From contig NZ_CP051180.1 of NCBI RefSeq assembly GCF_012295575.1, positions 2,604,001-2,668,000 on the forward strand: a stretch of 64,000 nucleotides of DNA, in the 5' to 3' direction. The notes under the pieces are model-generated. The model worked only from the letters and a program-made list of their open reading frames with translations. It was not told where the DNA came from and made no database searches. Positions 1 to 64,000 of the stretch are shown here, piece by piece. The number at the start of each line of letters is the position of its first letter. Within the stretch, counting starts at the first letter, position 1. Both the position numbers and the translations under genes were made by a program. The stretch is from Ferrimonas lipolytica. Lineage in GTDB: Bacteria > Pseudomonadota > Gammaproteobacteria > Enterobacterales > Shewanellaceae.

Positions 1-64
1 AACCTGACTGGCGTTTTGCTATTGGGTCGCACTGTATTTCTGCTTTAGCAGCGCAGCGATTAGG

Positions 65-598
65 TTACTCCGCTAAGTAAGCACGCAGATCTTCATAGTC
101 ACGAGCGCTGCTACTGAACAGCGGATCGTGTTGGATCTTATCTGCCACCATCACTTGTAACTTGCTCCAATCGTCTTCGTCTAACGCAGCGGCGACCTTT
201 GGTAGCAACACGTTATCTTCATACGATAAATGATCGCGTTGCATGGTGAGAAACAACTGCAGATCCTTAATTAGCCGCTCACGGGGAACAACTTGGTCGT
301 TCAAGATCATCCGCAACGTATCCAATATGGCATTGGTGGCATCCGCCAGGTTATGGTGCTCTTGCGCCAATCGGTGCACATCCCCTTCAGATTGCTCAGT
401 CTTATCCAAATAGTATTGGTAGAGAATATCTTCCAGCGGGTGGTGGCAGTGGTCAGCATACCGGTGCAAGTAGTCCACGGCATCATGCAGCATCGTCATC
501 TGCACTGCCCCGCCTTGTTCCAAACGATCAATTTTGTCAGCCAGTAGATTCAGCAAACTGGTGATATGACGATGATCGGTATCAATTCTAGCTAACAT
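65..598 (-). CDS. Hemerythrin-like HHE domain protein
   Basis: A 177-residue soluble helical protein. His/Glu-rich motifs are spaced as in hemerythrin HHE cation-binding domains: DxDHRHI near residue 8, HHPLEDILY near 52, EHHNL near 80 and HLSYEDNVLLP near 123. The family binds a non-heme di-iron centre and serves in oxygen or nitric-oxide sensing or iron handling; which applies here cannot be told. No signal peptide or membrane segment is seen. It is transcribed toward the left edge of the window, separately from ung. Confidence 0.85.
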   Translation of the reverse strand: MLARIDTDHRHITSLLNLLADKIDRLEQGGAVQMTMLHDAVDYLHRYADHCHHPLEDILYQYYLDKTEQSEGDVHRLAQEHHNLADATNAILDTLRMILNDQVVPRERLIKDLQLFLTMQRDHLSYEDNVLLPKVAAALDEDDWSKLQVMVADKIQHDPLFSSSARDYEDLRAYLAE

Positions 599-670
599 TC
601 AGCCTCCATTAGCTCAGTTAGAGCCTACTAGCACCTTGCCTGATCTCAACCACAACCGTGTTGATCAGCA

Positions 671-1351
671 TCAAAGTTGCCAATTTATTGCACTTTGCCC
701 CTGTGCCAGCAGTTGTCTGTTGGCTTGCGAGAAATGGCCACACCCAAAGAAGCCACGATAAGCCGAAAGCGGCGACGGATGCGGCCCAACAAGAACGGTA
801 TGGCGAGTACGATCAATGCCTTTACCCTTCTTCTGCGCGTGACTGCCCCACAGCATAAACACCAAGCCCTCACGCTCGCTAGCAAGATTGCGGATCACCT
901 CATCAGTAAACTGCTCCCAGCCAATCTTGGCATGAGAGTGAGCCTTACCCTGTTCAACCGTTAATACCGTATTGAGCAGCAGCACCCCCTGCTCGGCCCA
1001 ATGGCGCAAATCGCCGTGGCTAGGAATGGTAAAGCCGTCAATATCCTGCGCTAGCTCTTTATAGATATTCACCAATGACGGCGGCACCTTAATGCCCGGC
1101 TCAACCGAAAAGCTAAGCCCATGAGCTTGCCCAGCGCCGTGATAGGGATCTTGACCCAATATCACTACTTTGACCTTAGCAAGTGGCGTATGTTCAAAGG
1201 CAGCAAATATCTGCTGCTGCGGTGGGTAGATAACCTGCCCTTGCTGTCGCCAGAGTTCTATCTGCGCCATCATCTGTTGATAGTAAGGCTGTTGTTGCTG
1301 TTGCAGCATCAGCGGTTGCCACTGGGACGAGAAAGCGTTGGAGCATGACAT
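671..1351 (-). CDS. ung: Uracil-DNA glycosylase
   Basis: Removes uracil from DNA in base-excision repair. Visible family motifs are GQDPYHG (water-activating Asp, about residue 67), LLLNTVLTV, and [13 protein letters not shown] with the catalytic His near the C terminus. The length, 226 residues, is normal for family-1 UDG. The start at 1351 is preferred over an in-frame GTG three codons upstream because AGGTGG lies six bases before it. The next gene, nfo, is divergent and also acts in base-excision repair. Confidence 0.97.
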
Positions 1352-1458
1352 AGCAACCACCTAACGAGTGAAAAAAACGATTGGGTTAGGATACCCATTC
1401 CGCTTGCCCGATAAAACCAGCATCAGTAGCATGGCCGCCATATTTGGAAGGAGAACCC

Positions 1459-2304
1459 ATGCGATACATTGGAGCCCACGTTAGTGCCAGTGGCGGCGTC
1501 GAAAACGCCCCAGTTAATGCCCATAAACTCGGCGCTAACGCCTTTGCCCTGTTCACTAAGAATCAGCGCCGTTGGCAAGCGAAACCTTTAACTGAAGAAA
1601 ACATCAATAACTTCAAGCAGCGTTGCGCCCAATACGGCTTTGCCCCAGAGCAGATTCTACCTCACGACAGCTACCTAATTAACTTAGGCCATCCTGAAGC
1701 AGAGCCGTTACAGCGTTCTCGCGATGCCTTTATCGATGAGATGCAGCGTTGTGAACAGCTTGGGTTAACGCTGCTTAATTTTCACCCTGGCAGCCATCTT
1801 AAAAAGATCTCCGAACAAGATTGTTTAGCGCGTATTGCCGAATCGATAAACCTCGCCTTAGATGCCACTGTTGGGGTGACCGCAGTAATTGAAAACACCG
1901 CTGGTCAAGGCAGCAACCTCGGCCACCGTTTCGAACATCTCGCTGCGATTATCGACCAAGTTGAAGATAAAACACGGGTTGGTGTTTGCCTCGATACCTG
2001 CCATACCTTCGCTGCAGGCTACGACCTATCCAGCTTTGAAGCCGCTGCAGAGACCTTTGCCCAATTCGACCATATTGTTGGTTTTAACTACCTCAAAGCG
2101 ATGCACTTAAACGGCAGCAAGTCGGTGCTTGGCAGCAGGGTCGACCGCCACCATAGCCTCAATCAAGGTGAGATTGGCACCGAGTTATTTCAATTCCTGA
2201 TGACCCACCCTGCCACCATCGGCATTCCAATGGTTTTGGAAACCATCGACGACACCATCTGGGCCGAAGAGATAAACTGGTTACGAGGCTTGCAACAAGC
2301 CTAA
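1459..2304 (+). CDS. nfo: Endonuclease IV
   Basis: AP endonuclease that cleaves abasic sites, the step after uracil removal by ung. Zn-site motifs of the family are seen: GAHVSASGG at the N terminus, [28 protein letters not shown] and [14 protein letters not shown]. The length is 281 residues (E. coli 285). The start at 1459 has AAGGAG five to six bases upstream; a longer in-frame opening at 1444 lacks this. A hairpin follows the stop. Confidence 0.97.
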
Positions 2305-2313
2305 TAGCAACGC

Positions 2314-2338
2314 GCAACGGTGTTTACCACACCGTTGC
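2314..2338 (+). terminator. Hairpin after nfo
   Basis: GCAACGGTGT and ACACCGTTGC form a perfect 10-bp stem with a 5-base loop right after the nfo stop. There is no clear T-run, so it may be a weak or Rho-assisted terminator or a 3' end stabiliser. A second small hairpin (TGCCAC/GTGGCA) overlaps at 2337-2354. Confidence 0.5.
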
Positions 2339-2569
2339 CACAGGCCAGTGGCAACGTCAGCGTTACTCTGTTAACCCACCAGCATCACAACATTACAGTC
2401 GGCCGCGAGATCTTTATCACAAACACCATGCGTAGCTGAGAAAATAGCCAAGATATGTTTTATAAATAGCCACTTAAGGGAAAGCACCAACATAGGGAAC
2501 CCATTTAACCCCGACCATTGAAGCGTCGGCACCGGTGGCACGGCAGCCCAAAGCGTACAGAGAATAACC

Positions 2570-2701
2570 ATGATTATTCGACCAGTAGACGGCAAGCACA
2601 TCGTCACCGTAAAGGGCATCACCGTATCCTGCGCTACCTTTCGCGACGCACTGCGCGCCGGTTGGTTTATAGCCTTAGGTAGCCACAGCACTAAGCGCTA
2701 A
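2570..2701 (+). CDS. Possible small protein, 43 aa
   Basis: ATG at 2570 opens a 43-codon frame with plausible composition (starts MIIRPVDGKHIVTVKG) ending at 2701. The upstream ribosome site is weak. I recognise no family. The stretch 2355-2808 between nfo and the integron otherwise holds nothing I can assign; the 106-codon minus-strand frame opposite this ORF (2371-2691) looks like a shadow. Confidence 0.3.
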   Translation: MIIRPVDGKHIVTVKGITVSCATFRDALRAGWFIALGSHSTKR

Positions 2702-2808
2702 CAACACAGCGGTGTTTGCAAGCAGCTCGAGCCAATAAAAATGGCTTTTGTCGCACCAACCCACGTTGGGCACCTTAAGCTAAAATTTAGCTATAACAGC
2801 ACATTAAG

Positions 2809-2882
2809 GTTAGGCAGAGCGTTTACTACAGTGGAGTGAAGCGCAAACGTTAGCTGCGGTTGGCTCATGGCTAACACGTTTA
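2809..2882 (-). repeat. Degenerate attC-like site (distal end of array)
   Basis: On the minus strand this stretch runs from the lipocalin stop through TTAGCC...GAGCCAACC...GCTAACG to CTCTGCCTAAC, about the size and shape of a short attC. The core sites do not match the other copies well. It would be the outermost attC of the array. Confidence 0.4.
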
Positions 2883-3389
2883 TTTATGTTCGACGTATAT
2901 TAATTGCGTTATGTCGAAACCACGCTTCTTGGCTAATAGCTCAAACTTAGCTTTCACTTGGTTATCTACACTTGGCGTACGCGACAACAACCAAAGATAA
3001 TCAGTATTCGGACCCGACACGAACGCATATTGGTCGTTTTTAAGTTCAAAAATAACGTATGAACCATAAAACGGGCCAAAGAACGAAACCTTCAAGTAGC
3101 CCTCATCTTCATTGTTGACGAAGTAGGCTTTACCCTCTGCTTGCTTCCACTCGTTTGTCTTTGCCAAGTAACCACGGTTAATAACCGCAACGCCGCCATC
3201 AGCGCGTAAGGCATATTCCGCAGTAACATCTTGCAGGCCACGTTCAAATGAATGATCTAAACGAGCGATTTCATACCACTTTCCTAAATATTCATTAAGC
3301 TGAAAATCTGCAACGGGCTGAACCCCTTGAGGCATACCTAAACAACCGGCTAGCGACAGGAAAGATAGTAATAGCAGTAATTTTCTCAT
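2880..3389 (-). CDS. blc: Bacterial lipocalin, outer-membrane lipoprotein
   Basis: A 169-residue Blc-family lipocalin. The N terminus is a lipoprotein signal with lipobox LAGC (Cys16). The lipocalin signature YLGKWYEIARLDHSFERGL is near residues 34-52, and the C-terminal LSRTPSVD motif is present. Blc proteins bind fatty acids or lysophospholipids at the outer membrane. Lipocalins are a known cargo of Vibrio-type integron cassettes, which fits the location at the old, distal end of this array. Only 35 bases separate it from the GNAT gene upstream, with no intact attC. Confidence 0.92.
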   Translation of the reverse strand: MRKLLLLLSFLSLAGCLGMPQGVQPVADFQLNEYLGKWYEIARLDHSFERGLQDVTAEYALRADGGVAVINRGYLAKTNEWKQAEGKAYFVNNEDEGYLKVSFFGPFYGSYVIFELKNDQYAFVSGPNTDYLWLLSRTPSVDNQVKAKFELLAKKRGFDITQLIYVEHK

Positions 3390-3424
3390 GGCTCATCCCG
3401 TACTAATAGTAACTGATGTAATTG

Positions 3425-3967
3425 TTATGCGGTTGCTTGTTCAGTGCGCAACATTGCGTATTGATACTCGTCGCCCCATGCCCCTTTAAAGAAAATATTT
3501 TGTCGAAAATGGGCTTCGCGTCGAAAGCCAAGGCTCTCGAGTAAACGATAAGAAGCAACATTTTGAGCATCGGTTGTGGCTACAACCCTATGCTTATTAA
3601 GTGTATTAAACAGGTAACCAAGCAAAGCTACAGCGGCCTCTTTTGCTACATGCTTTTGCTGGTTTGCAGGTGCGATGGTAAAGCCGATTTCAACCTGCTC
3701 ATCGTCGATGAAATGCACCGCTAAATCCCCTAGCAATATATCGCTTTCACAGTCAGCTATCGCAAGCTGATACCATGCGCCAACAACACCAAAATTTTGG
3801 TAGTCCATTTTCTCAAATAACGACAATGCATCAGCATAATTGAAGTCAGACCAACTTTGGTATTTGGCCACTTCCGGCTGAGAGCGATAGTGAGTGAAGA
3901 GTTCTAAATCCGCCGCTGTAAAAGCGCGTATGGTAAACCGATGAGTCTTCAAGCTGGGGGTTAACAT
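3425..3967 (-). CDS. GNAT N-acetyltransferase (RimJ/RimL type)
   Basis: A 180-residue acetyltransferase. Family features are the opening 'LKTHRFTIRAFTAADLELF', the core strand with EIGFTIAPANQQKHVAKEA (acetyl-CoA loop, about 97-115) and the closing NVASYRLLESLGFRREAHFR. It acetylates an unknown amine; RimJ/RimL-type members act on N termini or small toxic amines. AGGAAG precedes the ATG by five bases. TTGTTATGC at its stop resembles one attC core, suggesting that a former attC on its left was deleted. Confidence 0.88.
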   Translation of the reverse strand: MLTPSLKTHRFTIRAFTAADLELFTHYRSQPEVAKYQSWSDFNYADALSLFEKMDYQNFGVVGAWYQLAIADCESDILLGDLAVHFIDDEQVEIGFTIAPANQQKHVAKEAAVALLGYLFNTLNKHRVVATTDAQNVASYRLLESLGFRREAHFRQNIFFKGAWGDEYQYAMLRTEQATA

Positions 3968-4008
3968 AAAGCTTCCTGTGTTCTAATAATGCAGCAAGAA
4001 GGTATGCC

Positions 4009-4422
4009 CTATGCCTCGTCCTTCTTACTTGTTTTGTTAGCGTTTTTTAGCTCGAACCCTCTAACAATCACATATGCGATAAGAGCAAATATAAAGACTA
4101 CTAAATACATCCATGCAATGCACTGTAGTGTTTCAATAATGGTGCGATAGATTTCGATAGTCCAACGCTCCAGCGTTAACTCTAGAATCTGTGTGTCTTT
4201 GTGCCGTGCGGTAATGTAACGTTCTAAATCATATATGCGCACACCACCAGAGATACCAACCACATAGGTTGCGAAGATAATGTACTTCTGCCATGCGGCG
4301 CTAATAGTATCCTGTATTATCCGGCCAAATATATCAGCTAGTGGATTTCTAAATATATAAACCACCATAAATGACACAGTAACCGATAACGCAAACGTTA
4401 CAAAAAGTAGTGTAAAAAACAT
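4009..4422 (-). CDS. Hypothetical membrane protein (137 aa)
   Basis: Not recognised. Two hydrophobic segments are visible, residues about 1-24 and 108-126, flanking a polar middle (RIIQDTISAAWQKYIIF... and a Glu/Arg-rich stretch). The tail is Lys-rich. AAGGATAG precedes the ATG. It lies 42 bases upstream of the GNAT gene with no attC between them, so the two may share one cassette or be left from a deletion. Confidence 0.7.
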   Translation of the reverse strand: MFFTLLFVTFALSVTVSFMVVYIFRNPLADIFGRIIQDTISAAWQKYIIFATYVVGISGGVRIYDLERYITARHKDTQILELTLERWTIEIYRTIIETLQCIAWMYLVVFIFALIAYVIVRGFELKNANKTSKKDEA

Positions 4423-4439
4423 GTTCTATCCTTAGAAAG

Positions 4440-4568
4440 TGAACGCTTTGTTTACAAGCATTAGGCTCAAAGCAGACTCAATTGGGCACGAATGCTGTTA
4501 AAATTACAGTTAGCCAAACAGTGAATTAGCGCGAAAGCAACTGTTATTTAGCTTACCAAAATAGTTTA
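4440..4568 (-). repeat. Degenerate attC-like region
   Basis: The spacer between the reductase gene and the 137-aa gene starts with GAACGCTTTG and contains ACAGTTAGCC...GCGCGAAAGCAACTGTTATTT, recalling the GTTGGC/GCCAACTGTTATTTG arms of the intact attC sites further right. Core sites are mutated, so it is probably inactive. Confidence 0.35.
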
Positions 4569-5132
4569 TCCAAAGTATTTAACCTCATACTTCTCCTGAA
4601 TAAAATGATTCGGAAAAGCAGTAGCTTCGGAATTTACCAGCTTAATACTTGCGCCTAACTCACCAAAAAGCGGAATACCTTTACCTAAGATAATTGGTGC
4701 TCTGGTAATTGTTATTTCGTTAATTAGATGAAGATTAATAAACGCCGTAATCGTTGAACCGCCATCAATGTAAGCATGTTCATAGCCACTATCTTCAAGT
4801 CTATTTATTAGCTCGATAATATCGCCAGAATACATCTCAACTTTACCACGTAAATTTTCAGGTGGTTCATTCACTGAGTTACTAAGCACATAAATTTTGG
4901 TTTCGCCATAAGGCCATTGCGCTGGAGTTAAATTAAAACTAGAAATAACATCCATGCATTTCCGCCCCATAATCATACAGTCCACCGAGTCAATAAAGTC
5001 ATTAAACCCCATGTCAGGATTGTTACTCATATCTGCTTCTCGATTTCCAGCGCTATGCAGCCAGTCAACGCTACCTTCAGCTGTTGCTATATATCCATCT
5101 GCGCTTGTAGCGATATAAACAGAACATTTCAT
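4566..5132 (-). CDS. RibD C-terminal/dihydrofolate-reductase-fold protein
   Basis: A 188-residue single-domain reductase of the RibD_C superfamily. Motifs are the N-terminal SVYIATSADGYIA with GSVDWL, CMIMGRKCMDV (cofactor loop, about 53-63), IYVLSN and AYIDGGSTITAFI (about 114-127), then the C-terminal ILGKGIPLFGE. These enzymes use NAD(P)H; the substrate is unknown and it is not a folA or dfrA gene. Such reductases are frequent integron cargo. A MITE lies just upstream, 35 bases from the ATG, so its own upstream attC end appears disrupted. Confidence 0.87.
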   Translation of the reverse strand: MKCSVYIATSADGYIATAEGSVDWLHSAGNREADMSNNPDMGFNDFIDSVDCMIMGRKCMDVISSFNLTPAQWPYGETKIYVLSNSVNEPPENLRGKVEMYSGDIIELINRLEDSGYEHAYIDGGSTITAFINLHLINEITITRAPIILGKGIPLFGELGASIKLVNSEATAFPNHFIQEKYEVKYFG

Positions 5133-5167
5133 AGTTTAATTTAACTCCAAATTTGACACTTTTTATA

Positions 5168-5466
5168 GGCTGTGTGCCAATTAAGTGTTGTTCTTTCCGG
5201 TGCAGTTAAAGCACTGGTTAGGCGAGTCGCGATACAAAGGATAAGCACTTCCGCTATTGTTCTTCTGCCGCATTGGAGCAGTTCAGCGAAGCGTTTTGGA
5301 CTGCGACCTAAGGCAAGAACGATTGCAAAGGGAGGGGCAAAGCTCGCCCCTAATGCATACAAGAATGTACCGTCGCCCCAGCAGCATCCTCGCCTAAAAG
5401 CACCGAAATCGGTGAAGCCGCTGATACACTTGCATGAAGCTAAATCAGCAGCCGTTGCAGACAGCC
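5168..5466 (+). mobile_element. MITE copy A (inside integron array)
   Basis: Starts GGCTGTGTGCCAATTAAGTG and shares the family core GCAGTTCAGCGAAGCGTTTT plus CTGCGACCTAAGGCAAG with the other copies. The right part matches copy D through CCGAAATCGGTGAAGCC, then carries a roughly 40-base hairpin-forming stretch (GCTGAT/ATCAGC) before ending in GACAGCC. No matching 8-bp flanks are found (TTTTTATA versus TAAACACC), so the right end is rearranged or old. It encodes no protein. Confidence 0.75.
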
Positions 5467-5493
5467 TAAACACCTTGCTATGGGCCTGTTAAC
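5467..5493 (-). repeat. Possible attC core remnant beside MITE A
   Basis: GCCTGTTAAC at 5484-5493 overlaps the stop of the glyoxalase-fold gene exactly as CTTGTTAAC does at the clear attC of the 64-aa cassette. The rest of the expected attC is replaced by the MITE, so this cassette's recombination site is probably interrupted. Confidence 0.35.
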
Positions 5494-5902
5494 TGGTTGC
5501 ATTAGTTAATTGAAGTAGATCCCACTTAGTACCGTAAAGATCTTGAAACACCACTACCGTGCCGTACTCTTCCACTCGCGGCTCTTCGTTAAATACAACA
5601 CCATTTGCCTTCATCAACTGGTAGTCTCGCCAGAAATCATTGGTCTGTAAAAATAGGAACACTCGCCCGCCGGCCTGGTTACCAATAGCACTAAACTGCT
5701 CCGCTGTGCTCGCTTGAGCAAGAAGTAAGTTGGTGCCATTTGAGTTAGGCGGGGCAATCTGAACCCAACGTTTCCCAGCCCCTAAGTCTGTATTTTCAAC
5801 CAGCGTAAATTGAAGTTTTTGAGTATAAAAGGCAATCGCATCATCGTAGTCTTCAACAACTAGAGCTACATTGCCAATTTGCTGCTGAACTGATTTAAAC
5901 AT
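5489..5902 (-). CDS. VOC (glyoxalase/bleomycin-resistance fold) protein
   Basis: A 137-residue vicinal-oxygen-chelate protein. It has two beta-alpha-beta modules, with GNVALVVEDYDDAIAFYTQKLQFTLVENTDLG at the start and YGTVVVFQDLYGTKWDLLQ at the end supplying the usual acidic metal ligand. Members are glyoxalases, dioxygenases or drug-binding proteins; the substrate is not predictable. ATG at 5902 is chosen over one seven codons upstream because GAGG sits five bases before it. Confidence 0.87.
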   Translation of the reverse strand: MFKSVQQQIGNVALVVEDYDDAIAFYTQKLQFTLVENTDLGAGKRWVQIAPPNSNGTNLLLAQASTAEQFSAIGNQAGGRVFLFLQTNDFWRDYQLMKANGVVFNEEPRVEEYGTVVVFQDLYGTKWDLLQLTNATS

Positions 5903-5923
5903 ACTAACCTCATACGCATTCAA

Positions 5924-6028
5924 AGCGCCGATTGTTGGTTGTTTTTACTCTTACTAAAGGCAGGTGGCTGCTCATTGCCAAGCGATAATTCAATAGCCTA
6001 AGTAGGCAACACAGAAGCACTGACCGGC
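5924..6028 (-). other. Cassette spacer without a recognisable attC
   Basis: This gap between two array genes lacks the TAACG...CTTGTTA signature. It carries AAGTAGGC (6000-6007) pairing with GCCTACTT (6027-6034), a perfect 8-bp inverted repeat that runs into the stop codon of the gene to the right and could act as a terminator or a decayed recombination site. Confidence 0.4.
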
Positions 6029-6433
6029 CTACTTTAATGGGGTACTAGAGCAGCTTATCGCTTTAAGTAACCAACCCAGAAACAACGCCATAAAAATAGC
6101 AAAAAAGTCAATTAGATAGCCTTGGCCATTAGAGAAGTCCCCAAAAGGAAAAGAAAGTGCTAACGGAGCAATATATGGGATAACACTGCTATCACTAACG
6201 CTGCGAATACTTTGAGAAACAAAGAAAAACAAAGAGATAGCTATTGCAATCCGGCTCTTAACACAGGATCCGTATGCTCCATATGCAGGAATCAGCACAT
6301 AAAGAACAAAATAAATTAGCGTACTTTTAATGCTATTAAAGCCTGAGACCGTAATTAACGCCAAACCGATTAACGAGAATAACGCCTGAATAAATACCGC
6401 AATTTTATATTTCACCTTACCACTAATGTCCAC
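6029..6433 (-). CDS. Hypothetical membrane protein (134 aa)
   Basis: Not recognised. Four hydrophobic segments (about residues 9-30, 33-52, 60-80 and 105-127) predict an inner-membrane protein. The start is a GTG lying directly against the attC core of the neighbouring cassette, so there is no leader of its own; translation must rely on sequence in that attC or on read-through from upstream cassettes. Cysteines and serines cluster at the C terminus. Confidence 0.65.
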   Translation of the reverse strand: MDISGKVKYKIAVFIQALFSLIGLALITVSGFNSIKSTLIYFVLYVLIPAYGAYGSCVKSRIAIAISLFFFVSQSIRSVSDSSVIPYIAPLALSFPFGDFSNGQGYLIDFFAIFMALFLGWLLKAISCSSTPLK

Positions 6434-6522
6434 ATTAACGGGAAAATAATATGCCAGCTAAAATTAGCGACACAACAATAAAAGCCAACTGTTATTTGTC
6501 CTGCTTTAACGACTTGTTATGT
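6434..6522 (-). repeat. attC, family 1 (shortened)
   Basis: Core ends ATTAACG and CTTGTTATG, with inner arms CCAGCTAAAATTAGCG and AAAGCCAACTGTTATTTGTCCTGC. The left outer arm is shorter than in other family-1 sites. It follows the 121-aa cassette gene. Confidence 0.75.
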
Positions 6523-6882
6523 GCGTTGATTTGCATACCAAAGTCCGAAACCGATAATCATAACTAGCTCAACAACTACCCACATCCATTGTCTTTGTGA
6601 TGAACCATCAAGAGCAATACCAGCTAGGCGTGAAATTAAAGCTCCTAATGTTAATGTCATCCCTAATGCGGCAACAGTAAATAAGTATGGCTTAATTTGA
6701 TGATGGAACATGAGTAAGATACCTAAACCAATTAAAAAGCCCCAGCGAACTCTTCTTTCAATTGCAAGAAATGTATCTTCTGGAATTGGTTTACTACTCA
6801 CCTTCTCAGGATTATAGGTAAGAATAATTCCCGCCAACATAAGTATAAAGCCAACTACTTGTAATAATATTTTATGCTCCAT
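6517..6882 (-). CDS. Hypothetical membrane protein (121 aa)
   Basis: Not recognised. Hydrophobic segments at about residues 7-23, 49-60, 66-88 and 98-116 predict three or four membrane helices. GAGGAATG precedes the ATG. It forms one cassette with the attC at 6434-6522. Confidence 0.7.
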   Translation of the reverse strand: MEHKILLQVVGFILMLAGIILTYNPEKVSSKPIPEDTFLAIERRVRWGFLIGLGILLMFHHQIKPYLFTVAALGMTLTLGALISRLAGIALDGSSQRQWMWVVVELVMIIGFGLWYANQRT

Positions 6883-6899
6883 TCATTCCTCTAAATGCA

Positions 6900-6977
6900 C
6901 ATAACGCCCCAATAAGCGGTGAGTAATAGCTAGCTAAAAAGGGTCAACTTCAAGCCCTGCTTGAACAGCTTGTTAGT
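6900..6977 (-). repeat. attC, singleton type
   Basis: Ends ATAACGCCCC and CAGCTTGTTAG are standard cores. The short middle (AGCTAGCTAAAAAGGGTCAACTTCAAGCCCTGCTTG) differs from both main attC families, suggesting acquisition from another array. Confidence 0.75.
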
Positions 6978-7062
6978 TTTTATTTGCTTCAAATGTGTAG
7001 CGAAGCGAAACCGAGAAAACCGTTAGCAGTCCCGCTTTAAACTCTTATTAAGTGACGGTTTT

Positions 7063-7332
7063 TTAAGTGCTATTTCTCTTAAAATAGGCGGTAAATACAC
7101 AATACAATATTAAGTAGCCTGGAATATAAAATAGACTGCTAATAACCACACCTTGCATTGGATTAAAACCTGCTAAGTAAGCAGATAAAGACAGGCAGCT
7201 AATTGTACAAAAAGTAACTACCAAAAGAATGGTGTGTTTTAAGCGGTTTTCATTTCTTAATATTTTGATCAAATCAACAAGGCTCACAACAATTGGAGCT
7301 AAGATGAAAATTGATAATATCTCGGTACCCAT
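7063..7332 (-). CDS. Hypothetical membrane protein (89 aa)
   Basis: Not recognised. Three hydrophobic stretches (about 4-20, 34-54 and 60-82) with a short basic loop after the first predict a small inner-membrane protein. The ATG at 7332 is seven bases from the preceding attC. About 85 bases of AT-rich sequence separate its stop from its own attC at 6900-6977. Confidence 0.65.
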   Translation of the reverse strand: MGTEILSIFILAPIVVSLVDLIKILRNENRLKHTILLVVTFCTISCLSLSAYLAGFNPMQGVVISSLFYIPGYLILYCVFTAYFKRNST

Positions 7333-7338
7333 TAGTCA

Positions 7339-7437
7339 CCTAACGCTCCACTTAGCGGGAGCAGACTGCCCGGCTAAACTTTGCGAGGCACGAGCAGAGC
7401 CGGGCTGGCTGAAATCTGCCTACAGTGCCTTGTTATA
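7339..7437 (-). repeat. attC, family 2
   Basis: TAACGCTCCACTTAGCGGGAG outer arm, inner arms GCCCGGCTAAACTTTGCGAGG and AGCCGGGCTGGCTGAA, and the end GCCTTGTTAT. Nearly identical to the site at 7775-7874 and close to 10317-10416. Confidence 0.93.
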
Positions 7438-7759
7438 TGCCGTAATTAGCATCAACCAATTTTCCAACAACCACATTTGAAATGATTGGCTTTGAAGTTA
7501 ACCACTTCTCAATAAACTGCCGGTCATCATCAGTCGCCGAGCCATAACGCTGAGCGGAACATACGAATGCACTAAATTCTTTAAAGCCACCGCCACCGAC
7601 GATAAGTCCATTATCTTCGATCACATCGACAAACTCGCCTACGAATTTGTCGATATCTTTCTCCGCGACATCTATAACAAAAGAGAGCTCAAATCCAAAT
7701 ATTGCGAACTCATCAAGATACAACTTCTTGCGCAATCTGCGACTTCTTGACTTTGCCAT
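7433..7759 (-). CDS. yggL: YggL-family 50S-subunit-binding protein
   Basis: A 108-residue protein of the YggL (DUF469) family: basic start SRSRRLRKKLYLDEFAIFGFELSF, then VIEDNGLIVGGGG and the closing FIEKWLTSKPIISNVVVGKLVDANYG. E. coli YggL associates with the large ribosomal subunit. GGAG lies six bases before the ATG. A ribosome-associated housekeeping gene carried as a movable cassette, bounded by two near-identical attC sites, is unusual; it may be a second copy of a chromosomal gene. Confidence 0.88.
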   Translation of the reverse strand: MAKSRSRRLRKKLYLDEFAIFGFELSFVIDVAEKDIDKFVGEFVDVIEDNGLIVGGGGFKEFSAFVCSAQRYGSATDDDRQFIEKWLTSKPIISNVVVGKLVDANYGI

Positions 7760-7774
7760 GATACTCCTCTGGCA

Positions 7775-7874
7775 TATAACGCTCCACTTAGCGGGAGCAG
7801 ACTGCCCGGCTATACTTCGCGAGGCACGAGCGCAACCGGGCTGGCTGAAATCCGCCTACAGTGCCTTGTTATAT
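7775..7874 (-). repeat. attC, family 2
   Basis: TAACGCTCCACTTAGCGGGAG...GCCCGGCTATACTTCGCGAGG...AACCGGGCTGGCTGAAATCC...GCCTTGTTAT. It differs from the site at 7339-7437 at only a few positions. Confidence 0.93.
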
Positions 7875-8360
7875 TTCACTACACTCCGTTACTTCTGCAT
7901 TTTTTAGAGCTTCTGTGTTGGCGGCACCATAGTTGAAGCCGCATTCGTTACTGCCACAGACGTATCCAAAGGCATGGGTAACCTCCCCGTACTCACTAAC
8001 CGCAGCTACACTTCGACCATCAACGAAGTAAATCTTTGTCTCATCTTTACCTGATGGAACTAGAAGGGGAAGTGGCACTACACCGACAAATGCTCCGACT
8101 CCAGACCAACTTAAGCCGTCATGGTATGAATACACCGTGCAATTACCCTTTTCTGCCACTGAATCAGGATCTCCCCACAGCTCTACAACCTGCTCAGTTG
8201 TGTACGTTTCAGCTTCTTTGACACTAAACCCAAGTTTTCCTCGTTGATCATTCAGTGAGAAATCCGTTTTCTTCGCTTCAAGGGTGCCAAATGAACCAAC
8301 CGCAAGTCCTACACATCCAGTTAAAGTCGATAATAGTGCCATAGCTAACAATATACGCAT
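7869..8360 (-). CDS. Putative lipoprotein (163 aa)
   Basis: Function not recognised. The signal MRILLAMALLSTLTGC has a lipobox (LTGC, Cys16). The mature part has TTEQVVELWGDPDSV near residues 54-68, reminiscent of small outer-membrane lipoproteins that begin with a GxPD motif (SmpA/BamE-like), and four further cysteines. It forms one cassette with the attC at 7775-7874. Confidence 0.75.
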   Translation of the reverse strand: MRILLAMALLSTLTGCVGLAVGSFGTLEAKKTDFSLNDQRGKLGFSVKEAETYTTEQVVELWGDPDSVAEKGNCTVYSYHDGLSWSGVGAFVGVVPLPLLVPSGKDETKIYFVDGRSVAAVSEYGEVTHAFGYVCGSNECGFNYGAANTEALKNAEVTECSEI

Positions 8361-8375
8361 GAGCTCTCCGTGAAA

Positions 8376-8471
8376 TATAACGCCCCATTAACGGGCAAAA
8401 ATAGTGGGCTAAAATTAGCGAGGAACGAGCAAAAGCCAACTGTTTTTTGTCCTTTTAAACGACTTGTTAGA
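8376..8471 (-). repeat. attC, family 1
   Basis: TAACGCCCCATTAACGGGC outer arm, inner arms GGGCTAAAATTAGCGAGG and AAAGCCAACTG, the end CGACTTGTTAG. It closes the two-gene cassette. Confidence 0.92.
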
Positions 8472-8472
8472 A

Positions 8473-9549
8473 TTAATTTATCCAGATAGATAAATCCATT
8501 GTGTCGCCTATTTTTCTTCTATAGTTCGCATGCGCAATTGCGATACCAACACTGGTTAATTCAAATTTATTGAAAGGAGACTTCCCCCAAACATCAAACA
8601 CTTCTTGCAACTCTGGGATTTCCCGTATGACTATATCTTTTATCTCATTAGCTGGTTTAGTAGAAGATTCAAAAAGAGCTTTAAGTTTTTTCTTAGCTTC
8701 TGTATTTAGACCGTTCTTATTCGCAACGGTTTCAAGCACATCTTCATCAAAAACCCCGATCTGTAACTTATCTTTATCATGAAAGCATTGAATGACTAAA
8801 CCTTGTAAATTTAATCCTTCACCAACTTTTTCGAGGAGCTCTTCTTCGGTAAAGCCTTTAGAAAAAAACACTTTATAAGCTCTTCTCAATCGATCTTCGA
8901 GATTCCCATAGTTACCAGCTCGTACATGGCCACACCCTAAATACTCTGCATGCGTGTAATCAGAATTTTTCTCTGATAGATTTTCAATAAAAGGAACTAC
9001 CCTTTTATTGAAATGAGCGATTAAACCATCATAGTTTTTTACATCTAGTCTTCGTGTACAGATCAACAAAAAATTAAGTGTTAAAGTATCAAATTGTTCT
9101 AAAGTCAGCTTTGGTGCTATTCCCAAAGATTCATCTAATACTATTTGAACCATATTTCTTGTAGGGGCTGCCGCTCTGTCCACCAATATATCAACCAATA
9201 AATCGCCTAGATCTTCATCGCCACTAATTGCATACTGTTTTTGAACAGTGAAGAGTGCATCTTGTAACGCAGGGGTCTCAAATTCATTTATTGACTCAGG
9301 AGAACGCTCATTTAATTGAGAAATAACTTTATCCGTAACTTCTTCTGCTCGCTCTTGGGCGATCTGAGCTGCTTCTTGCTTAAGTTCAATGAAATTGGAC
9401 TTAAATACGTCATTAGCAATTTCTTTGGCATCAGAGTATGAAATTCCCTGATTTACTATGACTTGCTGCCCTTGAAGGTTAGTGGAGTTGTCACCTGCGT
9501 CCTGCTTTTGGCTGGATTTATTAATCATTCTTTTGAGTAAACTCAACAT
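8473..9549 (-). CDS. LPO_1073/Vpar_1526-like protein with NSTN motif
   Basis: A 358-residue protein, second gene of a two-gene cassette. Residues 14-32 carry QKQDAGDNSTNLQG, a polar repeat-like motif also present in the upstream partner. Then comes a long alpha-helical, Glu/Gln-rich region (about 35-85) and a helical body (DALFTVQKQYAISGDEDLGDLLVDILVDRA...). The sequence recalls the NCBI family LPO_1073/Vpar_1526, of unknown function; I am not certain of this. It starts inside the partner gene: ATG at 9549 (AGG five bases before) is chosen, with GTG 9555 or ATG 9528 as alternatives. It is soluble, with no signal peptide. Confidence 0.8.
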   Translation of the reverse strand: MLSLLKRMINKSSQKQDAGDNSTNLQGQQVIVNQGISYSDAKEIANDVFKSNFIELKQEAAQIAQERAEEVTDKVISQLNERSPESINEFETPALQDALFTVQKQYAISGDEDLGDLLVDILVDRAAAPTRNMVQIVLDESLGIAPKLTLEQFDTLTLNFLLICTRRLDVKNYDGLIAHFNKRVVPFIENLSEKNSDYTHAEYLGCGHVRAGNYGNLEDRLRRAYKVFFSKGFTEEELLEKVGEGLNLQGLVIQCFHDKDKLQIGVFDEDVLETVANKNGLNTEAKKKLKALFESSTKPANEIKDIVIREIPELQEVFDVWGKSPFNKFELTSVGIAIAHANYRRKIGDTMDLSIWIN

Positions 9550-9718
9550 TTCCACCTGCTTGTATATTTGTAGAGTTATTACCTGACTTTTGTTTTTGTG
9601 TTATACCTGAAGCCTTATTTCGCTTAAAAAAAGCAATAAGACCACCAAATAAAGCAATGCCTGCACCACTAAACACCCATTTATAATGTTCTACTATTAA
9701 TTGCCAAAAGTTTTCCAA
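9521..9718 (-). CDS. Small membrane protein with NSTN motif (65 aa)
   Basis: One membrane helix (about residues 14-31) is followed by a basic stretch (FKRNK) and a cytoplasmic tail with QKQKSGNNSTNIQAGG (41-56). The tail motif matches the N terminus of the 358-aa protein encoded next. TTG start with AAGGA seven bases upstream. The 3' end overlaps the partner's start by about 29 bases, so the two are translationally coupled and likely form a complex at the membrane. Confidence 0.75.
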   Translation of the reverse strand: MENFWQLIVEHYKWVFSGAGIALFGGLIAFFKRNKASGITQKQKSGNNSTNIQAGGNVEFTQKND

Positions 9719-9757
9719 ATTTTAATCCTTACACCGAACTATGAGGTACGCAGTAAT

Positions 9758-9846
9758 TCTAACGCTTTGCTAAGCGGATAAAAATGGTTGGCTATAATCG
9801 CGTAGCGATGGCCAACTGTTTTTATTCCGTTTAAGCTCTTGTTATG
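9758..9846 (-). repeat. attC, family 1 variant
   Basis: TAACGCTTTGCTAAGCGG outer arm, GTTGGCTATAATCGCGTAGCG and ATGGCCAACTG inner arms, the end AGCTCTTGTTATG. Confidence 0.9.
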
Positions 9847-10291
9847 TGTTGTTAATCGTTTTATCAACGAATTTTGAAAAATCTGAATAGTAAATGGTAT
9901 CTAATTGCAGTATTTCCCATGCACTACGGAAAGCAGTTTTGGATAAGGCAAACTGAATTCCTGACTCCCATTCTTTCCAAGTGTTTTTATGTATGTGTTT
10001 TTGGAGATATAGGTGATATTCCTCACTACACAGGTCAAAATAAGCTCGCATGTAGCGTAAAGTTTTCTCTTTAGTATTTTTATCTAAATCGTCAAACGAA
10101 AACTCTGTTTCATTTATGTTCTCAGGAAGGTTTAAGCAAATATCTTGATAGCGTTTGGTATAGTCCATAAACACTATTAATTTTTGCTGTTTGTTAAAAC
10201 TATGAATGGTATATAGCAAGCCAAAAGCAGTCATACAAACTGCAACTTTTTCAACTGTCAACCAACACCAAAAGTCCAATATAAAACTCAA
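9842..10291 (-). CDS. Hypothetical membrane-anchored protein (149 aa)
   Basis: Not recognised. An N-terminal hydrophobic segment (about residues 13-29) is followed by a soluble helical domain rich in aromatic residues (YMRAYFDLCSEEYHLYLQ near 94-111). TTG start with AGGAAA five bases upstream. The pattern, one anchor plus a helical cytoplasmic domain, is common among small uncharacterised membrane proteins (DUF4760-like); I cannot assign a role. Confidence 0.68.
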   Translation of the reverse strand: MSFILDFWCWLTVEKVAVCMTAFGLLYTIHSFNKQQKLIVFMDYTKRYQDICLNLPENINETEFSFDDLDKNTKEKTLRYMRAYFDLCSEEYHLYLQKHIHKNTWKEWESGIQFALSKTAFRSAWEILQLDTIYYSDFSKFVDKTINNT

Positions 10292-10316
10292 AGTCTATTT
10301 CCTAAGTATTGAAACA

Positions 10317-10416
10317 CATAACGCTCCACTCAGCGGGAGCAACTTGGCTGGCTACAATCTGCGAGGCACGAGCAAGAGCCAGCCTGGTTGAAATCCGCCT
10401 GCAGTGCCTTGTTAAC
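10317..10416 (-). repeat. attC, family 2
   Basis: TAACGCTCCACTCAGCGGGAG...TTGGCTGGCTACAATCTGCGAGG...GAGCCAGCCTGGTTGAAATCC...GCCTTGTTAAC. Confidence 0.92.
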
Positions 10417-10606
10417 TTGAAGCACTATTATTTTGTTTCTGAAGTTCGGCTTCTAACCTAGCTACTCGCTCTTCTAAAACCTCAATTCGCTTGTCGGCTC
10501 CCTTGAGTTCCCTTACGTCTTCAATGAGCTGCCGAGGATCTACAAAATAGTTCATTACTAACATTAAGATCCCAAAGGCGATCATGAACGATACTAATTC
10601 CCACAT
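10412..10606 (-). CDS. Small membrane protein with coiled coil (64 aa)
   Basis: One membrane helix (residues about 5-20), then a heptad-patterned segment (IEVLEERVARLEAELQKQ, about 41-58) predicted to be a coiled coil. The layout resembles PspB-like or phage-type accessory membrane proteins, but no specific family is recognised. It is the only gene of its cassette. Confidence 0.7.
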   Translation of the reverse strand: MWELVSFMIAFGILMLVMNYFVDPRQLIEDVRELKGADKRIEVLEERVARLEAELQKQNNSASS

Positions 10607-10639
10607 ATCCTAAATTCCCTATATGAATCTTCGCTTCAA

Positions 10640-10726
10640 TATAACGCTTGAGCTATGCGGCCGCGCGACACAGCCGGCATCAACCGCCGGCATGCAGTAT
10701 GCGGTCCGCATAAGTGACTTGTTAGG
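10640..10726 (-). repeat. attC, GC-rich singleton
   Basis: TAACGCTTGAGCTATGCGG and CCGCATAAGTGACTTGTTAGG outer arms, with a GC-rich middle holding CCGGC/GCCGGC repeats. It is unlike the other sites in sequence and GC content, so this cassette probably came from a different host's array. Confidence 0.85.
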
Positions 10727-10777
10727 TTTATTCACAGCAAGTTAGAGTCTAGTTTATTAAATAATTAAAAACCTGAT

Positions 10778-11749
10778 TCATTTAACATGTACATATAATC
10801 CAGTACCATTCTCGCTCTGCGTTCTCTCCAACGATAGGCCGAACTCCTTAAACATACGATCAATAACTTTTACTATCTCATCGAATGCATCGTAGCTTTC
10901 AATCAACCCTTGCTCATATGACTCTGTAACAATTTTAAAACTAGTTCCTAATTGATGAAGCGTATCCGACAGCTGACTTTCTTTGAGACTCTTAGTGATT
11001 TTGGGAAAGCAATTTTCTAAGTCGAAACCAAGTGCATCAACATACCCAAAAGCATATGCATACGCGTTTAATATAAGCTTAATTCTTTTCTTAACAGCTA
11101 AGTACATTTCATTCAGTGGAATTAAGCGGTGCTGATACTTACGAATTAAAGATTCGATTTCTTTTGGAACTTCCTTGATTATAGTATCCAATTGTTCAAG
11201 GAATAGTTCGACTGTTTCATCAGGAGCTGACGATGCTGATTTCAAATTAGCCAGATATTCTGACCAAGATCTTGTGGCTGACATTAATAGAGCATCATCA
11301 TAATCATCAATTAAACGAGATGCGTCTAATTGTGCCAAAACATTCTTCTCATGAACATGGATCAACTCATGATGAATTCGATGTAAAACAACAGATATGT
11401 TGTCTTCTCTAATTTCACATCGACCATCACTATTGAACCACTCATAGAAAAAATCAATGCCAAGCACAAGCGTAAACTCTTCACGAGCACCTTTCATTAC
11501 TAATTGTGCTATAGCTATCGCTTGTTTAGATTCGGTAAATGAAGAAGGTGATATATGACCGTATTCCTCGGTCACTTTCTTTAGCGCACTTGCAAAATCG
11601 AAAGAGATCAATACCCTCTTTAAACTTGTTAAATCAAGTTGATGTTGCTTATGTAAAGCTTGAATAGCATTCATCACGCTATTACCTAAAGAATTTGCAT
11701 CTGTTTCATTAGAAAAGCTTTCAAGCGAAATAGTAAGATCTGGTTCCAT
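10778..11749 (-). CDS. Hypothetical protein with HExxH metallopeptidase-like motif (323 aa)
   Basis: A soluble, largely helical 323-residue protein. The motif HHELIHVHEKN near residues 128-138 contains HELIH, a zinc-metallopeptidase HExxH signature in a helical context. The N-terminal third has an IREDNISVVLHRI stretch just before it. I do not recognise the family, and HExxH alone occurs by chance, so catalysis is an inference. No signal peptide; it would act in the cytoplasm. It is the largest single-gene cassette in the array. Confidence 0.75.
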   Translation of the reverse strand: MEPDLTISLESFSNETDANSLGNSVMNAIQALHKQHQLDLTSLKRVLISFDFASALKKVTEEYGHISPSSFTESKQAIAIAQLVMKGAREEFTLVLGIDFFYEWFNSDGRCEIREDNISVVLHRIHHELIHVHEKNVLAQLDASRLIDDYDDALLMSATRSWSEYLANLKSASSAPDETVELFLEQLDTIIKEVPKEIESLIRKYQHRLIPLNEMYLAVKKRIKLILNAYAYAFGYVDALGFDLENCFPKITKSLKESQLSDTLHQLGTSFKIVTESYEQGLIESYDAFDEIVKVIDRMFKEFGLSLERTQSENGTGLYVHVK

Positions 11750-11765
11750 TGCACTCCCCTAAAAA

Positions 11766-11864
11766 CCTAACGCCTTGCTAAGAGGCGCAAAATTGTTGGC
11801 TAAAATTAGCGACGAAGGAGCGCAAGCCAACTGTTTTGCGTCCTTTTGAGCAACTTGTTATAAG
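11766..11864 (-). repeat. attC, family 1
   Basis: TAACGCCTTGCTAAGAGGCGC outer arm, GTTGGCTAAAATTAGCGACG and GCAAGCCAACTGTTTTGCG arms, the end GCAACTTGTTATAAG. Confidence 0.94.
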
Positions 11865-11867
11865 CAC

Positions 11868-12326
11868 CTACTCAATACTTGAAAGGTAGTTAGCTAAAAC
11901 ACTACTCGGAGAACCTTGGTGAAGACTAAACTCGTAACTCTTAGCCACCACCTCTAAAGTGGTGTCGTGAAAACTCCACACTAAGTGCATTAAATCCCTA
12001 AAGATTTCATCTGAGTGGCATGGGTGAACACTATTTTGCTTGCAAAGCTCTTGAACCCAAGTTGAATTCAGAATTTTAAAGGTCCCATATGGCTCTAATC
12101 CGTTTTCACTTAACGGATGCCCATGAAACGCTTCATCGTTTGGCGCGCCAAATTTATAAGAGTGAAAGCCATTGAATTTAACAAGCCCAATAGCTTCAAG
12201 CTCAAAGCTTTCTGATTGTTCCTGCATGTAATACGCAACGAAGATATTATGTTCATCACTTAATATTACAGGGCAAGGAGCTCCTACACTTGACTGCTTT
12301 TCCTTTAACTCGACAACTTGATTCAT
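11868..12326 (-). CDS. Hypothetical protein (152 aa)
   Basis: Not recognised by function. A soluble protein; notable conserved-looking stretches are GFHSYKFGAPNDEAFHGHPL (about 53-72) and LVWSFHDTTLEVVAKSYEF (about 115-133), rich in His and aromatic residues. ATG at 12326 is preferred over a TTG two codons upstream. It forms the second cassette from the integrase. Confidence 0.7.
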   Translation of the reverse strand: MNQVVELKEKQSSVGAPCPVILSDEHNIFVAYYMQEQSESFELEAIGLVKFNGFHSYKFGAPNDEAFHGHPLSENGLEPYGTFKILNSTWVQELCKQNSVHPCHSDEIFRDLMHLVWSFHDTTLEVVAKSYEFSLHQGSPSSVLANYLSSIE

Positions 12327-12344
12327 ACTCAATACTTTATGTGC

Positions 12345-12446
12345 TTATAACGCCTCGTTAAGAGGCAAATAATATGTTGGCTAAAATAAGCGACGCAGGA
12401 GCAAAAGCCAACTGTTATTTGTCCTGCTTTAACGACTTGTTATAAG
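12345..12446 (-). repeat. attC, family 1
   Basis: TAACGCCTCGTTAAGAGGC outer arm, ATGTTGGCTAAAATAAGCGACG and AAAAGCCAACTGTTATTTG arms, the end CGACTTGTTATAAG. It belongs to the first cassette. Confidence 0.94.
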
Positions 12447-12832
12447 GTATTTGAATTACACCCTAAAAGTAAATCTTTTAATTTAAACTCAACACCTTTA
12501 GGTAACGAACTATAGAACTCACAATATTTATCAGAAAGCCCAATATCAGAAATAGAATAAGCAATTAAGTGCAAAACAGGCTTAGTTAATTGAGGATCAT
12601 TAACGACCGAAATAAAAGCTTGTTGATTTTTCAATCCCCATTTGACAAAAATGGAGTAAGTTTCACTTCCTGGGCCTTCGCCATAATAATCGGTCAAAAA
12701 GAGGATAATTTCTGAATTGGACTTTTCTTCAGAGAAGAAATCCTTTGCTCGCTTATTTGCTTCACAAATAGAGTCACACTCACAGCCTGAAAGGAAAACT
12801 AGAAGCAGTAAAATAGAAAAACGAGACGCCAA
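12440..12832 (-). CDS. Putative lipoprotein, first cassette (130 aa)
   Basis: Not recognised by function. A short lipoprotein signal, MASRFSILLLLVFLSGC (lipobox LSGC), is followed by further cysteines (ECDSIC), then a soluble domain. TTG start inside the first bases after the attI crossover point. As the cassette next to attI it is the most recently inserted and should be the best expressed. Confidence 0.68.
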   Translation of the reverse strand: MASRFSILLLLVFLSGCECDSICEANKRAKDFFSEEKSNSEIILFLTDYYGEGPGSETYSIFVKWGLKNQQAFISVVNDPQLTKPVLHLIAYSISDIGLSDKYCEFYSSLPKGVEFKLKDLLLGCNSNTL

Positions 12833-12842
12833 ACTATAGATA

Positions 12843-13038
12843 CCTTATAACAGCTTATTATGATGCCTGAGGCTTTGTAACACACAATGCCTCAGGCTTA
12901 GTTTGTAAAAATCCCCAAAAACTCAACATTTATTATTTACCTTTAAATTCAATACCTTAACCCAAATCAACTGCAAGCTTACACAGTTTCTGTGCGTGAT
13001 ACGATGCCCGCGCTTGTAGAAAACATGCCTATCATCTT
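12843..13038 (-). promoter_or_regulatory. attI region between integrase and first cassette
   Basis: On the minus strand GCTGTTATAAGG (12854-12843) is the core where cassettes join (crossover between 12851 and 12850). Within it ATGCCTGAGGC and GCCTCAGGC (12865-12873/12889-12897) form a perfect 9-bp inverted repeat with a 15-base spacer, 14 bp from the crossover. The cassette promoter is expected here, but I could not pick convincing -35/-10 boxes. Confidence 0.7.
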
Positions 13039-13058
13039 TACTGTATATAAAAACAGTA
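13039..13058 (+). promoter_or_regulatory. LexA (SOS) box
   Basis: TACTGTATATAAAAACAGTA matches the gammaproteobacterial LexA consensus (TACTGTATATATATACAGTA) with CTGT-N8-ACAG intact. It ends 11 bases before the intI ATG, so LexA bound here would block transcription initiation. DNA damage or conjugative entry of single-stranded DNA should therefore induce the integrase. Confidence 0.93.
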
Positions 13059-13069
13059 CAGGAGTTATC

Positions 13070-14032
13070 ATGGCTTCACCTTACTTACAACACATTGCCG
13101 AACAGATGAGGTTACGTCGCTATCGCGAGCAAACCATTAAAACCTACCTTCATTGGATTAAGCGATTCATCCTCTTTCATCGCAAAAGTCACCCCAAAAA
13201 TCTTGGTAGTACCGAGGTTGAGTTATTCTTGTCGCACTTGGCCAGTGACCGGCGGTGCTCACCAAGCACACAAGCGATTGCACTTAACGCATTGGTGTTT
13301 TTATACAAAGAGCTGATTGGTAACCCGCTCTCATTAACGATGTCTTTTCAACAATCCCAGTCGCAACGTGCGTTACCTACCGTATTAACCCAAGCCGAGA
13401 TAAGAACATTGTTTCAGCACCTACCACACCCCCATTTGTTATTGGCCCAACTGATGTACGGCTCAGGGCTTCGTAAAAATGAGGCGTTACGCCTAAGATG
13501 CCAAGATATCGATATTGACCACTTATCCCTCAACATTTGGAATGCCAAAGGCGGTAAGCACCGCCGAGTTACCTTGGCAGCAGAGTTGGCGGTACCACTT
13601 AAACAGCAAGTTGTGGTGGTTCATCAGTTACTGCACAGCGACAGCAATAACCCGCACTACCAAGGTGCTAAGCTACCCAATGCCCTAGCCCAAAAGTACC
13701 TTAATGCCCCCTATGAACTAGGATGGCAGTTTCTGTTTCCGTCAACGCGGTTGAGCCAAGATCCTGACAATGACAAACTGCGCCGCCACCACTTAGATGC
13801 CACCGCATTTCAAAAGGCGTTACTCAAAGCCAAACGTGCAGCTGGAATCCCCAAACGCGTTACCAGCCACACCTTACGCCATTCATTTGCCACTCATTTA
13901 TTACAGCGCGGAACGGACATACGCACAATTCAAGCGCAACTTGGCCACAATGATATTCGCACAACACAGATCTATACCCATGTAATTAATGTCGGTGCTA
14001 ATGGAGTAAGAAGCCCATTATCTGAGCTGTAA
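13070..14032 (+). CDS. intI: Integron integrase
   Basis: A 320-residue tyrosine recombinase that inserts and excises cassettes at attI and attC. Catalytic residues are at R135 ([10 protein letters not shown]), K160, H267 and R270 (SHTLRHSF), H293 (LGHND) and Y302 (IYTHV), the same numbering as V. cholerae IntIA. The IntI-specific insertion before the second box is present ([13 protein letters not shown]...RRHH, about 218-241). ATG at 13070 has AGGAG seven bases upstream; a longer frame from 12992 is rejected because it would run through the LexA box. The gene is intact. Confidence 0.97.
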
Positions 14033-14511
14033 GTTAGTAATTACAAACGTGTGAGCGTAGGCAATTAAGGGAAATCTTATTTTATTGAATATATTTCAGC
14101 ATCGCTACGCCATAACACTCTTTACAAGTGCAACGGTATTAGCGCTAATTAACATAGCACTTTACTGTTAGATAAATAAGCGCCCTAATTTCATTAACTA
14201 TCCCCCAAAGGATATTGGCTTGGCTCAGCGGTTGGTGTCTGTAACGATTTTCTATTTGAGCGGTAGTGATGGTGCCACTCTATAACAAATGGGCTTTACT
14301 GCATTAATTACTACCGATGCATTGCTGTATGCCGCTGATGGATATTGCCATCATTGCTACCATAACCACTGCAACCATCAAGCAGCCAGAGACTGGCTTA
14401 AAGAGTATTACAGCAGTTCGTAATACTATTACCTCGTCGAAGGCACTTTTTCACAAGGAATAGAATTAACCTTAACGCGCTTAATGTATTTCTCATTGTG
14501 GCTAGCTTAAA
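14033..14511. other. Non-coding stretch after intI
   Basis: No gene with a ribosome site is seen. A 44-codon plus-strand frame (14289-14423, His/Cys-rich, contains DGYCHHCYHNHCNH) follows a stop and lacks a Shine-Dalgarno, so I leave it as a weak possibility. The stretch may be decayed sequence between the integron and the MITE. Confidence 0.4.
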
Positions 14512-14795
14512 GGCTGTGTACCAACAACTAAGTGTTGTTGTTTCCAATGCTGGTAAAGCACCGGCTAGGCGAGTGTTGGTACAAGGGCAAAGCACTACCG
14601 CCGTTGCTCTTGCGCCGCATTAGAGCAGTCCAGCGAAGCGTTTTGAACTGCGACCTAAGGCAAGGGACGATTGCAAAGGGGGCGAAGCGCCCCCCTAATG
14701 CATACAAGAATATGCCGCCGCCACCGCGACATAACCCCTTAAGAGGGCTGCAACCGGTATTGATATAAACCTCAACAGTTAACTGTGTCACAGCC
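14512..14795 (+). mobile_element. MITE copy B
   Basis: 284 bp from GGCTGTGTACCAACAACTAAG to AACTGTGTCACAGCC, with imperfect terminal inverted repeats. Flanks are AGCTTAAA (14504-14511) and AACTTAAA (14796-14803), a 7/8-matching 8-bp target duplication. Core GCAGTCCAGCGAAGCGTTTT and an internal GGGGGCGAAGCGCCCCC stem are visible. No transposase. It lies 480 bp beyond the integrase. Confidence 0.9.
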
Positions 14796-15004
14796 AACTT
14801 AAAGGTATTGAATATGCCGCGGCAAAGATATAAATAAAGCTCGCCGAAATCGGCTGCTTGGCCTCATCTACTGGGCAAGCTCACAATTGCCTTTTGGCAT
14901 AGCAATAGTGCCAGTGTTACCAACAGCCTAGCGGGGTAGCTACTCGGCACAATGTCAGATTTACTTGTACATGCCCGAGTTATGAACAGCTCAGTTAAAG
15001 CCAA
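14796..15004. other. Intergenic, no feature seen
   Basis: Sequence between MITE B and the end of the threonine operon; no ORF, repeat or site can be supported here. Confidence 0.4.
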
Positions 15005-15038
15005 AGCACGCAGAAAAGTATGATCTCTCCTGCGTGCT
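15005..15038 (-). terminator. Probable thr operon terminator
   Basis: AGCACGCAG (15005-15013) and CTGCGTGCT (15030-15038) form a perfect 9-bp stem with a 16-base loop, about 45 bases past the thrC stop. On the minus strand it is followed by TTGGCTTT, a modest T-run. Confidence 0.55.
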
Positions 15039-15082
15039 CAATCCAATAGCGATAACAAACAACAGCTCGGTGCTGTGCCTGC

Positions 15083-16366
15083 TTATCCGTTCAGTTGCTG
15101 CTGCAGATAATCAGCAAATTGGTCAAAGTCGGCAGATAGCTTGCTGCTCAATAGTGGCTTGTCGGCAACCGCCGCTAACGGCGCTGGCAGTGTTAGCTTT
15201 ACCTTTAAGATATCTTCTACCGATTCCTTAAACTTAGCTGGATGGGCAGTACCTAAGAACACCCCCACCTCACCAGGCTGTAAGAACTGTTCTAATGCGG
15301 CACTGGCTACCGCCGCATGCGGCTCGCTACGATAACCGCCAGCGTCCAACAGCTTCATCTGGGCGGCAGTTTGCTGCTCATCAATACATACAGAAGCTAT
15401 GCTCGACAACGGCCAACCTTGGCGCTGGCATAGCACTTCAACCCGGGGCCAGTTATTAGGGCTGGTTACGTCCATCGCATTAGATAGGGTGTTATGCACC
15501 GCTTGTGGTTGCCAATTACCGGTCTCCAAATAGCGCGGTACGGTATCATTAAGGTTGGTCGCCGCCACAAAACGTTTGATAGGCAGCCCCATCGCTTTGC
15601 CAATTAACCCTGCAGTAAGGTTGCCAAAGTTACCGGATGGCACCGAGATCACTGCTTGGTTGCGTTTGTCCGCTGGTAACTGAGCTATCGCTTCAAAGTA
15701 GTAACAGATCTGCGCCAGTAAACGAGCGATGTTGATGGAGTTGGCCGAGGTAAGTCCATACTTCTGTTTCAAATCGGGATCTGAAAACGCCTGTTTTACC
15801 AACTGTTGGCAATCGTCAAAGCTACCATCCACGGCAACGGTACGAATGTTATCGCCTAAGGTGCAAAACATCTTCTCTTGCAACTCGCTAATGCCACCGT
15901 CAGGGTACAGCACCACCACATTGATGTTCGCTAAGCCGTAGAAGGCATCTGCCACCGCCGCGCCAGTATCACCACTGGTGGCAGTAAGAATGGTTAGCGG
16001 TTTATCACCGGCAAAGGCACTTAAGCACTGCGCCAAGAAGCGCGCACCAAAATCTTTAAACGCAAGTGTCGGACCATGGAACAACTCTAAACAATATTGC
16101 TGCTCCTTCGCCGCACAAAGCTGCAATGGAAAGTTAAAGGCATTGGCCACTAACGCATCAACTTTATCTTGCCCTAGCTCATCCGCCAGCAGTGCACCTA
16201 ATACCTGCTGCGAGCGCTCAACAAACGGCAACTGCAACAACGCTTCGATATCTAATTGAGGTAGGGTGTCAGGAAAGAACAACCCATATTGCTCACCTAA
16301 ACCACGCAGGACGGCTTGACGAAAATCGACCTGCTCAGCGGCGACATTGAGGTTAGTTAACTGCAT
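15083..16366 (-). CDS. thrC: Threonine synthase
   Basis: Converts O-phosphohomoserine to threonine, the last step of the pathway, with PLP. The PLP-lysine motif GPTLAFKDFGARF lies near residues 99-111, TATSGDTGAAVADAF is near 127, and the GNFGN phosphate-binding loop follows. 427 residues (E. coli 428). ATG at 16366 overlaps the thrB end by 14 bases, typical of the coupled thrABC operon; the longer frame to 16429 is an overlap with thrB. Confidence 0.97.
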   Translation of the reverse strand: MQLTNLNVAAEQVDFRQAVLRGLGEQYGLFFPDTLPQLDIEALLQLPFVERSQQVLGALLADELGQDKVDALVANAFNFPLQLCAAKEQQYCLELFHGPTLAFKDFGARFLAQCLSAFAGDKPLTILTATSGDTGAAVADAFYGLANINVVVLYPDGGISELQEKMFCTLGDNIRTVAVDGSFDDCQQLVKQAFSDPDLKQKYGLTSANSINIARLLAQICYYFEAIAQLPADKRNQAVISVPSGNFGNLTAGLIGKAMGLPIKRFVAATNLNDTVPRYLETGNWQPQAVHNTLSNAMDVTSPNNWPRVEVLCQRQGWPLSSIASVCIDEQQTAAQMKLLDAGGYRSEPHAAVASAALEQFLQPGEVGVFLGTAHPAKFKESVEDILKVKLTLPAPLAAVADKPLLSSKLSADFDQFADYLQQQLNG

Positions 16367-17300
16367 TGAGTTGGTGCTCCATATATTGCACGCCTTGTCG
16401 TGCCAAACGGCACACACGCACAAGTCCATATTGATTGGTTACGTAATGAGTTTGCAGGTAATCCGCGCCTTGCTTAGCCAGCTGCTCGTCGCGGCATACG
16501 GCAAATAGGGTTGGTCCAGAACCGGAGATCCCTACCGCTTCAAAGCCTAACTGCTGAAGCTGTAGCTTGGCTGCTTGATAGCCTGGTATATGTGCGGCCC
16601 GATGGGGCTCAGCCAATACATCGTTGAGCACTGCCAGTGCTTGTTGTTCATCTTGGCGATAGCATGCAGCGACAAAGGTAGCCAGTTGTTGGCCAAAGCC
16701 AATGGTGGTTGTCATTGGTACATCACTGGGCAACAACGCTCGCATCTTTGCGGTGGAAAGGGTGATGCCCGGATAGGCTACTAACCAATACCAGTTATCA
16801 AAACAAGGTAGCGGCTGGGCATCATCCGCCAGCATGAGTTGCATGCCACCAAGGTAGCTTGGGGCAACGTTATCAAAATGCACTGAGCCGGAGATCTCAC
16901 CTTCCAACTCGCCCATAAACTGCAGCAACTGTTGCGGCTCAAGTGGATCATCAAAATAGCGGTTAAGAGCAGCCAGTGCTGCCACTACTGAGCTGGCACT
17001 GCTACCAAGACCAGAGCCTATCGGCAGGTTTTTCTCGAGGGTTAACGCCAGCCCTTGGCACTGCGGGGCATGGCGTTCAATAAAACGCTCGGCACAGCGC
17101 TCCACAATGTTGCCTTGTTTGGGTAAAAAATGGGCGTAATCACCGCGGCATTCAAGGCTAATTCCCTGTCCTGCGGTAACGGTTACCACATCGCCAAAAG
17201 GTTGCTCGACATAAAGCGGCTCTAACGCCGCACCAAGTAAGTCAAAGCCAACACTAACGTTACCCATTGAGGCCGGTGCGTATACAGATACACTTTTCAT
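16353..17300 (-). CDS. thrB: Homoserine kinase
   Basis: A GHMP-family kinase that phosphorylates homoserine. The ATP loop LPIGSGLGSSASSVVAALAALN is near residues 87-108 and the third GHMP motif VGISGSGPTLFAVC near 250. 315 residues. ATG at 17300 has GGAGG five bases upstream and overlaps the thrA stop (TAATG), so the two genes are translationally coupled. Confidence 0.97.
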   Translation of the reverse strand: MKSVSVYAPASMGNVSVGFDLLGAALEPLYVEQPFGDVVTVTAGQGISLECRGDYAHFLPKQGNIVERCAERFIERHAPQCQGLALTLEKNLPIGSGLGSSASSVVAALAALNRYFDDPLEPQQLLQFMGELEGEISGSVHFDNVAPSYLGGMQLMLADDAQPLPCFDNWYWLVAYPGITLSTAKMRALLPSDVPMTTTIGFGQQLATFVAACYRQDEQQALAVLNDVLAEPHRAAHIPGYQAAKLQLQQLGFEAVGISGSGPTLFAVCRDEQLAKQGADYLQTHYVTNQYGLVRVCRLARQGVQYMEHQLNAVN

Positions 17301-19759
17301 TACGCCTCCCGTTGCCACGCTTGAGTGCGCAGCACATCGGCAAATACCCCGGCGGCAGTAACCGCAGCACCGGCACCATAGCCTCGTAATACGAACGGCA
17401 GCGGGTTGTAGTAGCGGCTGTAGAACGCCAAGGCGTTTTCACCGCCTTTGATGTTATACAGTGGATGCGCTGGCCCAACCGCCTGTACTTCGATATGGCA
17501 TTTGCCTTCATTATCGATGGCACCAACGTAACGCAGTACCTTGCCTTGTGCTTTGGCTGCCGCCACCCGCTGCGCCACTGCCGCATCAGCTTTAGGCAGG
17601 TTCGCCATAAAGGTGTCGTTGTCGCCGCTGGCGTCAAACTCCGCAGGCAATACACTCTCAATGTTGAGATCAGCAAGCTCCAGCGGCATGCCCGCCTCAC
17701 GAGCCAAGATCAGCACTTTACGGGCGACATCCATACCGGACAGATCTTCACGAGGATCCGGCTCGGTAAAGCCCTTATCGCGGGCCTTAGTTGTGGCTTC
17801 CGACAAGGTTAAGCCCTCTTCCAGTAAGCCAAATATGTAAGAGAGTGAGCCAGATAAGATCCCCGAGAACTGCTGCAGTTCATCGCCAGCTCGCAGCAAC
17901 CCTTGCAGGTTATCGATTACCGGCAAACCAGCACCAACGTTAGCTTCGTACAGGAACTGGCGTTTGTGTTCCCGCGCTACTTTGCGCAGTTGATGGTATT
18001 TCGCCATCGAATCGGTGTTGGCCTTTTTATTAGGGGTTACCACGTGCCACCCTAGTGCCATCGCTTGCAGATAGAACTCGGCTACCTGATCTGAAGCGGT
18101 GCAATCGACAAACACAGGGTTAACTAGGTGAGCATCACGGGCAAAGTGCAGCAATCGCTCCATATCGAGCGCGTCCGCTTGCGGTAGTTCGTCTTGCCAG
18201 TGTTCAAAGGCCAAGCCATCAGCGCGCAGTAGCATCTGCCTCGAGTTGGTCACACCACAAAGGCGAATAGCGATATTGTGCTCTTTCAGGTGCGGTTGTT
18301 GCTCGGCAATCTGATTGATAAGTTCAATACCAACGTTACCTGCCCCTACAACCACAACATCAATGGATTGGCGGCGAACAAAGAAGTTCTCGTGACATAA
18401 GCGCAGTGCGTTGCTGGCTTGGCTTTGTGCAACAACGGCAGAGATAGCGCGCTCTGAACTGCCTTGAGCAATTGCCAGTACCGACGCACTGGCCTGTGAC
18501 AACGCCTTGAAGAAATGCGCCGCCACGCCTTTGCGGGTTTTCATGCCATCACCAACCAAGGTAACAATGGCAAGGTCGCGCTGCACATCAATAGGGTCAA
18601 GCAGTTGTTGCTTTAGCTCGAGTTCAAACGCTTGGTTCAAAGCCTTAAGAGCTGCAGGGCCGCCATCGGCATTAATACAAAACGAGATAGAGTATTCCGA
18701 CGAGCTTTGGGTAATCAAGGTTACCGATACCCCGGCCTGAGCCATCGCCGCAAAAACACGGCTAGCCATGCCAACCATCCCTTTCATACCCGGCCCAGAC
18801 ACACTGATCATCCACTGGTCTTTGAGCTGGCTTATCGCTTTAACCAACGAGTTAGAGGCTTCAGTACGAGCGTGGATAAGGGTACCGGCGGAGTCTGGGT
18901 TTAGAGTATTACGAATACGGCAGGGAATATGGTGTTGAGCAATAGGAGCGATAGTACGCGGGTGCAGCACTGAGGCACCAAAATAGGACAGCTCCATCGC
19001 TTCTTCGTAGCTCAGGCTTGGCACCAATTGCGCATCATCAATCAGGCGTGGGTCGAGGTTGTAAACCCCATCGACGTCGGTCCAGATCTCGCAACTATCG
19101 GCATGCAGACAAGCGGCCATAACAGCGGCGGAGTAATCGGAACCGTTACGACCAAGGGTAACGGTTTCGCCTAGGTCGTTGGCTGCGGTAAAGCCCGGCA
19201 CCAACCACACTCGGTTATCACCTAACGGCAGCTGCGCCAGATTAACTCGGCTGCGCTCGATATCAACTTCTGCCGATAGATAAGGGCCACTAGCAAGCAG
19301 CGATTGGCGCGGGTCGAGGCTAGCGACCGGCCAAGGCGCGTCTGCAAACAGCGCTTGGAGCATGGCGACTGATAGGCGTTCGCCGGTAACCATCAGTTGT
19401 GCAGTTACTTCATCGGGGCAGCGCTGCAGTAATGCCACGCCCTGCAGCAATTGTTGCAGTTGGTTCGCTTCGCTTTGCCATTGCTGCGTAAGCTGCTGTT
19501 GTGCCGTGTTAGTTAGCGTTGGGGTTAGGCCTAAGATGATCTGTTCAATATTGCTTTGCAGTTGCGCAAACGCTGGGGTTGGAAACTGCCCCTGTGACGC
19601 TTGCGTTGCAGCTAACTCAAGTAGATTCGTGATCCCTGCTGGTGCAGACACAACCAACATCACCGGAAACTGGCTCGCTTCGGTGCTAACCAGTTGCGCC
19701 ACACGCTGCAACTTAGCCGCATCCGCCAGCGATGAACCGCCAAATTTCATTACTTTCAT
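17300..19759 (-). CDS. thrA: Bifunctional aspartokinase I/homoserine dehydrogenase I
   Basis: 819 residues, as in E. coli ThrA (820). The N-terminal aspartokinase begins [10 protein letters not shown] and has [10 protein letters not shown] (about 203). Two ACT-type regulatory segments follow (about 320-460), and the homoserine dehydrogenase part starts with the NAD(P) loop VVVGAGNVG (about 468). The enzyme opens and continues the threonine branch and is normally inhibited by threonine. It is first in thrABC, behind an attenuator. Confidence 0.98.
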
Positions 19760-19785
19760 CTTATTTTTCCTTTGCCCTACGCCTT

Positions 19786-19822
19786 AAAAAGCACAAAGCC
19801 CGCTCTGGTGGGAGCGGGCTTT
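19786..19822 (-). terminator. thr attenuator terminator
   Basis: AAAGCCCGCTC and GAGCGGGCTTT (19795-19805/19812-19822) give a perfect 11-bp stem with a 6-base loop. On the minus strand it is followed by GTGCTTTTT. It lies between the leader peptide and thrA, where the transcription attenuator of the operon belongs. Confidence 0.93.
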
Positions 19823-19853
19823 GTTATATTTGGATGATAAATCCGAGGTACTG

Positions 19854-19928
19854 CTAGCCCGCCCTCAACCCGAAGGTTGTGGTAATCGTAGTAATTACTA
19901 GGGTTGCGGCTACAGCGTTAAAATTCAC
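19854..19928 (-). CDS. thrL: thr operon leader peptide
   Basis: A 24-codon frame with GTG start and GAGGAA upstream. Residues 9-18 (TLVITTITTT) contain six Thr and two Ile, so ribosome stalling at low charged tRNA-Thr or tRNA-Ile would prevent the downstream terminator and open thrABC, as in E. coli. It ends 32 bases before the attenuator stem. Not homologous by sequence to E. coli ThrL outside the Thr/Ile run. Confidence 0.88.
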   Translation of the reverse strand: MNFNAVAATLVITTITTTFGLRAG

Positions 19929-19987
19929 ATTCAGTTCCTCGTTAATCTCCCTTCTACATTCAGTGTTTACAGACCAATTGTCAACGC

Positions 19988-20665
19988 TCACTTAATAGCT
20001 TTTTCAATATCACCTAATAACAAATGCAACATAGCTACATCTCGCTGGCTTAGGGTTCCAACGCTATCGGCAACCCAGCGGCGCAAGGGCTCTTGCTCTG
20101 AAACATCTAATTTATCAAGTAGTTGAACACTTCGTTGTTTAAGTGCTTTGAACTGCGCTTGGTTCGCCTCAGCTTCCGTTGGCGGCGGCAATTGAGAAAA
20201 CTCATAGGCGTACAACATGATTGCCTGACCCAAGTTAAGTGACGGGTAAGGATTAGCCAATGGGATGGTGGTCAGCAAATCCACTAACGCTAAGTCTGCA
20301 TTAGCAAGGCCTGAGGCTTCACAACCAAACACCACAGCTACTTTATTAACGCTGCTCGCCAACAGTTGTACCTGCTTAGCGGCATCGTTAGGGCTGTGTA
20401 AGCGACGTTTGTCTCCCCGTTTACGGGCGGTGGTGGCGAAGCTTAAATCGATATCAGCCAGAGCTGAGGCCAAGTCGTCAAAGTGTTCTGCGCTATCTAA
20501 AATCTGCTGGCTACCGTGGGCCGTCCACTGCGCTTCATCGCTTTGATGAGCAACAGAATTAACCACCCGTAGTTTGTCGAACCCCATGGTGTTCATCGCT
20601 CGTGCGGCAGCGCCAACGTTTTCACCGCGTTGGGGTGATACCAAAATAAAATACAGTTCAGCCAT
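19988..20665 (-). CDS. yjtD: TrmH-family RNA 2'-O-methyltransferase YjtD
   Basis: A SPOUT methyltransferase of 225 residues. Motifs are RGENVGAAARAMNTMGF (motif 1, about 13-29), VVFGCEASGLAN (motif 2, about 112-123) and YPSLNLGQAIMLYAYE (motif 3, about 139-154, forming the trefoil knot). The C-terminal helical extension is like TrmJ/YjtD. In E. coli yjtD also lies beside thrL, which supports YjtD over TrmJ. The RNA target is not established. Confidence 0.92.
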   Translation of the reverse strand: MAELYFILVSPQRGENVGAAARAMNTMGFDKLRVVNSVAHQSDEAQWTAHGSQQILDSAEHFDDLASALADIDLSFATTARKRGDKRRLHSPNDAAKQVQLLASSVNKVAVVFGCEASGLANADLALVDLLTTIPLANPYPSLNLGQAIMLYAYEFSQLPPPTEAEANQAQFKALKQRSVQLLDKLDVSEQEPLRRWVADSVGTLSQRDVAMLHLLLGDIEKAIK

Positions 20666-20846
20666 CTATCCTCCAGCTTTAGGCTGCCAAGGTTAACGCC
20701 ACCGGTTGTAGAAGCAAGCATCAACGATTGCCAATCGTGCTTATGAGGATTAGTTTTACAGTAATAACACTACAAAGCCGCTGAAATTATGCGCGATATG
20801 CCAACCGAATTGGCATTTTTCCCGATGTGACATCAAAGGAGTGATG

Positions 20847-22547
20847 ATGAACTCTTCGGCCCCATCCTACTTGGCTTACCAAATTTTGGCAGGCTTCGAT
20901 AAACACTTCCGGCTATTTATGCGGATATCTCGTGGCGCTAAGGAAAACTTTATCCAACAGGATTGGGTACAGGCTAACAATAACCAAGTAAAGCGGATCA
21001 AGCTCTACAGCCAGCAGGTTAGCTTGCAAACGCAGAAGCTGATTGAGCAGTTGGATCAGCCGGTGATCTCCACCGACTTGTGGCGCGACACCAAAAAGGC
21101 CTACAGCAAGCTGCTTGAGGGACACCCACAAGCAGAAGTAGCAGAGACCTTCTTTAACTCGGTATTTTCTCGCCTGTTTCGCCATCGGGGCCTCGATGAA
21201 CAACACCTATTTTTGCATACTAAAGTGCGCAAACGTCCGCCCTTTCAGCCAGAAAAACTCAGTAAGTATCGCTTCTTTGGTAATGACCCCACCACCGCCT
21301 TAAGCGAGCTAATTAACCCCCGCAGGTTCCAACGCCCGTTCGCAGATTTAGAGCAAGACTTAGCACTGGTATGGCAGCGCTTAGAGCCCATTGTTAGTGC
21401 CAATCAGTACAATCGGGTTGAGCTGCTTAACTGTGTGTTTTATCGCAACAAAGGCGCCTATTTGGTGGGTCGGTTAATTGGTCCCCGCGGCTTTGCACCG
21501 CTGTTGCTACCAATACGCCACAGCGACAACGGGCTCTACATCGATGCGGTGTTAAGCAATCAAGATGACTTGTCAGTGGTGTTCAGTTTTACCCGCGCCT
21601 ACTTTATGGTGAATACCGATCATCCGGGCATGCTGGTTAGCTATCTCAAACAGTTAATGCCTCGTAAAACTTGGGCTGAGCTCTACAGCGCCCTCGGATT
21701 GCAAAAACACGGTAAAACCGAATTCTATCGCAGCTTCCTCCATCACCTTGATCACAGCGACGATAAGTTTGATGTCGCTCCGGGGATCAAAGGCATGGTG
21801 ATGTCGGTATTTACCCTTCCGTCGCTACCTATGGTGTTTAAGATCATTAAGGATGAGTTTGCCCCGCCCAAAGAGGTCACCAAAGAGGACGTTAAGTCTA
21901 AATACGATTTGGTAAAACAACACGACCGGGTTGGTCGCATGGCTGACACCCAAGAGTTCAGCAACTTTGTCTTTCCTCGAGAGCGTTTTAGCCAAGCATT
22001 GATCGATGAGCTTCTGAAAGTTGCCTCACAAGAGATTGAACTCACCGACACTCATATAATTATTCATCATCTCTATGCTGAGCGGCGCATGGTGCCACTC
22101 AACATGTACCTCGATGGCGCCACCCAAGAGCAGATTGACCACGCCATCTATGAATACGGCTTGGCAATAAAACAGTTGGCGTCGGTGAACATCTTCCCCG
22201 GCGATATGCTGTTTAAAAACTTTGGCTTAACCCGGCATAACCGAGTGGTGTTCTACGATTACGACGAGATAAGCTACATGACCGAATGTAACTTTAGAAC
22301 CATTCCCAAAGCTCAGACCCTTGAACAAGAGATGGCCGCCGAACCGTGGTTTTCTATCGGTCCTAACGATGTTTTCCCGGAGGAGTTTGGCCACTTTTTG
22401 TTAGCAAGGCCGAGCATTCGTCAGGCGTTTTTACCGCACCACCAAGATCTACTTACCGCCGAGTACTGGCAACAGATCAAGGATAACGTTGCCGCGGAAA
22501 AGATCCCAGATGTATACCCTTACCGCCGTGACTGCCGCCTGCGTTAG
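20847..22547 (+). CDS. aceK: Isocitrate dehydrogenase kinase/phosphatase
   Basis: 566 residues, typical AceK length. It reversibly phosphorylates isocitrate dehydrogenase to switch carbon between the TCA cycle and the glyoxylate shunt. The ATP-binding region APGIKGMVMSVFTLPSLPMVFKII is near 313-336, the catalytic-loop-like FPGDMLFKNFGLTRHNRVVFYDYDE near 450-475. Of three possible starts (20841 GTG, 20844 and 20847 ATG), 20847 is best spaced from AAAGGAG. aceB/aceA are not in the window, so aceK stands alone here. Confidence 0.96.
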   Translation: MNSSAPSYLAYQILAGFDKHFRLFMRISRGAKENFIQQDWVQANNNQVKRIKLYSQQVSLQTQKLIEQLDQPVISTDLWRDTKKAYSKLLEGHPQAEVAETFFNSVFSRLFRHRGLDEQHLFLHTKVRKRPPFQPEKLSKYRFFGNDPTTALSELINPRRFQRPFADLEQDLALVWQRLEPIVSANQYNRVELLNCVFYRNKGAYLVGRLIGPRGFAPLLLPIRHSDNGLYIDAVLSNQDDLSVVFSFTRAYFMVNTDHPGMLVSYLKQLMPRKTWAELYSALGLQKHGKTEFYRSFLHHLDHSDDKFDVAPGIKGMVMSVFTLPSLPMVFKIIKDEFAPPKEVTKEDVKSKYDLVKQHDRVGRMADTQEFSNFVFPRERFSQALIDELLKVASQEIELTDTHIIIHHLYAERRMVPLNMYLDGATQEQIDHAIYEYGLAIKQLASVNIFPGDMLFKNFGLTRHNRVVFYDYDEISYMTECNFRTIPKAQTLEQEMAAEPWFSIGPNDVFPEEFGHFLLARPSIRQAFLPHHQDLLTAEYWQQIKDNVAAEKIPDVYPYRRDCRLR

Positions 22548-22560
22548 GAAAAAGTGCTAT

Positions 22561-22592
22561 CGGGATCATAGCGTCGATAGGCTTTGATCCCG
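22561..22592. repeat. Inverted repeat after aceK
   Basis: CGGGATCA and TGATCCCG form a perfect 8-bp inverted repeat with a 16-base loop, starting 14 bases after the aceK stop. No T-run, so it may stabilise the transcript end rather than terminate. Confidence 0.45.
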
Positions 22593-22630
22593 TAAGATGC
22601 GTCTTTAATCCCAATAACTGGAGCTGTCTG

Positions 22631-23230
22631 ATGATTATCGACGCCAAAACCGTTGTAACTATCCACTACCGTCTGCACAACAGTGCTGGCGAGAAGATTG
22701 AAGAGTCGTTTGGCGGCGCTCCGATGGAATACCTGCACGGTGCACAGAACCTGATCCCAGGCTTAGAAGCGCAACTGCAAGGCAAAAAAGCAGGTGATAC
22801 CTTCACTGCAGACATCGCTGAAGAAGACGCTTACGGCGCTATCGAGCCTGGCCTAGTACAAGAAGTACCACTGTCTGCCTTTGAAGGCGTAGACGACATC
22901 ATCCCTGGTACTCGCTTTATGGCACAAACCGAACAAGGCCCACGCCCTGTTGTTGTGACCGAAGTGAAAGACGATACCGTTATCGTTGATGGTAACCACC
23001 CAATGGCTGGTCAAGCGCTGTCTTTTTACGTAGAAGTAGCAGACGTTCGTGCTGCCACCGAAGATGAAGTGGCTCACGGCCATCCTCATCAAGAAGGCGG
23101 CTGCTGCGGTGGCGGCGGTTGTGGCTCTCACGACCACGACCATAGCCACGATGACGACCACGAATGTTGTGGTGGCTCAGGCGACTGCGCCAAAGGCGAC
23201 GATTGCTGCGGCGGCCACGGCCACCACTAA
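22631..23230 (+). CDS. slyD: FKBP-type prolyl isomerase and metallochaperone SlyD
   Basis: A 199-residue SlyD: FKBP domain starting VTIHYRLHNSAGEKIEESFGG, an inserted chaperone flap (about 70-125), then a His/Cys-rich tail from about residue 145 with 23 His/Cys alternations such as HPHQEGGCCGGGGCG and a final HGHH. The tail binds Ni(II) and other metals and links the protein to hydrogenase maturation in E. coli. A rho-independent terminator follows. It is probably monocistronic. Confidence 0.96.
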   Translation: MIIDAKTVVTIHYRLHNSAGEKIEESFGGAPMEYLHGAQNLIPGLEAQLQGKKAGDTFTADIAEEDAYGAIEPGLVQEVPLSAFEGVDDIIPGTRFMAQTEQGPRPVVVTEVKDDTVIVDGNHPMAGQALSFYVEVADVRAATEDEVAHGHPHQEGGCCGGGGCGSHDHDHSHDDDHECCGGSGDCAKGDDCCGGHGHH

Positions 23231-23254
23231 GCAAACCGCTTTTTGCTTATAACG

Positions 23255-23278
23255 AAGCCCGCCTAGTGCGGGCTTTTT
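23255..23278 (+). terminator. slyD terminator
   Basis: AAGCCCGC and GCGGGCTT pair around CTAGT and are followed by TTTTTG. Confidence 0.92.
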
Positions 23279-23449
23279 GTTGTTTGAGTGGCGGTTAACT
23301 GCCCCGCCACGGGTAGCTAACCAGCGAATTTATCATCAGCAACACTCAGACATTACGGTATATCAAACACATAACGATAAGTCTGCCTCACGGACTTAAG
23401 CGCGCCGCACCAATGCACCTGCTATCCATTTCAAACAGACCAACTTTTA

Positions 23450-23690
23450 GGCTGCGTCGTAGTTAGCTGTGGAGGTTTATATCAAGCCTGCGACTCTACC
23501 GATTGCAGTACTCTTAAGGGTTATGTAGCGATGGCCCCCCCTTGCCTTAGGTCGCAGTCCAAAACGCTTCGCTGGGCAACTCCAATGCGCCACAAGAGCA
23601 ACGGCGGTAGTGCTTTGCCCTTGGCTCAACACTCGCCTAGCCGGTGCTTTAACTGCATTGGAAAGAACAACACTTAATTGGCACACGGCC
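23450..23690 (-). mobile_element. MITE copy C
   Basis: 241 bp, reverse orientation: plus-strand ends GGCTGCGTCGTAGTTAGCTG and AATTGGCACACGGCC. Flanks AACTTTTA (23442-23449) and AATTTTTA (23691-23698) match at 7 of 8 positions. The internal G-rich stem seen in copies B and D is partly deleted. It lies in the slyD to MFS intergenic space, which holds nothing else recognisable. Confidence 0.9.
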
Positions 23691-23827
23691 AATTTTTATC
23701 CGCGCAGTAGCTACATTCATACTGCTAGGTACTTCACAAAAAACGTGATCATTGCGACATAATCTTTGCCGATAAAGCCACCACTGCATACAATTTCGCC
23801 CTCTTTTTCCCCATTGTTGGAACGGTG

Positions 23828-24049
23828 ATGTTAAGTCAATCCCTGCCTGCACAACTTAGCCGTTGGGCATTGGCGCTGATCTGTGCCTTGGTGTTTGTTC
23901 ACCACTGCCAACCGTTGCGTGATGCTCTGTCTCAAAACGCCGTTGAAGCTGGTTGCCACCAAGGTGATAGCAGCTCAAGCGACCATGCACACCATCATCA
24001 ACACCCCGCTAGCGATCCCCACGCTGGCCACCATATGAGTCACCATTAA
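23828..24049 (+). CDS. His-rich exported small protein
   Basis: A 73-residue protein with a hydrophobic N-terminal segment (about 12-24, signal or anchor) and a polar tail from about residue 40 rich in His (DHAHHHQHP, HAGHHMSHH; 13 of the last 30 residues). Such tails bind Cu, Zn, Ni or Co. Its stop overlaps the MFS ATG by one base, so the two are coupled. The family is not recognised. The start is ATG 23828, one codon inside a GTG. Confidence 0.75.
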   Translation: MLSQSLPAQLSRWALALICALVFVHHCQPLRDALSQNAVEAGCHQGDSSSSDHAHHHQHPASDPHAGHHMSHH

Positions 24050-25269
24050 TGAGTATCTTCCGCTTTCCAGTGTTAGTTTGGTTGGGAATTGCCACCCTGA
24101 TCTTCAGTTTAGGGATCCGCCAATCATTTGGTCTATTTATGACTCCGATTGTCGATACCTTCGGTACCGGCCGCGAGTTTTTCAGCCTCGCTATTGCGGT
24201 TCAAAATTTGCTGTTTGGCGTTTTCCAACCATTCGTTGGCATGGCTGCTGACCGCTTTGGTGCCAAACGAATTATTGGCCTCGGTGCCATCGCCTATGGC
24301 GCCGGCTTATACCTGACCTCCATTACCCAAGAACCGAACATGTTGTTTATCAGTCTTGGGGTCTTAGTCGGGCTCGGCCTCAGTGCCACCAGCTACGTCA
24401 TCGTATTGGGTGCCATCGCCCGAGTGGTGCCCGCTGAGCATACAGCTAAGGCCTTTGGCTTAACCACTGCTGCCGGCTCCTTTGGTATGTTTGCGGTGAT
24501 CCCAGGTGCACAGTCGCTATTAGCCGACTACGACTGGCAAACCGCAATGCAGTTTTTTGCCCTGTGTTGCTGTGCAATGGTGGCGTTTGCTTCATTTATG
24601 AAGACCAACAACCAAGCTAACCCAGCCGCCGTAGCGATCGCAGAAGATAAACAAAGTCTACGCGAAGCACTGCAAGAAGCCTTTAACCACAAGGGTTACT
24701 GGCTTATCCATATGGGCTTTTTTGTCTGCGGCTTCCACGTCATGTTTATCGCTACCCACCTGCCAAGCTATTTGGCGGATAAGGGATTACCGGCCGATAC
24801 CGCGGCACTGGCATTAGCCTACGTTGGCATTTTCAATATTTTCGGCTCTTACTTCTGGGGTTTGATGGGCGACAGCTACGACAAGCGTTACGTCATGACC
24901 TCACTGTACCTGTTGCGTACCGCAGTCATCGCTGCTTTCGTCACCTTGCCTGTCACCGTTAATACCGCCACAATTTTCGGTGCTGCCATCGGCTTCTGTT
25001 GGCTCGGAACCGTGCCACTGACCTCCGGTTTAGTGCGGCAGATCTTCGGTGCCAAGTACATGTCGACCCTGTACGGTTTGGTGTTCTTTACCCATCAAGT
25101 CGGCAGCTTCTTAGGGGCTTGGGTCGGTGGCCGCATCTACGATTACTACGGCAGCTACGAGCCAATCTGGTGGAGCACAGTGGTATTAGCCTTTGTCGCG
25201 GCAATACTGCACCTGCCGATCAACGCTAAGCCATTAGTGCGGCCGTCTGCGCCCATGGTCACTGCGTAA
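24049..25269 (+). CDS. MFS transporter, OFA (oxalate/formate antiporter)-like
   Basis: 406 residues with about 12 membrane helices. The loop after helix 2 is GMAADRFGAKRIIGLG (MFS motif A), and helix 7 onward begins HKGYWLIHMGFFVCGFHVMFIATHLPSYLADKG, which is typical of OFA/monocarboxylate-type carriers. The substrate is unknown. Coupling to the His-rich peptide upstream hints at a metal or metal-chelate link, but nothing in the carrier itself shows this. Confidence 0.88.
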   Translation: MSIFRFPVLVWLGIATLIFSLGIRQSFGLFMTPIVDTFGTGREFFSLAIAVQNLLFGVFQPFVGMAADRFGAKRIIGLGAIAYGAGLYLTSITQEPNMLFISLGVLVGLGLSATSYVIVLGAIARVVPAEHTAKAFGLTTAAGSFGMFAVIPGAQSLLADYDWQTAMQFFALCCCAMVAFASFMKTNNQANPAAVAIAEDKQSLREALQEAFNHKGYWLIHMGFFVCGFHVMFIATHLPSYLADKGLPADTAALALAYVGIFNIFGSYFWGLMGDSYDKRYVMTSLYLLRTAVIAAFVTLPVTVNTATIFGAAIGFCWLGTVPLTSGLVRQIFGAKYMSTLYGLVFFTHQVGSFLGAWVGGRIYDYYGSYEPIWWSTVVLAFVAAILHLPINAKPLVRPSAPMVTA

Positions 25270-25285
25270 CAGCAGCGCTAAACGA

Positions 25286-25315
25286 ACAACGCCCACGTAA
25301 TGTGGGCGTTGTAGT
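25286..25315 (+). terminator. Hairpin between convergent MFS and ars genes
   Basis: ACAACGCCCAC and GTGGGCGTTGT (25286-25296/25302-25312) give a perfect 11-bp stem. It sits between two convergent units and may terminate both, although the T-runs are short. Confidence 0.75.
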
Positions 25316-25368
25316 ATTTACCGCTGAATAACTGCAGCAGCGGCATACTCTGTTTTACTCACCACAGC

Positions 25369-26355
25369 TTAGGCGGAGAGGTTCAGCACCCACCCCATCA
25401 CAGTAAACGACACCAATAATAGGGTGAATAACAGCGCCAGTAGACGCCACTGCATAACCTGTTTCAACATCACGAACTCAGGGAAACTGGCCGCAACGGT
25501 ACTCATGCAAAATGCTAGCGTGGTTCCCAGTGGTACCCCTTGCATCAGCAAGCTTTCCAGCACTGGAATAACCCCAGTAGCGTTGGCGTATAGGGGAATG
25601 CCCATTAACACTGCCAACGGTACCGACCACCACTGACCATCTCCAAGATTAGCTTCGAGCCAGCCAGCAGGCACAAAACCATGCAGCGCCGCGCCTAAGC
25701 TCACCCCAATAACAACCCACTTCCATACCCGGCCAAAGATCTCGCCAGTTTCGTGCTTCGCAAACTCATGCCGTTCAGCCCAAGTTACCGCGCCCTGTGG
25801 TTGCTCTTGCTGCTGCGCCGCTGCTGATTGCTGCCCCACCTCGTAAGCTTTGGCCGCTAATGGCTGCAACCAGCGCTCAGCTCGAAGGGCGTCAAGCAAG
25901 GCACCGCCAAACATACCAATGGCAATACCGGTAACCGCATACAACAGCGTTAGTTTCAGACCTAACAGGCTAAACAACAGCAAGATAGCCACTTCATTGA
26001 TAAGGGGGGACGTCAGCAAGAACGCCATGGTGATCCCCACCGGAATACCCGCAGAGGTAAAGCCAAGAAACACCGGAATACTGGAGCAAGAGCAAAACGG
26101 CGTAATTGCACCAAACCCCGCCCCTAAGCCGTAACCAATAACCTTAGGCTTACCGGCAAGGTAACCGCGTACTCGCTCCACATTGAGCGATGCTCGTAAC
26201 CAACCGATGGCGTATATCATCACCACCAACAGGGCAAAAATCTTGGTGGTGTCTTCAATAAAGAAGTGCACCGCATGCCCAAGCTGGGTCTCTGGCGATA
26301 ACCCAAGTATGTCGTAGGCTAACCAATCAGCTAAAACCGTAAACCACGCTAACAT
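25369..26355 (-). CDS. arsP: ArsP-type permease
   Basis: 328 residues, about eight to ten membrane helices, ArsP/DUF318 permease family. The conserved core TPFCSCSSIPVFLGFTSAGIPVG (about 83-105) and LLTSPLINEVAI are visible; the paired Cys in FCSCSS are proposed to bind trivalent arsenic. ArsP exports trivalent organoarsenicals such as methylarsenite or reduced roxarsone. It starts four bases after arsG, as the last gene of the cluster. A generic SO_0444-like permease role is an alternative. Confidence 0.83.
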   Translation of the reverse strand: MLAWFTVLADWLAYDILGLSPETQLGHAVHFFIEDTTKIFALLVVMIYAIGWLRASLNVERVRGYLAGKPKVIGYGLGAGFGAITPFCSCSSIPVFLGFTSAGIPVGITMAFLLTSPLINEVAILLLFSLLGLKLTLLYAVTGIAIGMFGGALLDALRAERWLQPLAAKAYEVGQQSAAAQQQEQPQGAVTWAERHEFAKHETGEIFGRVWKWVVIGVSLGAALHGFVPAGWLEANLGDGQWWSVPLAVLMGIPLYANATGVIPVLESLLMQGVPLGTTLAFCMSTVAASFPEFVMLKQVMQWRLLALLFTLLLVSFTVMGWVLNLSA

Positions 26356-26359
26356 AATG

Positions 26360-27052
26360 CTATCTCAACAGCGGGACTAAGTAAGACCAGCAGTAGTATC
26401 CACCGGCAGCAATAAAGATCACCCCAGAGATGGTTCGCGCTATCTTCTCAATCACGCTTAGCTGCTGAAACATCTTGCCCACCTGCATAGTGCCAAAGTG
26501 CAGTAACAGCGCCAGCACCATTACCGGCGCCGCGGTACCGATGCCATAGGCTGCCGGAACAATAAGCGCTGAGTCATTCGCGACCGCCAGCGGCAGTAGT
26601 GAAGCGAAAAACAGCGCCGCCGAGGTAGGACAGAACGATAAGGCAAACAAACCACCTAAGCCGAAGGCTCCTAATTGGCCCTTCTTTGCCAAGCGTTGTT
26701 GTACTGCATTTGAGATCGACCAATTGGGGGTTGGAATACTGACCCAGCCTAATAAGCAAGCCCCAACTAGCAACAATACCGGCCCCAACACCATGTTCAT
26801 CTGCGATTGCAAAAAAGCCGATAAGTGCGGTGCTGATAAAGCCGTATGCAGCAGCAAGGTAGCCAGCAATACATAACTGGCCATGCGCCCAGCGCTGTAT
26901 GCCATACCCATCCACAATGACTGCGATGACTGTTCAACCTGTTTGCTCAGATATGAAACCGCCGCTACGTTGGTTGCCAGTGGACACGGCGAGATCGAGG
27001 TAAGTACCCCAAACCACAGGGCACTGCTGAGTATGAGCGCCCATTCAACCAT
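26360..27052 (-). CDS. arsG: ArsG-family aromatic arsenical efflux permease
   Basis: 230 residues with six to seven membrane helices. The N-terminal signature LTSISPCPLATNVAAVSY (about 18-35) and LFALSFCPTSAALFF (about 136-150) mark the ArsG subgroup of DsbD/CcdA-like permeases. ArsG exports aminobenzylarsenicals formed by ArsEF. ATG at 27052 overlaps the arsF end by eight bases; the frame upstream to 27115 is only overlap with arsF. Confidence 0.82.
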   Translation of the reverse strand: MVEWALILSSALWFGVLTSISPCPLATNVAAVSYLSKQVEQSSQSLWMGMAYSAGRMASYVLLATLLLHTALSAPHLSAFLQSQMNMVLGPVLLLVGACLLGWVSIPTPNWSISNAVQQRLAKKGQLGAFGLGGLFALSFCPTSAALFFASLLPLAVANDSALIVPAAYGIGTAAPVMVLALLLHFGTMQVGKMFQQLSVIEKIARTISGVIFIAAGGYYCWSYLVPLLR

Positions 27053-27524
27053 GGTTTTCCCCCAGCATGATGATGCCGATTTGGGCGTAGATGTAATCGG
27101 TGAAGCGTTGTTCACTGGTTACCGCATTCCACACCTCATCCAGACGACGCCAAGCTATTGGCTTACCATCCTGTTCAATCTCTAACACCACTGCACGGGT
27201 GATCAGCTCGAAATCTTGAATGTAATGGTAGTTTTGAGACTGCTCGAGGTTAGTGATCTTTACATTAACTTGGCCTTGCTCAAGCTGGCTTGCATAACCC
27301 TGCTGCATCGCATTTACGGTATAGCGCTCCATCTTCTTACAGGTAGTGCAACGCGCATTGCCGTGGAAGTAATACACATTGAGCTGCTGGTTAGCCGCCA
27401 GTTCGATAGGTACCGGCTGATAGTTAATGTTGGTGTCATTACCGGCCTGAGCTGGCGTTGATAACAAACCAAACACTATTAGCAGCGGCGCACATGCCTT
27501 CAACAAGTAGGATTGTAGATTCAT
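27045..27524 (-). CDS. arsF: ArsF-family nitroarsenical-reduction subunit, copy 1
   Basis: 159 residues with a Sec signal (MNLQSYLLKACAPLLIVFGLLSTPAQA), so exported. The core is LNVYYFHGNARCTTCKKMERYT (about 51-72) with a CxxC redox pair, followed by a thioredoxin-like domain ending TDYIYAQIG. ArsF works with ArsE in reducing nitroaryl arsenicals before efflux by ArsG. ATG at 27524 follows GGAG; the longer start (27545) is not preferred. Confidence 0.82.
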   Translation of the reverse strand: MNLQSYLLKACAPLLIVFGLLSTPAQAGNDTNINYQPVPIELAANQQLNVYYFHGNARCTTCKKMERYTVNAMQQGYASQLEQGQVNVKITNLEQSQNYHYIQDFELITRAVVLEIEQDGKPIAWRRLDEVWNAVTSEQRFTDYIYAQIGIIMLGENHG

Positions 27525-27550
27525 GAAAACTCCGTTAATGGTCATTGGTA

Positions 27551-27793
27551 TTAGCCGTTAGCGTTGTTAAGTAGCTCGGCAATCGCATTTGCAGCAGGCA
27601 CCGAACCGGCGCTGGCAACTACACCATTGAGCACAATCGCTGGAGTCGACATCACGCCATAGCCCATGATTTGCGCCATATCAGTTACTTTTTCCAGTTC
27701 AAACGGAATCGCTAACTCGGTGGCAACACGCTCTACTTCGGCAGCCAAATTAGTGCATTTTTTACAGCCAGAACCAAGGATCTCAATTTTCAT
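27551..27793 (-). CDS. arsE: Redox-active disulfide protein (ArsE/thioredoxin-like)
   Basis: An 80-residue thioredoxin-fold protein without the usual extension: KIEILGSGCKKCTNLAAEVERVA (CKKC at about 10-13), then GVMSTPAIVLNG with the cis-Pro. It belongs to the MTH895/TM0996 group and sits where arsE lies in arsEFG clusters. It is cytoplasmic and likely exchanges electrons with the ArsF proteins or ArsG across the membrane. Confidence 0.82.
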   Translation of the reverse strand: MKIEILGSGCKKCTNLAAEVERVATELAIPFELEKVTDMAQIMGYGVMSTPAIVLNGVVASAGSVPAANAIAELLNNANG

Positions 27794-27940
27794 GTTTTAC
27801 TCCACAATGACTTCAACCAAACCGTTCCGGCCGGCATATTGTTTTTCAATGCAGGTGCGCTATCGCAATGACGCGACCAACATCAATAAAATTACTGTCT
27901 TTGACTTACCCTTAATGGCTGCATCAACTCATTCACTTTC

Positions 27941-27963
27941 TTATTTGGCGCAATGACCAAATA
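27941..27963. promoter_or_regulatory. Candidate ArsR operator 1 (before arsE)
   Basis: ATTTGG-N8-CCAAAT is a perfect 6-bp inverted repeat (27943-27962). The surrounding ACTTTCTTATTTGGCGCAAT closely matches the second site at 28931-28953. It lies about 150 bases upstream of arsE, so arsE-arsF-arsG-arsP would have their own regulated promoter. Confidence 0.75.
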
Positions 27964-28015
27964 TATAAAGCAGTGCTGTGTGCAAACACAGCTAAAACCA
28001 ATGTTATTACTTAGA

Positions 28016-28036
28016 CGAGTTCAAAATTTTAACTCG
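28016..28036. terminator. AT-centred palindrome after second arsF
   Basis: CGAGTT...AACTCG flanks CAAAATTTTA, giving a near-perfect 21-base inverted repeat about 30 bases past the arsF copy 2 stop. It probably terminates arsR-arsF2; a regulator site is the alternative. Confidence 0.5.
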
Positions 28037-28064
28037 AACTGCAGCAACCCCGATTAGCGTGCTA

Positions 28065-28547
28065 CTAGCCGTTCGCAACGTTGGCGGTAATAACGGCCAT
28101 CTCAGCGTAGATGTAATCAATAAAGGACTGCTCTGCGGTCACTAACTCCCACACTCGGTCAAGGCGACGCCACTGCTGTGGCTGGCCATTTAGTTCCAGC
28201 TCAAGCACCACTGAACGAGTGACTAGCTCAAAGTCGTCAATAAAGTGCTCGTTCTCAGCCTCTTCAAGGTTAACGATTTTTAGCTCGATAGCACCTTTAC
28301 CAACCTGTACTCCATAGCCTTGTTGCAACGCTTCCACGGTGTACTTTTCAATACGTTTGCAGGTTGCACAGCGCGCGTTACCATGGAAGTAATAGACATT
28401 AAGCTGCTGATTATTAGTCAGCTCTATTGGAGTTGGTTGATAGTTAATATCGATATTTTTAGGATTGGCGTTTGAGCCCATCGACATCAACCCAACCAGC
28501 AATACCAACGGTGTCATTATCATTAACAATGTACTTTTAATCGACAT
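28065..28547 (-). CDS. ArsF-family protein, copy 2
   Basis: 160 residues and a close paralogue of copy 1 at 27045: the same IDINYQPTPIEL (about 32-43), LNVYYFHGNARCATCKRIEKYTV with CxxC, and RRLDRVWELVTAEQSFIDYIYAEM at the end. Signal peptide MSIKSTLLMIMTPLVLLVGLMSMGSNA. ATG at 28547 has GGAGAG upstream. It lies between arsR and arsE, so arsF was duplicated within the cluster and the copies have since diverged. Confidence 0.82.
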   Translation of the reverse strand: MSIKSTLLMIMTPLVLLVGLMSMGSNANPKNIDINYQPTPIELTNNQQLNVYYFHGNARCATCKRIEKYTVEALQQGYGVQVGKGAIELKIVNLEEAENEHFIDDFELVTRSVVLELELNGQPQQWRRLDRVWELVTAEQSFIDYIYAEMAVITANVANG

Positions 28548-28591
28548 TATTGCTCTCCAGCAGCAATGGGCTAACACCACTTAGGTTATTG

Positions 28592-28912
28592 CTAACCCAT
28601 CATGGCAACTTGGGCTTGTACGTTATTGCTGATTACCTTCTCGATACACCCAAACAAGCTGTTCAGGCATGGGGTTTCGAGCCGATAAAATATCTGTTTG
28701 CCGTCACGGCGCTTACTAACGATGCCCACATTCTTCAATACCGACAGATGCTTCGACACCGTTGAAATATCGGCATTAACGCCATCAGTGAGATCACAGA
28801 CACAACGCTCTTGCTGCTGCAACTGCTCTACCAACCATAATCGGGTTGGGTGTGCTAACGCCTTAAGCACCTCGGCTCGAGCGTTTAATTGCTGTTGTTG
28901 TTGTTCTGTCAT
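28592..28912 (-). CDS. arsR: ArsR/SmtB-family metalloregulator
   Basis: A 106-residue winged-helix repressor. The metal-binding CVCDL motif is at about residues 37-41, the recognition helix is ADISTVSKHLSVLKNVGIV, and two further Cys near the end (TPCLNSLFGC, about 81-90) could complete an As(III)-type site. It releases DNA on binding arsenite or organoarsenicals. It is divergent from parA, and a matching operator lies 19 bases upstream, so it is probably autoregulated. Confidence 0.93.
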   Translation of the reverse strand: MTEQQQQQLNARAEVLKALAHPTRLWLVEQLQQQERCVCDLTDGVNADISTVSKHLSVLKNVGIVSKRRDGKQIFYRLETPCLNSLFGCIEKVISNNVQAQVAMMG

Positions 28913-28930
28913 CGGGTTTCTCCTACTTTC

Positions 28931-28953
28931 TCATTTGGCATAATGACCAAGTG
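28931..28953. promoter_or_regulatory. Candidate ArsR operator 2 (before arsR)
   Basis: TCATTTGGCATAATGACCAAGTG; with site 1 it shares ACTTTCT(C/T)ATTTGGC, two bases, AATGACCAA. It covers the likely -10/start region of arsR. Confidence 0.75.
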
Positions 28954-29219
28954 TTATTTTAGACGCAACCACGCAGAGCAGCGAATCGAGTTCGCTATCC
29001 ATTTTTGCGATCAAGATAAAAAATTGCGGTTAAATCGCGAACTAACCGCATCAAATGCGGCGAGCAAACCTCTCGCGCTCGTTGCGGTGGCGAACACTCT
29101 TATGAGCTGCATTCGTTTGTGTTCGATCAACATCTTTATGCCGTGGTTAAGATACAGTAGAGTGAGTATTTTATGGTCAAACCGTTGACGTGATTGACTC
29201 ATTAAGCAAAGGACAATGC
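28954..29219. other. Intergenic region before parA
   Basis: 266 bases between the divergent arsR and parA-like genes. Apart from the ArsR site at its left edge and AAAGGA before parA, I see no feature. Confidence 0.4.
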
Positions 29220-30023
29220 ATGAAAAGAGTGGTGTTCAATCAAAAAGGTGGCGTAGGTAAATCCAGCATTAGCGTCAATCTGGCCGCAATCAGCGCCGCG
29301 TTTGGGCTGAAGACGCTGGTTATTGATCTTGATAGCCAAGCTAACAGCAGCCATTACTTGGGGTTCGATCAAACTCAACCACAACGTGCTGCAGGTATCA
29401 GCGACTTCCTTAAACAAACCGTTGGCTGGTTTGCCTCGCCCAAAGAGGCTATCGACTTTGTCCAACCTACTCAGTTTGAAAACCTGTATCTATTGGCTGC
29501 AAGTCCAGAGCTTGCCGATATTGAACGGGAGCTGGAAAGTCGCTACAAAATATTTAAGATTCGAGATGCACTGACTGAACTAGAGCAGCAATTCGATCGG
29601 ATCTACATCGACACCCCACCGAACTTTAATTTCTATTCTAAGTCTGCCCTCATTGGCGCCGACAGCGTATTAATCCCATTCGACTGTGACGGTTTTTCAG
29701 CTCAAGCCATCGATCACCTTATGGCCAACTTACTTGAGCTAAAGAGCGACCATAATCCCGGATTGACGGCGGAAGGCATCGTTGTTAACCAGTTCAACCC
29801 ACAAGCTAAGTTACCGCAGCAATTGGTCCAGCAACTTATTGCGAATCAAGGGATCCCGGTTTTAGATAGCAAACTGTCTAGCTCGGTGAAGATGCGCGAG
29901 TCTCATCACGCCCAAACCCCATTGATCTACCTTGCCCCTAAACACAAACTAACTCAGCAATTTGTGCAACTATTTGCTCTGCTTGAGCCGGAGTTTATTG
30001 TTGCCGATGCCACCGAAGAGTGA
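29220..30023 (+). CDS. Orphan ParA-family ATPase
   Basis: 267 residues. Deviant Walker A NQKGGVGKSS (about 7-16), TLVIDLDSQANSSHYLG (about 37-53) and YIDTPPNFNFYSKSAL (about 128-143) mark a ParA/Soj-type ATPase. No parB or parS candidate is seen nearby, so it is not the chromosome partition pair; orphan ParAs position cargo such as chemoreceptors, flagella or plasmid remnants. AAAGGA precedes ATG 29220. The frame upstream to 29190 is not needed. Confidence 0.9.
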   Translation: MKRVVFNQKGGVGKSSISVNLAAISAAFGLKTLVIDLDSQANSSHYLGFDQTQPQRAAGISDFLKQTVGWFASPKEAIDFVQPTQFENLYLLAASPELADIERELESRYKIFKIRDALTELEQQFDRIYIDTPPNFNFYSKSALIGADSVLIPFDCDGFSAQAIDHLMANLLELKSDHNPGLTAEGIVVNQFNPQAKLPQQLVQQLIANQGIPVLDSKLSSSVKMRESHHAQTPLIYLAPKHKLTQQFVQLFALLEPEFIVADATEE

Positions 30024-30082
30024 CGATAACGGACGCTAAAAATAGATTAGGATTGAGGCCCCCCTTTGCCCACACTAGGAAG

Positions 30083-30346
30083 GGCTGTGTCGCAGTTAGC
30101 TGTTGAAGTTTATCTTAAGCCTTCGGCTTCACCGATTTCGGAGCTTTTAGGGGACTCTGTCGCGGTTTGTATGCATTAGGGGGGAGCTTCGCCCCCTTTG
30201 CCTTAGGTCGCACTCCAAAACGCTTCGCTGAACTGCTCCAATGCGGCAGAAGATCAATAGCGGTAGTGTTTTACCCTTGTATCGCGACTCGACTAGCCAG
30301 TGCTTTAACAGCCTTGGAAAGAACAACACTTAATTGGTACACAGCC
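30083..30346 (-). mobile_element. MITE copy D, with perfect 8-bp target duplication
   Basis: 264 bp: plus-strand ends GGCTGTGTCGCAGTTAGCTG and TTAATTGGTACACAGCC. Flanked on both sides by CTAGGAAG (30075-30082 and 30347-30354). Internal stem GGGGGAGCTTCGCCCCC (near 30181) and core AAAACGCTTCGCTGAACTGC. The right-hand duplication supplies the ribosome site of the next gene. Confidence 0.96.
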
Positions 30347-30357
30347 CTAGGAAGCGC

Positions 30358-30726
30358 ATGACCTACGACCAATTCAATCAGTTATGTCAGTCACTGCCAG
30401 CCAGCTCCTACGTGATGCAATGGAATAACGCCCATGTATGGAAGGTCGGCGACAAGGTCTTTGCCATCGGCGGCTGGAGTAACGATAAGAGTAAGCCGGC
30501 GTTTATCTTTAAGGCGTCGGAGCACAACTATCTATTTCTCAGCGAGCAGCCGGGATACCGACCAGCGCCCTATTTTGCAACCAGAGGAATGAAGTGGATC
30601 CAGCACTTCGATAGCAGCCCAAGTACCGACGAGGAGCTACGCTATTACCTGACTGAGTCTCATCGGATCGTCTCGCTGGGGTTAACCAAAAAGAAACAGC
30701 GGCAGCTTGGCCTCAATCAAAGCTGA
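30358..30726 (+). CDS. YjbR/MmcQ-family protein
   Basis: 122 residues of the MmcQ/YjbR (DUF419) fold: TYDQFNQLCQSLPAS, WKVGDKVFAIGGW (about 26-38), KASEHNYLFLSEQPGYRPAPYF and a closing LTESHRIVSLGLTKKKQRQLGL. These small DNA-binding-like proteins have no firm function. ATG 30358 is chosen, with AGGA six bases before it; this site is part of the MITE target duplication. The frame starting inside the MITE (30334) is rejected. Confidence 0.88.
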   Translation: MTYDQFNQLCQSLPASSYVMQWNNAHVWKVGDKVFAIGGWSNDKSKPAFIFKASEHNYLFLSEQPGYRPAPYFATRGMKWIQHFDSSPSTDEELRYYLTESHRIVSLGLTKKKQRQLGLNQS

Positions 30727-30870
30727 GGTTAGCTTGAGACAAAAACTATCGAATTCTCTGCTGGTTGAGCAAATATTAACTACGCTTGGTATTACACTAA
30801 AGTGCAATATCACCAAATGGCTTAGGAAGATATCGTGGCTTTAATTAACCCAGTTGCAAAGAGACACAGA

Positions 30871-30933
30871 ATGAAAACTTTTGAATTTTGCTGGTTACTA
30901 TTTAAGACACTTGTTAGCGTGATCGTACGCTAA
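30871..30933 (+). CDS. Possible micropeptide, 20 aa
   Basis: ATG frame of 20 codons, hydrophobic (FCWLLFKTLVSVIV), with AAAGAG upstream and an overlapping TTAGCGT/ACGCTAA hairpin at its end. Composition fits a membrane micropeptide or a leader; nothing further supports it. Confidence 0.25.
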   Translation: MKTFEFCWLLFKTLVSVIVR

Positions 30934-30960
30934 GCCGTTAGTGTCCCCCCACTAGAAAGC

Positions 30961-30988
30961 AAAAAGCCTGACCGAAGTCAGGCTTTTT
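30961..30988. terminator. Bidirectional terminator
   Basis: AAAAAGCCTGAC and GTCAGGCTTTTT form a perfect 12-bp stem with a CGAA loop, with T-runs in both directions. It ends the pgpA operon (minus) and the plus-strand yjbR unit. Confidence 0.95.
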
Positions 30989-31002
30989 AGATCAAGTTGC
31001 AG

Positions 31003-31476
31003 CTATAAGTAGTAGGCTAACGCTTGCACTACCGCCAGACCAAAGAAACCCGCTAAGACATCATCAATCATGATACCAAAGCCACCATGGACATGACGGT
31101 CTAGTAAGCGAATAGGCCAAGGCTTAATGATGTCAAAAAAGCGAAAGGCGATGAAAGCAATTAGCCACCAGTGCCAACCACTTGGCAATGCCGCCATAGT
31201 AATCAGCATACCAACCACTTCATCCCACACAATGGCAGGGTTGTCGTGCTCGCCCATGTCTTTGGCAGTACGATCGCACAGGTAGATGCCGACTATGCCC
31301 ATCACCGCTACAATCCCGGCGTAGGCAACTAACGATAGCTCCTGCATCAGCAGGAAAAATGGGAAAGCCGCTAAGGTACCAAAGGTACCAGGGGCTTTTT
31401 TCGCGAGTCCCAACCCAAAGCCAAAAGCCAACAGGTGAATTGGATTAGCCATTGAGATCCCAGCAAAACGACTCAT
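31003..31476 (-). CDS. pgpA: Phosphatidylglycerophosphatase A
   Basis: Removes the phosphate from phosphatidylglycerophosphate to give phosphatidylglycerol in the inner membrane. 157 residues: FGFGLGLAKKAPGTFGTLAAFPFF (about 17-40), CDRTAKDMGEHDNPAIVWDEVVG (about 67-89) and a final membrane helix with IMIDDVLAGFFG. ATG overlaps the thiL stop (ATGA), with GGAG before it. It is last in the nrdR-rib-nusB-thiL-pgpA cluster. Confidence 0.95.
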   Translation of the reverse strand: MSRFAGISMANPIHLLAFGFGLGLAKKAPGTFGTLAAFPFFLLMQELSLVAYAGIVAVMGIVGIYLCDRTAKDMGEHDNPAIVWDEVVGMLITMAALPSGWHWWLIAFIAFRFFDIIKPWPIRLLDRHVHGGFGIMIDDVLAGFFGLAVVQALAYYL

Positions 31477-32438
31477 TGCAGCTCCTCAAAATGGTTATAA
31501 CCGGTGCTAGCCACCGACATCACCTCGCTATCTTGGCGATAAGTGATGCTATTGCCAGCAACCACCTGCCCAATACAGATAGCCTGATTGCCCGTTTCGG
31601 CCATCATGGTAGATAGCGCGCCGTTATCACTGTCAGAAACCATAAACAGCAGCTCATAATCTTCACCACTACTTAGCGCATGTTGCAGCGCTTGTTCACG
31701 GCCAACCAACTCAATCAAGGTTGGGTTCAACGGCACCCGCTCTAACTCAATCTGTGCACCGACGCCGGACGCTTCCAATATGTGGCCCAGATCGGAGCTT
31801 AAGCCATCAGATAGATCCATCGCTGCAGTAGCAATACCACGCAAAGCGATACCAGCGGCTAAACGAGGTTTTGGGGTAAGGTGACGATCAATAAACGGTT
31901 GCCATTGCGCTCCCGTTTCCTTGGCGTACAGCGCTTGTAGCCCTGCTCCACTGTCACCCAATGCACCAGTCACGTAGATCCAATCACCAATCTTGGCGCC
32001 ATCGCGACGCAAGCTGCGTCCTTCAGGTACAGTGCCATGAATGGTAACGGTGAGGCTTAATGGCCCGCGGGTAGTGTCACCACCGACCAACGAAACGCCA
32101 TAGTAATCACTGGCGTACTCGAGACCTTTGGCAAACTCATCCAACCAATCTTCGTCGATCTCTGGCAACGTAATTGCCAGCGTCATCCAAGCTGGTTCAG
32201 CCCCCATTGCCGCTAAATCACTGAGATTTACCGCCACGGTTTTGAAAGCCAGCTTTTCAGGATCGATGTCCGGGAAAAAATGGGTACCGCTCACCAAAGT
32301 ATCGGTGGAAACCACCAAGTGATGGCCAGTAGGTACAGCGAGAACAGCGCCATCATCCCCAACCCCGACAACCACATCCTTACGGTTACGGCGGAGGGTA
32401 AAGAAGCGCTCAATTATAGAAAATTCACCAGTACTCAT
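31473..32438 (-). CDS. thiL: Thiamine-monophosphate kinase
   Basis: Phosphorylates thiamine monophosphate to the active diphosphate. 321 residues; VVGVGDDGAVL (about 24-34), DLSDLAAMGAEPAW and SLVGGDTTRGPLSLTVTIHG (about 110-130), and DLSDGLSSDLGHI are family motifs. ATG at 32438 (MSTGEF) matches the family start; the six extra codons upstream would lie in a hairpin. Confidence 0.95.
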   Translation of the reverse strand: MSTGEFSIIERFFTLRRNRKDVVVGVGDDGAVLAVPTGHHLVVSTDTLVSGTHFFPDIDPEKLAFKTVAVNLSDLAAMGAEPAWMTLAITLPEIDEDWLDEFAKGLEYASDYYGVSLVGGDTTRGPLSLTVTIHGTVPEGRSLRRDGAKIGDWIYVTGALGDSGAGLQALYAKETGAQWQPFIDRHLTPKPRLAAGIALRGIATAAMDLSDGLSSDLGHILEASGVGAQIELERVPLNPTLIELVGREQALQHALSSGEDYELLFMVSDSDNGALSTMMAETGNQAICIGQVVAGNSITYRQDSEVMSVASTGYNHFEELQ

Positions 32439-32446
32439 AACGTCAG

Positions 32447-32470
32447 ACGGCCACATCGTAATGTGGCCGT
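32447..32470. repeat. Perfect hairpin before thiL
   Basis: ACGGCCACAT and ATGTGGCCGT pair perfectly around CGTA, nine bases upstream of the thiL start, in the nusB-thiL gap. No T-run follows, so it is more likely an mRNA processing or translation-control structure than a terminator. Confidence 0.6.
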
Positions 32471-32515
32471 ACTCCTTGTCGTCACTACGTGCCTAATGGC
32501 ACTTAGACAAAACGG

Positions 32516-32935
32516 TTAGCCTTTTTGACGATTCAATGAGATAGCGAGCTTATCCAGCACACCATTCACGAATTTATGGCTCTCTTCAGCGCCAAAAACT
32601 TTCGCCAACTCGATCGCTTCGTTGATAGCCACTTTGTATGGCACATCGTCACGATACATCAGTTCATATGCGCCCAAGCGCAATACCGACAGCTCTAAGT
32701 TGTCTACTTCTTCAACCAAACGGGCCAAGTTAGGCTTCAGTTTGGTATCTAAGTTATCTGCTTGGTTAGCAACGCCAGCCAGCAGTTCACGGAAGTAGGC
32801 TACATCAGCACCACTGGTATCTTGTTCAGTTAAGAACTCTTGCTCTACATCGGCAACGGGATTACCGCTCATCTGCCAGGAGTAGAGGGCCTGTACCGCC
32901 AGTTGACGGGCTTTACGACGCTCAGAAGGCTTCAC
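32516..32935 (-). CDS. nusB: Transcription antitermination protein NusB
   Basis: Binds boxA RNA with NusE/S10 in rRNA antitermination. 139 residues: [23 protein letters not shown] at the N terminus, [51 protein letters not shown] at the C terminus. GTG 32935 has GGAGAG upstream and matches the usual start; TTG 32945 is an alternative. It follows ribH, as in E. coli. Confidence 0.96.
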
Positions 32936-32954
32936 ACAACTCTCCAATCAGGCC

Positions 32955-33425
32955 TTAGTCGGCCAGCTGGTTTAGGACATTAACCATCTCTAGCGCACCC
33001 AGGGCAGCTTCACCGCCCTTGTTACCAGCTTTGGTACCGGCGCGCTCGATGGCTTGCTCAATGGTGTCTACAGTTAGCACCCCGAATGCTACTGGAGTAT
33101 CAAACTCTAGCATCACTTGGGCCAGTCCCTTGTTACACTCACCTGCGACAAAGTCGAAGTGTGGCGTACCGCCGCGGATCACTGCACCCAGTGCCACGAT
33201 GGCATCAAATTCACCTTTCGCTGCCAAGCGGCGTGCCGCCAATGGCAGTTCGAAGGCACCCGGTACACGCACAACAGTGATGTCTTCGTCGTTTACTTGG
33301 CCGAAACGCTTAAGGGTGTCGATAGCACCTTCGGTCAGGCTGTCCACGACAAAGCTGTTAAAACGGGATACCACCAAGGCAATTTTAGCGCCTTTGGCTT
33401 CGATGTTACCTTCGATAACCTTCAT
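32955..33425 (-). CDS. ribH: 6,7-dimethyl-8-ribityllumazine synthase
   Basis: Condenses DHBP with the pyrimidine to lumazine, the penultimate step to riboflavin. 156 residues; [15 protein letters not shown] (about 57-71), [20 protein letters not shown] (about 78-97) and [14 protein letters not shown] are diagnostic. ATG 33425 (MKVIEG) matches the family; 18 more codons upstream run through a 14-base perfect palindrome (GCCCGTTAACGGGC, 33450-33463) and are rejected. Confidence 0.97.
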
Positions 33426-33704
33426 ATTATTTCCATTTTCTATCTTAGAGCCCGTTAACGGGCAAAAAAGTGGCGACATAATAGCACAACGGGTATAAAA
33501 ATTTACGCCCGTTGAACATATACCAACTACATTAAATTGTTGTTCAAAGCAGTGGCCCTTACCAGTGTTGAACCGGCGCCGATTAAAACCAACCTCGTTG
33601 GCATGACCAAAACCCGCTGTAAAGCTACTATAGCGCTGTTTGGAAGCCTTGACCGAAGCCGGTTTTATCTCAGCTGATTGAGCCTAGAATTATAAACTTG
33701 CTGC
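33426..33704. other. ribB-ribH spacer
   Basis: 279 bases. Holds the palindrome at 33450-33463 and an ACGGGCG...CCCGT inverted pair at 33489-33511, possibly a terminator or processing hairpin. The conserved FMN-riboswitch sequence blocks were looked for and not found. Confidence 0.4.
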
Positions 33705-34808
33705 CTATTCGTGAATGTATTCAACCACATCCAAACCAAAGCCAGAGAGCGAGTGATATCGTGTCTGGCCAGACAATAAACGCATCTTAGTTACACCAAG
33801 ATCCGCCAAAATTTGTGAACCGACACCAACAGTACGCGGTGCCTCATGAGCTGGTCGTTGGCCAATCTCGTTACCGGATTGCAAACGTGCCAGCTGTTCA
33901 ATCTGCTCGAGCATATCTTGCTCTTGATGCTCACGCCCCACCAACACCATGACACCACCTTCAGCAGCAATCTTGGCCATGGCGTCTTCAATCGGCCAGC
34001 TACTCGCGCCTTTATGGGTTGCTCCAAGTAGATCACGCAGTGGATCCCCAAGGTGAACGCGCACTAAGGTCTCCTCGCCGATCTCACCTTTTACCAAAGC
34101 AACATGCTGTTGGTTGTCGATGGTGTCGCGGTACAGGGTTAACTCAAACTCACCGTGTTTGGTCGGTAATTTACACTGAGTCTCTTTAACGATGGTGGTT
34201 TCATTGTGGTTACGATACTCAATCAAGTCCGCAATGGTACCCACTTTCATGTTGTGCTCAGCGGCAAACACTTCCAACTCTGGGCGACGGGCCATGGTGC
34301 CGTCTTCATTCAGAATTTCAACAATCACTGCAGCGGATTCAAAACCAGCCAAACGCGCCAAATCAACCGACGCTTCAGTGTGGCCAGCACGGTTAAGGAC
34401 GCCGCCATCTTTAGCACGCAACGGGAAGATGTGCCCAGGCTGAACTAAATCAGCAGGTGATGCATCTTTGGCTACCGCCGCTTGAATAGTAACCGCCCGG
34501 TCGGATGCAGAGATCCCAGTGGTTACACCTTGGGCTGCTTCAATCGATACAGTGAACGCGGTGGCAAACTGTTCGGTGTTGCGGCTCACCATCTGGTGCA
34601 ACCCCAACTGATCGCAGCGATCTGCGCTCATTGGCATGCAGATCAGGCCACGACCAAAGCGGGCCATGAAGTTGATTGCTTCTGGAGTCACGGCTTCAGC
34701 GGCCATGATCAGATCACCTTCATTTTCACGATCTTCATCGTCCATCAAAATAACCATCTTACCTAGACGGATATCTTCGATAATCTCTTCGATGCTGTTA
34801 AGCGCCAT
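33705..34808 (-). CDS. ribB: 3,4-DHBP synthase with degenerate GTP-cyclohydrolase-II-like domain (RibBX type)
   Basis: 367 residues. The N-terminal 200 form DHBP synthase: [12 protein letters not shown] (about 23-34), [24 protein letters not shown]. The C-terminal part resembles GTP cyclohydrolase II ([15 protein letters not shown], about 247-261; [15 protein letters not shown]) but lacks the three zinc cysteines normally found in the C-x10-C-x-C motif, having [11 protein letters not shown] instead. So only DHBP synthesis is expected from this gene; ribA should be elsewhere. This is the RibBX arrangement known from many proteobacteria. Confidence 0.93.
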
Positions 34809-34823
34809 GGTGATAGATTCCTT

Positions 34824-35477
34824 TTACTTCACAAAGCCGCTACGGGCCAAAGTCTCGAGAGTTAAGCCAGACGCAGGCACATCAGCTTGTGGCTGCATCA
34901 ATTTTTCTAGGTAACGGGCAATCAAGTCCACCTCAAGATGAACACTATCGCCCGGCGTTAAATCAATTAATGTGGTTTCGCCAGCGGTATGCGGCACGAT
35001 GGTTAAGCGAAAGCGCGCCCCATCAACTTCATTAATGGTGAGGCTAACACCATCGACGGTTACCGAGCCTTTGTGCGGCAGGTAACGGCCCAATTCTGCT
35101 GGCGCTTGGATCCAAAACTCAATCGCTCGAGCTCGCACTTCACGACGCTCGACGGTAGCAACGCCATCAACGTGGCCACTAACCAAGTGACCGCCTAAGC
35201 GAGTGCTTGGGGTTACCGCCCGCTCTAGGTTGACCTTATCACCCACATTGGCACTGGTGAACTTAGTCAAGTCGAGGGTTTCAGCAGACACGTCGGCAAC
35301 GAAATGGTCAGCCCCCATGCTCACCACGGTTAAACACACACCGTTGGTGGCGATGGAGTCACCCAATTGCACGTCATCTAACGGCAGCTTGCCGGTGGCG
35401 ATGGTCATATGCAGATCGCCGCCGCGATGTTCCATTTTGCGAATGTTGCCAACCGCTTCAATGATTCCGGTAAACAC
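34824..35477 (-). CDS. ribE: Riboflavin synthase alpha subunit
   Basis: 217 residues; two lumazine-binding barrels, each starting with the [10 protein letters not shown] or [12 protein letters not shown] pattern. It makes riboflavin from two lumazines. It lies 15 bases upstream of ribB and 5 downstream of ribD in one operon. The E. coli enzyme is often called RibC. Confidence 0.97.
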
Positions 35478-35482
35478 GTAGT

Positions 35483-36598
35483 TTATCTCTCCCGTCGGGT
35501 TAAGCTCAGGCGCAAATCGCCGCCAACCAGACGTATATCGTTAAATTGCAGGCTAACCGCTTCGGTCATCTGCGCAAATTCAGGCAGCTCAAGTAAGCCT
35601 CGAGCTGGATTGCCCATAAGCTTAGGCGCTTGATAGAGCACAATTTCATCCCACAGCTCCGCCTTAATAAAGGCCGCTGCAAGGCTAGCACCAGCTTCCA
35701 CCAGTACCTCGTTAATGCCGCGCTTGCCCAGCTCCATCATCAGCAAGATTAAGTCGACCTTGCCGTTATGAGGAGCACTACGCCAGGTCGACACCGCTTC
35801 AGGCCATTGGCACTGATATTCTTCGGTTGTGGCCAGCAATATCTCGCCTTCGCACTGCAGTAATTGTAATGGCGGTGCTAAACGAGCCCGTCCATCAATT
35901 ACTACCCGCAAAGGTTGCTGTAACTGTTGTGGCTCTAGTTTAGCTTGCCAATGCCCTAGTTGGCTGTGACGTACGTTCATTGATGGGTCATCAATAAGCA
36001 CTGAATCGGCGCCAGTGATAATTGCGTCACAGCGAGCTCGCAGCCGTTGTACGTCTTGTCGAGCCTTTGGACCGGTGATCCATTTCGACTCGCCGTTAGC
36101 CAAAGCCGTGCGGCCATCAACCGAGGCCGCTAATTTAATGGTGACAAATGGGAAACCAGTCCGCATCCGTTTAATAAAACCAGGGTTAAGCGCTTCGGCT
36201 TGTGCCTGAAGCAGCCCGTGACTAACCTCGATGCCGGCATTTTGCAGCATCTTTAGACCACGACCAGCAACCTGTGGATTGGGGTCAACCATGGCCGCAA
36301 CCACACGGGCGACGCCAGCCTTAATAAGTGCTTCAGCACAGGGTGGCGTACGGCCGTAATGACTGCATGGCTCTAGGGTAACGTAGGCGGTAGCACCACG
36401 AGCGGCATCGCCAGCGGCGCGCAAGGCATGCACTTCCGCGTGTGGCTCACCCGCTTTCAGGTGCGCGCCTTCACCAACAACTTGATCACCTCTAACAATA
36501 ACGCAGCCAACCCGAGGGTTTGGCCGCGTTGTCAGCAACCCGCGCTTAGCCAGTTGCAGTGCTCGAGCCATGTGCTGAGCATCAATGGTTGAAAACAT
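35483..36598 (-). CDS. ribD: Bifunctional pyrimidine deaminase/reductase
   Basis: 371 residues. N-terminal deaminase with zinc motifs HAEVHALRAAG (about 53-63) and PCSHYGRTPPC (about 77-87). The C-terminal reductase has FVTIKLAASVDGRTA (about 151-165) and INEVLVEAGASLAAAFI. It converts the GTP-cyclohydrolase product to ribitylaminopyrimidine. ATG overlaps the nrdR stop (TAATG). Confidence 0.97.
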   Translation of the reverse strand: MFSTIDAQHMARALQLAKRGLLTTRPNPRVGCVIVRGDQVVGEGAHLKAGEPHAEVHALRAAGDAARGATAYVTLEPCSHYGRTPPCAEALIKAGVARVVAAMVDPNPQVAGRGLKMLQNAGIEVSHGLLQAQAEALNPGFIKRMRTGFPFVTIKLAASVDGRTALANGESKWITGPKARQDVQRLRARCDAIITGADSVLIDDPSMNVRHSQLGHWQAKLEPQQLQQPLRVVIDGRARLAPPLQLLQCEGEILLATTEEYQCQWPEAVSTWRSAPHNGKVDLILLMMELGKRGINEVLVEAGASLAAAFIKAELWDEIVLYQAPKLMGNPARGLLELPEFAQMTEAVSLQFNDIRLVGGDLRLSLTRRER

Positions 36599-37050
36599 TA
36601 GCGTTTGTCCAAACTGGCAATCACTTCCCCAAACTGGGCAAGATCGTCAAAGGCACGATAGACCGAGGCAAAACGGATATAGGCAACCTTATCCAGCAAC
36701 AACAATTGCTCCATAACCAAGTTGCCCAACATATCGGATCCCACTTCACGTTCACCGGTGGCACGCATGGCTGACTTAATCTTAGAGATGCTTTGCTCAA
36801 TCAGCTCTGAGCTGACCGGGCGCTTCTCTAAAGCACGGAGGATCCCGCGACGAAGTTTCTCTTCATCAAAGGGCTGGCGCGTACCGTCGGTCTTAATCAA
36901 GCGGGGCATTACCAACTCGGCGGTTTCAAAGGTGGTGTAGCGCTCGTGGCAGGTAAGGCACTCGCGACGACGGCGCACTTGATGACCGTCTGCAACCAAC
37001 CGAGAATCGATCACCTTGGTGTCTGTGGCTGCACAGAATGGGCAGTGCAT
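36598..37050 (-). CDS. nrdR: Transcriptional repressor NrdR
   Basis: 150 residues; an N-terminal zinc ribbon with two CxxC pairs (CPFC, CLTC) plus RRRREC, then an ATP-cone domain ([22 protein letters not shown]). It represses ribonucleotide reductase genes according to dATP/ATP. First gene of the rib operon, as in many gammaproteobacteria. Confidence 0.97.
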
Positions 37051-37129
37051 GGCGCCTCCGCTAATGGAATTTATGCATTGAAATTATTGCAGATCATACC
37101 GAATTTTACTTTGCTCGGTAAGTTCGAAA

Positions 37130-37158
37130 AATAAGAAAGCCCGCTCAGTTGCGGGCCT
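37130..37158 (-). terminator. glyA terminator
   Basis: GCCCGC and GCGGGC (37139-37144/37151-37156) pair around TCAGTT. On the minus strand they are followed by TTTCTTATTTTT, about 20 bases past the glyA stop. Confidence 0.85.
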
Positions 37159-37178
37159 TTAATCTAACTAAAGTAATT

Positions 37179-38435
37179 TTATGCGTAAACTGGGTAACGT
37201 TTACACAACTCAACCACTTGAGATTTAACTCGCTCAACCACGGTTTCATCACCAAAGTTATCGAGAATGTCACAGATCCAACCGGTCAGCTCACGGGCTT
37301 CTGACTCAGCAAAACCACGGCGGGTTAACGCCGGAGTGCCAATGCGTAAACCTGAGGTGACAAACGGGCTGCGCGGATCATTTGGCACCGAGTTTTTATT
37401 CACGGTGATGTTGGCGCGGCCAAGGGCAGCATCAGCATCTTTACCGGTAATATCTTTGTCGATCAGATCCAACAAGAACAGGTGATTCTGAGTACCGCCA
37501 GAAACGATTTTGTAACCACGGTTAATAAACACGTCGGCCATCGCTTGAGCGTTCTTCACTACTTGTTTTTGGTAGATCTTAAACTCAGGCTGTAACGCTT
37601 CTTTGAAGGCCACAGCCTTCGCTGCGATAACGTGACACAGTGGGCCACCTTGACCGCCAGGGAAAACAGCAGAGTTCAGCTTTTTGTAGATGGTTTCATC
37701 ATCAATTGCTGACAAGATCAAACCGCCACGTGGACCCGCTAAGGTTTTATGGGTGGTGGTGGTAACTACATGCGCGTGTGGCAGCGGGTTCGGGTACTCA
37801 CCTGCGGCAATCAAACCGGCGACATGAGCCATGTCTACAAACAGATAGGCGCCAACTTCATCAGCGATCTCACGGAATTTAGCCCAATCAACGATGCCAG
37901 AGTATGCAGAGAAACCGGCGATGATCATCTTCGGCTTATGTTCGATCGCCATAGCGCGCACTTCGGCGTAATCGATCTCGCCACTTTCAGGGGTAATACC
38001 GTACTGCACCGCATTGTAGATCTTGCCAGAGAACGATACCGAAGCACCATGAGTTAGGTGGCCACCGTGAGCCAAACTCATGCCTAGAACAGTATCGCCA
38101 GCATTCAACAGCGCCATAAATACCGCGGAGTTAGCTTGTGAACCTGAGTGTGGTTGCACGTTCGCGTAGCTAGCACCAAACAGTTCACAGGCACGATCGA
38201 TGGCCAGTTGCTCAGCCACATCCACGTGCTCACAACCGCCGTAATAACGCTTGTTTGGGTAACCTTCAGCGTATTTATTGGTTAGCTGCGAACCTTGCGC
38301 TTCAAGTACACGCGGGCTGGTGTAGTTTTCAGAGGCGATAAGTTCAATGTGCTCTTCCTGACGCACTCGCTCTGCTTCCATCGCATTCCACAACTCCGGA
38401 TCGAAATCGGCGATGTTCATCTTTTTTTCCAGCAT
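37179..38435 (-). CDS. glyA: Serine hydroxymethyltransferase
   Basis: Interconverts serine and glycine with tetrahydrofolate; supplies one-carbon units. 418 residues, very close to the E. coli enzyme. PLP-lysine motif [16 protein letters not shown] (about 224-239). The start [12 protein letters not shown] at 38435 matches E. coli GlyA and has GGAG seven bases upstream; the 36 codons further upstream are rejected. Confidence 0.98.
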
Positions 38436-38645
38436 TCCTTTACTCCGTGGATCAGACAGTTGGCTATTTGTAATTTGTGCGCGGATTGTACTCCGATGTT
38501 TTTTCGAACCCAAGGACAAGGTGAGCAACCTCACTGTTCTCATGAGCGACCATTAACATTGGCAATCGCAGTATAACCTTCACCATAAACGTGCCATTAG
38601 TAAAGTTCGGCTATCCCGAGCTAGGATTGATGCCGCTAGCAACAA

Positions 38646-38676
38646 CAAGCCACCATGCTTTACGCATCGTGGCTTG
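38646..38676 (-). terminator. Hairpin after the lyase gene
   Basis: CAAGCCACCATG pairs with CATCGTGGCTTG with one mismatch, 30 bases past the lyase stop. On the minus strand it is followed by TTGTTG. Probable terminator of the lyase-flavocytochrome unit. Confidence 0.6.
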
Positions 38677-38705
38677 ATTTGGATTACCGTTAGCAGCGCG
38701 ATTTA

Positions 38706-40145
38706 TTACTGATGGTGTTTACGCACCGCAGCTACCGCTCGTTCGATAATCTGCTCAGATTGACCGAGATAGTTTTCTGGCGCCAAGATTGCGCTGATGG
38801 CCTTGGCATCAAAGTGTTGACTCAACTGTGGATCAGTGCGCAATACCTCTGCCAGATCACTGCCTTTGTCGGCGTTTTTAATCGCTTTTTTCACAAGGCT
38901 GTAGGCGTCAGCACGACCAACTTTATCAACCATCGCGTTCATCACTGCTTCAGACATAACAAAGTTATTAGAGTCGGCGAAATTATCCAGCATCACCTGT
39001 TTATTAACGATTAACTTAGAGAACATTCGTTGGGCTCGCTCAAGCGAGGCGTTAGTCGCCATAAATGACTCTGGAATAATGGACCATTCAACAATCCATG
39101 GCGCTCCTTGGCGAGCATCGTTATGGCTCATTATTTGCGGTGCCGCAGAGTTATACATCGCGCCAAGGCGCGCTAGGCCGCCCATAAACTCAGACGCTCG
39201 CGGATTACGCTTATGCGGCATAGTTGACGAGGCGCCGCCCTCCCCCTCTTTCAGCTCGTTAATCTGGGTACGGCTTAGGGTATTCACGTCAATTGCGACA
39301 CGCCCTAAGGTGGCATTAACCAACGCCAACGTCTGTACCGTTTCCGCAAAGGTATCGCGGCTCGGGTTCCATGGCGTTAACGGCGTTTGCAACTGCAGTT
39401 TGTTGGCAATCTTTTGCTGCAGGACCAAACCTTGATCGCCAAATGGCGCCAAGGTGCCAACGGTAGAACCAAATTGCAGCTCTAACCGACCTGCCACCTC
39501 ATCCAATCGAACCGAGTGGCGGTGCAGCTCTCCAATATAGGTGGTTAGGTGCAACCCAAAGGTAGTAGGGATCGCATCTTGGCCGTTGGAGCGGGCGATC
39601 ATGATGGTGGCTTGGTGTTCCTCAGCCAAATCCGCCAGCTGCAAAATCAATCCGCGCAAGCGCACCTGCGTCGCGTCAATTGCCGCTTGCACCTGCATTA
39701 CGGTTGCAGAGTCCATGATGTCTTGAGTGGTTGTACCAAGGTGCAAGTAGTTAGCCACCTCACTGCCGCCAGCCTTTTTAACCTGACCGACCACCCCTTT
39801 GATGCCTCGGCCAACCTTATTGGTTTGCTGTTGCAGTGCAGCCATATCAATGTTGTCGATGGTCGCTGCAGCGGTAATGGCCTCAGCCGCGCTAACAGGA
39901 ATAATGCCCAGCTCGGCTTGCGATTGCGCCAACGCAATTTCTACTTGTAGCCAGTAGTTCACCAATGCCGTATCGCTAAATACGTTACGGATCTCCGGGG
40001 TGCTAAATAGGTCGCCATAAATGGCTGAGTCGTACACGCTGACATTGGTGGCGTTAGCGCTATCGACGCCAGTGGCTTGTGCCGGTGCAATCACACTTAA
40101 GGTGGATAGCAGTGCTATCGAAGTGGCAATCAGTGTTTTTTTCAT
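38706..40145 (-). CDS. Exported lyase of the fumarase/adenylosuccinate lyase (CMLE-like) superfamily
   Basis: 479 residues. Starts with a clear Sec signal MKKTLIATSIALLSTLSVIAPAQA, followed by a complete lyase: VANYLHLGTTTQDIMDSATV (about 131-150), the superfamily signature GASSTMPHKRNP (about 308-319) and a C-terminal LAPENYLGQ typical of 3-carboxymuconate cycloisomerase-like members. The superfamily releases or adds fumarate or a similar unsaturated acid. Relatives are normally cytoplasmic, so an exported copy beside a periplasmic fumarate-reductase-type flavocytochrome suggests it makes that enzyme's acceptor. The substrate is not predictable from motifs. Confidence 0.88.
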   Translation of the reverse strand: MKKTLIATSIALLSTLSVIAPAQATGVDSANATNVSVYDSAIYGDLFSTPEIRNVFSDTALVNYWLQVEIALAQSQAELGIIPVSAAEAITAAATIDNIDMAALQQQTNKVGRGIKGVVGQVKKAGGSEVANYLHLGTTTQDIMDSATVMQVQAAIDATQVRLRGLILQLADLAEEHQATIMIARSNGQDAIPTTFGLHLTTYIGELHRHSVRLDEVAGRLELQFGSTVGTLAPFGDQGLVLQQKIANKLQLQTPLTPWNPSRDTFAETVQTLALVNATLGRVAIDVNTLSRTQINELKEGEGGASSTMPHKRNPRASEFMGGLARLGAMYNSAAPQIMSHNDARQGAPWIVEWSIIPESFMATNASLERAQRMFSKLIVNKQVMLDNFADSNNFVMSEAVMNAMVDKVGRADAYSLVKKAIKNADKGSDLAEVLRTDPQLSQHFDAKAISAILAPENYLGQSEQIIERAVAAVRKHHQ

Positions 40146-40201
40146 AACAAGTACTCCGTTGCGGTACCACTTGGTACCGCAAACTCTTAGCTATAAAGGA
40201 A

Positions 40202-41980
40202 TTATTTGATGTATTTAGCCGCTTGCTCGCCGGCAAGACGCCCAAAGGTAACGATGTCTGAAATGGCATTACCACCCAAGCGGTTGGCACCATGCACACC
40301 ACCAGTTGCTTCGCCAGCAGCGTATAAACCTTTAATTGTTTGGCCTTGTTCGTTTTGAACTTCTGCCCGATTATCGATGGTCACTCCACCCATGGTGTGG
40401 TGCACCGCCGGGGTAACCTCTAACGCGTAATAAGCGCCTTGGTTAAGCGCACGAGGTAGATTCGGGCGCGCAAAATCGAGATCTTTACCGCCTTCCACCA
40501 AGCTGTTGTAACGCTTTACCGTGGCCGCAAGTTGGGCTGCATCGATATCCAATTCAGCAGCGATCTCGCTCAACTGTTGTGATTCCGACACAATCCCTAG
40601 CGCAATATAGCCTTCAATTTTTTTCAGTGATTTACGCACCGAATCATCAAACACCAAGAAGGCACTGCCACCTTTTTGCTTAAGAATGGCTGCGGCGGCA
40701 ACATCACGAGTGGTGATCTCATTAACGAAACGGTTGCCATCTCGGTTAACTAAAATCGCACCATTACCACGGACCGCTTCGGTAATCATTACGCCGCCAA
40801 GCGGTGAATAGGTCGGGTGCGCCTGTACGTATTCAAGATCGGTCATACTGGCACCAGCATTGGCTGCCACATCTAAGCCATCACCAGTCGCTCCGGGATG
40901 GTTAGTTGCAGCAAACCCTTTTAGCTTCGGATCATGATGAGCAACACGTTCGTTGTTTTTAGCAAAGCCACCGGTTGCTAAAATTGCCGCCTTGGCTTCA
41001 ATCCAGTAGTAACCGGTATGGGCGCCTTTGACCAATAATCCGCGAACCGAACCGTCTGCATGCTTCAATATCTCGACCGCTCGGGTGTTTAAGCGCATAT
41101 CGATATCGCGTGTAACGGCATTGTCATACAGTACCTGCACCACATGAGCACCAACCCCAGCACCACCGGTTGGGCGGTGTGAACGGTTAACTGATGCGCC
41201 TCCCATGCGGCCAACGTCTTTGAGATCCGCGCCCATTGCGGTTAACCATGCAACCGAACCGGCAGAGTTGTTCGCCAGTATGTCGACCAATGCTGGATCG
41301 TTTTTGCCGTAGCCACCTTTCATGGTGTCTTCCACCATGATGCTGACCTTGTCTTCAATACCTAGGGCATCTTGCGACGCCGACTCTGCTGCATTCATGC
41401 CGCCAGCAGCAAGCTTAGCGTTGCCACCTATCACCGGTTCTTTCTCGACCAACACCACCTTTGCACCGGCATCAAATGCCGCTACTGCGGCAGAAAATCC
41501 AGCGCCACCAGAACCAATTACCACAACATCGGTGGATAATGCTGGTGCACCAGCAAGTACTTGCTGTCGCTGTTGTTGCTCGAGCGCAAGCTCAGCAATG
41601 GTTGGCTCATCACGTTGCCATTTACCACCAAATGGCAGCTCAAACTCAAAGCTATGACAGGAATCGCAATAGGTTACCGACTGCTCATGGCCCATATGAC
41701 AAGTGGTGCAAGACGGTTCGCCGGGAAGATGAGAATCATGGGCGTTAACATGGTGGCGTTGGGTCTCTTCAGCCACTTCCGCTAGGCTGCCGTGACAGCT
41801 TGCACATTGGCTGTTTTCAACGCTCAAGTTATCGTCGATAGGTTGGTTATTGTCGACATGACATGCCTCACAACCAAGCTCTTCGGCATGGAACTCAGCT
41901 AAATTATCAACGGCATTAGCGTTGACTGCTAGTGCAGCAAGAATGCCACCAACAACAAGTGAATAACGAAACGGTTTCAT
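40202..41980 (-). CDS. fccA: Tetraheme flavocytochrome c (fumarate reductase type)
   Basis: 592 residues, exported (signal [23 protein letters not shown]). The N-terminal domain has four heme motifs: CEACH, CASCH, CTTCH, CDSCH (about 37-109). The FAD domain starts [21 protein letters not shown] (about 152-172). Fumarate-site residues of Shewanella Fcc3 are conserved: QAHPT, NEITTRD, HHTMGG and [10 protein letters not shown]. It should take electrons from a CymA-type quinol oxidase and reduce fumarate or a close analogue in the periplasm. Genes run porin, fccA, lyase in one direction, with short gaps. Confidence 0.94.
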
Positions 41981-41992
41981 AACGATGAGTCC

Positions 41993-43054
41993 TTAAAACA
42001 CAAAGCGGCTGTGCAAAGTTAGTAGGGAGTCGTCAAAGTCGACGGTGGTGGCAGTGGTTTGGTAATCGCCATCGTGGTAGCTGGCCACGGCACTAACGGT
42101 CAGGGCTTTAGTCACCTGATAGTCGTAACCGACACTAACGTTATAGCTGCTGCTGTCAGTTAAATCACTGCGGCTATCGCCATTTTCAGCAACCGCGTTT
42201 TTCACTACCTTGCCCAAGCCTGCATCGTCGCTAATAAACTGCGCCTTGACCGTATGCTGGCCCGACTTGTATTTGACACTGGCTAAGTAACTGCTCCCAC
42301 CCAATTCCGGGTACACCAGTGAGTCGGTGTCTTGATACAACGCCCCAAGCTGCCATGGGCCTAGTTTGTAGGCTGCAACCAACCGCATCACATCCAAGCC
42401 GTTCAAGCCATCTGCCCAGGTTACGCTGGTAAACAAGGGGCTCGATTTGAACTTTTTATCACCGAAGTGAGCAGACAGGGCAACGTTGCTCGCCCCATCC
42501 AGTTCGGCATCGTCGCCAAAGTCATCTTCAAACAGAACGGTGCTATGCAAAGTCCAACCTTGATAGTTGGCACTGCTTGCAACGAGTTGATCTGCCAAAC
42601 GCTCTTGCCCAGCAATCAAGTAACCCATATCCGCATTGGTGGCGTTGAATACGTCTACCGGACCTTCTGAAGATTTCACTACGGTATTTTTCCGACCAAC
42701 TAAGACGCTACCGTAATAACCCTCTACCCCAAGAAAGGTGTCGCGTGAGTTGAATGGTTCGTTTTTGTCGTCCTCTTCAAACGCGTCCACACCCACTTCT
42801 GCTTGGTAAAACAGAGTCAGATCACCATTAACCTGATAGTCGCCCTTTAGACCAAGGCGCGAGGCATAGTTTTCCAGAGCGATACCGTCCACTTTCTCTT
42901 TGCTGGCGATGCCATTTTCACTAGCCGTAACCCCCAACCAGATACGCCCATAGAAATCTGGCATTTCCATTAAATTTGGGGCTTTCTCAGCTGCCGTTGC
43001 CGAGCCAGACAGCACAGCTAATATCGCTGTGGCTGCCCAAGTGGTTTTCTTCAT
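41993..43054 (-). CDS. Outer-membrane porin (general, trimeric type)
   Basis: 353 residues; signal MKKTTWAATAILAVLSGSATA, then a beta-rich barrel with FYGRIWLGVTA, SRLGLKGDYQVNGDLTLFYQAEVGVD (about 65-90), GVEGYYGSVLVGR (about 104-116) and a C-terminal Phe (LHSRFVF), all typical of proteobacterial porins. Located 12 bases upstream of fccA, so it may admit the substrate of the periplasmic module. The true start is ATG 43054; the frame to 43159 extends past the signal. Confidence 0.88.
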   Translation of the reverse strand: MKKTTWAATAILAVLSGSATAAEKAPNLMEMPDFYGRIWLGVTASENGIASKEKVDGIALENYASRLGLKGDYQVNGDLTLFYQAEVGVDAFEEDDKNEPFNSRDTFLGVEGYYGSVLVGRKNTVVKSSEGPVDVFNATNADMGYLIAGQERLADQLVASSANYQGWTLHSTVLFEDDFGDDAELDGASNVALSAHFGDKKFKSSPLFTSVTWADGLNGLDVMRLVAAYKLGPWQLGALYQDTDSLVYPELGGSSYLASVKYKSGQHTVKAQFISDDAGLGKVVKNAVAENGDSRSDLTDSSSYNVSVGYDYQVTKALTVSAVASYHDGDYQTTATTVDFDDSLLTLHSRFVF

Positions 43055-43335
43055 ATTGCCAATCATTTGCAAGACTCCATCAATCATCTGCAGCACTCGA
43101 TGAGTGCGGTTGGGCATACGGTAGCGACCAGACCAACCAACAACAATTGGCATTAACACCTATATAATTGCTTTTTTTGCAACTATAAGATCTAGATAAA
43201 AATAAATTAAATCAACAACTTATTTGAATGAGCAAAGGGGGATCGACAAAACAGAGGTGAAGGGGCTAACAGATTAACCTCATTCAATTAGGGCGGTTAG
43301 TTATATCTAAGTAGGTAGAGAAAGAAGGTTAGTTA

Positions 43336-44265
43336 TTATTTGTGAACGCTATCTTCAACCTGCGTTAATTCATCAATAATAATGTTATTAGCTTGCTGGC
43401 GCAGTTCAGCAATCACCTGTTGCAACGCGATATTATGTTTACTGGACTTATGCAGATAAAAAGCGAATTCAAAGCGGAAATCACTCTCTAAAGGCAACGA
43501 TTTTAATCTAGGGGTGTAACTGCTAATTGCCCCGAATTCATCGGTAATGGTGAATCCCATCCCCTGCTCTACCAGCGCGCAAGCAGCTTGGGTAGAGGCG
43601 GTTTCAAGCAGCGGCGTCAAGGTTATCTGCTCCTGCTGGCACAGTTGTTCGATATCTCGACCTAGTAAGGTATTGTTGAGGCTGGGTGCAATAAATGGCA
43701 ACGACAGCAACTGCGACAAAGTAAGTGGCTGTTGTTGCTGTGCTAACGGGTGTTCAATAGGCAATACCACCATCGCACGACAGCGGCAAAAAGGTATGAG
43801 CAACAAATCATTATGCTCGACCGAGCTGCGACCAATGGCCAGATCATATTGGCGGTTGGCAACCCATCGTTTGGCATGACGCATCGATTGCACATCAAGG
43901 TTAATTTGCAGGTCATTGCGCTTCATCATCGCTGCCATCACCGGGGCAACCAACGGGCGAATTACTCGCGGTACCGCCACCAAATTGATCAACTGCCGTT
44001 GCTCAATTTGCAGTCCCTTGGCAAATTCAGGCAGACCATCGAGCGTGGTAAGCACCCGATTGAGCTCTTCATGTAATTGGTACGCTTGATTAGTTGGAGT
44101 TAACTGGCGAACCTGCCGCTCAAACAGTGTCAGCCCCAATTGCTTCTCAAGGTTTTTTAGCTGGCGACTGGCTGCTGACTCACTGAGTGAATGACGCTGC
44201 GCGGCTAACTTAAGCGAGCCTTCAGCCATCACCGCAGCAAAAATTCGCAAACTCTTAAGATTCAT
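43336..44265 (-). CDS. LysR-family transcriptional regulator
   Basis: 309 residues. N-terminal helix-turn-helix LKSLRIFAAVMAEGSLKLAAQRHSLSESAASRQLKNLEKQLGLTLFER (about 3-50), then a periplasmic-binding-type effector domain. It lies upstream and in the same direction as porin-fccA-lyase, so it likely controls them, with a small organic acid as inducer. ATG 44265 is the natural start; a 54-codon upstream extension runs through the hairpin at 44292-44322 and is rejected. Confidence 0.93.
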   Translation of the reverse strand: MNLKSLRIFAAVMAEGSLKLAAQRHSLSESAASRQLKNLEKQLGLTLFERQVRQLTPTNQAYQLHEELNRVLTTLDGLPEFAKGLQIEQRQLINLVAVPRVIRPLVAPVMAAMMKRNDLQINLDVQSMRHAKRWVANRQYDLAIGRSSVEHNDLLLIPFCRCRAMVVLPIEHPLAQQQQPLTLSQLLSLPFIAPSLNNTLLGRDIEQLCQQEQITLTPLLETASTQAACALVEQGMGFTITDEFGAISSYTPRLKSLPLESDFRFEFAFYLHKSSKHNIALQQVIAELRQQANNIIIDELTQVEDSVHK

Positions 44266-44291
44266 AGCATGAAGCCCCAATTCGATCATAG

Positions 44292-44322
44292 CCAAAAAAT
44301 CCCAGCAGCCACCACTGCTGGG
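44292..44322 (-). terminator. Terminator-like hairpin in the lysR leader
   Basis: CCCAGCAG and CTGCTGGG (44301-44308/44315-44322) pair around six bases. On the minus strand they are followed by ATTTTTTGG, ending 26 bases before the lysR ATG. No minus-strand gene lies upstream of it. Confidence 0.75.
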
Positions 44323-44708
44323 ACAAGCACTATATCGACTGCACTCCACAGTGAGTAGAGCTAATAGCTCAAAATGGCGACTCGAACACTCCCACCTCAA
44401 TTGGCCAAAAATCATATTGATGTGCAAAGTTCAGCCTAAGTCTCACACCTTCAATCATGCCCCTTGGCAGCAGCATCAGCACTGAGCAATGGGCTTCATC
44501 CTTGCTAAGCCCCGCAGCTGGCGCCCATTGCTATTATTGACACTTGAATTGCGTAGTTGGGCGAATAGTCCACGACATGCCCGTTAACGGGTTCAGCTTG
44601 GCTTCATCCACTCAAGAATACCTTGGTAATCCCGCTGAACATCCTCAACTAGATTCAGATTTTGAGGTAAGATTAAGACTTTCAATCACCTTAATTGCGA
44701 AGAGTAAA
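44323..44708. other. Divergent lysR/ettA intergenic region
   Basis: 386 bases that must hold the promoters of lysR (minus) and ettA (plus). An open frame from 44544 runs into ettA but has no ribosome site or family similarity. Nothing else is recognised. Confidence 0.4.
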
Positions 44709-46373
44709 ATGGCCCAGTTCATTTACAGCATGCTCCGAGTTGGCAAAGTAGTGCCACCGAAGCGTCATATTCTAAAAGACATCTCCCTCTCCTTTTTCCC
44801 AGGCGCCAAGATTGGCGTATTGGGTTTAAACGGTGCAGGTAAATCCACATTACTGCGGATCATGGCCGGCGTAGATACCGAGTTTGAAGGCGAAGCTCGG
44901 CCACAACCGGGCACCAAGGTTGGTTACCTACCACAGGAACCAAAACTGGATGAAAACCAAACCGTACGCGAAGCGATTGAAGAAGCGGTAAGCGACGTTG
45001 CCGGCGCAATGAAGCGTTTGGATGAGGTGTACGCTGAGTACGCTGAAGAGGGTGCCGACTTTGACGCCCTAGCCAAAGAACAAGAGCAGCTGCAAAGCCT
45101 GATCGACGCTAAAGATGGCCATAACCTAGAGAACGCCCTTGAACGTGCTGCTGACGCAATGCGTCTGCCAGCATGGGACGCCAAGATCGGCAACCTCTCC
45201 GGTGGTGAGCGACGTCGTGTTGCCCTGTGCCGTCTGCTGCTTGAAAAGCCAGACATGCTGCTACTAGACGAACCAACCAACCACTTGGATGCCGAGTCCG
45301 TTGCCTGGTTAGAGCGTTTCTTGGTGGAATACCCAGGTACCGTTGTGGCGATTACCCACGACCGTTACTTCTTGGATAATGCCGCTGGTTGGATTCTAGA
45401 GCTTGACCGTGGTGAAGGCATTCCATGGGAGGGTAACTACTCTTCGTGGCTAGAGCAGAAAGATGCCCGTTTGCAGCAGGAAGCCTCACAAGAGAAAGCA
45501 CACCAAAAGTCGATTCAGAAAGAGTTGGAGTGGGTACGCTCTAACCCTAAAGGTCGTCAGGCTAAATCGAAAGCCCGTATGGCGCGTTTCGATGAACTGA
45601 ACAACAGCGACTACCAAAAGCGTAACGAAACCAACGAACTATTCATCCCACCGGGCCCACGCCTAGGTGACAAAGTGGTGGAAGTTGAGAACCTAACCAA
45701 ATCATACGACGGTCGCGTGCTGATCGATGATCTGTCGTTCTCGGTGCCAAAAGGCGCCATCGTTGGCATCATCGGTTCCAACGGTGCTGGTAAATCAACG
45801 CTCTTCCGTATGCTGAGCGGCCAAGAGCAGCCAGATTCAGGCAACATCACCTTAGGTGATACTGTCAAAATCGCCTCGGTTGATCAGTTCCGTGACGACA
45901 TGGACGACTCCAAGACCGTATTCCAAGAGGTGTCCAACGGTCAGGACATCATGAAGATCGGTAGCTTCGAGATCCCATCACGGGCTTACGTGTCACGCTT
46001 CAATTTCAAAGGCACCGATCAGCAAAAACGCGTTGGTGAACTGTCTGGTGGTGAGCGTGGCCGTTTGCACTTAGCGAAACTACTGCAAACCGGCGGCAAC
46101 TTGTTGCTACTCGATGAGCCAACCAACGACTTGGACATCGAAACCCTGCGTGCCCTTGAAAACGCGCTACTTGAGTTCCCTGGTTGCGCCATGGTGATCT
46201 CGCACGACCGTTGGTTCCTTGACCGTGTTGCAACCCACATCTTGGACTACCGTGATGAAGGCAAACACAACTTCTTCGAAGGCAACTTCCAAGAATACGC
46301 TGAGTGGATGAAGAAAGAGCAAGGCATCGACATCACCGAGCCGCACCGAGTGAAGTACAAGCGTATTAACTAA
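44709..46373 (+). CDS. ettA: Energy-dependent translational throttle protein EttA (ABC-F)
   Basis: 554 residues (E. coli 555). Two ATPase domains: Walker A GLNGAGKST (about 38) and GSNGAGKST (about 356), signatures LSGGERRR and LSGGERGR, Walker B LLLDEPTNHLD and LLLDEPTNDLD. The linker (RSNPKGRQAKSKARMARFDEL) is the P-site tRNA interaction motif. EttA binds the ribosomal E site and gates entry into elongation by ATP/ADP ratio. The start at 44709 (MAQFIYSMLRVGK) matches the family. Confidence 0.97.
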   Translation: MAQFIYSMLRVGKVVPPKRHILKDISLSFFPGAKIGVLGLNGAGKSTLLRIMAGVDTEFEGEARPQPGTKVGYLPQEPKLDENQTVREAIEEAVSDVAGAMKRLDEVYAEYAEEGADFDALAKEQEQLQSLIDAKDGHNLENALERAADAMRLPAWDAKIGNLSGGERRRVALCRLLLEKPDMLLLDEPTNHLDAESVAWLERFLVEYPGTVVAITHDRYFLDNAAGWILELDRGEGIPWEGNYSSWLEQKDARLQQEASQEKAHQKSIQKELEWVRSNPKGRQAKSKARMARFDELNNSDYQKRNETNELFIPPGPRLGDKVVEVENLTKSYDGRVLIDDLSFSVPKGAIVGIIGSNGAGKSTLFRMLSGQEQPDSGNITLGDTVKIASVDQFRDDMDDSKTVFQEVSNGQDIMKIGSFEIPSRAYVSRFNFKGTDQQKRVGELSGGERGRLHLAKLLQTGGNLLLLDEPTNDLDIETLRALENALLEFPGCAMVISHDRWFLDRVATHILDYRDEGKHNFFEGNFQEYAEWMKKEQGIDITEPHRVKYKRIN

Positions 46374-46396
46374 GCTAGATACGTTATTCGCCAAAC

Positions 46397-46424
46397 AAAA
46401 CGCACTCATTTGAGTGCGTTTTTT
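46397..46424 (+). terminator. ettA terminator
   Basis: AAAACGCACTC and GAGTGCGTTTT pair around ATTT, followed by TTG; 25 bases after the stop. Confidence 0.93.
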
Positions 46425-46505
46425 GCATCTTTATGGCTTATGGCCCAACAGTCGATATGGAAGGATAGCAACCACTATTCACGCTTCTTATAATGCCGCA
46501 TATCG

Positions 46506-46790
46506 TTAGCTAATCAGCTCTACTTGTTTCTGCTCCGTTACTGTTTTTGCATCCGCCCGTTCGATGATCTTCACTAAGGTCGATTGAATAGTTTCATCCA
46601 AACGCACATCGCTTTGGCTTGCGAATGTCTGTTCCTGCACCGCAGTGCCTTCGGCTGCGATAAAGCCGATCACCACTTCGGTAGCGCAATCTTCAGTCTT
46701 ACCACGGTAGGTCAACATTATCTGTGGGTAACCTTTGAAGCCCATTTTTACTTTCTTATCGATTCGCTTGCGTGATTTATCTAGGTTCAT
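46506..46790 (-). CDS. Conserved-looking hypothetical protein (94 aa)
   Basis: Not recognised. Soluble and basic at the N terminus (NLDKSRKRIDKKVKMGFKGYPQIMLTYRG), followed by an acidic second half. The strong charge pattern and isolated position suggest a real small gene. No motif for function. Confidence 0.65.
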   Translation of the reverse strand: MNLDKSRKRIDKKVKMGFKGYPQIMLTYRGKTEDCATEVVIGFIAAEGTAVQEQTFASQSDVRLDETIQSTLVKIIERADAKTVTEQKQVELIS

Positions 46791-46980
46791 CAGTGCTTCT
46801 TATTGATATAAAGGCCAAAGTGTCATTCTAAGTATTACCGCCAAGTCGACAGAAAGTAGAGCTTTTCATCATCCGCAACCAACACAACGTCGTCTTAATC
46901 ACGCTATGCCACAATCGACCTAAAGCTAACCCGCAAACAAAAAAACTCTCTTGCGACTCAGATTAGCTTAACTTAAATGA

Positions 46981-46995
46981 TGAGAATCACTTTCA
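46981..46995. promoter_or_regulatory. Candidate Fur box
   Basis: TGAGAAT-C-ACTTTCA matches the 7-1-7 Fur pattern TGATAAT-G-ATTATCA at 11 of 14 arm positions, directly upstream of the AAAGGAG of the next gene. Iron repression is inferred. Confidence 0.5.
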
Positions 46996-47008
46996 AAGGA
47001 GTATGTTT

Positions 47009-47494
47009 ATGACGTTTGCTAGAAAAATGGTAACAGCGGTGCTGGCGAGTGCCCTCTCGCTACCAACGGCTGCAGTTGATTTTGGCGAACCTGTACAACC
47101 GGAGCTGCTCACCGATGTTGCTACTATTTTGGCCAATGCCGATAGTTATGAGAATCGCCGAGTCACCATCGAAGGCGAAGTGATTGCAGTGTGTAAAAAG
47201 GCTGGTTGTTGGCTTGAGATAGCCGCTAAAGATGGCAGCAACTACCTTAAGGTTAAAGTGAAGGATGGCGACATGGTGTTCCCCACGTCAAGTATCGGTA
47301 AGGAAGCGATAGTCACCGGCACTGTGCAAGCAAAGCGCTTCGATCTGGCACAAACCAAGAAGTACTTAGCTCATGTAGCTGAAGAACAAGGGCAGCCATT
47401 TGACCCTGCCAGCGTTACTGCAGCCAAGACGCTCTATCAGCTGGTGCCGACCGGGGTAACTATTGTCGATCAGGCGCCTAGCCCAGCCGACTAA
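47009..47494 (+). CDS. Exported DUF4920-like protein
   Basis: 161 residues; signal MTFARKMVTAVLASALSLPTAA, then an OB-like domain: VTIEGEVIAVCKKAGCWLEIAAKDGSNYLKVKVKDG (about 52-87), the CKKAGCW pair being typical of DUF4920 proteins, and IVTGTVQAKRF. The two Cys may bind metal or form a disulfide. Periplasmic. ATG 47009 is seven bases from AAAGGAG; ATG 47003 is too close. Confidence 0.82.
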   Translation: MTFARKMVTAVLASALSLPTAAVDFGEPVQPELLTDVATILANADSYENRRVTIEGEVIAVCKKAGCWLEIAAKDGSNYLKVKVKDGDMVFPTSSIGKEAIVTGTVQAKRFDLAQTKKYLAHVAEEQGQPFDPASVTAAKTLYQLVPTGVTIVDQAPSPAD

Positions 47495-47531
47495 TTAATC
47501 CAGATCAACTCACTAGCACAGGCCAAGCTTA

Positions 47532-47552
47532 AGCGGCATTATTAACGCCGCT
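47532..47552 (-). terminator. Hairpin after the 47-aa gene
   Basis: AGCGGC and GCCGCT pair around ATTATTAAC immediately after the stop; weak T-run. Confidence 0.5.
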
Positions 47553-47553
47553 G

Positions 47554-47697
47554 TTAAGGCTCCAGCGGCACCACCTGATCAAACTCAACCCCATGTTCGC
47601 ATGGGTTACCTGCATTTTGTAGCAATGCAGCAATAACACCGATAAGAACGCCGACTAACACGATCCCTCGCCGGCTTGCAAAAAATGCTAACGACAT
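47554..47697 (-). CDS. Small membrane protein, 47 aa
   Basis: A short frame with GGGAG six bases before ATG 47697. One membrane helix (about 12-26: IVLVGVLIGVIAALL) and a polar tail with CEHGVEFDQ. The family is not recognised. A hairpin AGCGGC/GCCGCT (47532-47552) follows its stop, which supports a real gene end. Confidence 0.6.
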   Translation of the reverse strand: MSLAFFASRRGIVLVGVLIGVIAALLQNAGNPCEHGVEFDQVVPLEP

Positions 47698-47939
47698 GAC
47701 CAACTCCCTCAACAGCCCAGAAATATGAATAAATATTCTTTTTAAACAAAAGTTTATGAGATAAATATAGGAGTGGAAATTTCAGCAAACAGTGGGCTTG
47801 ACCCAATTTTATTGGTGTTAATGACAACAGCGGGTGGTAACAATGACATTCGTGACAACAGACAGAATAATATCAATAAAATCAGCAAATTAAGAACATT
47901 AATCGAATAAATTATTGGTATTAACTGAGCATAACAAAC

Positions 47940-48176
47940 GCTGTGTAGCAACTAAGTGTTGTTCTTTCCTATGCTGTTAAAGCACCGGCTAGGCGAATTT
48001 TGATACTAGGGGAAAGCACTACCGCTGTTGCTCTTCTGCCGCATTGGAGCAGTCCTGCGAAGCGTTTTGGACTGCGACCTAAGGCAAGGAGAATTCCAAA
48101 GGGGGCGAAGCTCCCCCCTGAACTGCACCGGTGATGGCAGATCAGAGGACAGGCAAAGAAACCACAAACAGTTAAG
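47940..48176 (+). mobile_element. MITE copy E (degenerate right end)
   Basis: Begins GCTGTGTAGCAACTAAGTGTTG with a mutated first base, shares TTAAAGCACCGGCTAGGCGA, GCAGTCCTGCGAAGCGTTTT and GGGGGCGAAGCTCCCCCC with the other copies, then diverges; AAACAGTTAAGGCT near 48164-48177 is the likely eroded right end. It abuts the 3' end of ybeL. No target duplication could be identified. Confidence 0.75.
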
Positions 48177-48681
48177 GCTCGAGTGGGCGCCTTGAAAAGA
48201 CCACACCATCGCACTCAGGACAGGCTGGCAATAGGGTTGGGTGGAAGAAACTCATGCTGTGATGGCAGTTATCACACACCAGTTCGCCTAAACCGACCAA
48301 CTCTCCCGCTTCATAGGTACCGCGATGGCGCAATTCATCGCCCAACTCATGCCATTCGAGCTGACTGCGATCGGTGATCTCCGCTAGCCAACGCCAAACA
48401 GTATTCTCTAAGCCAATGGTGAAGATGCTGTCCCCTTCGCTCTCAAACTGCTCTTTGGCATAGCGTTCGGCATAATCAGCAAGGTCACGCCGAAGGAACT
48501 GCTCGACCAACTCAAGTTCACTAGCACTGAGCTCTTGGTTCATCGCTAGATAAGTTTTACTGCCCTGCAAGACAGAGTCGAGTTCACCAAGAGTAAGATC
48601 CGGTTTGGCTCGATAACGCCGCTCCATCTCATGCAGCAAAAATTCATATTTCCTGATTAAAGCGTCATTACGGCTGTTCAT
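48172..48681 (-). CDS. ybeL: YbeL-family zinc-ribbon protein
   Basis: 169 residues of the YbeL (DUF1451) family: acidic helical N-terminal part, TYEAGELVGLGELVCDNCHHSM (about 130-151) with a CxxC, a second CPEC, and a C-terminal FSRRPLEP like E. coli's RRPFEP. It probably binds zinc; the function is unknown. ATG 48681 has AGGAG upstream. In E. coli it also neighbours leuS. Confidence 0.9.
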   Translation of the reverse strand: MNSRNDALIRKYEFLLHEMERRYRAKPDLTLGELDSVLQGSKTYLAMNQELSASELELVEQFLRRDLADYAERYAKEQFESEGDSIFTIGLENTVWRWLAEITDRSQLEWHELGDELRHRGTYEAGELVGLGELVCDNCHHSMSFFHPTLLPACPECDGVVFSRRPLEP

Positions 48682-48832
48682 AAGCGGCTCCTCGCGTTGA
48701 TAAACCAACTGTAGTTGCTATTTACCTAACTGCAGTGGTTGTTGCCTGTCCAGCTACTACTGTATTCTATGCAGATCTTTATGGGCCTTTCCCTGCCCGA
48801 AATCAAAATTCGAGTGGACTCTAAACGTGTCG

Positions 48833-51412
48833 ATGCAAGAGCAATACAATCCCGCGCAAATCGAGCCGCAAGTGCAGCAGCACTGGCAAGAGCAACAAAC
48901 CTTTGTCGCTAAAGAAATTGAAGGCAAAGAAAAATTTTACTGTCTGTCGATGTTCCCGTACCCAAGTGGTCACCTCCACATGGGTCACGTGCGTAACTAC
49001 ACCATCGGCGACGTTGTAAGTCGTTACCAACGCCTGCAGGGCAAAAACGTGATGCAGCCGTTTGGCTGGGATGCGTTTGGTTTGCCTGCAGAAAATGCGG
49101 CAATCAAGAACAAAACCGCACCTGCGCCTTGGACTTACGAAAACATCGACTACATGAAGGGTCAGCTTAATCTGCTCGGCTTTGGCTTCGATTGGTCGCG
49201 CGAACTGGCAACCTGTAAGCCTGATTACTACCGCTGGGAGCAGTGGTTCTTCACCGAGCTGTACAACAAAGGCTTAGTGTACAAGAAGACCGCCTCAGTA
49301 AACTGGTGTGACAACGACCAAACCGTACTGGCTAACGAGCAAGTGGTTGATGGTTGTTGTTGGCGCTGTGACAGCCCAGTGATCCAAAAAGAGATCCCAC
49401 AGTGGTTCGTGCGCATCACCGATTACGCTGATCAGCTGTTGGCCGATATGGATCAACTTGATGGCTGGCCGGAGATGGTTAAAACCATGCAGCGCAACTG
49501 GATTGGTCGCTCTGAAGGCGTTGAGATGACCTTCGCGGTAGCAGATATGGACGAGAAGTTCGATATCTACACCACCCGTCCAGACACCGTAATGGGCGTA
49601 ACCTACGTTGGCATCGCCGCAGGTCACCCGTTGGCCGAGCTGGCAGCGCAGAACAACCCAGAGTTGGCTGCGTTCGTTGACGAGTGCAAAAACACCAAGG
49701 TTGCTGAAGCTGAAATGGCGACCATGGAAAAGAAAGGCATGGCGACAGGCCTGTACGCCATCCACCCATTGAACGGCAAGAAGGTGCCAATCTTCGTCGC
49801 TAACTTCGTCCTGATGGGTTACGGCACCGGTGCGGTAATGGCCGTTCCTGCTCACGATCAACGTGATTACGAGTTTGCCACCAAGTACGGCATCGACATC
49901 ACTCCTGTGATCAAGCCAGTCGACGCTGAGCTGGACATCTCCACCGAAGCCTACACCGACAAGGGCGTACTGTTTAACTCTGGTGAGTTTGACGGTTTAG
50001 AGTTCCAACAGGCGGTTGATGCCATTGCCGCTAAGCTGGAAGCGGACGGCAACGGTAGCAAAACCACCAACTTCCGTCTGCGCGATTGGGGGGTTTCCCG
50101 TCAGCGTTACTGGGGTGCGCCAATTCCAATGGCGACCTTGGAAAATGGCGAAACCGTTACCATTCCAGCCGAAGACCTGCCAGTAGTACTGCCAGAAGAT
50201 GTGGTAATGGATGGCGTAACCAGCCCAATTAAAGCCGATCGTAAGTGGTCTGAGATCACCATCAACGGTCAAAAAGCATGGCGTGAAACCGACACCTTCG
50301 ACACCTTTATGGAGTCGTCTTGGTACTACGCTCGCTACACCAGTCCAGGCTGCGACACCGGCATGGTTGATCCTGCCCGCGCTAATCACTGGTTGCCGGT
50401 AGATCAGTACATTGGTGGTATCGAACACGCCAACATGCACCTGCTGTACTTCCGCTTCTTCCACAAGTTGCTGCGTGACGCGGGCTTGGTAGACAGCGAT
50501 GAACCAGCTAAGCGCTTGTTGTGTCAGGGCATGGTTCTGGCTGACGCGTTCTACTATGTTGGCGACAATGGCCAGCGCGTTTGGGTTTCGCCAGTAGACG
50601 TAACCTTAGAGCGTGACGGCAAAGGCGCAATCATCAAAGCGTTAGACGCTGACGGTCGCGAGCTGATCCACACCGGCATGACTAAGATGTCCAAGTCGAA
50701 GAACAACGGCATCGATCCACAGCTGATGGTTGATAAGTACGGTGCCGATACCGTACGTCTGTTCACCATGTTCGCTGCGCCACCAGAGATGACTCTGGAG
50801 TGGCAGGAATCTGGCGTTGAAGGCGCTCACCGTTTCATCAAGCGCCTGTGGAAACTGGCATTTGAACACTCCAGTAAAGGCATTGCGCCAGCACTGGATA
50901 AGGCAAGCCTGACTAACGACCAGAAAACCCTGCGCCGTGCAGTACACCAGACCATCGCCAAGGTGAACGACGACTTCGGCCGCCGTCAAACCTTCAACAC
51001 GGCTATTGCCGCGGTAATGGAACTGATGAACAAGCTAGCCAAAGCACCGCAGGAGTCTGACAACGACCGTGCCTTGCTGCAGGAAGCCTTGGACGCAGTA
51101 ACGCTAATGCTATATCCAATCATCCCACACACTAGCTACGCACTTTACAACGCGCTGGGTAACGAAGGTGATGTTGATACCGCCCTTTGGCCTGCTGTTG
51201 ATGAAGCTGCACTGGTTGAAGACGAAAAGCTGATTATCGTGCAGGTAAACGGTAAGTTACGTGCTCGCCTAACTGTAGCAGCAGACGCCGACAAAGATGC
51301 GGTTGAAGCGCTGGCTATGGCTGACGAAAACGTCACTAAGTTTACCGATGAGAAGACCATCCGTAAGGTGATCTACGTTCCAGGTAAGCTGCTGAATATC
51401 GTAGCTAACTAA
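48833..51412 (+). CDS. leuS: Leucyl-tRNA synthetase
   Basis: 859 residues, full length. Class-I signatures [11 protein letters not shown] (about 40-50) and KMSKSKNNG (about 618-626); a CP1 editing domain with TTRPDT (about 246-251) and [16 protein letters not shown] 48833 (MQEQYNP) matches E. coli; GTG two codons earlier is not preferred. It is first in the leuS-lptE-holA-nadD run. Confidence 0.98.
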
Positions 51413-51419
51413 TTCTGAT

Positions 51420-51530
51420 GTTAGCTATGCCATACTAGCTAACAGCAGGTTGAATAACGGTGGTACTGGCAGCAGTACCACCGCATTTTCAGGCTGTGGC
51501 TATAACGATTGCAACAGTCGTTATAGCCAC
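51420..51530. repeat. Three consecutive perfect inverted repeats
   Basis: GTTAGCTA/TAGCTAAC (8 bp, 51420-51443), CGGTGGTACTG/CAGTACCACCG (11 bp, 51458-51483, followed by CATTTTC, terminator-like) and GTGGCTATAACGA/TCGTTATAGCCAC (13 bp, 51496-51530) lie end to end between leuS and lptE. Confidence 0.75.
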
Positions 51531-51587
51531 CGTTTGAATAAACCACCTATTTAAACAACGTGTTTGAACAACCATAAGGAGACGGGG

Positions 51588-52112
51588 GTGATTGCACGCC
51601 TACTGGTCACACTACTGGCCACTACCCTATTACTTTCCGGTTGCGGCTTACGTCTGCAAGGAAACTACCAATACCCTGAACAGTTGTCACAAGTACAACT
51701 GCAAAGTAACGATGAGTATGGCGAACTGCACCGGTTGATGCAGGAGAGGTTCCGCGAGCATAGCATCCAAGTGGTCGACGATAACAACGCGCCAAAGATC
51801 TGGTTAAATGACGACCGCCTCGAACGCGCCACCTTGTCATTGTTCCCCTCAGGCCAAGTAGCGGAGTATGAGCTAATTTACAGCGTTTCCTTTAACGTCC
51901 AGCTCAAAGATCAACAGGCACAGCGCTTTAGCATTGAAGTACGTCGCGACTACCTCGACGATCCTCGTACCGCACTGGCAAAGAACCGCGAACTGAATCT
52001 GTTACTGCAAGAGATGCGTCAAAACGCCGCCGATAAAATCATGCGTATTCTGGCGACAACCGAAGTCGACCAAGCAACTAAGGCTGCTCCAGCCAGCAAC
52101 GAAGCGAGCTGA
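51588..52112 (+). CDS. lptE: LPS-assembly lipoprotein LptE
   Basis: 174 residues; lipoprotein signal with lipobox LLLSGC and GLRLQGNYQYP right after the Cys. LptE plugs the LptD barrel and helps insert LPS in the outer membrane. The start GTG 51588 has AAGGAGA five bases upstream; a TTG-started extension to 51564 is rejected. It overlaps holA by one base. Confidence 0.92.
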   Translation: MIARLLVTLLATTLLLSGCGLRLQGNYQYPEQLSQVQLQSNDEYGELHRLMQERFREHSIQVVDDNNAPKIWLNDDRLERATLSLFPSGQVAEYELIYSVSFNVQLKDQQAQRFSIEVRRDYLDDPRTALAKNRELNLLLQEMRQNAADKIMRILATTEVDQATKAAPASNEAS

Positions 52113-53167
52113 TGCGAATATTTGCAAGTCAGTTACAGCGGGAGTTAACCAAGCTGCCGCAAGTAATGATGGTATTTGGTGACGACGTTCTGATCCGCGA
52201 AGAGTGCCGCGACACCATCCGTGAACAACTGATGAAACGCCAAGGGATCGAAGAGCGCTTGTCGATGGTGCAGGAATCCTCCTTCGACTGGCAAGGGTTG
52301 TTGCAAGAGTGCCAAGCCTTATCGCTATTTGCTTCCCGCCGGCTAATTGAACTGGAACTACCAACCCTTAAACCCGGTACCGAAGGTGCTGCAGCGCTGG
52401 TGGAACTGGCGGCAAACCTTGCGCAGCAACAAGATACCTTCGTGTTGTTGCATGGCCCCAAAGCCGCGCGCGAGCAAACCAACAGCAAATGGTTTAAATC
52501 CCTCGACAAAGTCGGCTTGCACATACAAGCATTAACCCCTGAAGGCAGCCACTATCAACGCTGGATAGGCGAACGCGCCCGGCGCCATAAACTGAATCTA
52601 TCCAGCAGTGCCACCCAACTCATTGCGTCGATGTTTGAAGGCAACCTAATGGCTGCGGATCAAACCATGGCCCAGCTTGGCCTCATCAGCGACGGCCAAC
52701 GAATTGAACAAACTGAGCTGCAAGAATTACTGGAAGATCAAAGCCGCTATACCGTGTTTCAGTTGGTCGATGCGCTATTGGCAGGGCAGATCCCAATGGC
52801 AATCAAAATGCTCAATCAACTGCAATTAGAAGATACTGCACCAACGTTGATTGGCTGGGCCCTAAGCCGTGAATTTACCACCTTGTGCCGCTTGGCTAAG
52901 CATCTGCAAGAGGGACAAAATCGCAACGCCGCTATGAAAACAGAAAAGATCTGGGAAAAGCGCCAGCGTCTCTATGGCAACTGCCTCGATCGCATCACTC
53001 CAGCTCAACTTGGCGCAGCACTGGCAGCGGTTGGGCAGCTAGAACAGTTGATTAAGCTTGAGGGCGGCAGCGACGCTCAACAGTGGTTAGCACTGGCAGA
53101 TCTGTGCGCCCGTTTTGATGGTAATTACCAACCGCTGGCCATCGCTGCTGCGGGGTTAACTGGCTAA
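52112..53167 (+). CDS. holA: DNA polymerase III delta subunit
   Basis: 351 residues. The clamp-loader subunit that opens the beta clamp. Seen: QVMMVFGDDVLIREECRDTIREQL at the start, LFASRRLIELELP and LPTLKPGTEGAAALVEL (about 80-98), then QSRYTVFQLVDALLAG (about 212-227). TGATG coupling with lptE. Confidence 0.94.
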   Translation: MRIFASQLQRELTKLPQVMMVFGDDVLIREECRDTIREQLMKRQGIEERLSMVQESSFDWQGLLQECQALSLFASRRLIELELPTLKPGTEGAAALVELAANLAQQQDTFVLLHGPKAAREQTNSKWFKSLDKVGLHIQALTPEGSHYQRWIGERARRHKLNLSSSATQLIASMFEGNLMAADQTMAQLGLISDGQRIEQTELQELLEDQSRYTVFQLVDALLAGQIPMAIKMLNQLQLEDTAPTLIGWALSREFTTLCRLAKHLQEGQNRNAAMKTEKIWEKRQRLYGNCLDRITPAQLGAALAAVGQLEQLIKLEGGSDAQQWLALADLCARFDGNYQPLAIAAAGLTG

Positions 53168-53799
53168 TGCGTTTAGGTTTGTTTGGCGGCACCTTTAACC
53201 CAGTGCACAACGGCCACCTTCGCTGCGCACTTGAGGTGCAACGGGGGCTCGAGTTGGACCGAGTTGACCTGCTACCTAACGCCATTCCGCCGCATAAAAC
53301 CAGCCCCGGCGTAAGTGCCGAACAACGGCTGGCGATGGTAGAGTTAGCCTGTGCCAACCACCCGCAGCTCACTGTCGATGGCCGCGAGCTCAACCGCCTT
53401 GGCAATTCCTATACGGTTGATACACTAGCTGAAATAAAAGCGCAGCAGCCTCAGGCGCAACTGCACTTTATTATTGGCATGGATTCCTTGTTGAACTTCC
53501 ATCAATGGCATCAGTATCAGCAGATCCTAGAATTCACTCATTTGATTGTGTGCCATCGTCCTGGCCACCAACTGCACCCAAGCAGTACAGCGGCGGCACT
53601 GTTGGAAAAACATCAGCGGCACAGTGTCAAAGCACTGCAGCAACACGCTAGTGGTGGCATATTTTTGTTTGCTGCGACTCAGCTCGACATCGCCTCTTCG
53701 GCGTTACGCGAGCAGATGGCTAACGGACAAGCCGCTGATTTTTTACTGCCACCACAGGTGGTCGATTACATTGAACAAAATCAGCTCTACCGCAGTTAG
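53167..53799 (+). CDS. nadD: Nicotinate-nucleotide adenylyltransferase
   Basis: 210 residues. Adenylates nicotinate mononucleotide in NAD synthesis. GLFGGTFNPVHNGHL (about 4-18) is the nucleotidyltransferase (H/T)xGH motif and IASSALREQM (about 175-184) the second. TAATG overlap with holA. Confidence 0.97.
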   Translation: MRLGLFGGTFNPVHNGHLRCALEVQRGLELDRVDLLPNAIPPHKTSPGVSAEQRLAMVELACANHPQLTVDGRELNRLGNSYTVDTLAEIKAQQPQAQLHFIIGMDSLLNFHQWHQYQQILEFTHLIVCHRPGHQLHPSSTAAALLEKHQRHSVKALQQHASGGIFLFAATQLDIASSALREQMANGQAADFLLPPQVVDYIEQNQLYRS

Positions 53800-53866
53800 C
53801 GTGGTAGCGCGGCGTTGAAACAGTTATACTCCGCCGCTTGGCATTTTCCAGATTGAGGTTTATCCG

Positions 53867-54199
53867 GTGCAACCAACCGAACTGAAAGACTTTGTTATTG
53901 ATAAGATTGAAGATCTTAAAGCCCGCGATATCGTAGTATTGGACGTGAGCGACCGTTCTGACATCACCGACTTTATGGTCGTTTGTACAGGTACGTCGAA
54001 AACTCACGTGCGCTCTATCGCTGAACACGTCGGATTGGAAGCCAAACGTGCTGATTTTGCCCCGCTAGGTATTGAAGGAACTCAAGACGGCGATTGGGCA
54101 CTTGTTGATCTGTCCAGCGTTGTGCTGCACGTGATGCAAGAACAAACTCGCGACCTTTACCAGCTTGAGAAGCTGTGGGGCGCTAAGCCAGGAAACTAA
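53867..54199 (+). CDS. rsfS: Ribosomal silencing factor RsfS
   Basis: 110 residues. Binds L14 and blocks subunit joining during starvation. VLDVSDRSDITDFMVVCTGTSKTHVRSIAEHV (about 24-55) and GDWALVDLSSVVLHVMQ are diagnostic. GTG start with GAGG upstream; the rlmH ATG follows the stop directly. Confidence 0.96.
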   Translation: MQPTELKDFVIDKIEDLKARDIVVLDVSDRSDITDFMVVCTGTSKTHVRSIAEHVGLEAKRADFAPLGIEGTQDGDWALVDLSSVVLHVMQEQTRDLYQLEKLWGAKPGN

Positions 54200-54667
54200 A
54201 TGAAGCTGAAACTGATCGCCGTCGGCACCAAAATGCCCAAATGGGTAACCGAAGGCTTTACTGAGTATCAGCGCCGTTTCCCACGGGATCTCAGCCTGCA
54301 ATTGGTTGAGATCCCTGCGGGAAAACGGGGCAAAAATGCCGATATCCCACGCATTCTTGAAAAAGAAGGTGAGGCGATGTTAGCGGCGTCTCAAGGCTGT
54401 CATATCGTCACCTTGGACATCCCCGGTAAGCCGTGGGATACACCACAATTGGCTAAACAACTGACACGCTGGCAACTGGACGGCCGCGACGTCGCAATTA
54501 TGATTGGTGGCCCAGAAGGGTTAGCTCCTGCCGTTAAACAAGCGGCGGAACAAAGCTGGTCATTGTCCAATCTCACTATGCCCCACCCGATGGTGCGCAT
54601 CGTGATGGCCGAAAGCCTCTATCGGGCTTGGAGTATTAACAACAATCACCCTTATCACCGCGAATGA
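54200..54667 (+). CDS. rlmH: 23S rRNA pseudouridine-1915 N3-methyltransferase
   Basis: 155 residues, SPOUT fold. Methylates pseudouridine 1915 of 23S r[18 protein letters not shown] (about 100-114) and [25 protein letters not shown] are the conserved C-terminal parts. ATGA overlap with mrdA. Confidence 0.97.
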
Positions 54668-56532
54668 GACGCTATAAACAGCGTGCAGCCCTGCGAGATC
54701 ACGCAGCAGAAACCGCCCTATTTAGCCGTCGAGCCATCGTCGGTTTTATGTTTGTTATCGCGCTAGTCGGTTTACTCCTTGGCAACCTCTACAACCTCCA
54801 AGTGATTGAGCATAAGTCGTTTCAAACCCGCTCGAATGACAACCGCATTCGCTTAATCCCCGTTGCCCCAAACCGTGGCCTTATCTACGATCGCAACGGC
54901 ATCCTGTTGGCCGATAACCAACCAACATTCTCACTTGATGTGGTGCCAGAACAAGTCGTTGATATGCAGGCACAGCTGGAAGACTTGCAAACGGTATTGT
55001 TGCTCTCCGATGAAGATAAAAAACACTTTGAAGAGCGCCTTAAAGGACATCGCCGCTTTAAACCTATTACTCTGCTCAACCGCTTAAGCGAACAAGATGT
55101 AGCGATGTTTGCGGTTAACAGCCACCGTTTCCCCGGTTTTGCAGTTGAGGCGGGCTTAACCCGCAGCTACCCCCATAGCCAAAGCTTGACTCACTTGCTT
55201 GGCTACGTTGCCCGTATCAACTCAAAAGATCTTAAGCGCATCGACGAGATTGATGAAAGCGCCCGTTATGCTGCAACCAAACGCATTGGTAAACAGGGGA
55301 TCGAACGCTACTACGAGAGCATTCTTCACGGTGAACCTGGCATGAAAGAGGTTGAGGTAAACAACCGTGGCCGCATCGTCCGTACCATCAGTGGCCAAGC
55401 TCCGGTAGCGGGCCAAGACTTGCACCTAACCCTAGATTTACCACTGCAGCTCAAAGCTGAAGAGATGCTCGCAGGTCGACGGGGCGCAGTGGTAGCGATG
55501 GACCCGAAAACCGGCGGAGTGTTGGCGATGGTGTCGAGCCCAAGCTACGATCCTAACCTCTTTGTTGGCGGGATCTCCGGCAAAAAATACGGCGAACTGC
55601 TCAACGACCGTGACCGTCCACTGATCAACCGCGCCACCCAAGGGCAATACGCCCCCGCTTCAACCGTTAAGCCGCTATTAGCGCTGCTTGGTTTGGAAAA
55701 AGAAGTGGTTACCGAGAAAACCAAGGTGTGGGATCCCGGTTGGTGGCAGATCCCCAACGTCGAGCGCAAATACCGTGACTGGAAAAAGTGGGGCCACGGC
55801 TGGGTTGATCTCAATAAAGCCATTACCAGCTCCTGCGATATCTATTTCTATGAGTTGGCCTACAACACCGGTATTAACAACATTAGCAACTTCATGTACG
55901 AGTTTGGCTTTGGCCAAAACACCGGCATCGATTTATTTGAAGAGTCCACTGGCAACCTACCAAGCCGCGAGTGGAAAGAGCGTAAATACAAAGAGCCATG
56001 GTACATCGGTGACACCATCTCGGTTGGTATTGGCCAAGGTTACTGGACCACCACACCACTGCAGTTAGCCAGCTCTACAGCTATGTTGGCTAACAGCGGT
56101 CGTCGCCTAGTGCCACACTTTTTGCAGGCGACCGGTCAAGATGGTCAGATAGCCCAAGAAGCGCCACCGGAAAAACCGCCAATCGAGCTACAGCGGCCGG
56201 AGTCATGGCAGAGTGTGCAACGGGCAATGTACCTAACCGCCCACCGCAGTGGTGGCAGTGGTTATCGCTTGTTTAACGACGCCCCATACAAATCTGCAGT
56301 AAAAACCGGTACTGGGCAGGTCTTTGGGGTCGCTGAAGATGCCGAATACGACGAAGACCAGGTTTCTGAATTCCTCCGCGATAACGCCCTATTTGTTGGC
56401 TACGCGCCGTTTGATGACCCGCAAATTACCATTGCGGTGGTACTGGAAAACGCCGGTTGGGGTGGCGCTAACGCTGGCCCTGTGGCTCGCGCTCTGTTTG
56501 ATGAATTCTTGATTGCTAAGGACACGCCGTAA
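54664..56532 (+). CDS. mrdA: Penicillin-binding protein 2
   Basis: 622 residues, an elongation-specific transpeptidase. One N-terminal membrane helix (about 27-45), a dimerisation domain, then the transpeptidase: active-site ASTVKP (about 326-331), SSCD (about 385) and KTGTGQ (about 551). It partners with RodA (mrdB, next gene) in the rod-shape complex. Confidence 0.97.
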
Positions 56533-57641
56533 TGGTTAATTCAGGACAACGTCGTCCAACCTTGTGGCAACGTCTGCATATTGACCTGCCGTTACTTTGC
56601 GGCTTATTACTGCTGATGGGCTACGGTCTGATGGTGCTCTACAGTGCCAGCGGCGAAAGCTTATTTATGCTGGAGAAACAGTTAGTCCGAATTGGCCTCG
56701 GCCTTGGGGTAATGTTTTTTCTCGCCCAGTTTAACCCAGAGATATTCCGCCGCTGGGCATTGCCGATCTTTCTCGTTGGCGTGTGCTTGTTGCTCGCGGT
56801 GACCTTCTTTGGTGAAGTTAATAAGGGCGCTAAACGCTGGTTGAACCTCGGCTTTATGGAGTTCCAGCCATCAGAGATCATGAAGCTGGCATTCCCGATC
56901 ATGATGGCTTGGTACATTAGTCAGTTTCCGCTGCCACCGAAAAAGCGATATCTGCTTGGTGGTGCTGCAATTCTGCTGGTGCCGACGTTGCTTATCGCCT
57001 CCCAACCGGATCTTGGCACCTCCATTTTGGTGGCGGCATCCGGCGTGTTCGTCTTATTCTTATCTGGCATGAGCTGGGGCGTTATCGGCTTCTGTGTCGT
57101 TGCTGTGCTCGCCTTTTTGCCGGTGCTGTGGTTCTACTTGATGAAGGATTACCAACGCACCCGAGTGATGACCCTGCTCGATCCAGAGAAAGATCCTCTT
57201 GGTGCTGGCTACCACATCATTCAATCGAAGATCGCCATTGGCTCCGGTGGCGTTGATGGTAAAGGCTGGCTTCACGGCACTCAGTCGCAACTCGATTTCC
57301 TGCCGGAACGCCACACCGATTTCATCTTCGCTGTATTAGGTGAAGAGTTTGGTTTCTTAGGGGTGATTCTCCTGCTGGGGATGTACCTGTTTATCATCGG
57401 TCGTGGGTTGGTTATTGCGGCACAAGCGCAAACCCCATTTGCACGATTGTTGGCCGGCTCAATCACCCTGACCTTCTTCGTTTACCTGTTTGTAAACATC
57501 GGTATGGTGTCTGGCTTGCTGCCAGTAGTAGGGGTGCCGCTGCCACTTGTGTCCTACGGCGGCACATCGATGCTGACATTGATGGCCGGCTTTGGCATTC
57601 TGATGGGAATTCATACCCATCGTCGCTTTATCAGTAGTTAA
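56532..57641 (+). CDS. mrdB: Rod-shape SEDS glycosyltransferase RodA
   Basis: 369 residues, about ten membrane helices. SEDS motifs: [23 protein letters not shown] (about 96-118) with the GxxRW..., and the C-terminal [15 protein letters not shown] (about 336-350). Polymerises peptidoglycan glycan strands with PBP2. TAATG coupling with mrdA. Confidence 0.97.
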
Positions 57642-57648
57642 GGAAGTT

Positions 57649-58626
57649 ATGAAAGGACTCAAAACCGCCGTTATCACCGCCGCGATATTGGGCTGTAGCT
57701 TAACCGCCGCTGCCGCTGACCAATCCGATGCCGAACAGCAGTTCGTGACCGACTGGCAAGCGAAGGGAGTAGATAGTGAAATGCTGCACCACGCCTTATC
57801 GAAGGCGCAAAAGCAGCAAAAGATCATCGACTCCATTACCCGCCCTTGGGAAGCCAAGCCGTGGTACCAATACCGCAAACTGTTCTTAACAGAAGAGCGC
57901 TTGGCCGCTGGCACCCAATTCTGGCAAGAGAATAAGTCCACCCTTGAAGCCGCTTACGAGCGCTTTGGGGTTGAGCCTGAGATAATCGTTGCCATTATTG
58001 GTGTAGAGACATATTACGGCCGCCACAAGGGCACCTGGTCGGTCCTTGACGCCCTCTACACCTTGGGCTTTCATTACCCGCCGCGACAAAGCTTTTTCCG
58101 TAAAGAGCTAGGCTACTTCCTACAGTTAGCGCAAGAGCAAAATTGGCAACTGGATGAACCTAAAGGCTCCTATGCTGGTGCCATGGGCTGGGGACAATTC
58201 ATCCCATCGTCCTATTTAGCCTACGCGGTCGATTTTGACGACGACGGCAAACGCGACCTGTTCAACAATAAGGCCGATGCGATTGGCTCTGTAGCAAACT
58301 ACTTCGCCCGTCACAAATGGCAAGCCGGCCAACCGGTAACCACTAAGGTTGATGTGGCTGATGCCATTAAAGTGAAGCCACTTCTGTGGAACGGCAAGAA
58401 GCTCAGCCACAGCAGTGCAAAGCTCAATGATGCTGGCGTACAACTTGGCGGCATCAACGCCGACAAACTGGGCTTACTGGCCTTGGATATTAGCGCCGAT
58501 AGCAAGCAGCATTTTGTCGTGCACCCAAACTTTTATGCCATCACCCGCTACAACCACAGCCCACTTTATGCGATGGCGGTATGGCAATTTAGCCAGCAGC
58601 TGAAACAGGCACAGGCCACGCCATGA
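57649..58626 (+). CDS. mltB: Membrane-bound lytic transglycosylase B
   Basis: 325 residues; signal MKGLKTAVITAAILGCSLTAAA without a clear lipobox at the usual place (Cys16 is followed by SLTA, weak). Catalytic Glu in IIGVETYYGRHKG (about 111-123), and YAGAMGWGQFIPSSYLAYAVDFDDDG (about 172-197). Cleaves glycan strands with anhydro ends. Overlaps rlpA by four bases. Confidence 0.94.
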   Translation: MKGLKTAVITAAILGCSLTAAAADQSDAEQQFVTDWQAKGVDSEMLHHALSKAQKQQKIIDSITRPWEAKPWYQYRKLFLTEERLAAGTQFWQENKSTLEAAYERFGVEPEIIVAIIGVETYYGRHKGTWSVLDALYTLGFHYPPRQSFFRKELGYFLQLAQEQNWQLDEPKGSYAGAMGWGQFIPSSYLAYAVDFDDDGKRDLFNNKADAIGSVANYFARHKWQAGQPVTTKVDVADAIKVKPLLWNGKKLSHSSAKLNDAGVQLGGINADKLGLLALDISADSKQHFVVHPNFYAITRYNHSPLYAMAVWQFSQQLKQAQATP

Positions 58627-59435
58627 GGTATCAATGGATTGCGCTAATCGTTGTGACGCTGCTGGCTGGTTGTGCTGGCTCCGGCTCCAATAACAGTCGT
58701 TATCAGATCAGTCAGGATCACGCCCCAACTGAGGCACCCGACTTAAGCCACCTGGAGCCACCAGCGCCACGCTACGAAGCGATGAGCCCTGGTGGCAACC
58801 GTAACTACACCGTGCTCGGCAAGGATTATAAGGTGCTTGCCAGTGCCGAAGGCTTTGTCAAAGAGGGCACCGCCTCTTGGTACGGCAAGAAGTTTCATGG
58901 CCACCTAACCTCCAACGGCGAAACCTACGACATGTACGGTTTTAGCGCAGCCCATAAATCGCTGCCACTGCCGACCTACGCCAAGGTAACCAACCTAGCT
59001 AACGGTAAACATGTGGTCGTTCGGGTTAACGACCGTGGCCCGTTCCATGGCGACCGCGAGATTGATCTGTCTTACGCCGCTGCTTATAAGCTGGATGTGC
59101 TCAAACACGGTACGGCACAGGTCCGGATTGAGGCACTCACCTTTCCCAAACCCGGTACTGAAGCTGAAATCCAACCCGAGCCAACAACCGCCAACAGCGG
59201 TGGTCATTACGTGCAATTGGCCGCCAGTAGCCAGAAAAGCAACCTAGACCAGCTTGGGGCCAAGATTTCAAAACAATATTCGGTGCCATCACGGGTGACT
59301 CAGCAGGGCAGCTTGTATAAACTCCAACTAGGTCCGTTCGATACTGTCGCTCGCACCCAAGAATTATTGAACCTGCTTCAAGCGGCGGGTTTTAGCAGCG
59401 CCTTTAAGATCCTTGATAGCGATGCAACCGATTGA
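58623..59435 (+). CDS. rlpA: RlpA septal/endolytic lipoprotein
   Basis: 270 residues. Lipobox LLAGC (Cys17). DPBB transglycosylase domain GTASWYGKKFHGHLTSNGE (about 80-98) through VRVNDRGPF, with the catalytic Glu and Asp. A SPOR domain near the C terminus (HYVQLAASSQ, about 196) targets denuded glycan at division sites. Sits between mltB and dacA as usual. Confidence 0.94.
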   Translation: MRYQWIALIVVTLLAGCAGSGSNNSRYQISQDHAPTEAPDLSHLEPPAPRYEAMSPGGNRNYTVLGKDYKVLASAEGFVKEGTASWYGKKFHGHLTSNGETYDMYGFSAAHKSLPLPTYAKVTNLANGKHVVVRVNDRGPFHGDREIDLSYAAAYKLDVLKHGTAQVRIEALTFPKPGTEAEIQPEPTTANSGGHYVQLAASSQKSNLDQLGAKISKQYSVPSRVTQQGSLYKLQLGPFDTVARTQELLNLLQAAGFSSAFKILDSDATD

Positions 59436-59500
59436 AACTAATTAAAGTATCGAGCTGTCCAACTGACACCTCGCGCCTAAAAACGATAAAAGCCTAAAAG

Positions 59501-60670
59501 ATGACCTTCATTAAACGAACTTTGCTTTCCGCTTCACTGGTATTCAGCGCCGCTGTAACTGCTGCTCCAGTGGTGATCCCTAACGCCCCTACCGTGGCCG
59601 CAAGCTCATTTGTGCTGATGGATTACCAGACCGGTCAGATTTTGGCTGAAGGCAGCCCGCATGAACAACGTGCGCCTGCCAGCTTAACCAAGATGATGAC
59701 CTCGTATGTATTGGGTCAGGAGCTAAAAGCTGGCCGCGTAAGCCTTGAAGACACCATCACCGTCTCTGAGAACGCTTGGGCACAAAACCCTAAGCTGGCT
59801 GGCTCATCACTGATGTGGCTAAAAGCCGGTAGCCAAGTAAAGCTGTCTGAGCTGTACCAAGGCATGGTAGTTCAATCCGGTAACGATGCCTGTGTTGCCA
59901 TTGCTGAGCACGTAGCTGGCTCGGAAGATGGCTACGCTGATCTGATGAACACTTGGGCCCGCGAGCTAGGCATGAGCGCCACCATCTACGAAAACGCCCA
60001 CGGTCTTGACGCACCAAGTCAGCTTACCAGCGCGTACGATATGGCGATTCTAGGTCGAGCACTGATCCGTGATATCCCTGAGCATTACCCGCTGTACTCA
60101 CAAAAAGAGTTCACCTACAACAAGATCCGCCAGCACAACCGTAACGGCTTGCTGTGGGATCGCTCCCTTGCTGTTGATGGTATTAAGACTGGCCACACCA
60201 ACAACGCCGGTTACTCTTTGGTTGCGTCAGCCAAGCGCGATGACATGCGTCTTATCTCAGTGGTAATGGGCGCTAAGAGTGCTAAGAGCCGTGAAGCTGA
60301 AAGTAAGAAATTGCTTAACTACGGCTTCCGCTTCTTCGAAACCGTTACCCCATACAAAGCCGGTGATACTTTCGTCAGCCAACAGATGTGGTATGGCGAC
60401 AAGCCTGAAGTGAAATTAGGCGTGTTGGAAGATACTCCGGTAACCATCTACCGCGGCCAAGCTGCCAACATGAAAGCCGAGTTTGAACTGAGCCAAGATC
60501 TGGAAGCGCCATTAGCTCGCGGTCAAGAGGTTGGTAAACTGTACTTCCGCATCGACGGTAAAGATGTCGCCAGCTACCCACTAACGGTGCTGGAAGACGT
60601 GCAAGAAGGTAGCTGGTTCTCCAAGCTAATGGATTACTTCAAACTGCTGTTTAAGTCACTCATTGGCTAA
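59501..60670 (+). CDS. dacA: D-alanyl-D-alanine carboxypeptidase (PBP5 type)
   Basis: 389 residues; signal MTFIKRTLLSASLVFSAAVTAA, catalytic SLTK in APASLTKMMTSYV (about 58-70), SGND (about 126), KTG in DGIKTGHT (about 228), and a C-terminal amphipathic anchor (SWFSKLMDYFKLLFKSLIG). Trims pentapeptides to set crosslinking. Confidence 0.97.
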   Translation: MTFIKRTLLSASLVFSAAVTAAPVVIPNAPTVAASSFVLMDYQTGQILAEGSPHEQRAPASLTKMMTSYVLGQELKAGRVSLEDTITVSENAWAQNPKLAGSSLMWLKAGSQVKLSELYQGMVVQSGNDACVAIAEHVAGSEDGYADLMNTWARELGMSATIYENAHGLDAPSQLTSAYDMAILGRALIRDIPEHYPLYSQKEFTYNKIRQHNRNGLLWDRSLAVDGIKTGHTNNAGYSLVASAKRDDMRLISVVMGAKSAKSREAESKKLLNYGFRFFETVTPYKAGDTFVSQQMWYGDKPEVKLGVLEDTPVTIYRGQAANMKAEFELSQDLEAPLARGQEVGKLYFRIDGKDVASYPLTVLEDVQEGSWFSKLMDYFKLLFKSLIG

Positions 60671-60706
60671 AGCGCCAATCCAAGTGATATAGCAACTTAT
60701 TGATAT

Positions 60707-60732
60707 AAAAGGCCATCGCTCGATGGCCTTTT
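60707..60732 (+). terminator. dacA terminator
   Basis: AAAAGGCCATCG and CGATGGCCTTTT, perfect stem with a 2-base loop, 37 bases after the stop. Confidence 0.93.
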
Positions 60733-60822
60733 GCTTTTGTTGAAATAGTGGTTGAATTTTGTCACCCTCGCCCCCAAATCTCGTGCCAACACTGTTATTA
60801 ATGTTTTTTTGGAGCCATCCCC

Positions 60823-61086
60823 ATGCAGACTAAATTCGACGAACTGCTCGAGTTTCCTTGTGCCTTCCCGTTCAAAGTTTTGGGCCTGAAGAGCGACACC
60901 TTGGCGGATCGCGTTGTTGCCGTATTGCAACTGCACTGCCCAGGTGACTACACCCCGAGTGTGAAGCCATCATCAAAAGGCACTTACGTCTCTGTCGGTG
61001 TAAACTGTACCGTCCACAGCAAACAGCAGATCGAAACCCTATACACCGAACTGGCTAAGCTAGAAGGCGTAAAGGGCGTACTTTAA
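60823..61086 (+). CDS. ybeD: YbeD (DUF493) family protein
   Basis: 87 residues, ferredoxin-like fold family placed between dacA and lipB as in E. coli. [15 protein letters not shown] opens it, [30 protein letters not shown] closes it. Proposed regulatory partner of lipoate or other enzymes; function open. Confidence 0.92.
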
Positions 61087-61228
61087 CGAACAATCGTTAA
61101 TTTACAGCAGATTGCGCCAGACGAAGTGAATCGATTGGCGCAATCGCCTTGGCCGTTTCGGCCCCGTGGCTGACATCAATTCAACGCCTCGGTATACTCC
61201 CGCTACACCCTGCAAGGAATGCCCTCTC

Positions 61229-61882
61229 TTGGTTGAACACACACTGATCGTGCGTGAACTGGGGCTGCAACAATACCAGCCAATCTGGCAAGCGATGCAG
61301 CAGTTCACCGATAATCGCAACGACGATACACCAGACGAATTATGGCTGGTTGAACACGCCCCTGTGTTCACTCAAGGTCAAGCTGGCAAAGCTGAACATC
61401 TGCTCAATACCGGTGACATTCCGGTAGTGCCGGTTGATCGCGGTGGCCAAGTGACTTATCACGGCCCCGGCCAACTTGTCGCCTATCCGCTCTTGAACAT
61501 CAAACGGCGTAATCTGGGGGTTCGTAACCTCGTTACCGAAATTGAACAGAGCATCGTCGACCTGCTCGCTAAGCATGGTATCGAATCCGCTCCCCGCTGC
61601 GATGCTCCCGGGGTTTATGTCGGCGACGATAAGATCTGCTCGCTCGGGCTGCGTATTCGCAAAGGCTGCTCATTCCACGGCTTGGCTCTAAACGTTAATA
61701 TGGATATGAGTCCATTTTTACGAATCAACCCTTGCGGCTATGCTGGTATGAACATGACGCAAACCAGCACCGTGGGCATAGACGCCAACGTTCAGCAGCT
61801 GGGCAGCGAGTTAACCTCTATTTTTGTTGAGCGCCTTGGCTATCAACAGGTCGAAACACAACAAGGAGTCCCCCATGTCTGA
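61229..61882 (+). CDS. lipB: Octanoyl-ACP:protein octanoyltransferase
   Basis: 217 residues. Moves octanoate from ACP to lipoyl domains. [12 protein letters not shown] (about 71-82), the catalytic Lys in [11 protein letters not shown] and Cys in [12 protein letters not shown] (about 148-163). The TTG at 61229, with GGAA eight bases upstream, matches the E. coli start by alignment; 21 codons upstream to GTG 61166 do not. Overlaps lipA by eight bases. Confidence 0.93.
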
Positions 61883-62843
61883 TGCACCAGTGAAGCTGCA
61901 ACCAGGGGTGAAGCTACGTGATGCGGAAAAGCTGGCACGTATTCCAATTAAAGTGGTACCAAGCAAACGTGAAGAGATTCTGCGCAAACCAGATTGGTTA
62001 CGGATCAAGCTGCCGCCAACCAGCGAGCGCATCGACGAAGTAAAGAACGCCATGCGCAAAAATGGCCTCCACAGTGTGTGTGAGGAAGCCAGCTGCCCTA
62101 ACCTAAGCGAATGCTTTAACCATGGCACCGCCACCTTCATGATCCTTGGCGCCATCTGTACCCGTCGCTGTCCATTTTGCGATGTGGCCCACGGCCGGCC
62201 GCTCAAACCCGACGCCGAAGAGCCAGCCAAACTGGCACGCACCATTCGCGATATGAAGTTAAAGTACGTGGTGCTAACCTCTGTTGATCGCGATGACTTA
62301 CGTGACGGCGGCGCTCAGCACTTTGCCGACTGTGTTCGCGAGATCCGCGCCCTCAACCCACATATTAAGATTGAGATATTGGTGCCAGACTTCCGTGGTC
62401 GCATCGATAAGGCACTGGATATTCTCAGCCAAAGCCCACCGGATGTGTTTAATCACAACCTGGAAACGGCGCCGCGCTTGTATCGCCAAGCACGCCCTGG
62501 GGCAAGCTACCAGTGGAGCTTGGATCTACTGAAGAAATTTAAGCAACGTCACCCAGACGTACCGACTAAATCTGGCATCATGGTTGGCCTAGGAGAAGAG
62601 AACGAAGAGATTGAACAGATCCTGCGTGATCTTCGTGCCCACGACGTCACCATGCTAACCCTTGGTCAATACCTGCAACCAAGCCGTCACCACCTGCCAG
62701 TGAAACGCTACGTCTCTCCGGCGGAGTTCGATGAGTTTAAGCTGTACGCCGAGAGTATCGGTTTTGACCACGCCGCTTGTGGCCCATTGGTGCGCTCCAG
62801 CTATCATGCTGATCTGCAGGCGCAGGGGAAAGAGGTGAAGTAA
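61875..62843 (+). CDS. lipA: Lipoyl synthase
   Basis: 322 residues, radical-SAM enzyme. Auxiliary cluster [12 protein letters not shown] (about 73-84) and SAM cluster CTRRCPFC (about 99-106). Inserts sulfur at C6 and C8 of the octanoyl group. ATG 61875 follows AAGGAG; a longer frame to 61824 is the lipB overlap. Confidence 0.97.
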
Positions 62844-62866
62844 CCATCTCCTTAGGTTTCGAGCTA

Positions 62867-62900
62867 AACAACAAACCCGCCAATAGGCGGGTTTGTTGTT
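62867..62900 (+). terminator. lipA terminator
   Basis: AACAACAAACCCGCC and GGCGGGTTTGTTGTT, a perfect 15-bp stem around AATA. Confidence 0.93.
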
Positions 62901-63099
62901 TCATAAACTTGAAACAGCTAGCGAACGTGAGCCTAAAATGTGCGGCTGAATTTGATGAGGCGGCGATAAATCGTTGCCATCAACAATTTAAGTTGATGGA
63001 AGCAATAGCACAGCAAATCTAGCCCAACTTAACACTCGATTAGCTAAGCAATACCGCTGACATTGTTCTGAGGTTATGCCCATTCCAGCAATAGGTATG

Positions 63100-63552
63100 C
63101 TAGCTAAAGCTGTAGGACATCAACAACGCGTCTTCGCGGTCGCCCTTAGCGATTGCTGGGTAATAGCCTTTGCGGACGCTGTCTTGGTTAAAGCCACTCT
63201 TGTTATACAGAGCAATTGCGGCGCTATTACCAGCGCGTACCTCAAGAAAACACACTGCGGCGTCGCGTTGTTCGGCTTGCGTAATGCCTCGCTGCAGCAG
63301 TTGTTGCCCCAACCCCTTGCCCTGCAGTGCAGGGCTAACGCAGATGTTGACCAAGGTCAGTTCATCCAATACCTGCTGGAATAGATAAAAGCCAGCGGGT
63401 TTGCCATCTACCCGCATCAACTCGCCCCAATAGTTGCCCATTAAGCAGCTGTAGAGGTTGGATTCGCTCCACGGTAAGGGATGGCATGCTTGCTCCAATA
63501 CCCAAAAATCGTCAAACCGCTGGGGGGAAGCTGCTTGAAAGGTTACAACCAT
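63100..63552 (-). CDS. rimI: Ribosomal protein S18-alanine N-acetyltransferase
   Basis: 150 residues, GNAT fold. Acetylates the N-terminal Ala of S18. CHPLPWSESNLYSCL (about 23-37), VSPALQGKGLGQQLLQRGI (acetyl-CoA loop, about 72-90) and FLEVRAGNSAAIALYNKSGF are RimI hallmarks. Overlaps the holD end by ten bases, as in E. coli holD-rimI. Confidence 0.95.
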   Translation of the reverse strand: MVVTFQAASPQRFDDFWVLEQACHPLPWSESNLYSCLMGNYWGELMRVDGKPAGFYLFQQVLDELTLVNICVSPALQGKGLGQQLLQRGITQAEQRDAAVCFLEVRAGNSAAIALYNKSGFNQDSVRKGYYPAIAKGDREDALLMSYSFS

Positions 63553-63890
63553 GATTGCAGTCTCTGCCAGAGGCGACGCTTAGCGGCTGGTTCGGCGAGC
63601 TCAGCTAAGGTGGCGGTGTTCAAATGGGTCGGTCGTGTTGGCATATCGTGTTTTAACTGCCAATAGCGTTTGGCTTTAACCGTTGCTTGCTCCGGCGCGA
63701 CCTTACATTGGCTTGGCTCAAGTTGCAGCAACGCTAACACATCTAGGATCAGCGGGTGCTGAAGGGCGCTGTCATCGACGTTAACCAAGCACAATTCTGC
63801 CGGCTTTTCTGGCACCACATAGGGGGTAATTCCCATCTGCTGCAGCACTGCTGTGTGCCGCAAAGAAAGTTTATTGGATAGTTTGCTCAT
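63543..63890 (-). CDS. holD: DNA polymerase III psi subunit
   Basis: 115 residues, a little short of E. coli (137). Links the clamp loader to chi and SSB. The N terminus LRHTAVLQQMGITPYVV (about 10-26) is the clamp-loader-binding segment. Recognised mainly by size and by its place before rimI. Confidence 0.82.
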   Translation of the reverse strand: MSKLSNKLSLRHTAVLQQMGITPYVVPEKPAELCLVNVDDSALQHPLILDVLALLQLEPSQCKVAPEQATVKAKRYWQLKHDMPTRPTHLNTATLAELAEPAAKRRLWQRLQSWL

Positions 63891-63980
63891 GGCGGCAAAG
63901 ATACCATGATTTAAGGACGATACGCAGTCTCCCCCGTTATTTCAGCGCAATTACCCCATTGTAATATCGTCTTAGCGAAA

Positions 63981-64000
63981 GGCCGTGTCGTAGTTAGCTG
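63981..64000 (-). mobile_element. MITE copy F, cut by the window end
   Basis: GGCCGTGTCGTAGTTAGCTG is the same end as copies C and D in reverse orientation. Only 20 bases are in view. Confidence 0.6.

Follow-up and report, generated by a model that had tools for sequence, protein, structure and literature searches.

A lyase with a Sec-type leader encoded next to an Fcc3 fumarate reductase in Ferrimonas lipolytica: a candidate periplasmic acceptor-generating module

Shewanella respires fumarate with Fcc3 (FccA), the same tetraheme flavocytochrome as that encoded in the DNA studied here. The IfcA/IfcO/IfcR locus of S. frigidimarina has a porin next to a flavocytochrome c, a LysR regulator and no known lyase; it resembles our locus in porin, flavocytochrome c and LysR, but the IfcA-like gene found here is not the Fcc3 gene of the operon. 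The DMSP lyase DddY belongs to a different enzyme family from the lyase described below. Combined with cytochrome c and acrylate reduction, it works in a similar way, an exported lyase supplying an unsaturated acid to a periplasmic reductase, but its product is acrylate and the reductase is another one (PMC4427408). Within the aspartase/fumarase superfamily, S-(2-succino) lyase (2SL) releases fumarate from a succino-adduct, as stated in passages of PMC9706529, and the nitrosuccinate lyase CreD performs fumarate chemistry although its proton-donor histidine is missing (Leu170; passages of PMC13411527). Enterobacterial and Vibrio plasmids carry DcuC/lyase/malic enzyme cassettes, whose sister lyases are 39–44% identical to ours with the same Asn and Arg316, but are leaderless and accompanied by an inner-membrane carrier and a cytoplasmic malic enzyme. 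Among the matches listed in our literature search of main texts, mostly outside subscription journals, none describes a fumarate reductase accompanied by an exported member of this superfamily, and passages of a survey covering extracytosolic flavin reductases (PMC8238504) make no use of the word lyase.

A four-gene block in two species

The window analysed is a stretch of 64,000 nucleotides from F. lipolytica (contig NZ_CP051180.1, positions 2,604,001 to 2,668,000). On its minus strand, positions 38706–44265 encode the LysR regulator, porin, Fcc3-like reductase and superfamily lyase proposed in a sequence-only reading, and Pfam domains exceed their cut-offs in all four products (Lyase_1 and ADSL_C; FAD_binding_2 and Cytochrom_c3_2; Porin_4; HTH_1 and LysR_substrate):

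38706..40145, minus strand: aspartase/fumarase-superfamily lyase with leader, 479 aa (Pfam, solved relatives)
39198..39239, minus strand: catalytic SS-loop of the lyase, residues 303–316, GGASSTMPHKRNPR (alignment of 33 lyases)
39585..39587, minus strand: Asn187 codon, site of the usual proton-donor His (lyase alignment)
40074..40145, minus strand: Sec-type leader of the lyase, residues 1–24 (MKK start, APAQA end), predicted to be cleaved; leader-like N terminus also in five relatives
40202..41980, minus strand: tetraheme fumarate reductase of the Fcc3 type (flavocytochrome c), 592 aa (match to Fcc3 1qjd, residues, clade)
41654..41872, minus strand: CxxCH motifs for four hemes, at residues 37, 59, 91 and 105 (sequence motifs)
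41993..43159 (ORF; likely ATG at 43054), minus strand: general porin, Porin_4 (Pfam)
43168..43182, no strand assigned: candidate LysR box TTGCA-N5-TGCAA, one mismatch (intergenic comparison)
43336..44265, minus strand: LysR-type regulator, ATG inside a longer ORF (ORF list, Pfam)

The gaps measure 12 bp between porin and Fcc3 genes and 56 bp between Fcc3 and lyase genes. Lyase, Fcc3 and porin are probably transcribed together. In a congener (G401), all four genes recur in the order seen in the source genome (G000) but between other flanks, with identities of 62–63% for the lyase and 74% for Fcc3 and with the lyase gene starting 56 and 61 bp past the reductase gene in the two species. Because the block recurs in a second species, we do not regard its arrangement as a matter of chance. 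The four-gene block contains no inner-membrane transporter gene, Rfam and ARAGORN gave no match in the window, and base composition gave no signal of recent transfer (operon genes 48–52% GC, window 49%).

The flavocytochrome aligns without gaps to S. frigidimarina Fcc3 (1qjd; E = 1.1e-259) and has the four hemes, FAD domain and fumarate-binding residues that define its class. All eight residues checked are kept (M236, H365, M375, T377, E378, R402, H504 and R544), a list and numbering that we take to be those of the Fcc3 active site, and the protein would be expected to reduce fumarate. It groups with the other Fcc3 proteins of the genus in one clade and, judged by sequence, is an ordinary copy of that genus which now stands within the lyase operon; of 13 genomes of the genus that have an Fcc3, 11 lack the lyase. 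In four of five tested genomes from other genera of the family, the matches are 65–68% identical, and the three such loci viewed (L068, L069 and L071) have no exported lyase, unlike the window. A second flavocytochrome is an IfcA-like paralogue (46%). The window porin is 55% identical to the operon porin of the congener, 43–48% to five porins next to this second flavocytochrome and 32–36% to four next to other Fcc3 genes.

Leader, family and active site of the lyase

The lyase begins with MKK, a hydrophobic core and an APAQA end and has 35 residues ahead of the first conserved motif, a stretch that measures 0–13 residues in 22 of 27 leaderless alignment rows. The three longest extensions in leaderless rows (20, 29 and 47 residues, taken from first-start ORFs) are not hydrophobic, with values of 0.50–0.84 versus 1.75–2.25 in the six leaders. 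By itself, hydrophobicity is not diagnostic: values of 2.03 and 2.13 also occur within the folded part of two 2SL-like rows. Alignment and this simple count together delineate n-, h- and c-regions that are absent from the cytoplasmic kin. The Sec signal peptide claimed earlier is borne out as a leader sequence, present in the window lyase and five relatives, and the protein is probably exported to the periplasm.

Lyase_1 (E = 9.8e-36; 124.2 bits against a cut-off of 27) places the protein in the aspartase/fumarase superfamily; ADSL_C matches with E = 9.4e-17, and the best solved relatives are 3c8t, a fumarate lyase, and 9h4h, trans-aconitate decarboxylase 1 (Tad1). None of the NCBIfam profiles reached its cut-off, and we rejected on these scores 3-carboxymuconate cycloisomerase (PcaB; 291.0 of 355.75, 322.6 of 595 and 237.4 of 371 bits), adenylosuccinate lyase (269.2 of 326.2, 358 of 626 and 96.6 of 446), argininosuccinate lyase and CreD (231.7 of 650 bits). 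A separate PurB-like gene, named by likeness, lies elsewhere in the same genome. 2SL is of the same superfamily, and our comparison used 2SL-like rows, which share 33% identity with the window lyase; these six rows keep the His and have no leader. The yxe-type operon of 2SL likewise differs from the window block, which has no acetyltransferase, ABC importer or deacetylase.

The SS-loop is intact (S306, S307, K312 and N314), and the lyase is probably catalytically active. Its position 187 lacks the His that protonates the leaving group; as this His is typical of the superfamily but not universal, its loss does not count against membership. Asn occupies this site in 15 of 15 aligned exported and DcuC-type lyases, and the other 18 rows have His (16), Trp (1) or Asn (1). 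In CreD the His is absent as well, but replaced by Leu. The Asn stands in for the proton donor as if the leaving group needed no proton. Because this His is lost, malate, aspartate, argininosuccinate and adenylosuccinate appear less likely as substrates than adducts whose leaving group departs readily.

Distribution and partners of the lyase

The lyase is rare, occurring in 2 of 14 genus genomes and 4 of 152 family genomes. Exported forms turned up in six genomes among the searches made, with leaders viewed in part of the matches, so that exported superfamily members look rare, in line with the earlier suggestion that such a protein is unusual. Outside the genus, the exported lyase adjoins a DASS anion symporter, not a flavocytochrome, in G075/G150 and G753/G749 (by profile match in G075, G753 and G749, by a near-identical start in G150); Porin_O_P genes lie in the G753 and G749 stretches and TctA/TctC in G753. 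The closest cytoplasmic relatives sit in cassettes with the C4-dicarboxylate carrier DcuC, six of nine with malic enzyme, and distant relatives in loci resembling that of 2SL. A plasmid search with the G075 lyase gave three records at E ≤ 1e-100, namely DcuC cassettes L103 and L104 and one from Photobacterium, and a contig scan one distant match. In a separate set of 52 plasmid records, four were viewed.

From 36 lyase-like ORFs, a duplicate, a shortened 344-aa DcuC-neighboured frame of G075 (L046) and an ArgH-like gene were kept out of the trees; the alignment excludes matches of loci L019–L031, L033 and L094–L098. Exported and DcuC lyases form one clade (support 100/100) in a 28-row tree with five long or distant rows dropped. 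With all 33 rows in the tree, the pair from G753 and G749 stands apart from the other exported and DcuC rows. The best tree does not unite the six exported lyases, although a single clade, and with it a single origin of export, is not rejected (p-AU 0.09). This lineage swaps partners and, because these are a fumarate reductase, an anion symporter or a dicarboxylate carrier, its neighbourhoods point to fumarate as the product. The gene pairing suggests that exported lyases form a group that is little known so far.

A model for fumarate release in the periplasm

We consider it reasonably probable that the block encodes a periplasmic acceptor-generating module. A soluble acid, namely a succinate with X as its leaving group (a thiolate, carboxylate, nitrite or the like), would enter through the porin, the exported lyase would set fumarate free in the periplasm by beta-elimination of HX, and the co-encoded Fcc3 would reduce it to succinate, drawing on electrons of the quinol pool that a CymA-like protein presumably delivers. 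The acid would be respired without ever crossing the inner membrane, and LysR, perhaps at TTGCA-N5-TGCAA, would turn the operon on in the presence of substrate or product. The earlier idea that the lyase feeds the reductase gains support from the DASS and DcuC partners, the operon in two species and the Fcc3 residues, with fumarate still the predicted product. Against the module speak the non-fumarate chemistry also found in the superfamily (cycloisomerase, Tad1 decarboxylase), the fact that an ordinary genus Fcc3 would act on imported fumarate in any case, lyase or not, and the presence of the lyase in only 2 of 14 genus genomes.

The lyase could instead serve nutrient scavenging, freeing either HX, in the form of a thiol, an amine or another nutrient, or a carbon acid, with fumarate as a by-product of which Fcc3 disposes. 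The DASS partner outside the genus fits carbon uptake better than respiration, malic enzyme in six of nine DcuC cassettes is a carbon route, and the known S-(2-succino) lyase allows use of its substrate as a sulfur source (passages of PMC9706529); we nevertheless hold scavenging to be unlikely, given the 56 and 61 bp that separate the lyase gene from the reductase gene in two species and a block without an inner-membrane transporter gene. A different reaction, decarboxylation or cycloisomerisation (e.g., of trans-aconitate or muconate) to another unsaturated acid, would agree with Tad1 being among the best solved matches and likewise having Asn at position 187, and with CMLE profile scores of 237–323 bits. 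Tad1, however, lacks Arg316 and the short segment before the SS-loop that the exported and DcuC rows share, the eight fumarate residues checked are kept in Fcc3, and dicarboxylate-type carriers recur as partners, which makes this reading improbable. That the lyase was inserted next to fccA and works independently matches its occurrence in few genomes and its absence from 11 of 13 genus genomes with Fcc3, but we judge it very improbable in view of an order kept in two species (62–74% identity for lyase and Fcc3) despite different flanks and of the LysR that accompanies the lyase in four genomes.

More tentatively than the module itself, we suggest a novel subfamily of periplasmic succino-lyases with Asn for the acid His, for which succinated thiols or other fumarate adducts of sediments might be terminal electron acceptors and lyase and Fcc3 one extracytoplasmic unit; this is possible rather than probable. 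If the model is true, adducts deemed damage products or dead ends would sustain fumarate respiration without import, a textbook cytoplasmic superfamily would have an exported branch and a test case for eliminations that dispense with the acid His, and a function would be suggested for the sister cassettes on enterobacterial and Vibrio plasmids. The locus itself is a variant on a known principle, comparable to DddY with acrylate reduction.

As regards regulation, the interval between the LysR and porin genes yielded no promoter-like site, and CRP and FNR control was rejected as no box is common to the loci. The sensor kinase and response regulator (named by eye) beside Fcc3 in G365 and G382 were likewise dismissed as controlling Fcc3, since no full-length counterpart of the kinase turned up in G000 or G401 (best matches 6.8e-37 and 3.1e-21, respectively, C-terminal part only). 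At E ≤ 1e-15, LysR has a single match per genome in the four lyase-bearing genomes searched (G000, G401, G075 and G150) and none in the lyase-free G365 and G382; the G749 stretch has no LysR match, and that of G753 has one about 7 kb away from the lyase. The candidate LysR site TTGCA-N5-TGCAA, a lead only, does not occur upstream of DASS in G753/G749, has two mismatches in G401 and is perfect in the LysR–DASS intergenic regions of G075 and G150.

Conservation of the gene block and its fumarate reductase

The sequence-only reading had placed four genes in one order, and ORF calls and profile matches bear out both this order, on the minus strand, and the integrity of all four:

38706-44265 (-), block of genes for a LysR regulator, a porin, the tetraheme flavocytochrome c fumarate reductase Fcc3 and a lyase
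38706-40145 (-), lyase gene within this block, 479 aa

The gaps measure, in block order, 176 bp (porin ORF) or 281 bp (likely ATG of the porin), 12 bp and 56 bp. The congener G401 repeats the order LysR-porin-Fcc3-lyase with gaps of 307, 37 and 61 bp, and in its 19.7 kb stretch no ORF of at least 90 aa beyond these four matches a window ORF at E ≤ 1e-8. With one genome compared per species, the lyase was found in two of 14 genomes of the genus (E ≤ 1e-20), in four of 152 of the family (E ≤ 1e-60) and in two of 12 of a further family, f9. The order sample gave matches in 39 of 394 genomes (E ≤ 1e-60), three of them starting at query residue 1-3, and the phylum sample in 12 of 398 (E ≤ 1e-85), where all matches except that of the window begin at query residue 30 or later, N termini having been viewed for part of them. 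In the class sample, the window's genome was the sole match among 369 at E ≤ 1e-85.

Counting the window's genome, 13 of the 14 genomes of the genus have a match to Fcc3 of at least 66%. The window protein aligns without gaps to mature Fcc3 of Shewanella frigidimarina, contains four CxxCH motifs and retains the eight catalytic Fcc3 residues checked. In the phylogenetic tree it is sister to the G401 protein (100/99) within a 14-row group (94/96) in which a single gene from a different genus of the family joins the Fcc3 genes of the genus, a placement that identifies it, by sequence, as the ordinary Fcc3 of the genus and not a special paralogue. At E ≤ 1e-100, the window's genome has a single further flavocytochrome match, a copy of 46% identity that is presumably IfcA-like.

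Predicted export and phylogeny of the lyase

The proposed signal peptide also held up, as the lyase starts with a predicted leader of the n-, h- and c-region type ending in APAQA, and leader-like N termini occur in five relatives (G401, G075, G150, G753 and G749). The assessment of signal peptides combined alignment with a simple count of hydrophobicity; hydrophobicity alone does not discriminate, since similar values occur inside the folded part of two rows resembling S-(2-succino) lyase (2SL), and it is 32-38 residues ahead of the first motif that set the exported rows apart. By eye, the G749 leader (L110 / L112:9151-10593) holds LITGC, a possible lipobox, so this copy may be a lipoprotein.

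In a 28-row tree, the exported lyases and their cytoplasmic relatives encoded beside a DcuC carrier form one clade (100/100), within which the nine DcuC lyases are separate (100/100). A first tree of 33 rows, five of them long or distant, had put the G753/G749 pair outside this clade, at an open fork. The best tree does not unite the six exported rows in a single clade; such a clade is not rejected (p-AU 0.09, at least two changes of state).

Proposed substrate chemistry and module

We classify the window lyase as a member of the aspartase/fumarase superfamily that belongs to none of the characterised families tested. Its TTQD and SS-loop motifs are intact. Position 187 is Asn in all 15 exported and DcuC rows, while the 18 other rows have His (16), Trp (1) or Asn (1, a second lyase-like gene of G753); Arg316 is present in 15 of 15 versus one of 18. 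On our own reading of the motif, position 187 corresponds to the superfamily His that is considered to protonate the leaving group and is lacking in the nitrosuccinate lyase CreD (PMC13411527). Asn in place of this proton donor points, in our view, to a leaving group with a stable anionic form, which makes malate, aspartate and adenylosuccinate less likely as substrates. Trans-aconitate decarboxylase 1 (Tad1) likewise has Asn at this position, which leaves a decarboxylase as a less probable reading. The best model is that the lyase would release fumarate in the periplasm, which would then feed Fcc3. In PMC4427408, the exported lyase DddY is discussed as paired with acrylate reduction; it works alike, although the enzymes differ.

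Fumarate release has been reported for the 2SL of the yxe locus (PMC9706529). The 2SL-like loci viewed resemble yxe in gene context: in three of six rows so labelled, viewed mostly by eye, the lyase adjoins an ABC-type importer and an acetyltransferase-like small ORF without a profile match at 1e-10; the other three were labelled by sequence likeness alone. L047 and L048 also contain an amidohydrolase, profile-supported in L047.

Changing partners and regulation

In G075 and G150, a DASS anion symporter gene precedes the exported lyase. Their divergent LysR is 40% identical to that of the window and its only match at E ≤ 1e-15 among 48 and 70 first-look candidates, respectively; the lyase-free genomes G365 and G382 yielded no such match among 63 and 58. 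G753 and G749, which lay outside this genome-by-genome search, have a DASS gene ahead of the lyase and Porin_O_P genes within the stretch. In G753, a LysR hit is found some 7 kb away from the lyase, and the G749 stretch has none, which speaks against a fixed LysR partner. G753 also carries TctA, TctC and the second lyase-like gene, which lacks a leader. This gene (L111:12350-13450, 366 aa), beside TctA, has its C-terminal part missing; it too shows Asn in place of the His and an Arg following the SS-loop.

The nine DcuC lyases were labelled by their neighbour (a tenth, in L046, was omitted for its shortened frame), DcuC being identified by profile in two loci, record annotation in four and protein-start likeness in three. 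Malic enzyme is encoded near six of the nine. A mobile cassette (L101-L104) on plasmids of Providencia, E. coli and Vibrio combines a MurR/RpiR regulator, DcuC, an adenylosuccinate-lyase-like protein and malic enzyme; three of the four also carry DUF4886 and a porin, and the records assign the cassette no function.

By eye, a response regulator and a sensor kinase apparently lie beside Fcc3 in G365, G382 and G089, the last from another genus (upstream views L066, L067, L068). Neither the window's genome nor G401 contains a full-length match to the G365 kinase, so control of Fcc3 may have been rewired to LysR. The palindrome TTGCA-N5-TGCAA is perfect in the intergenic regions of both G075 and G150; the copy in the window (43168-43182) deviates at one position and that of G401 at two, and none was seen ahead of DASS in G753 or G749. 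Of 2000 mononucleotide shuffles of the 181-nt stretch around the window copy, 15 gave an equally good palindrome, and the window's 64 kb holds seven such sites. We treat it as a lead only to a regulatory site. Sigma-70-like sites fell below shuffle expectation (2 versus 7.2), with none between LysR and porin in the scan. A strong hairpin with a T-run (44299-44324, minus strand; z -4.2, none of 200 shuffles as stable; no Rfam match) occupies bases 34-59 ahead of the LysR start, and no probable gene precedes it on this strand; it may serve as an attenuator or mark where a small RNA ends.
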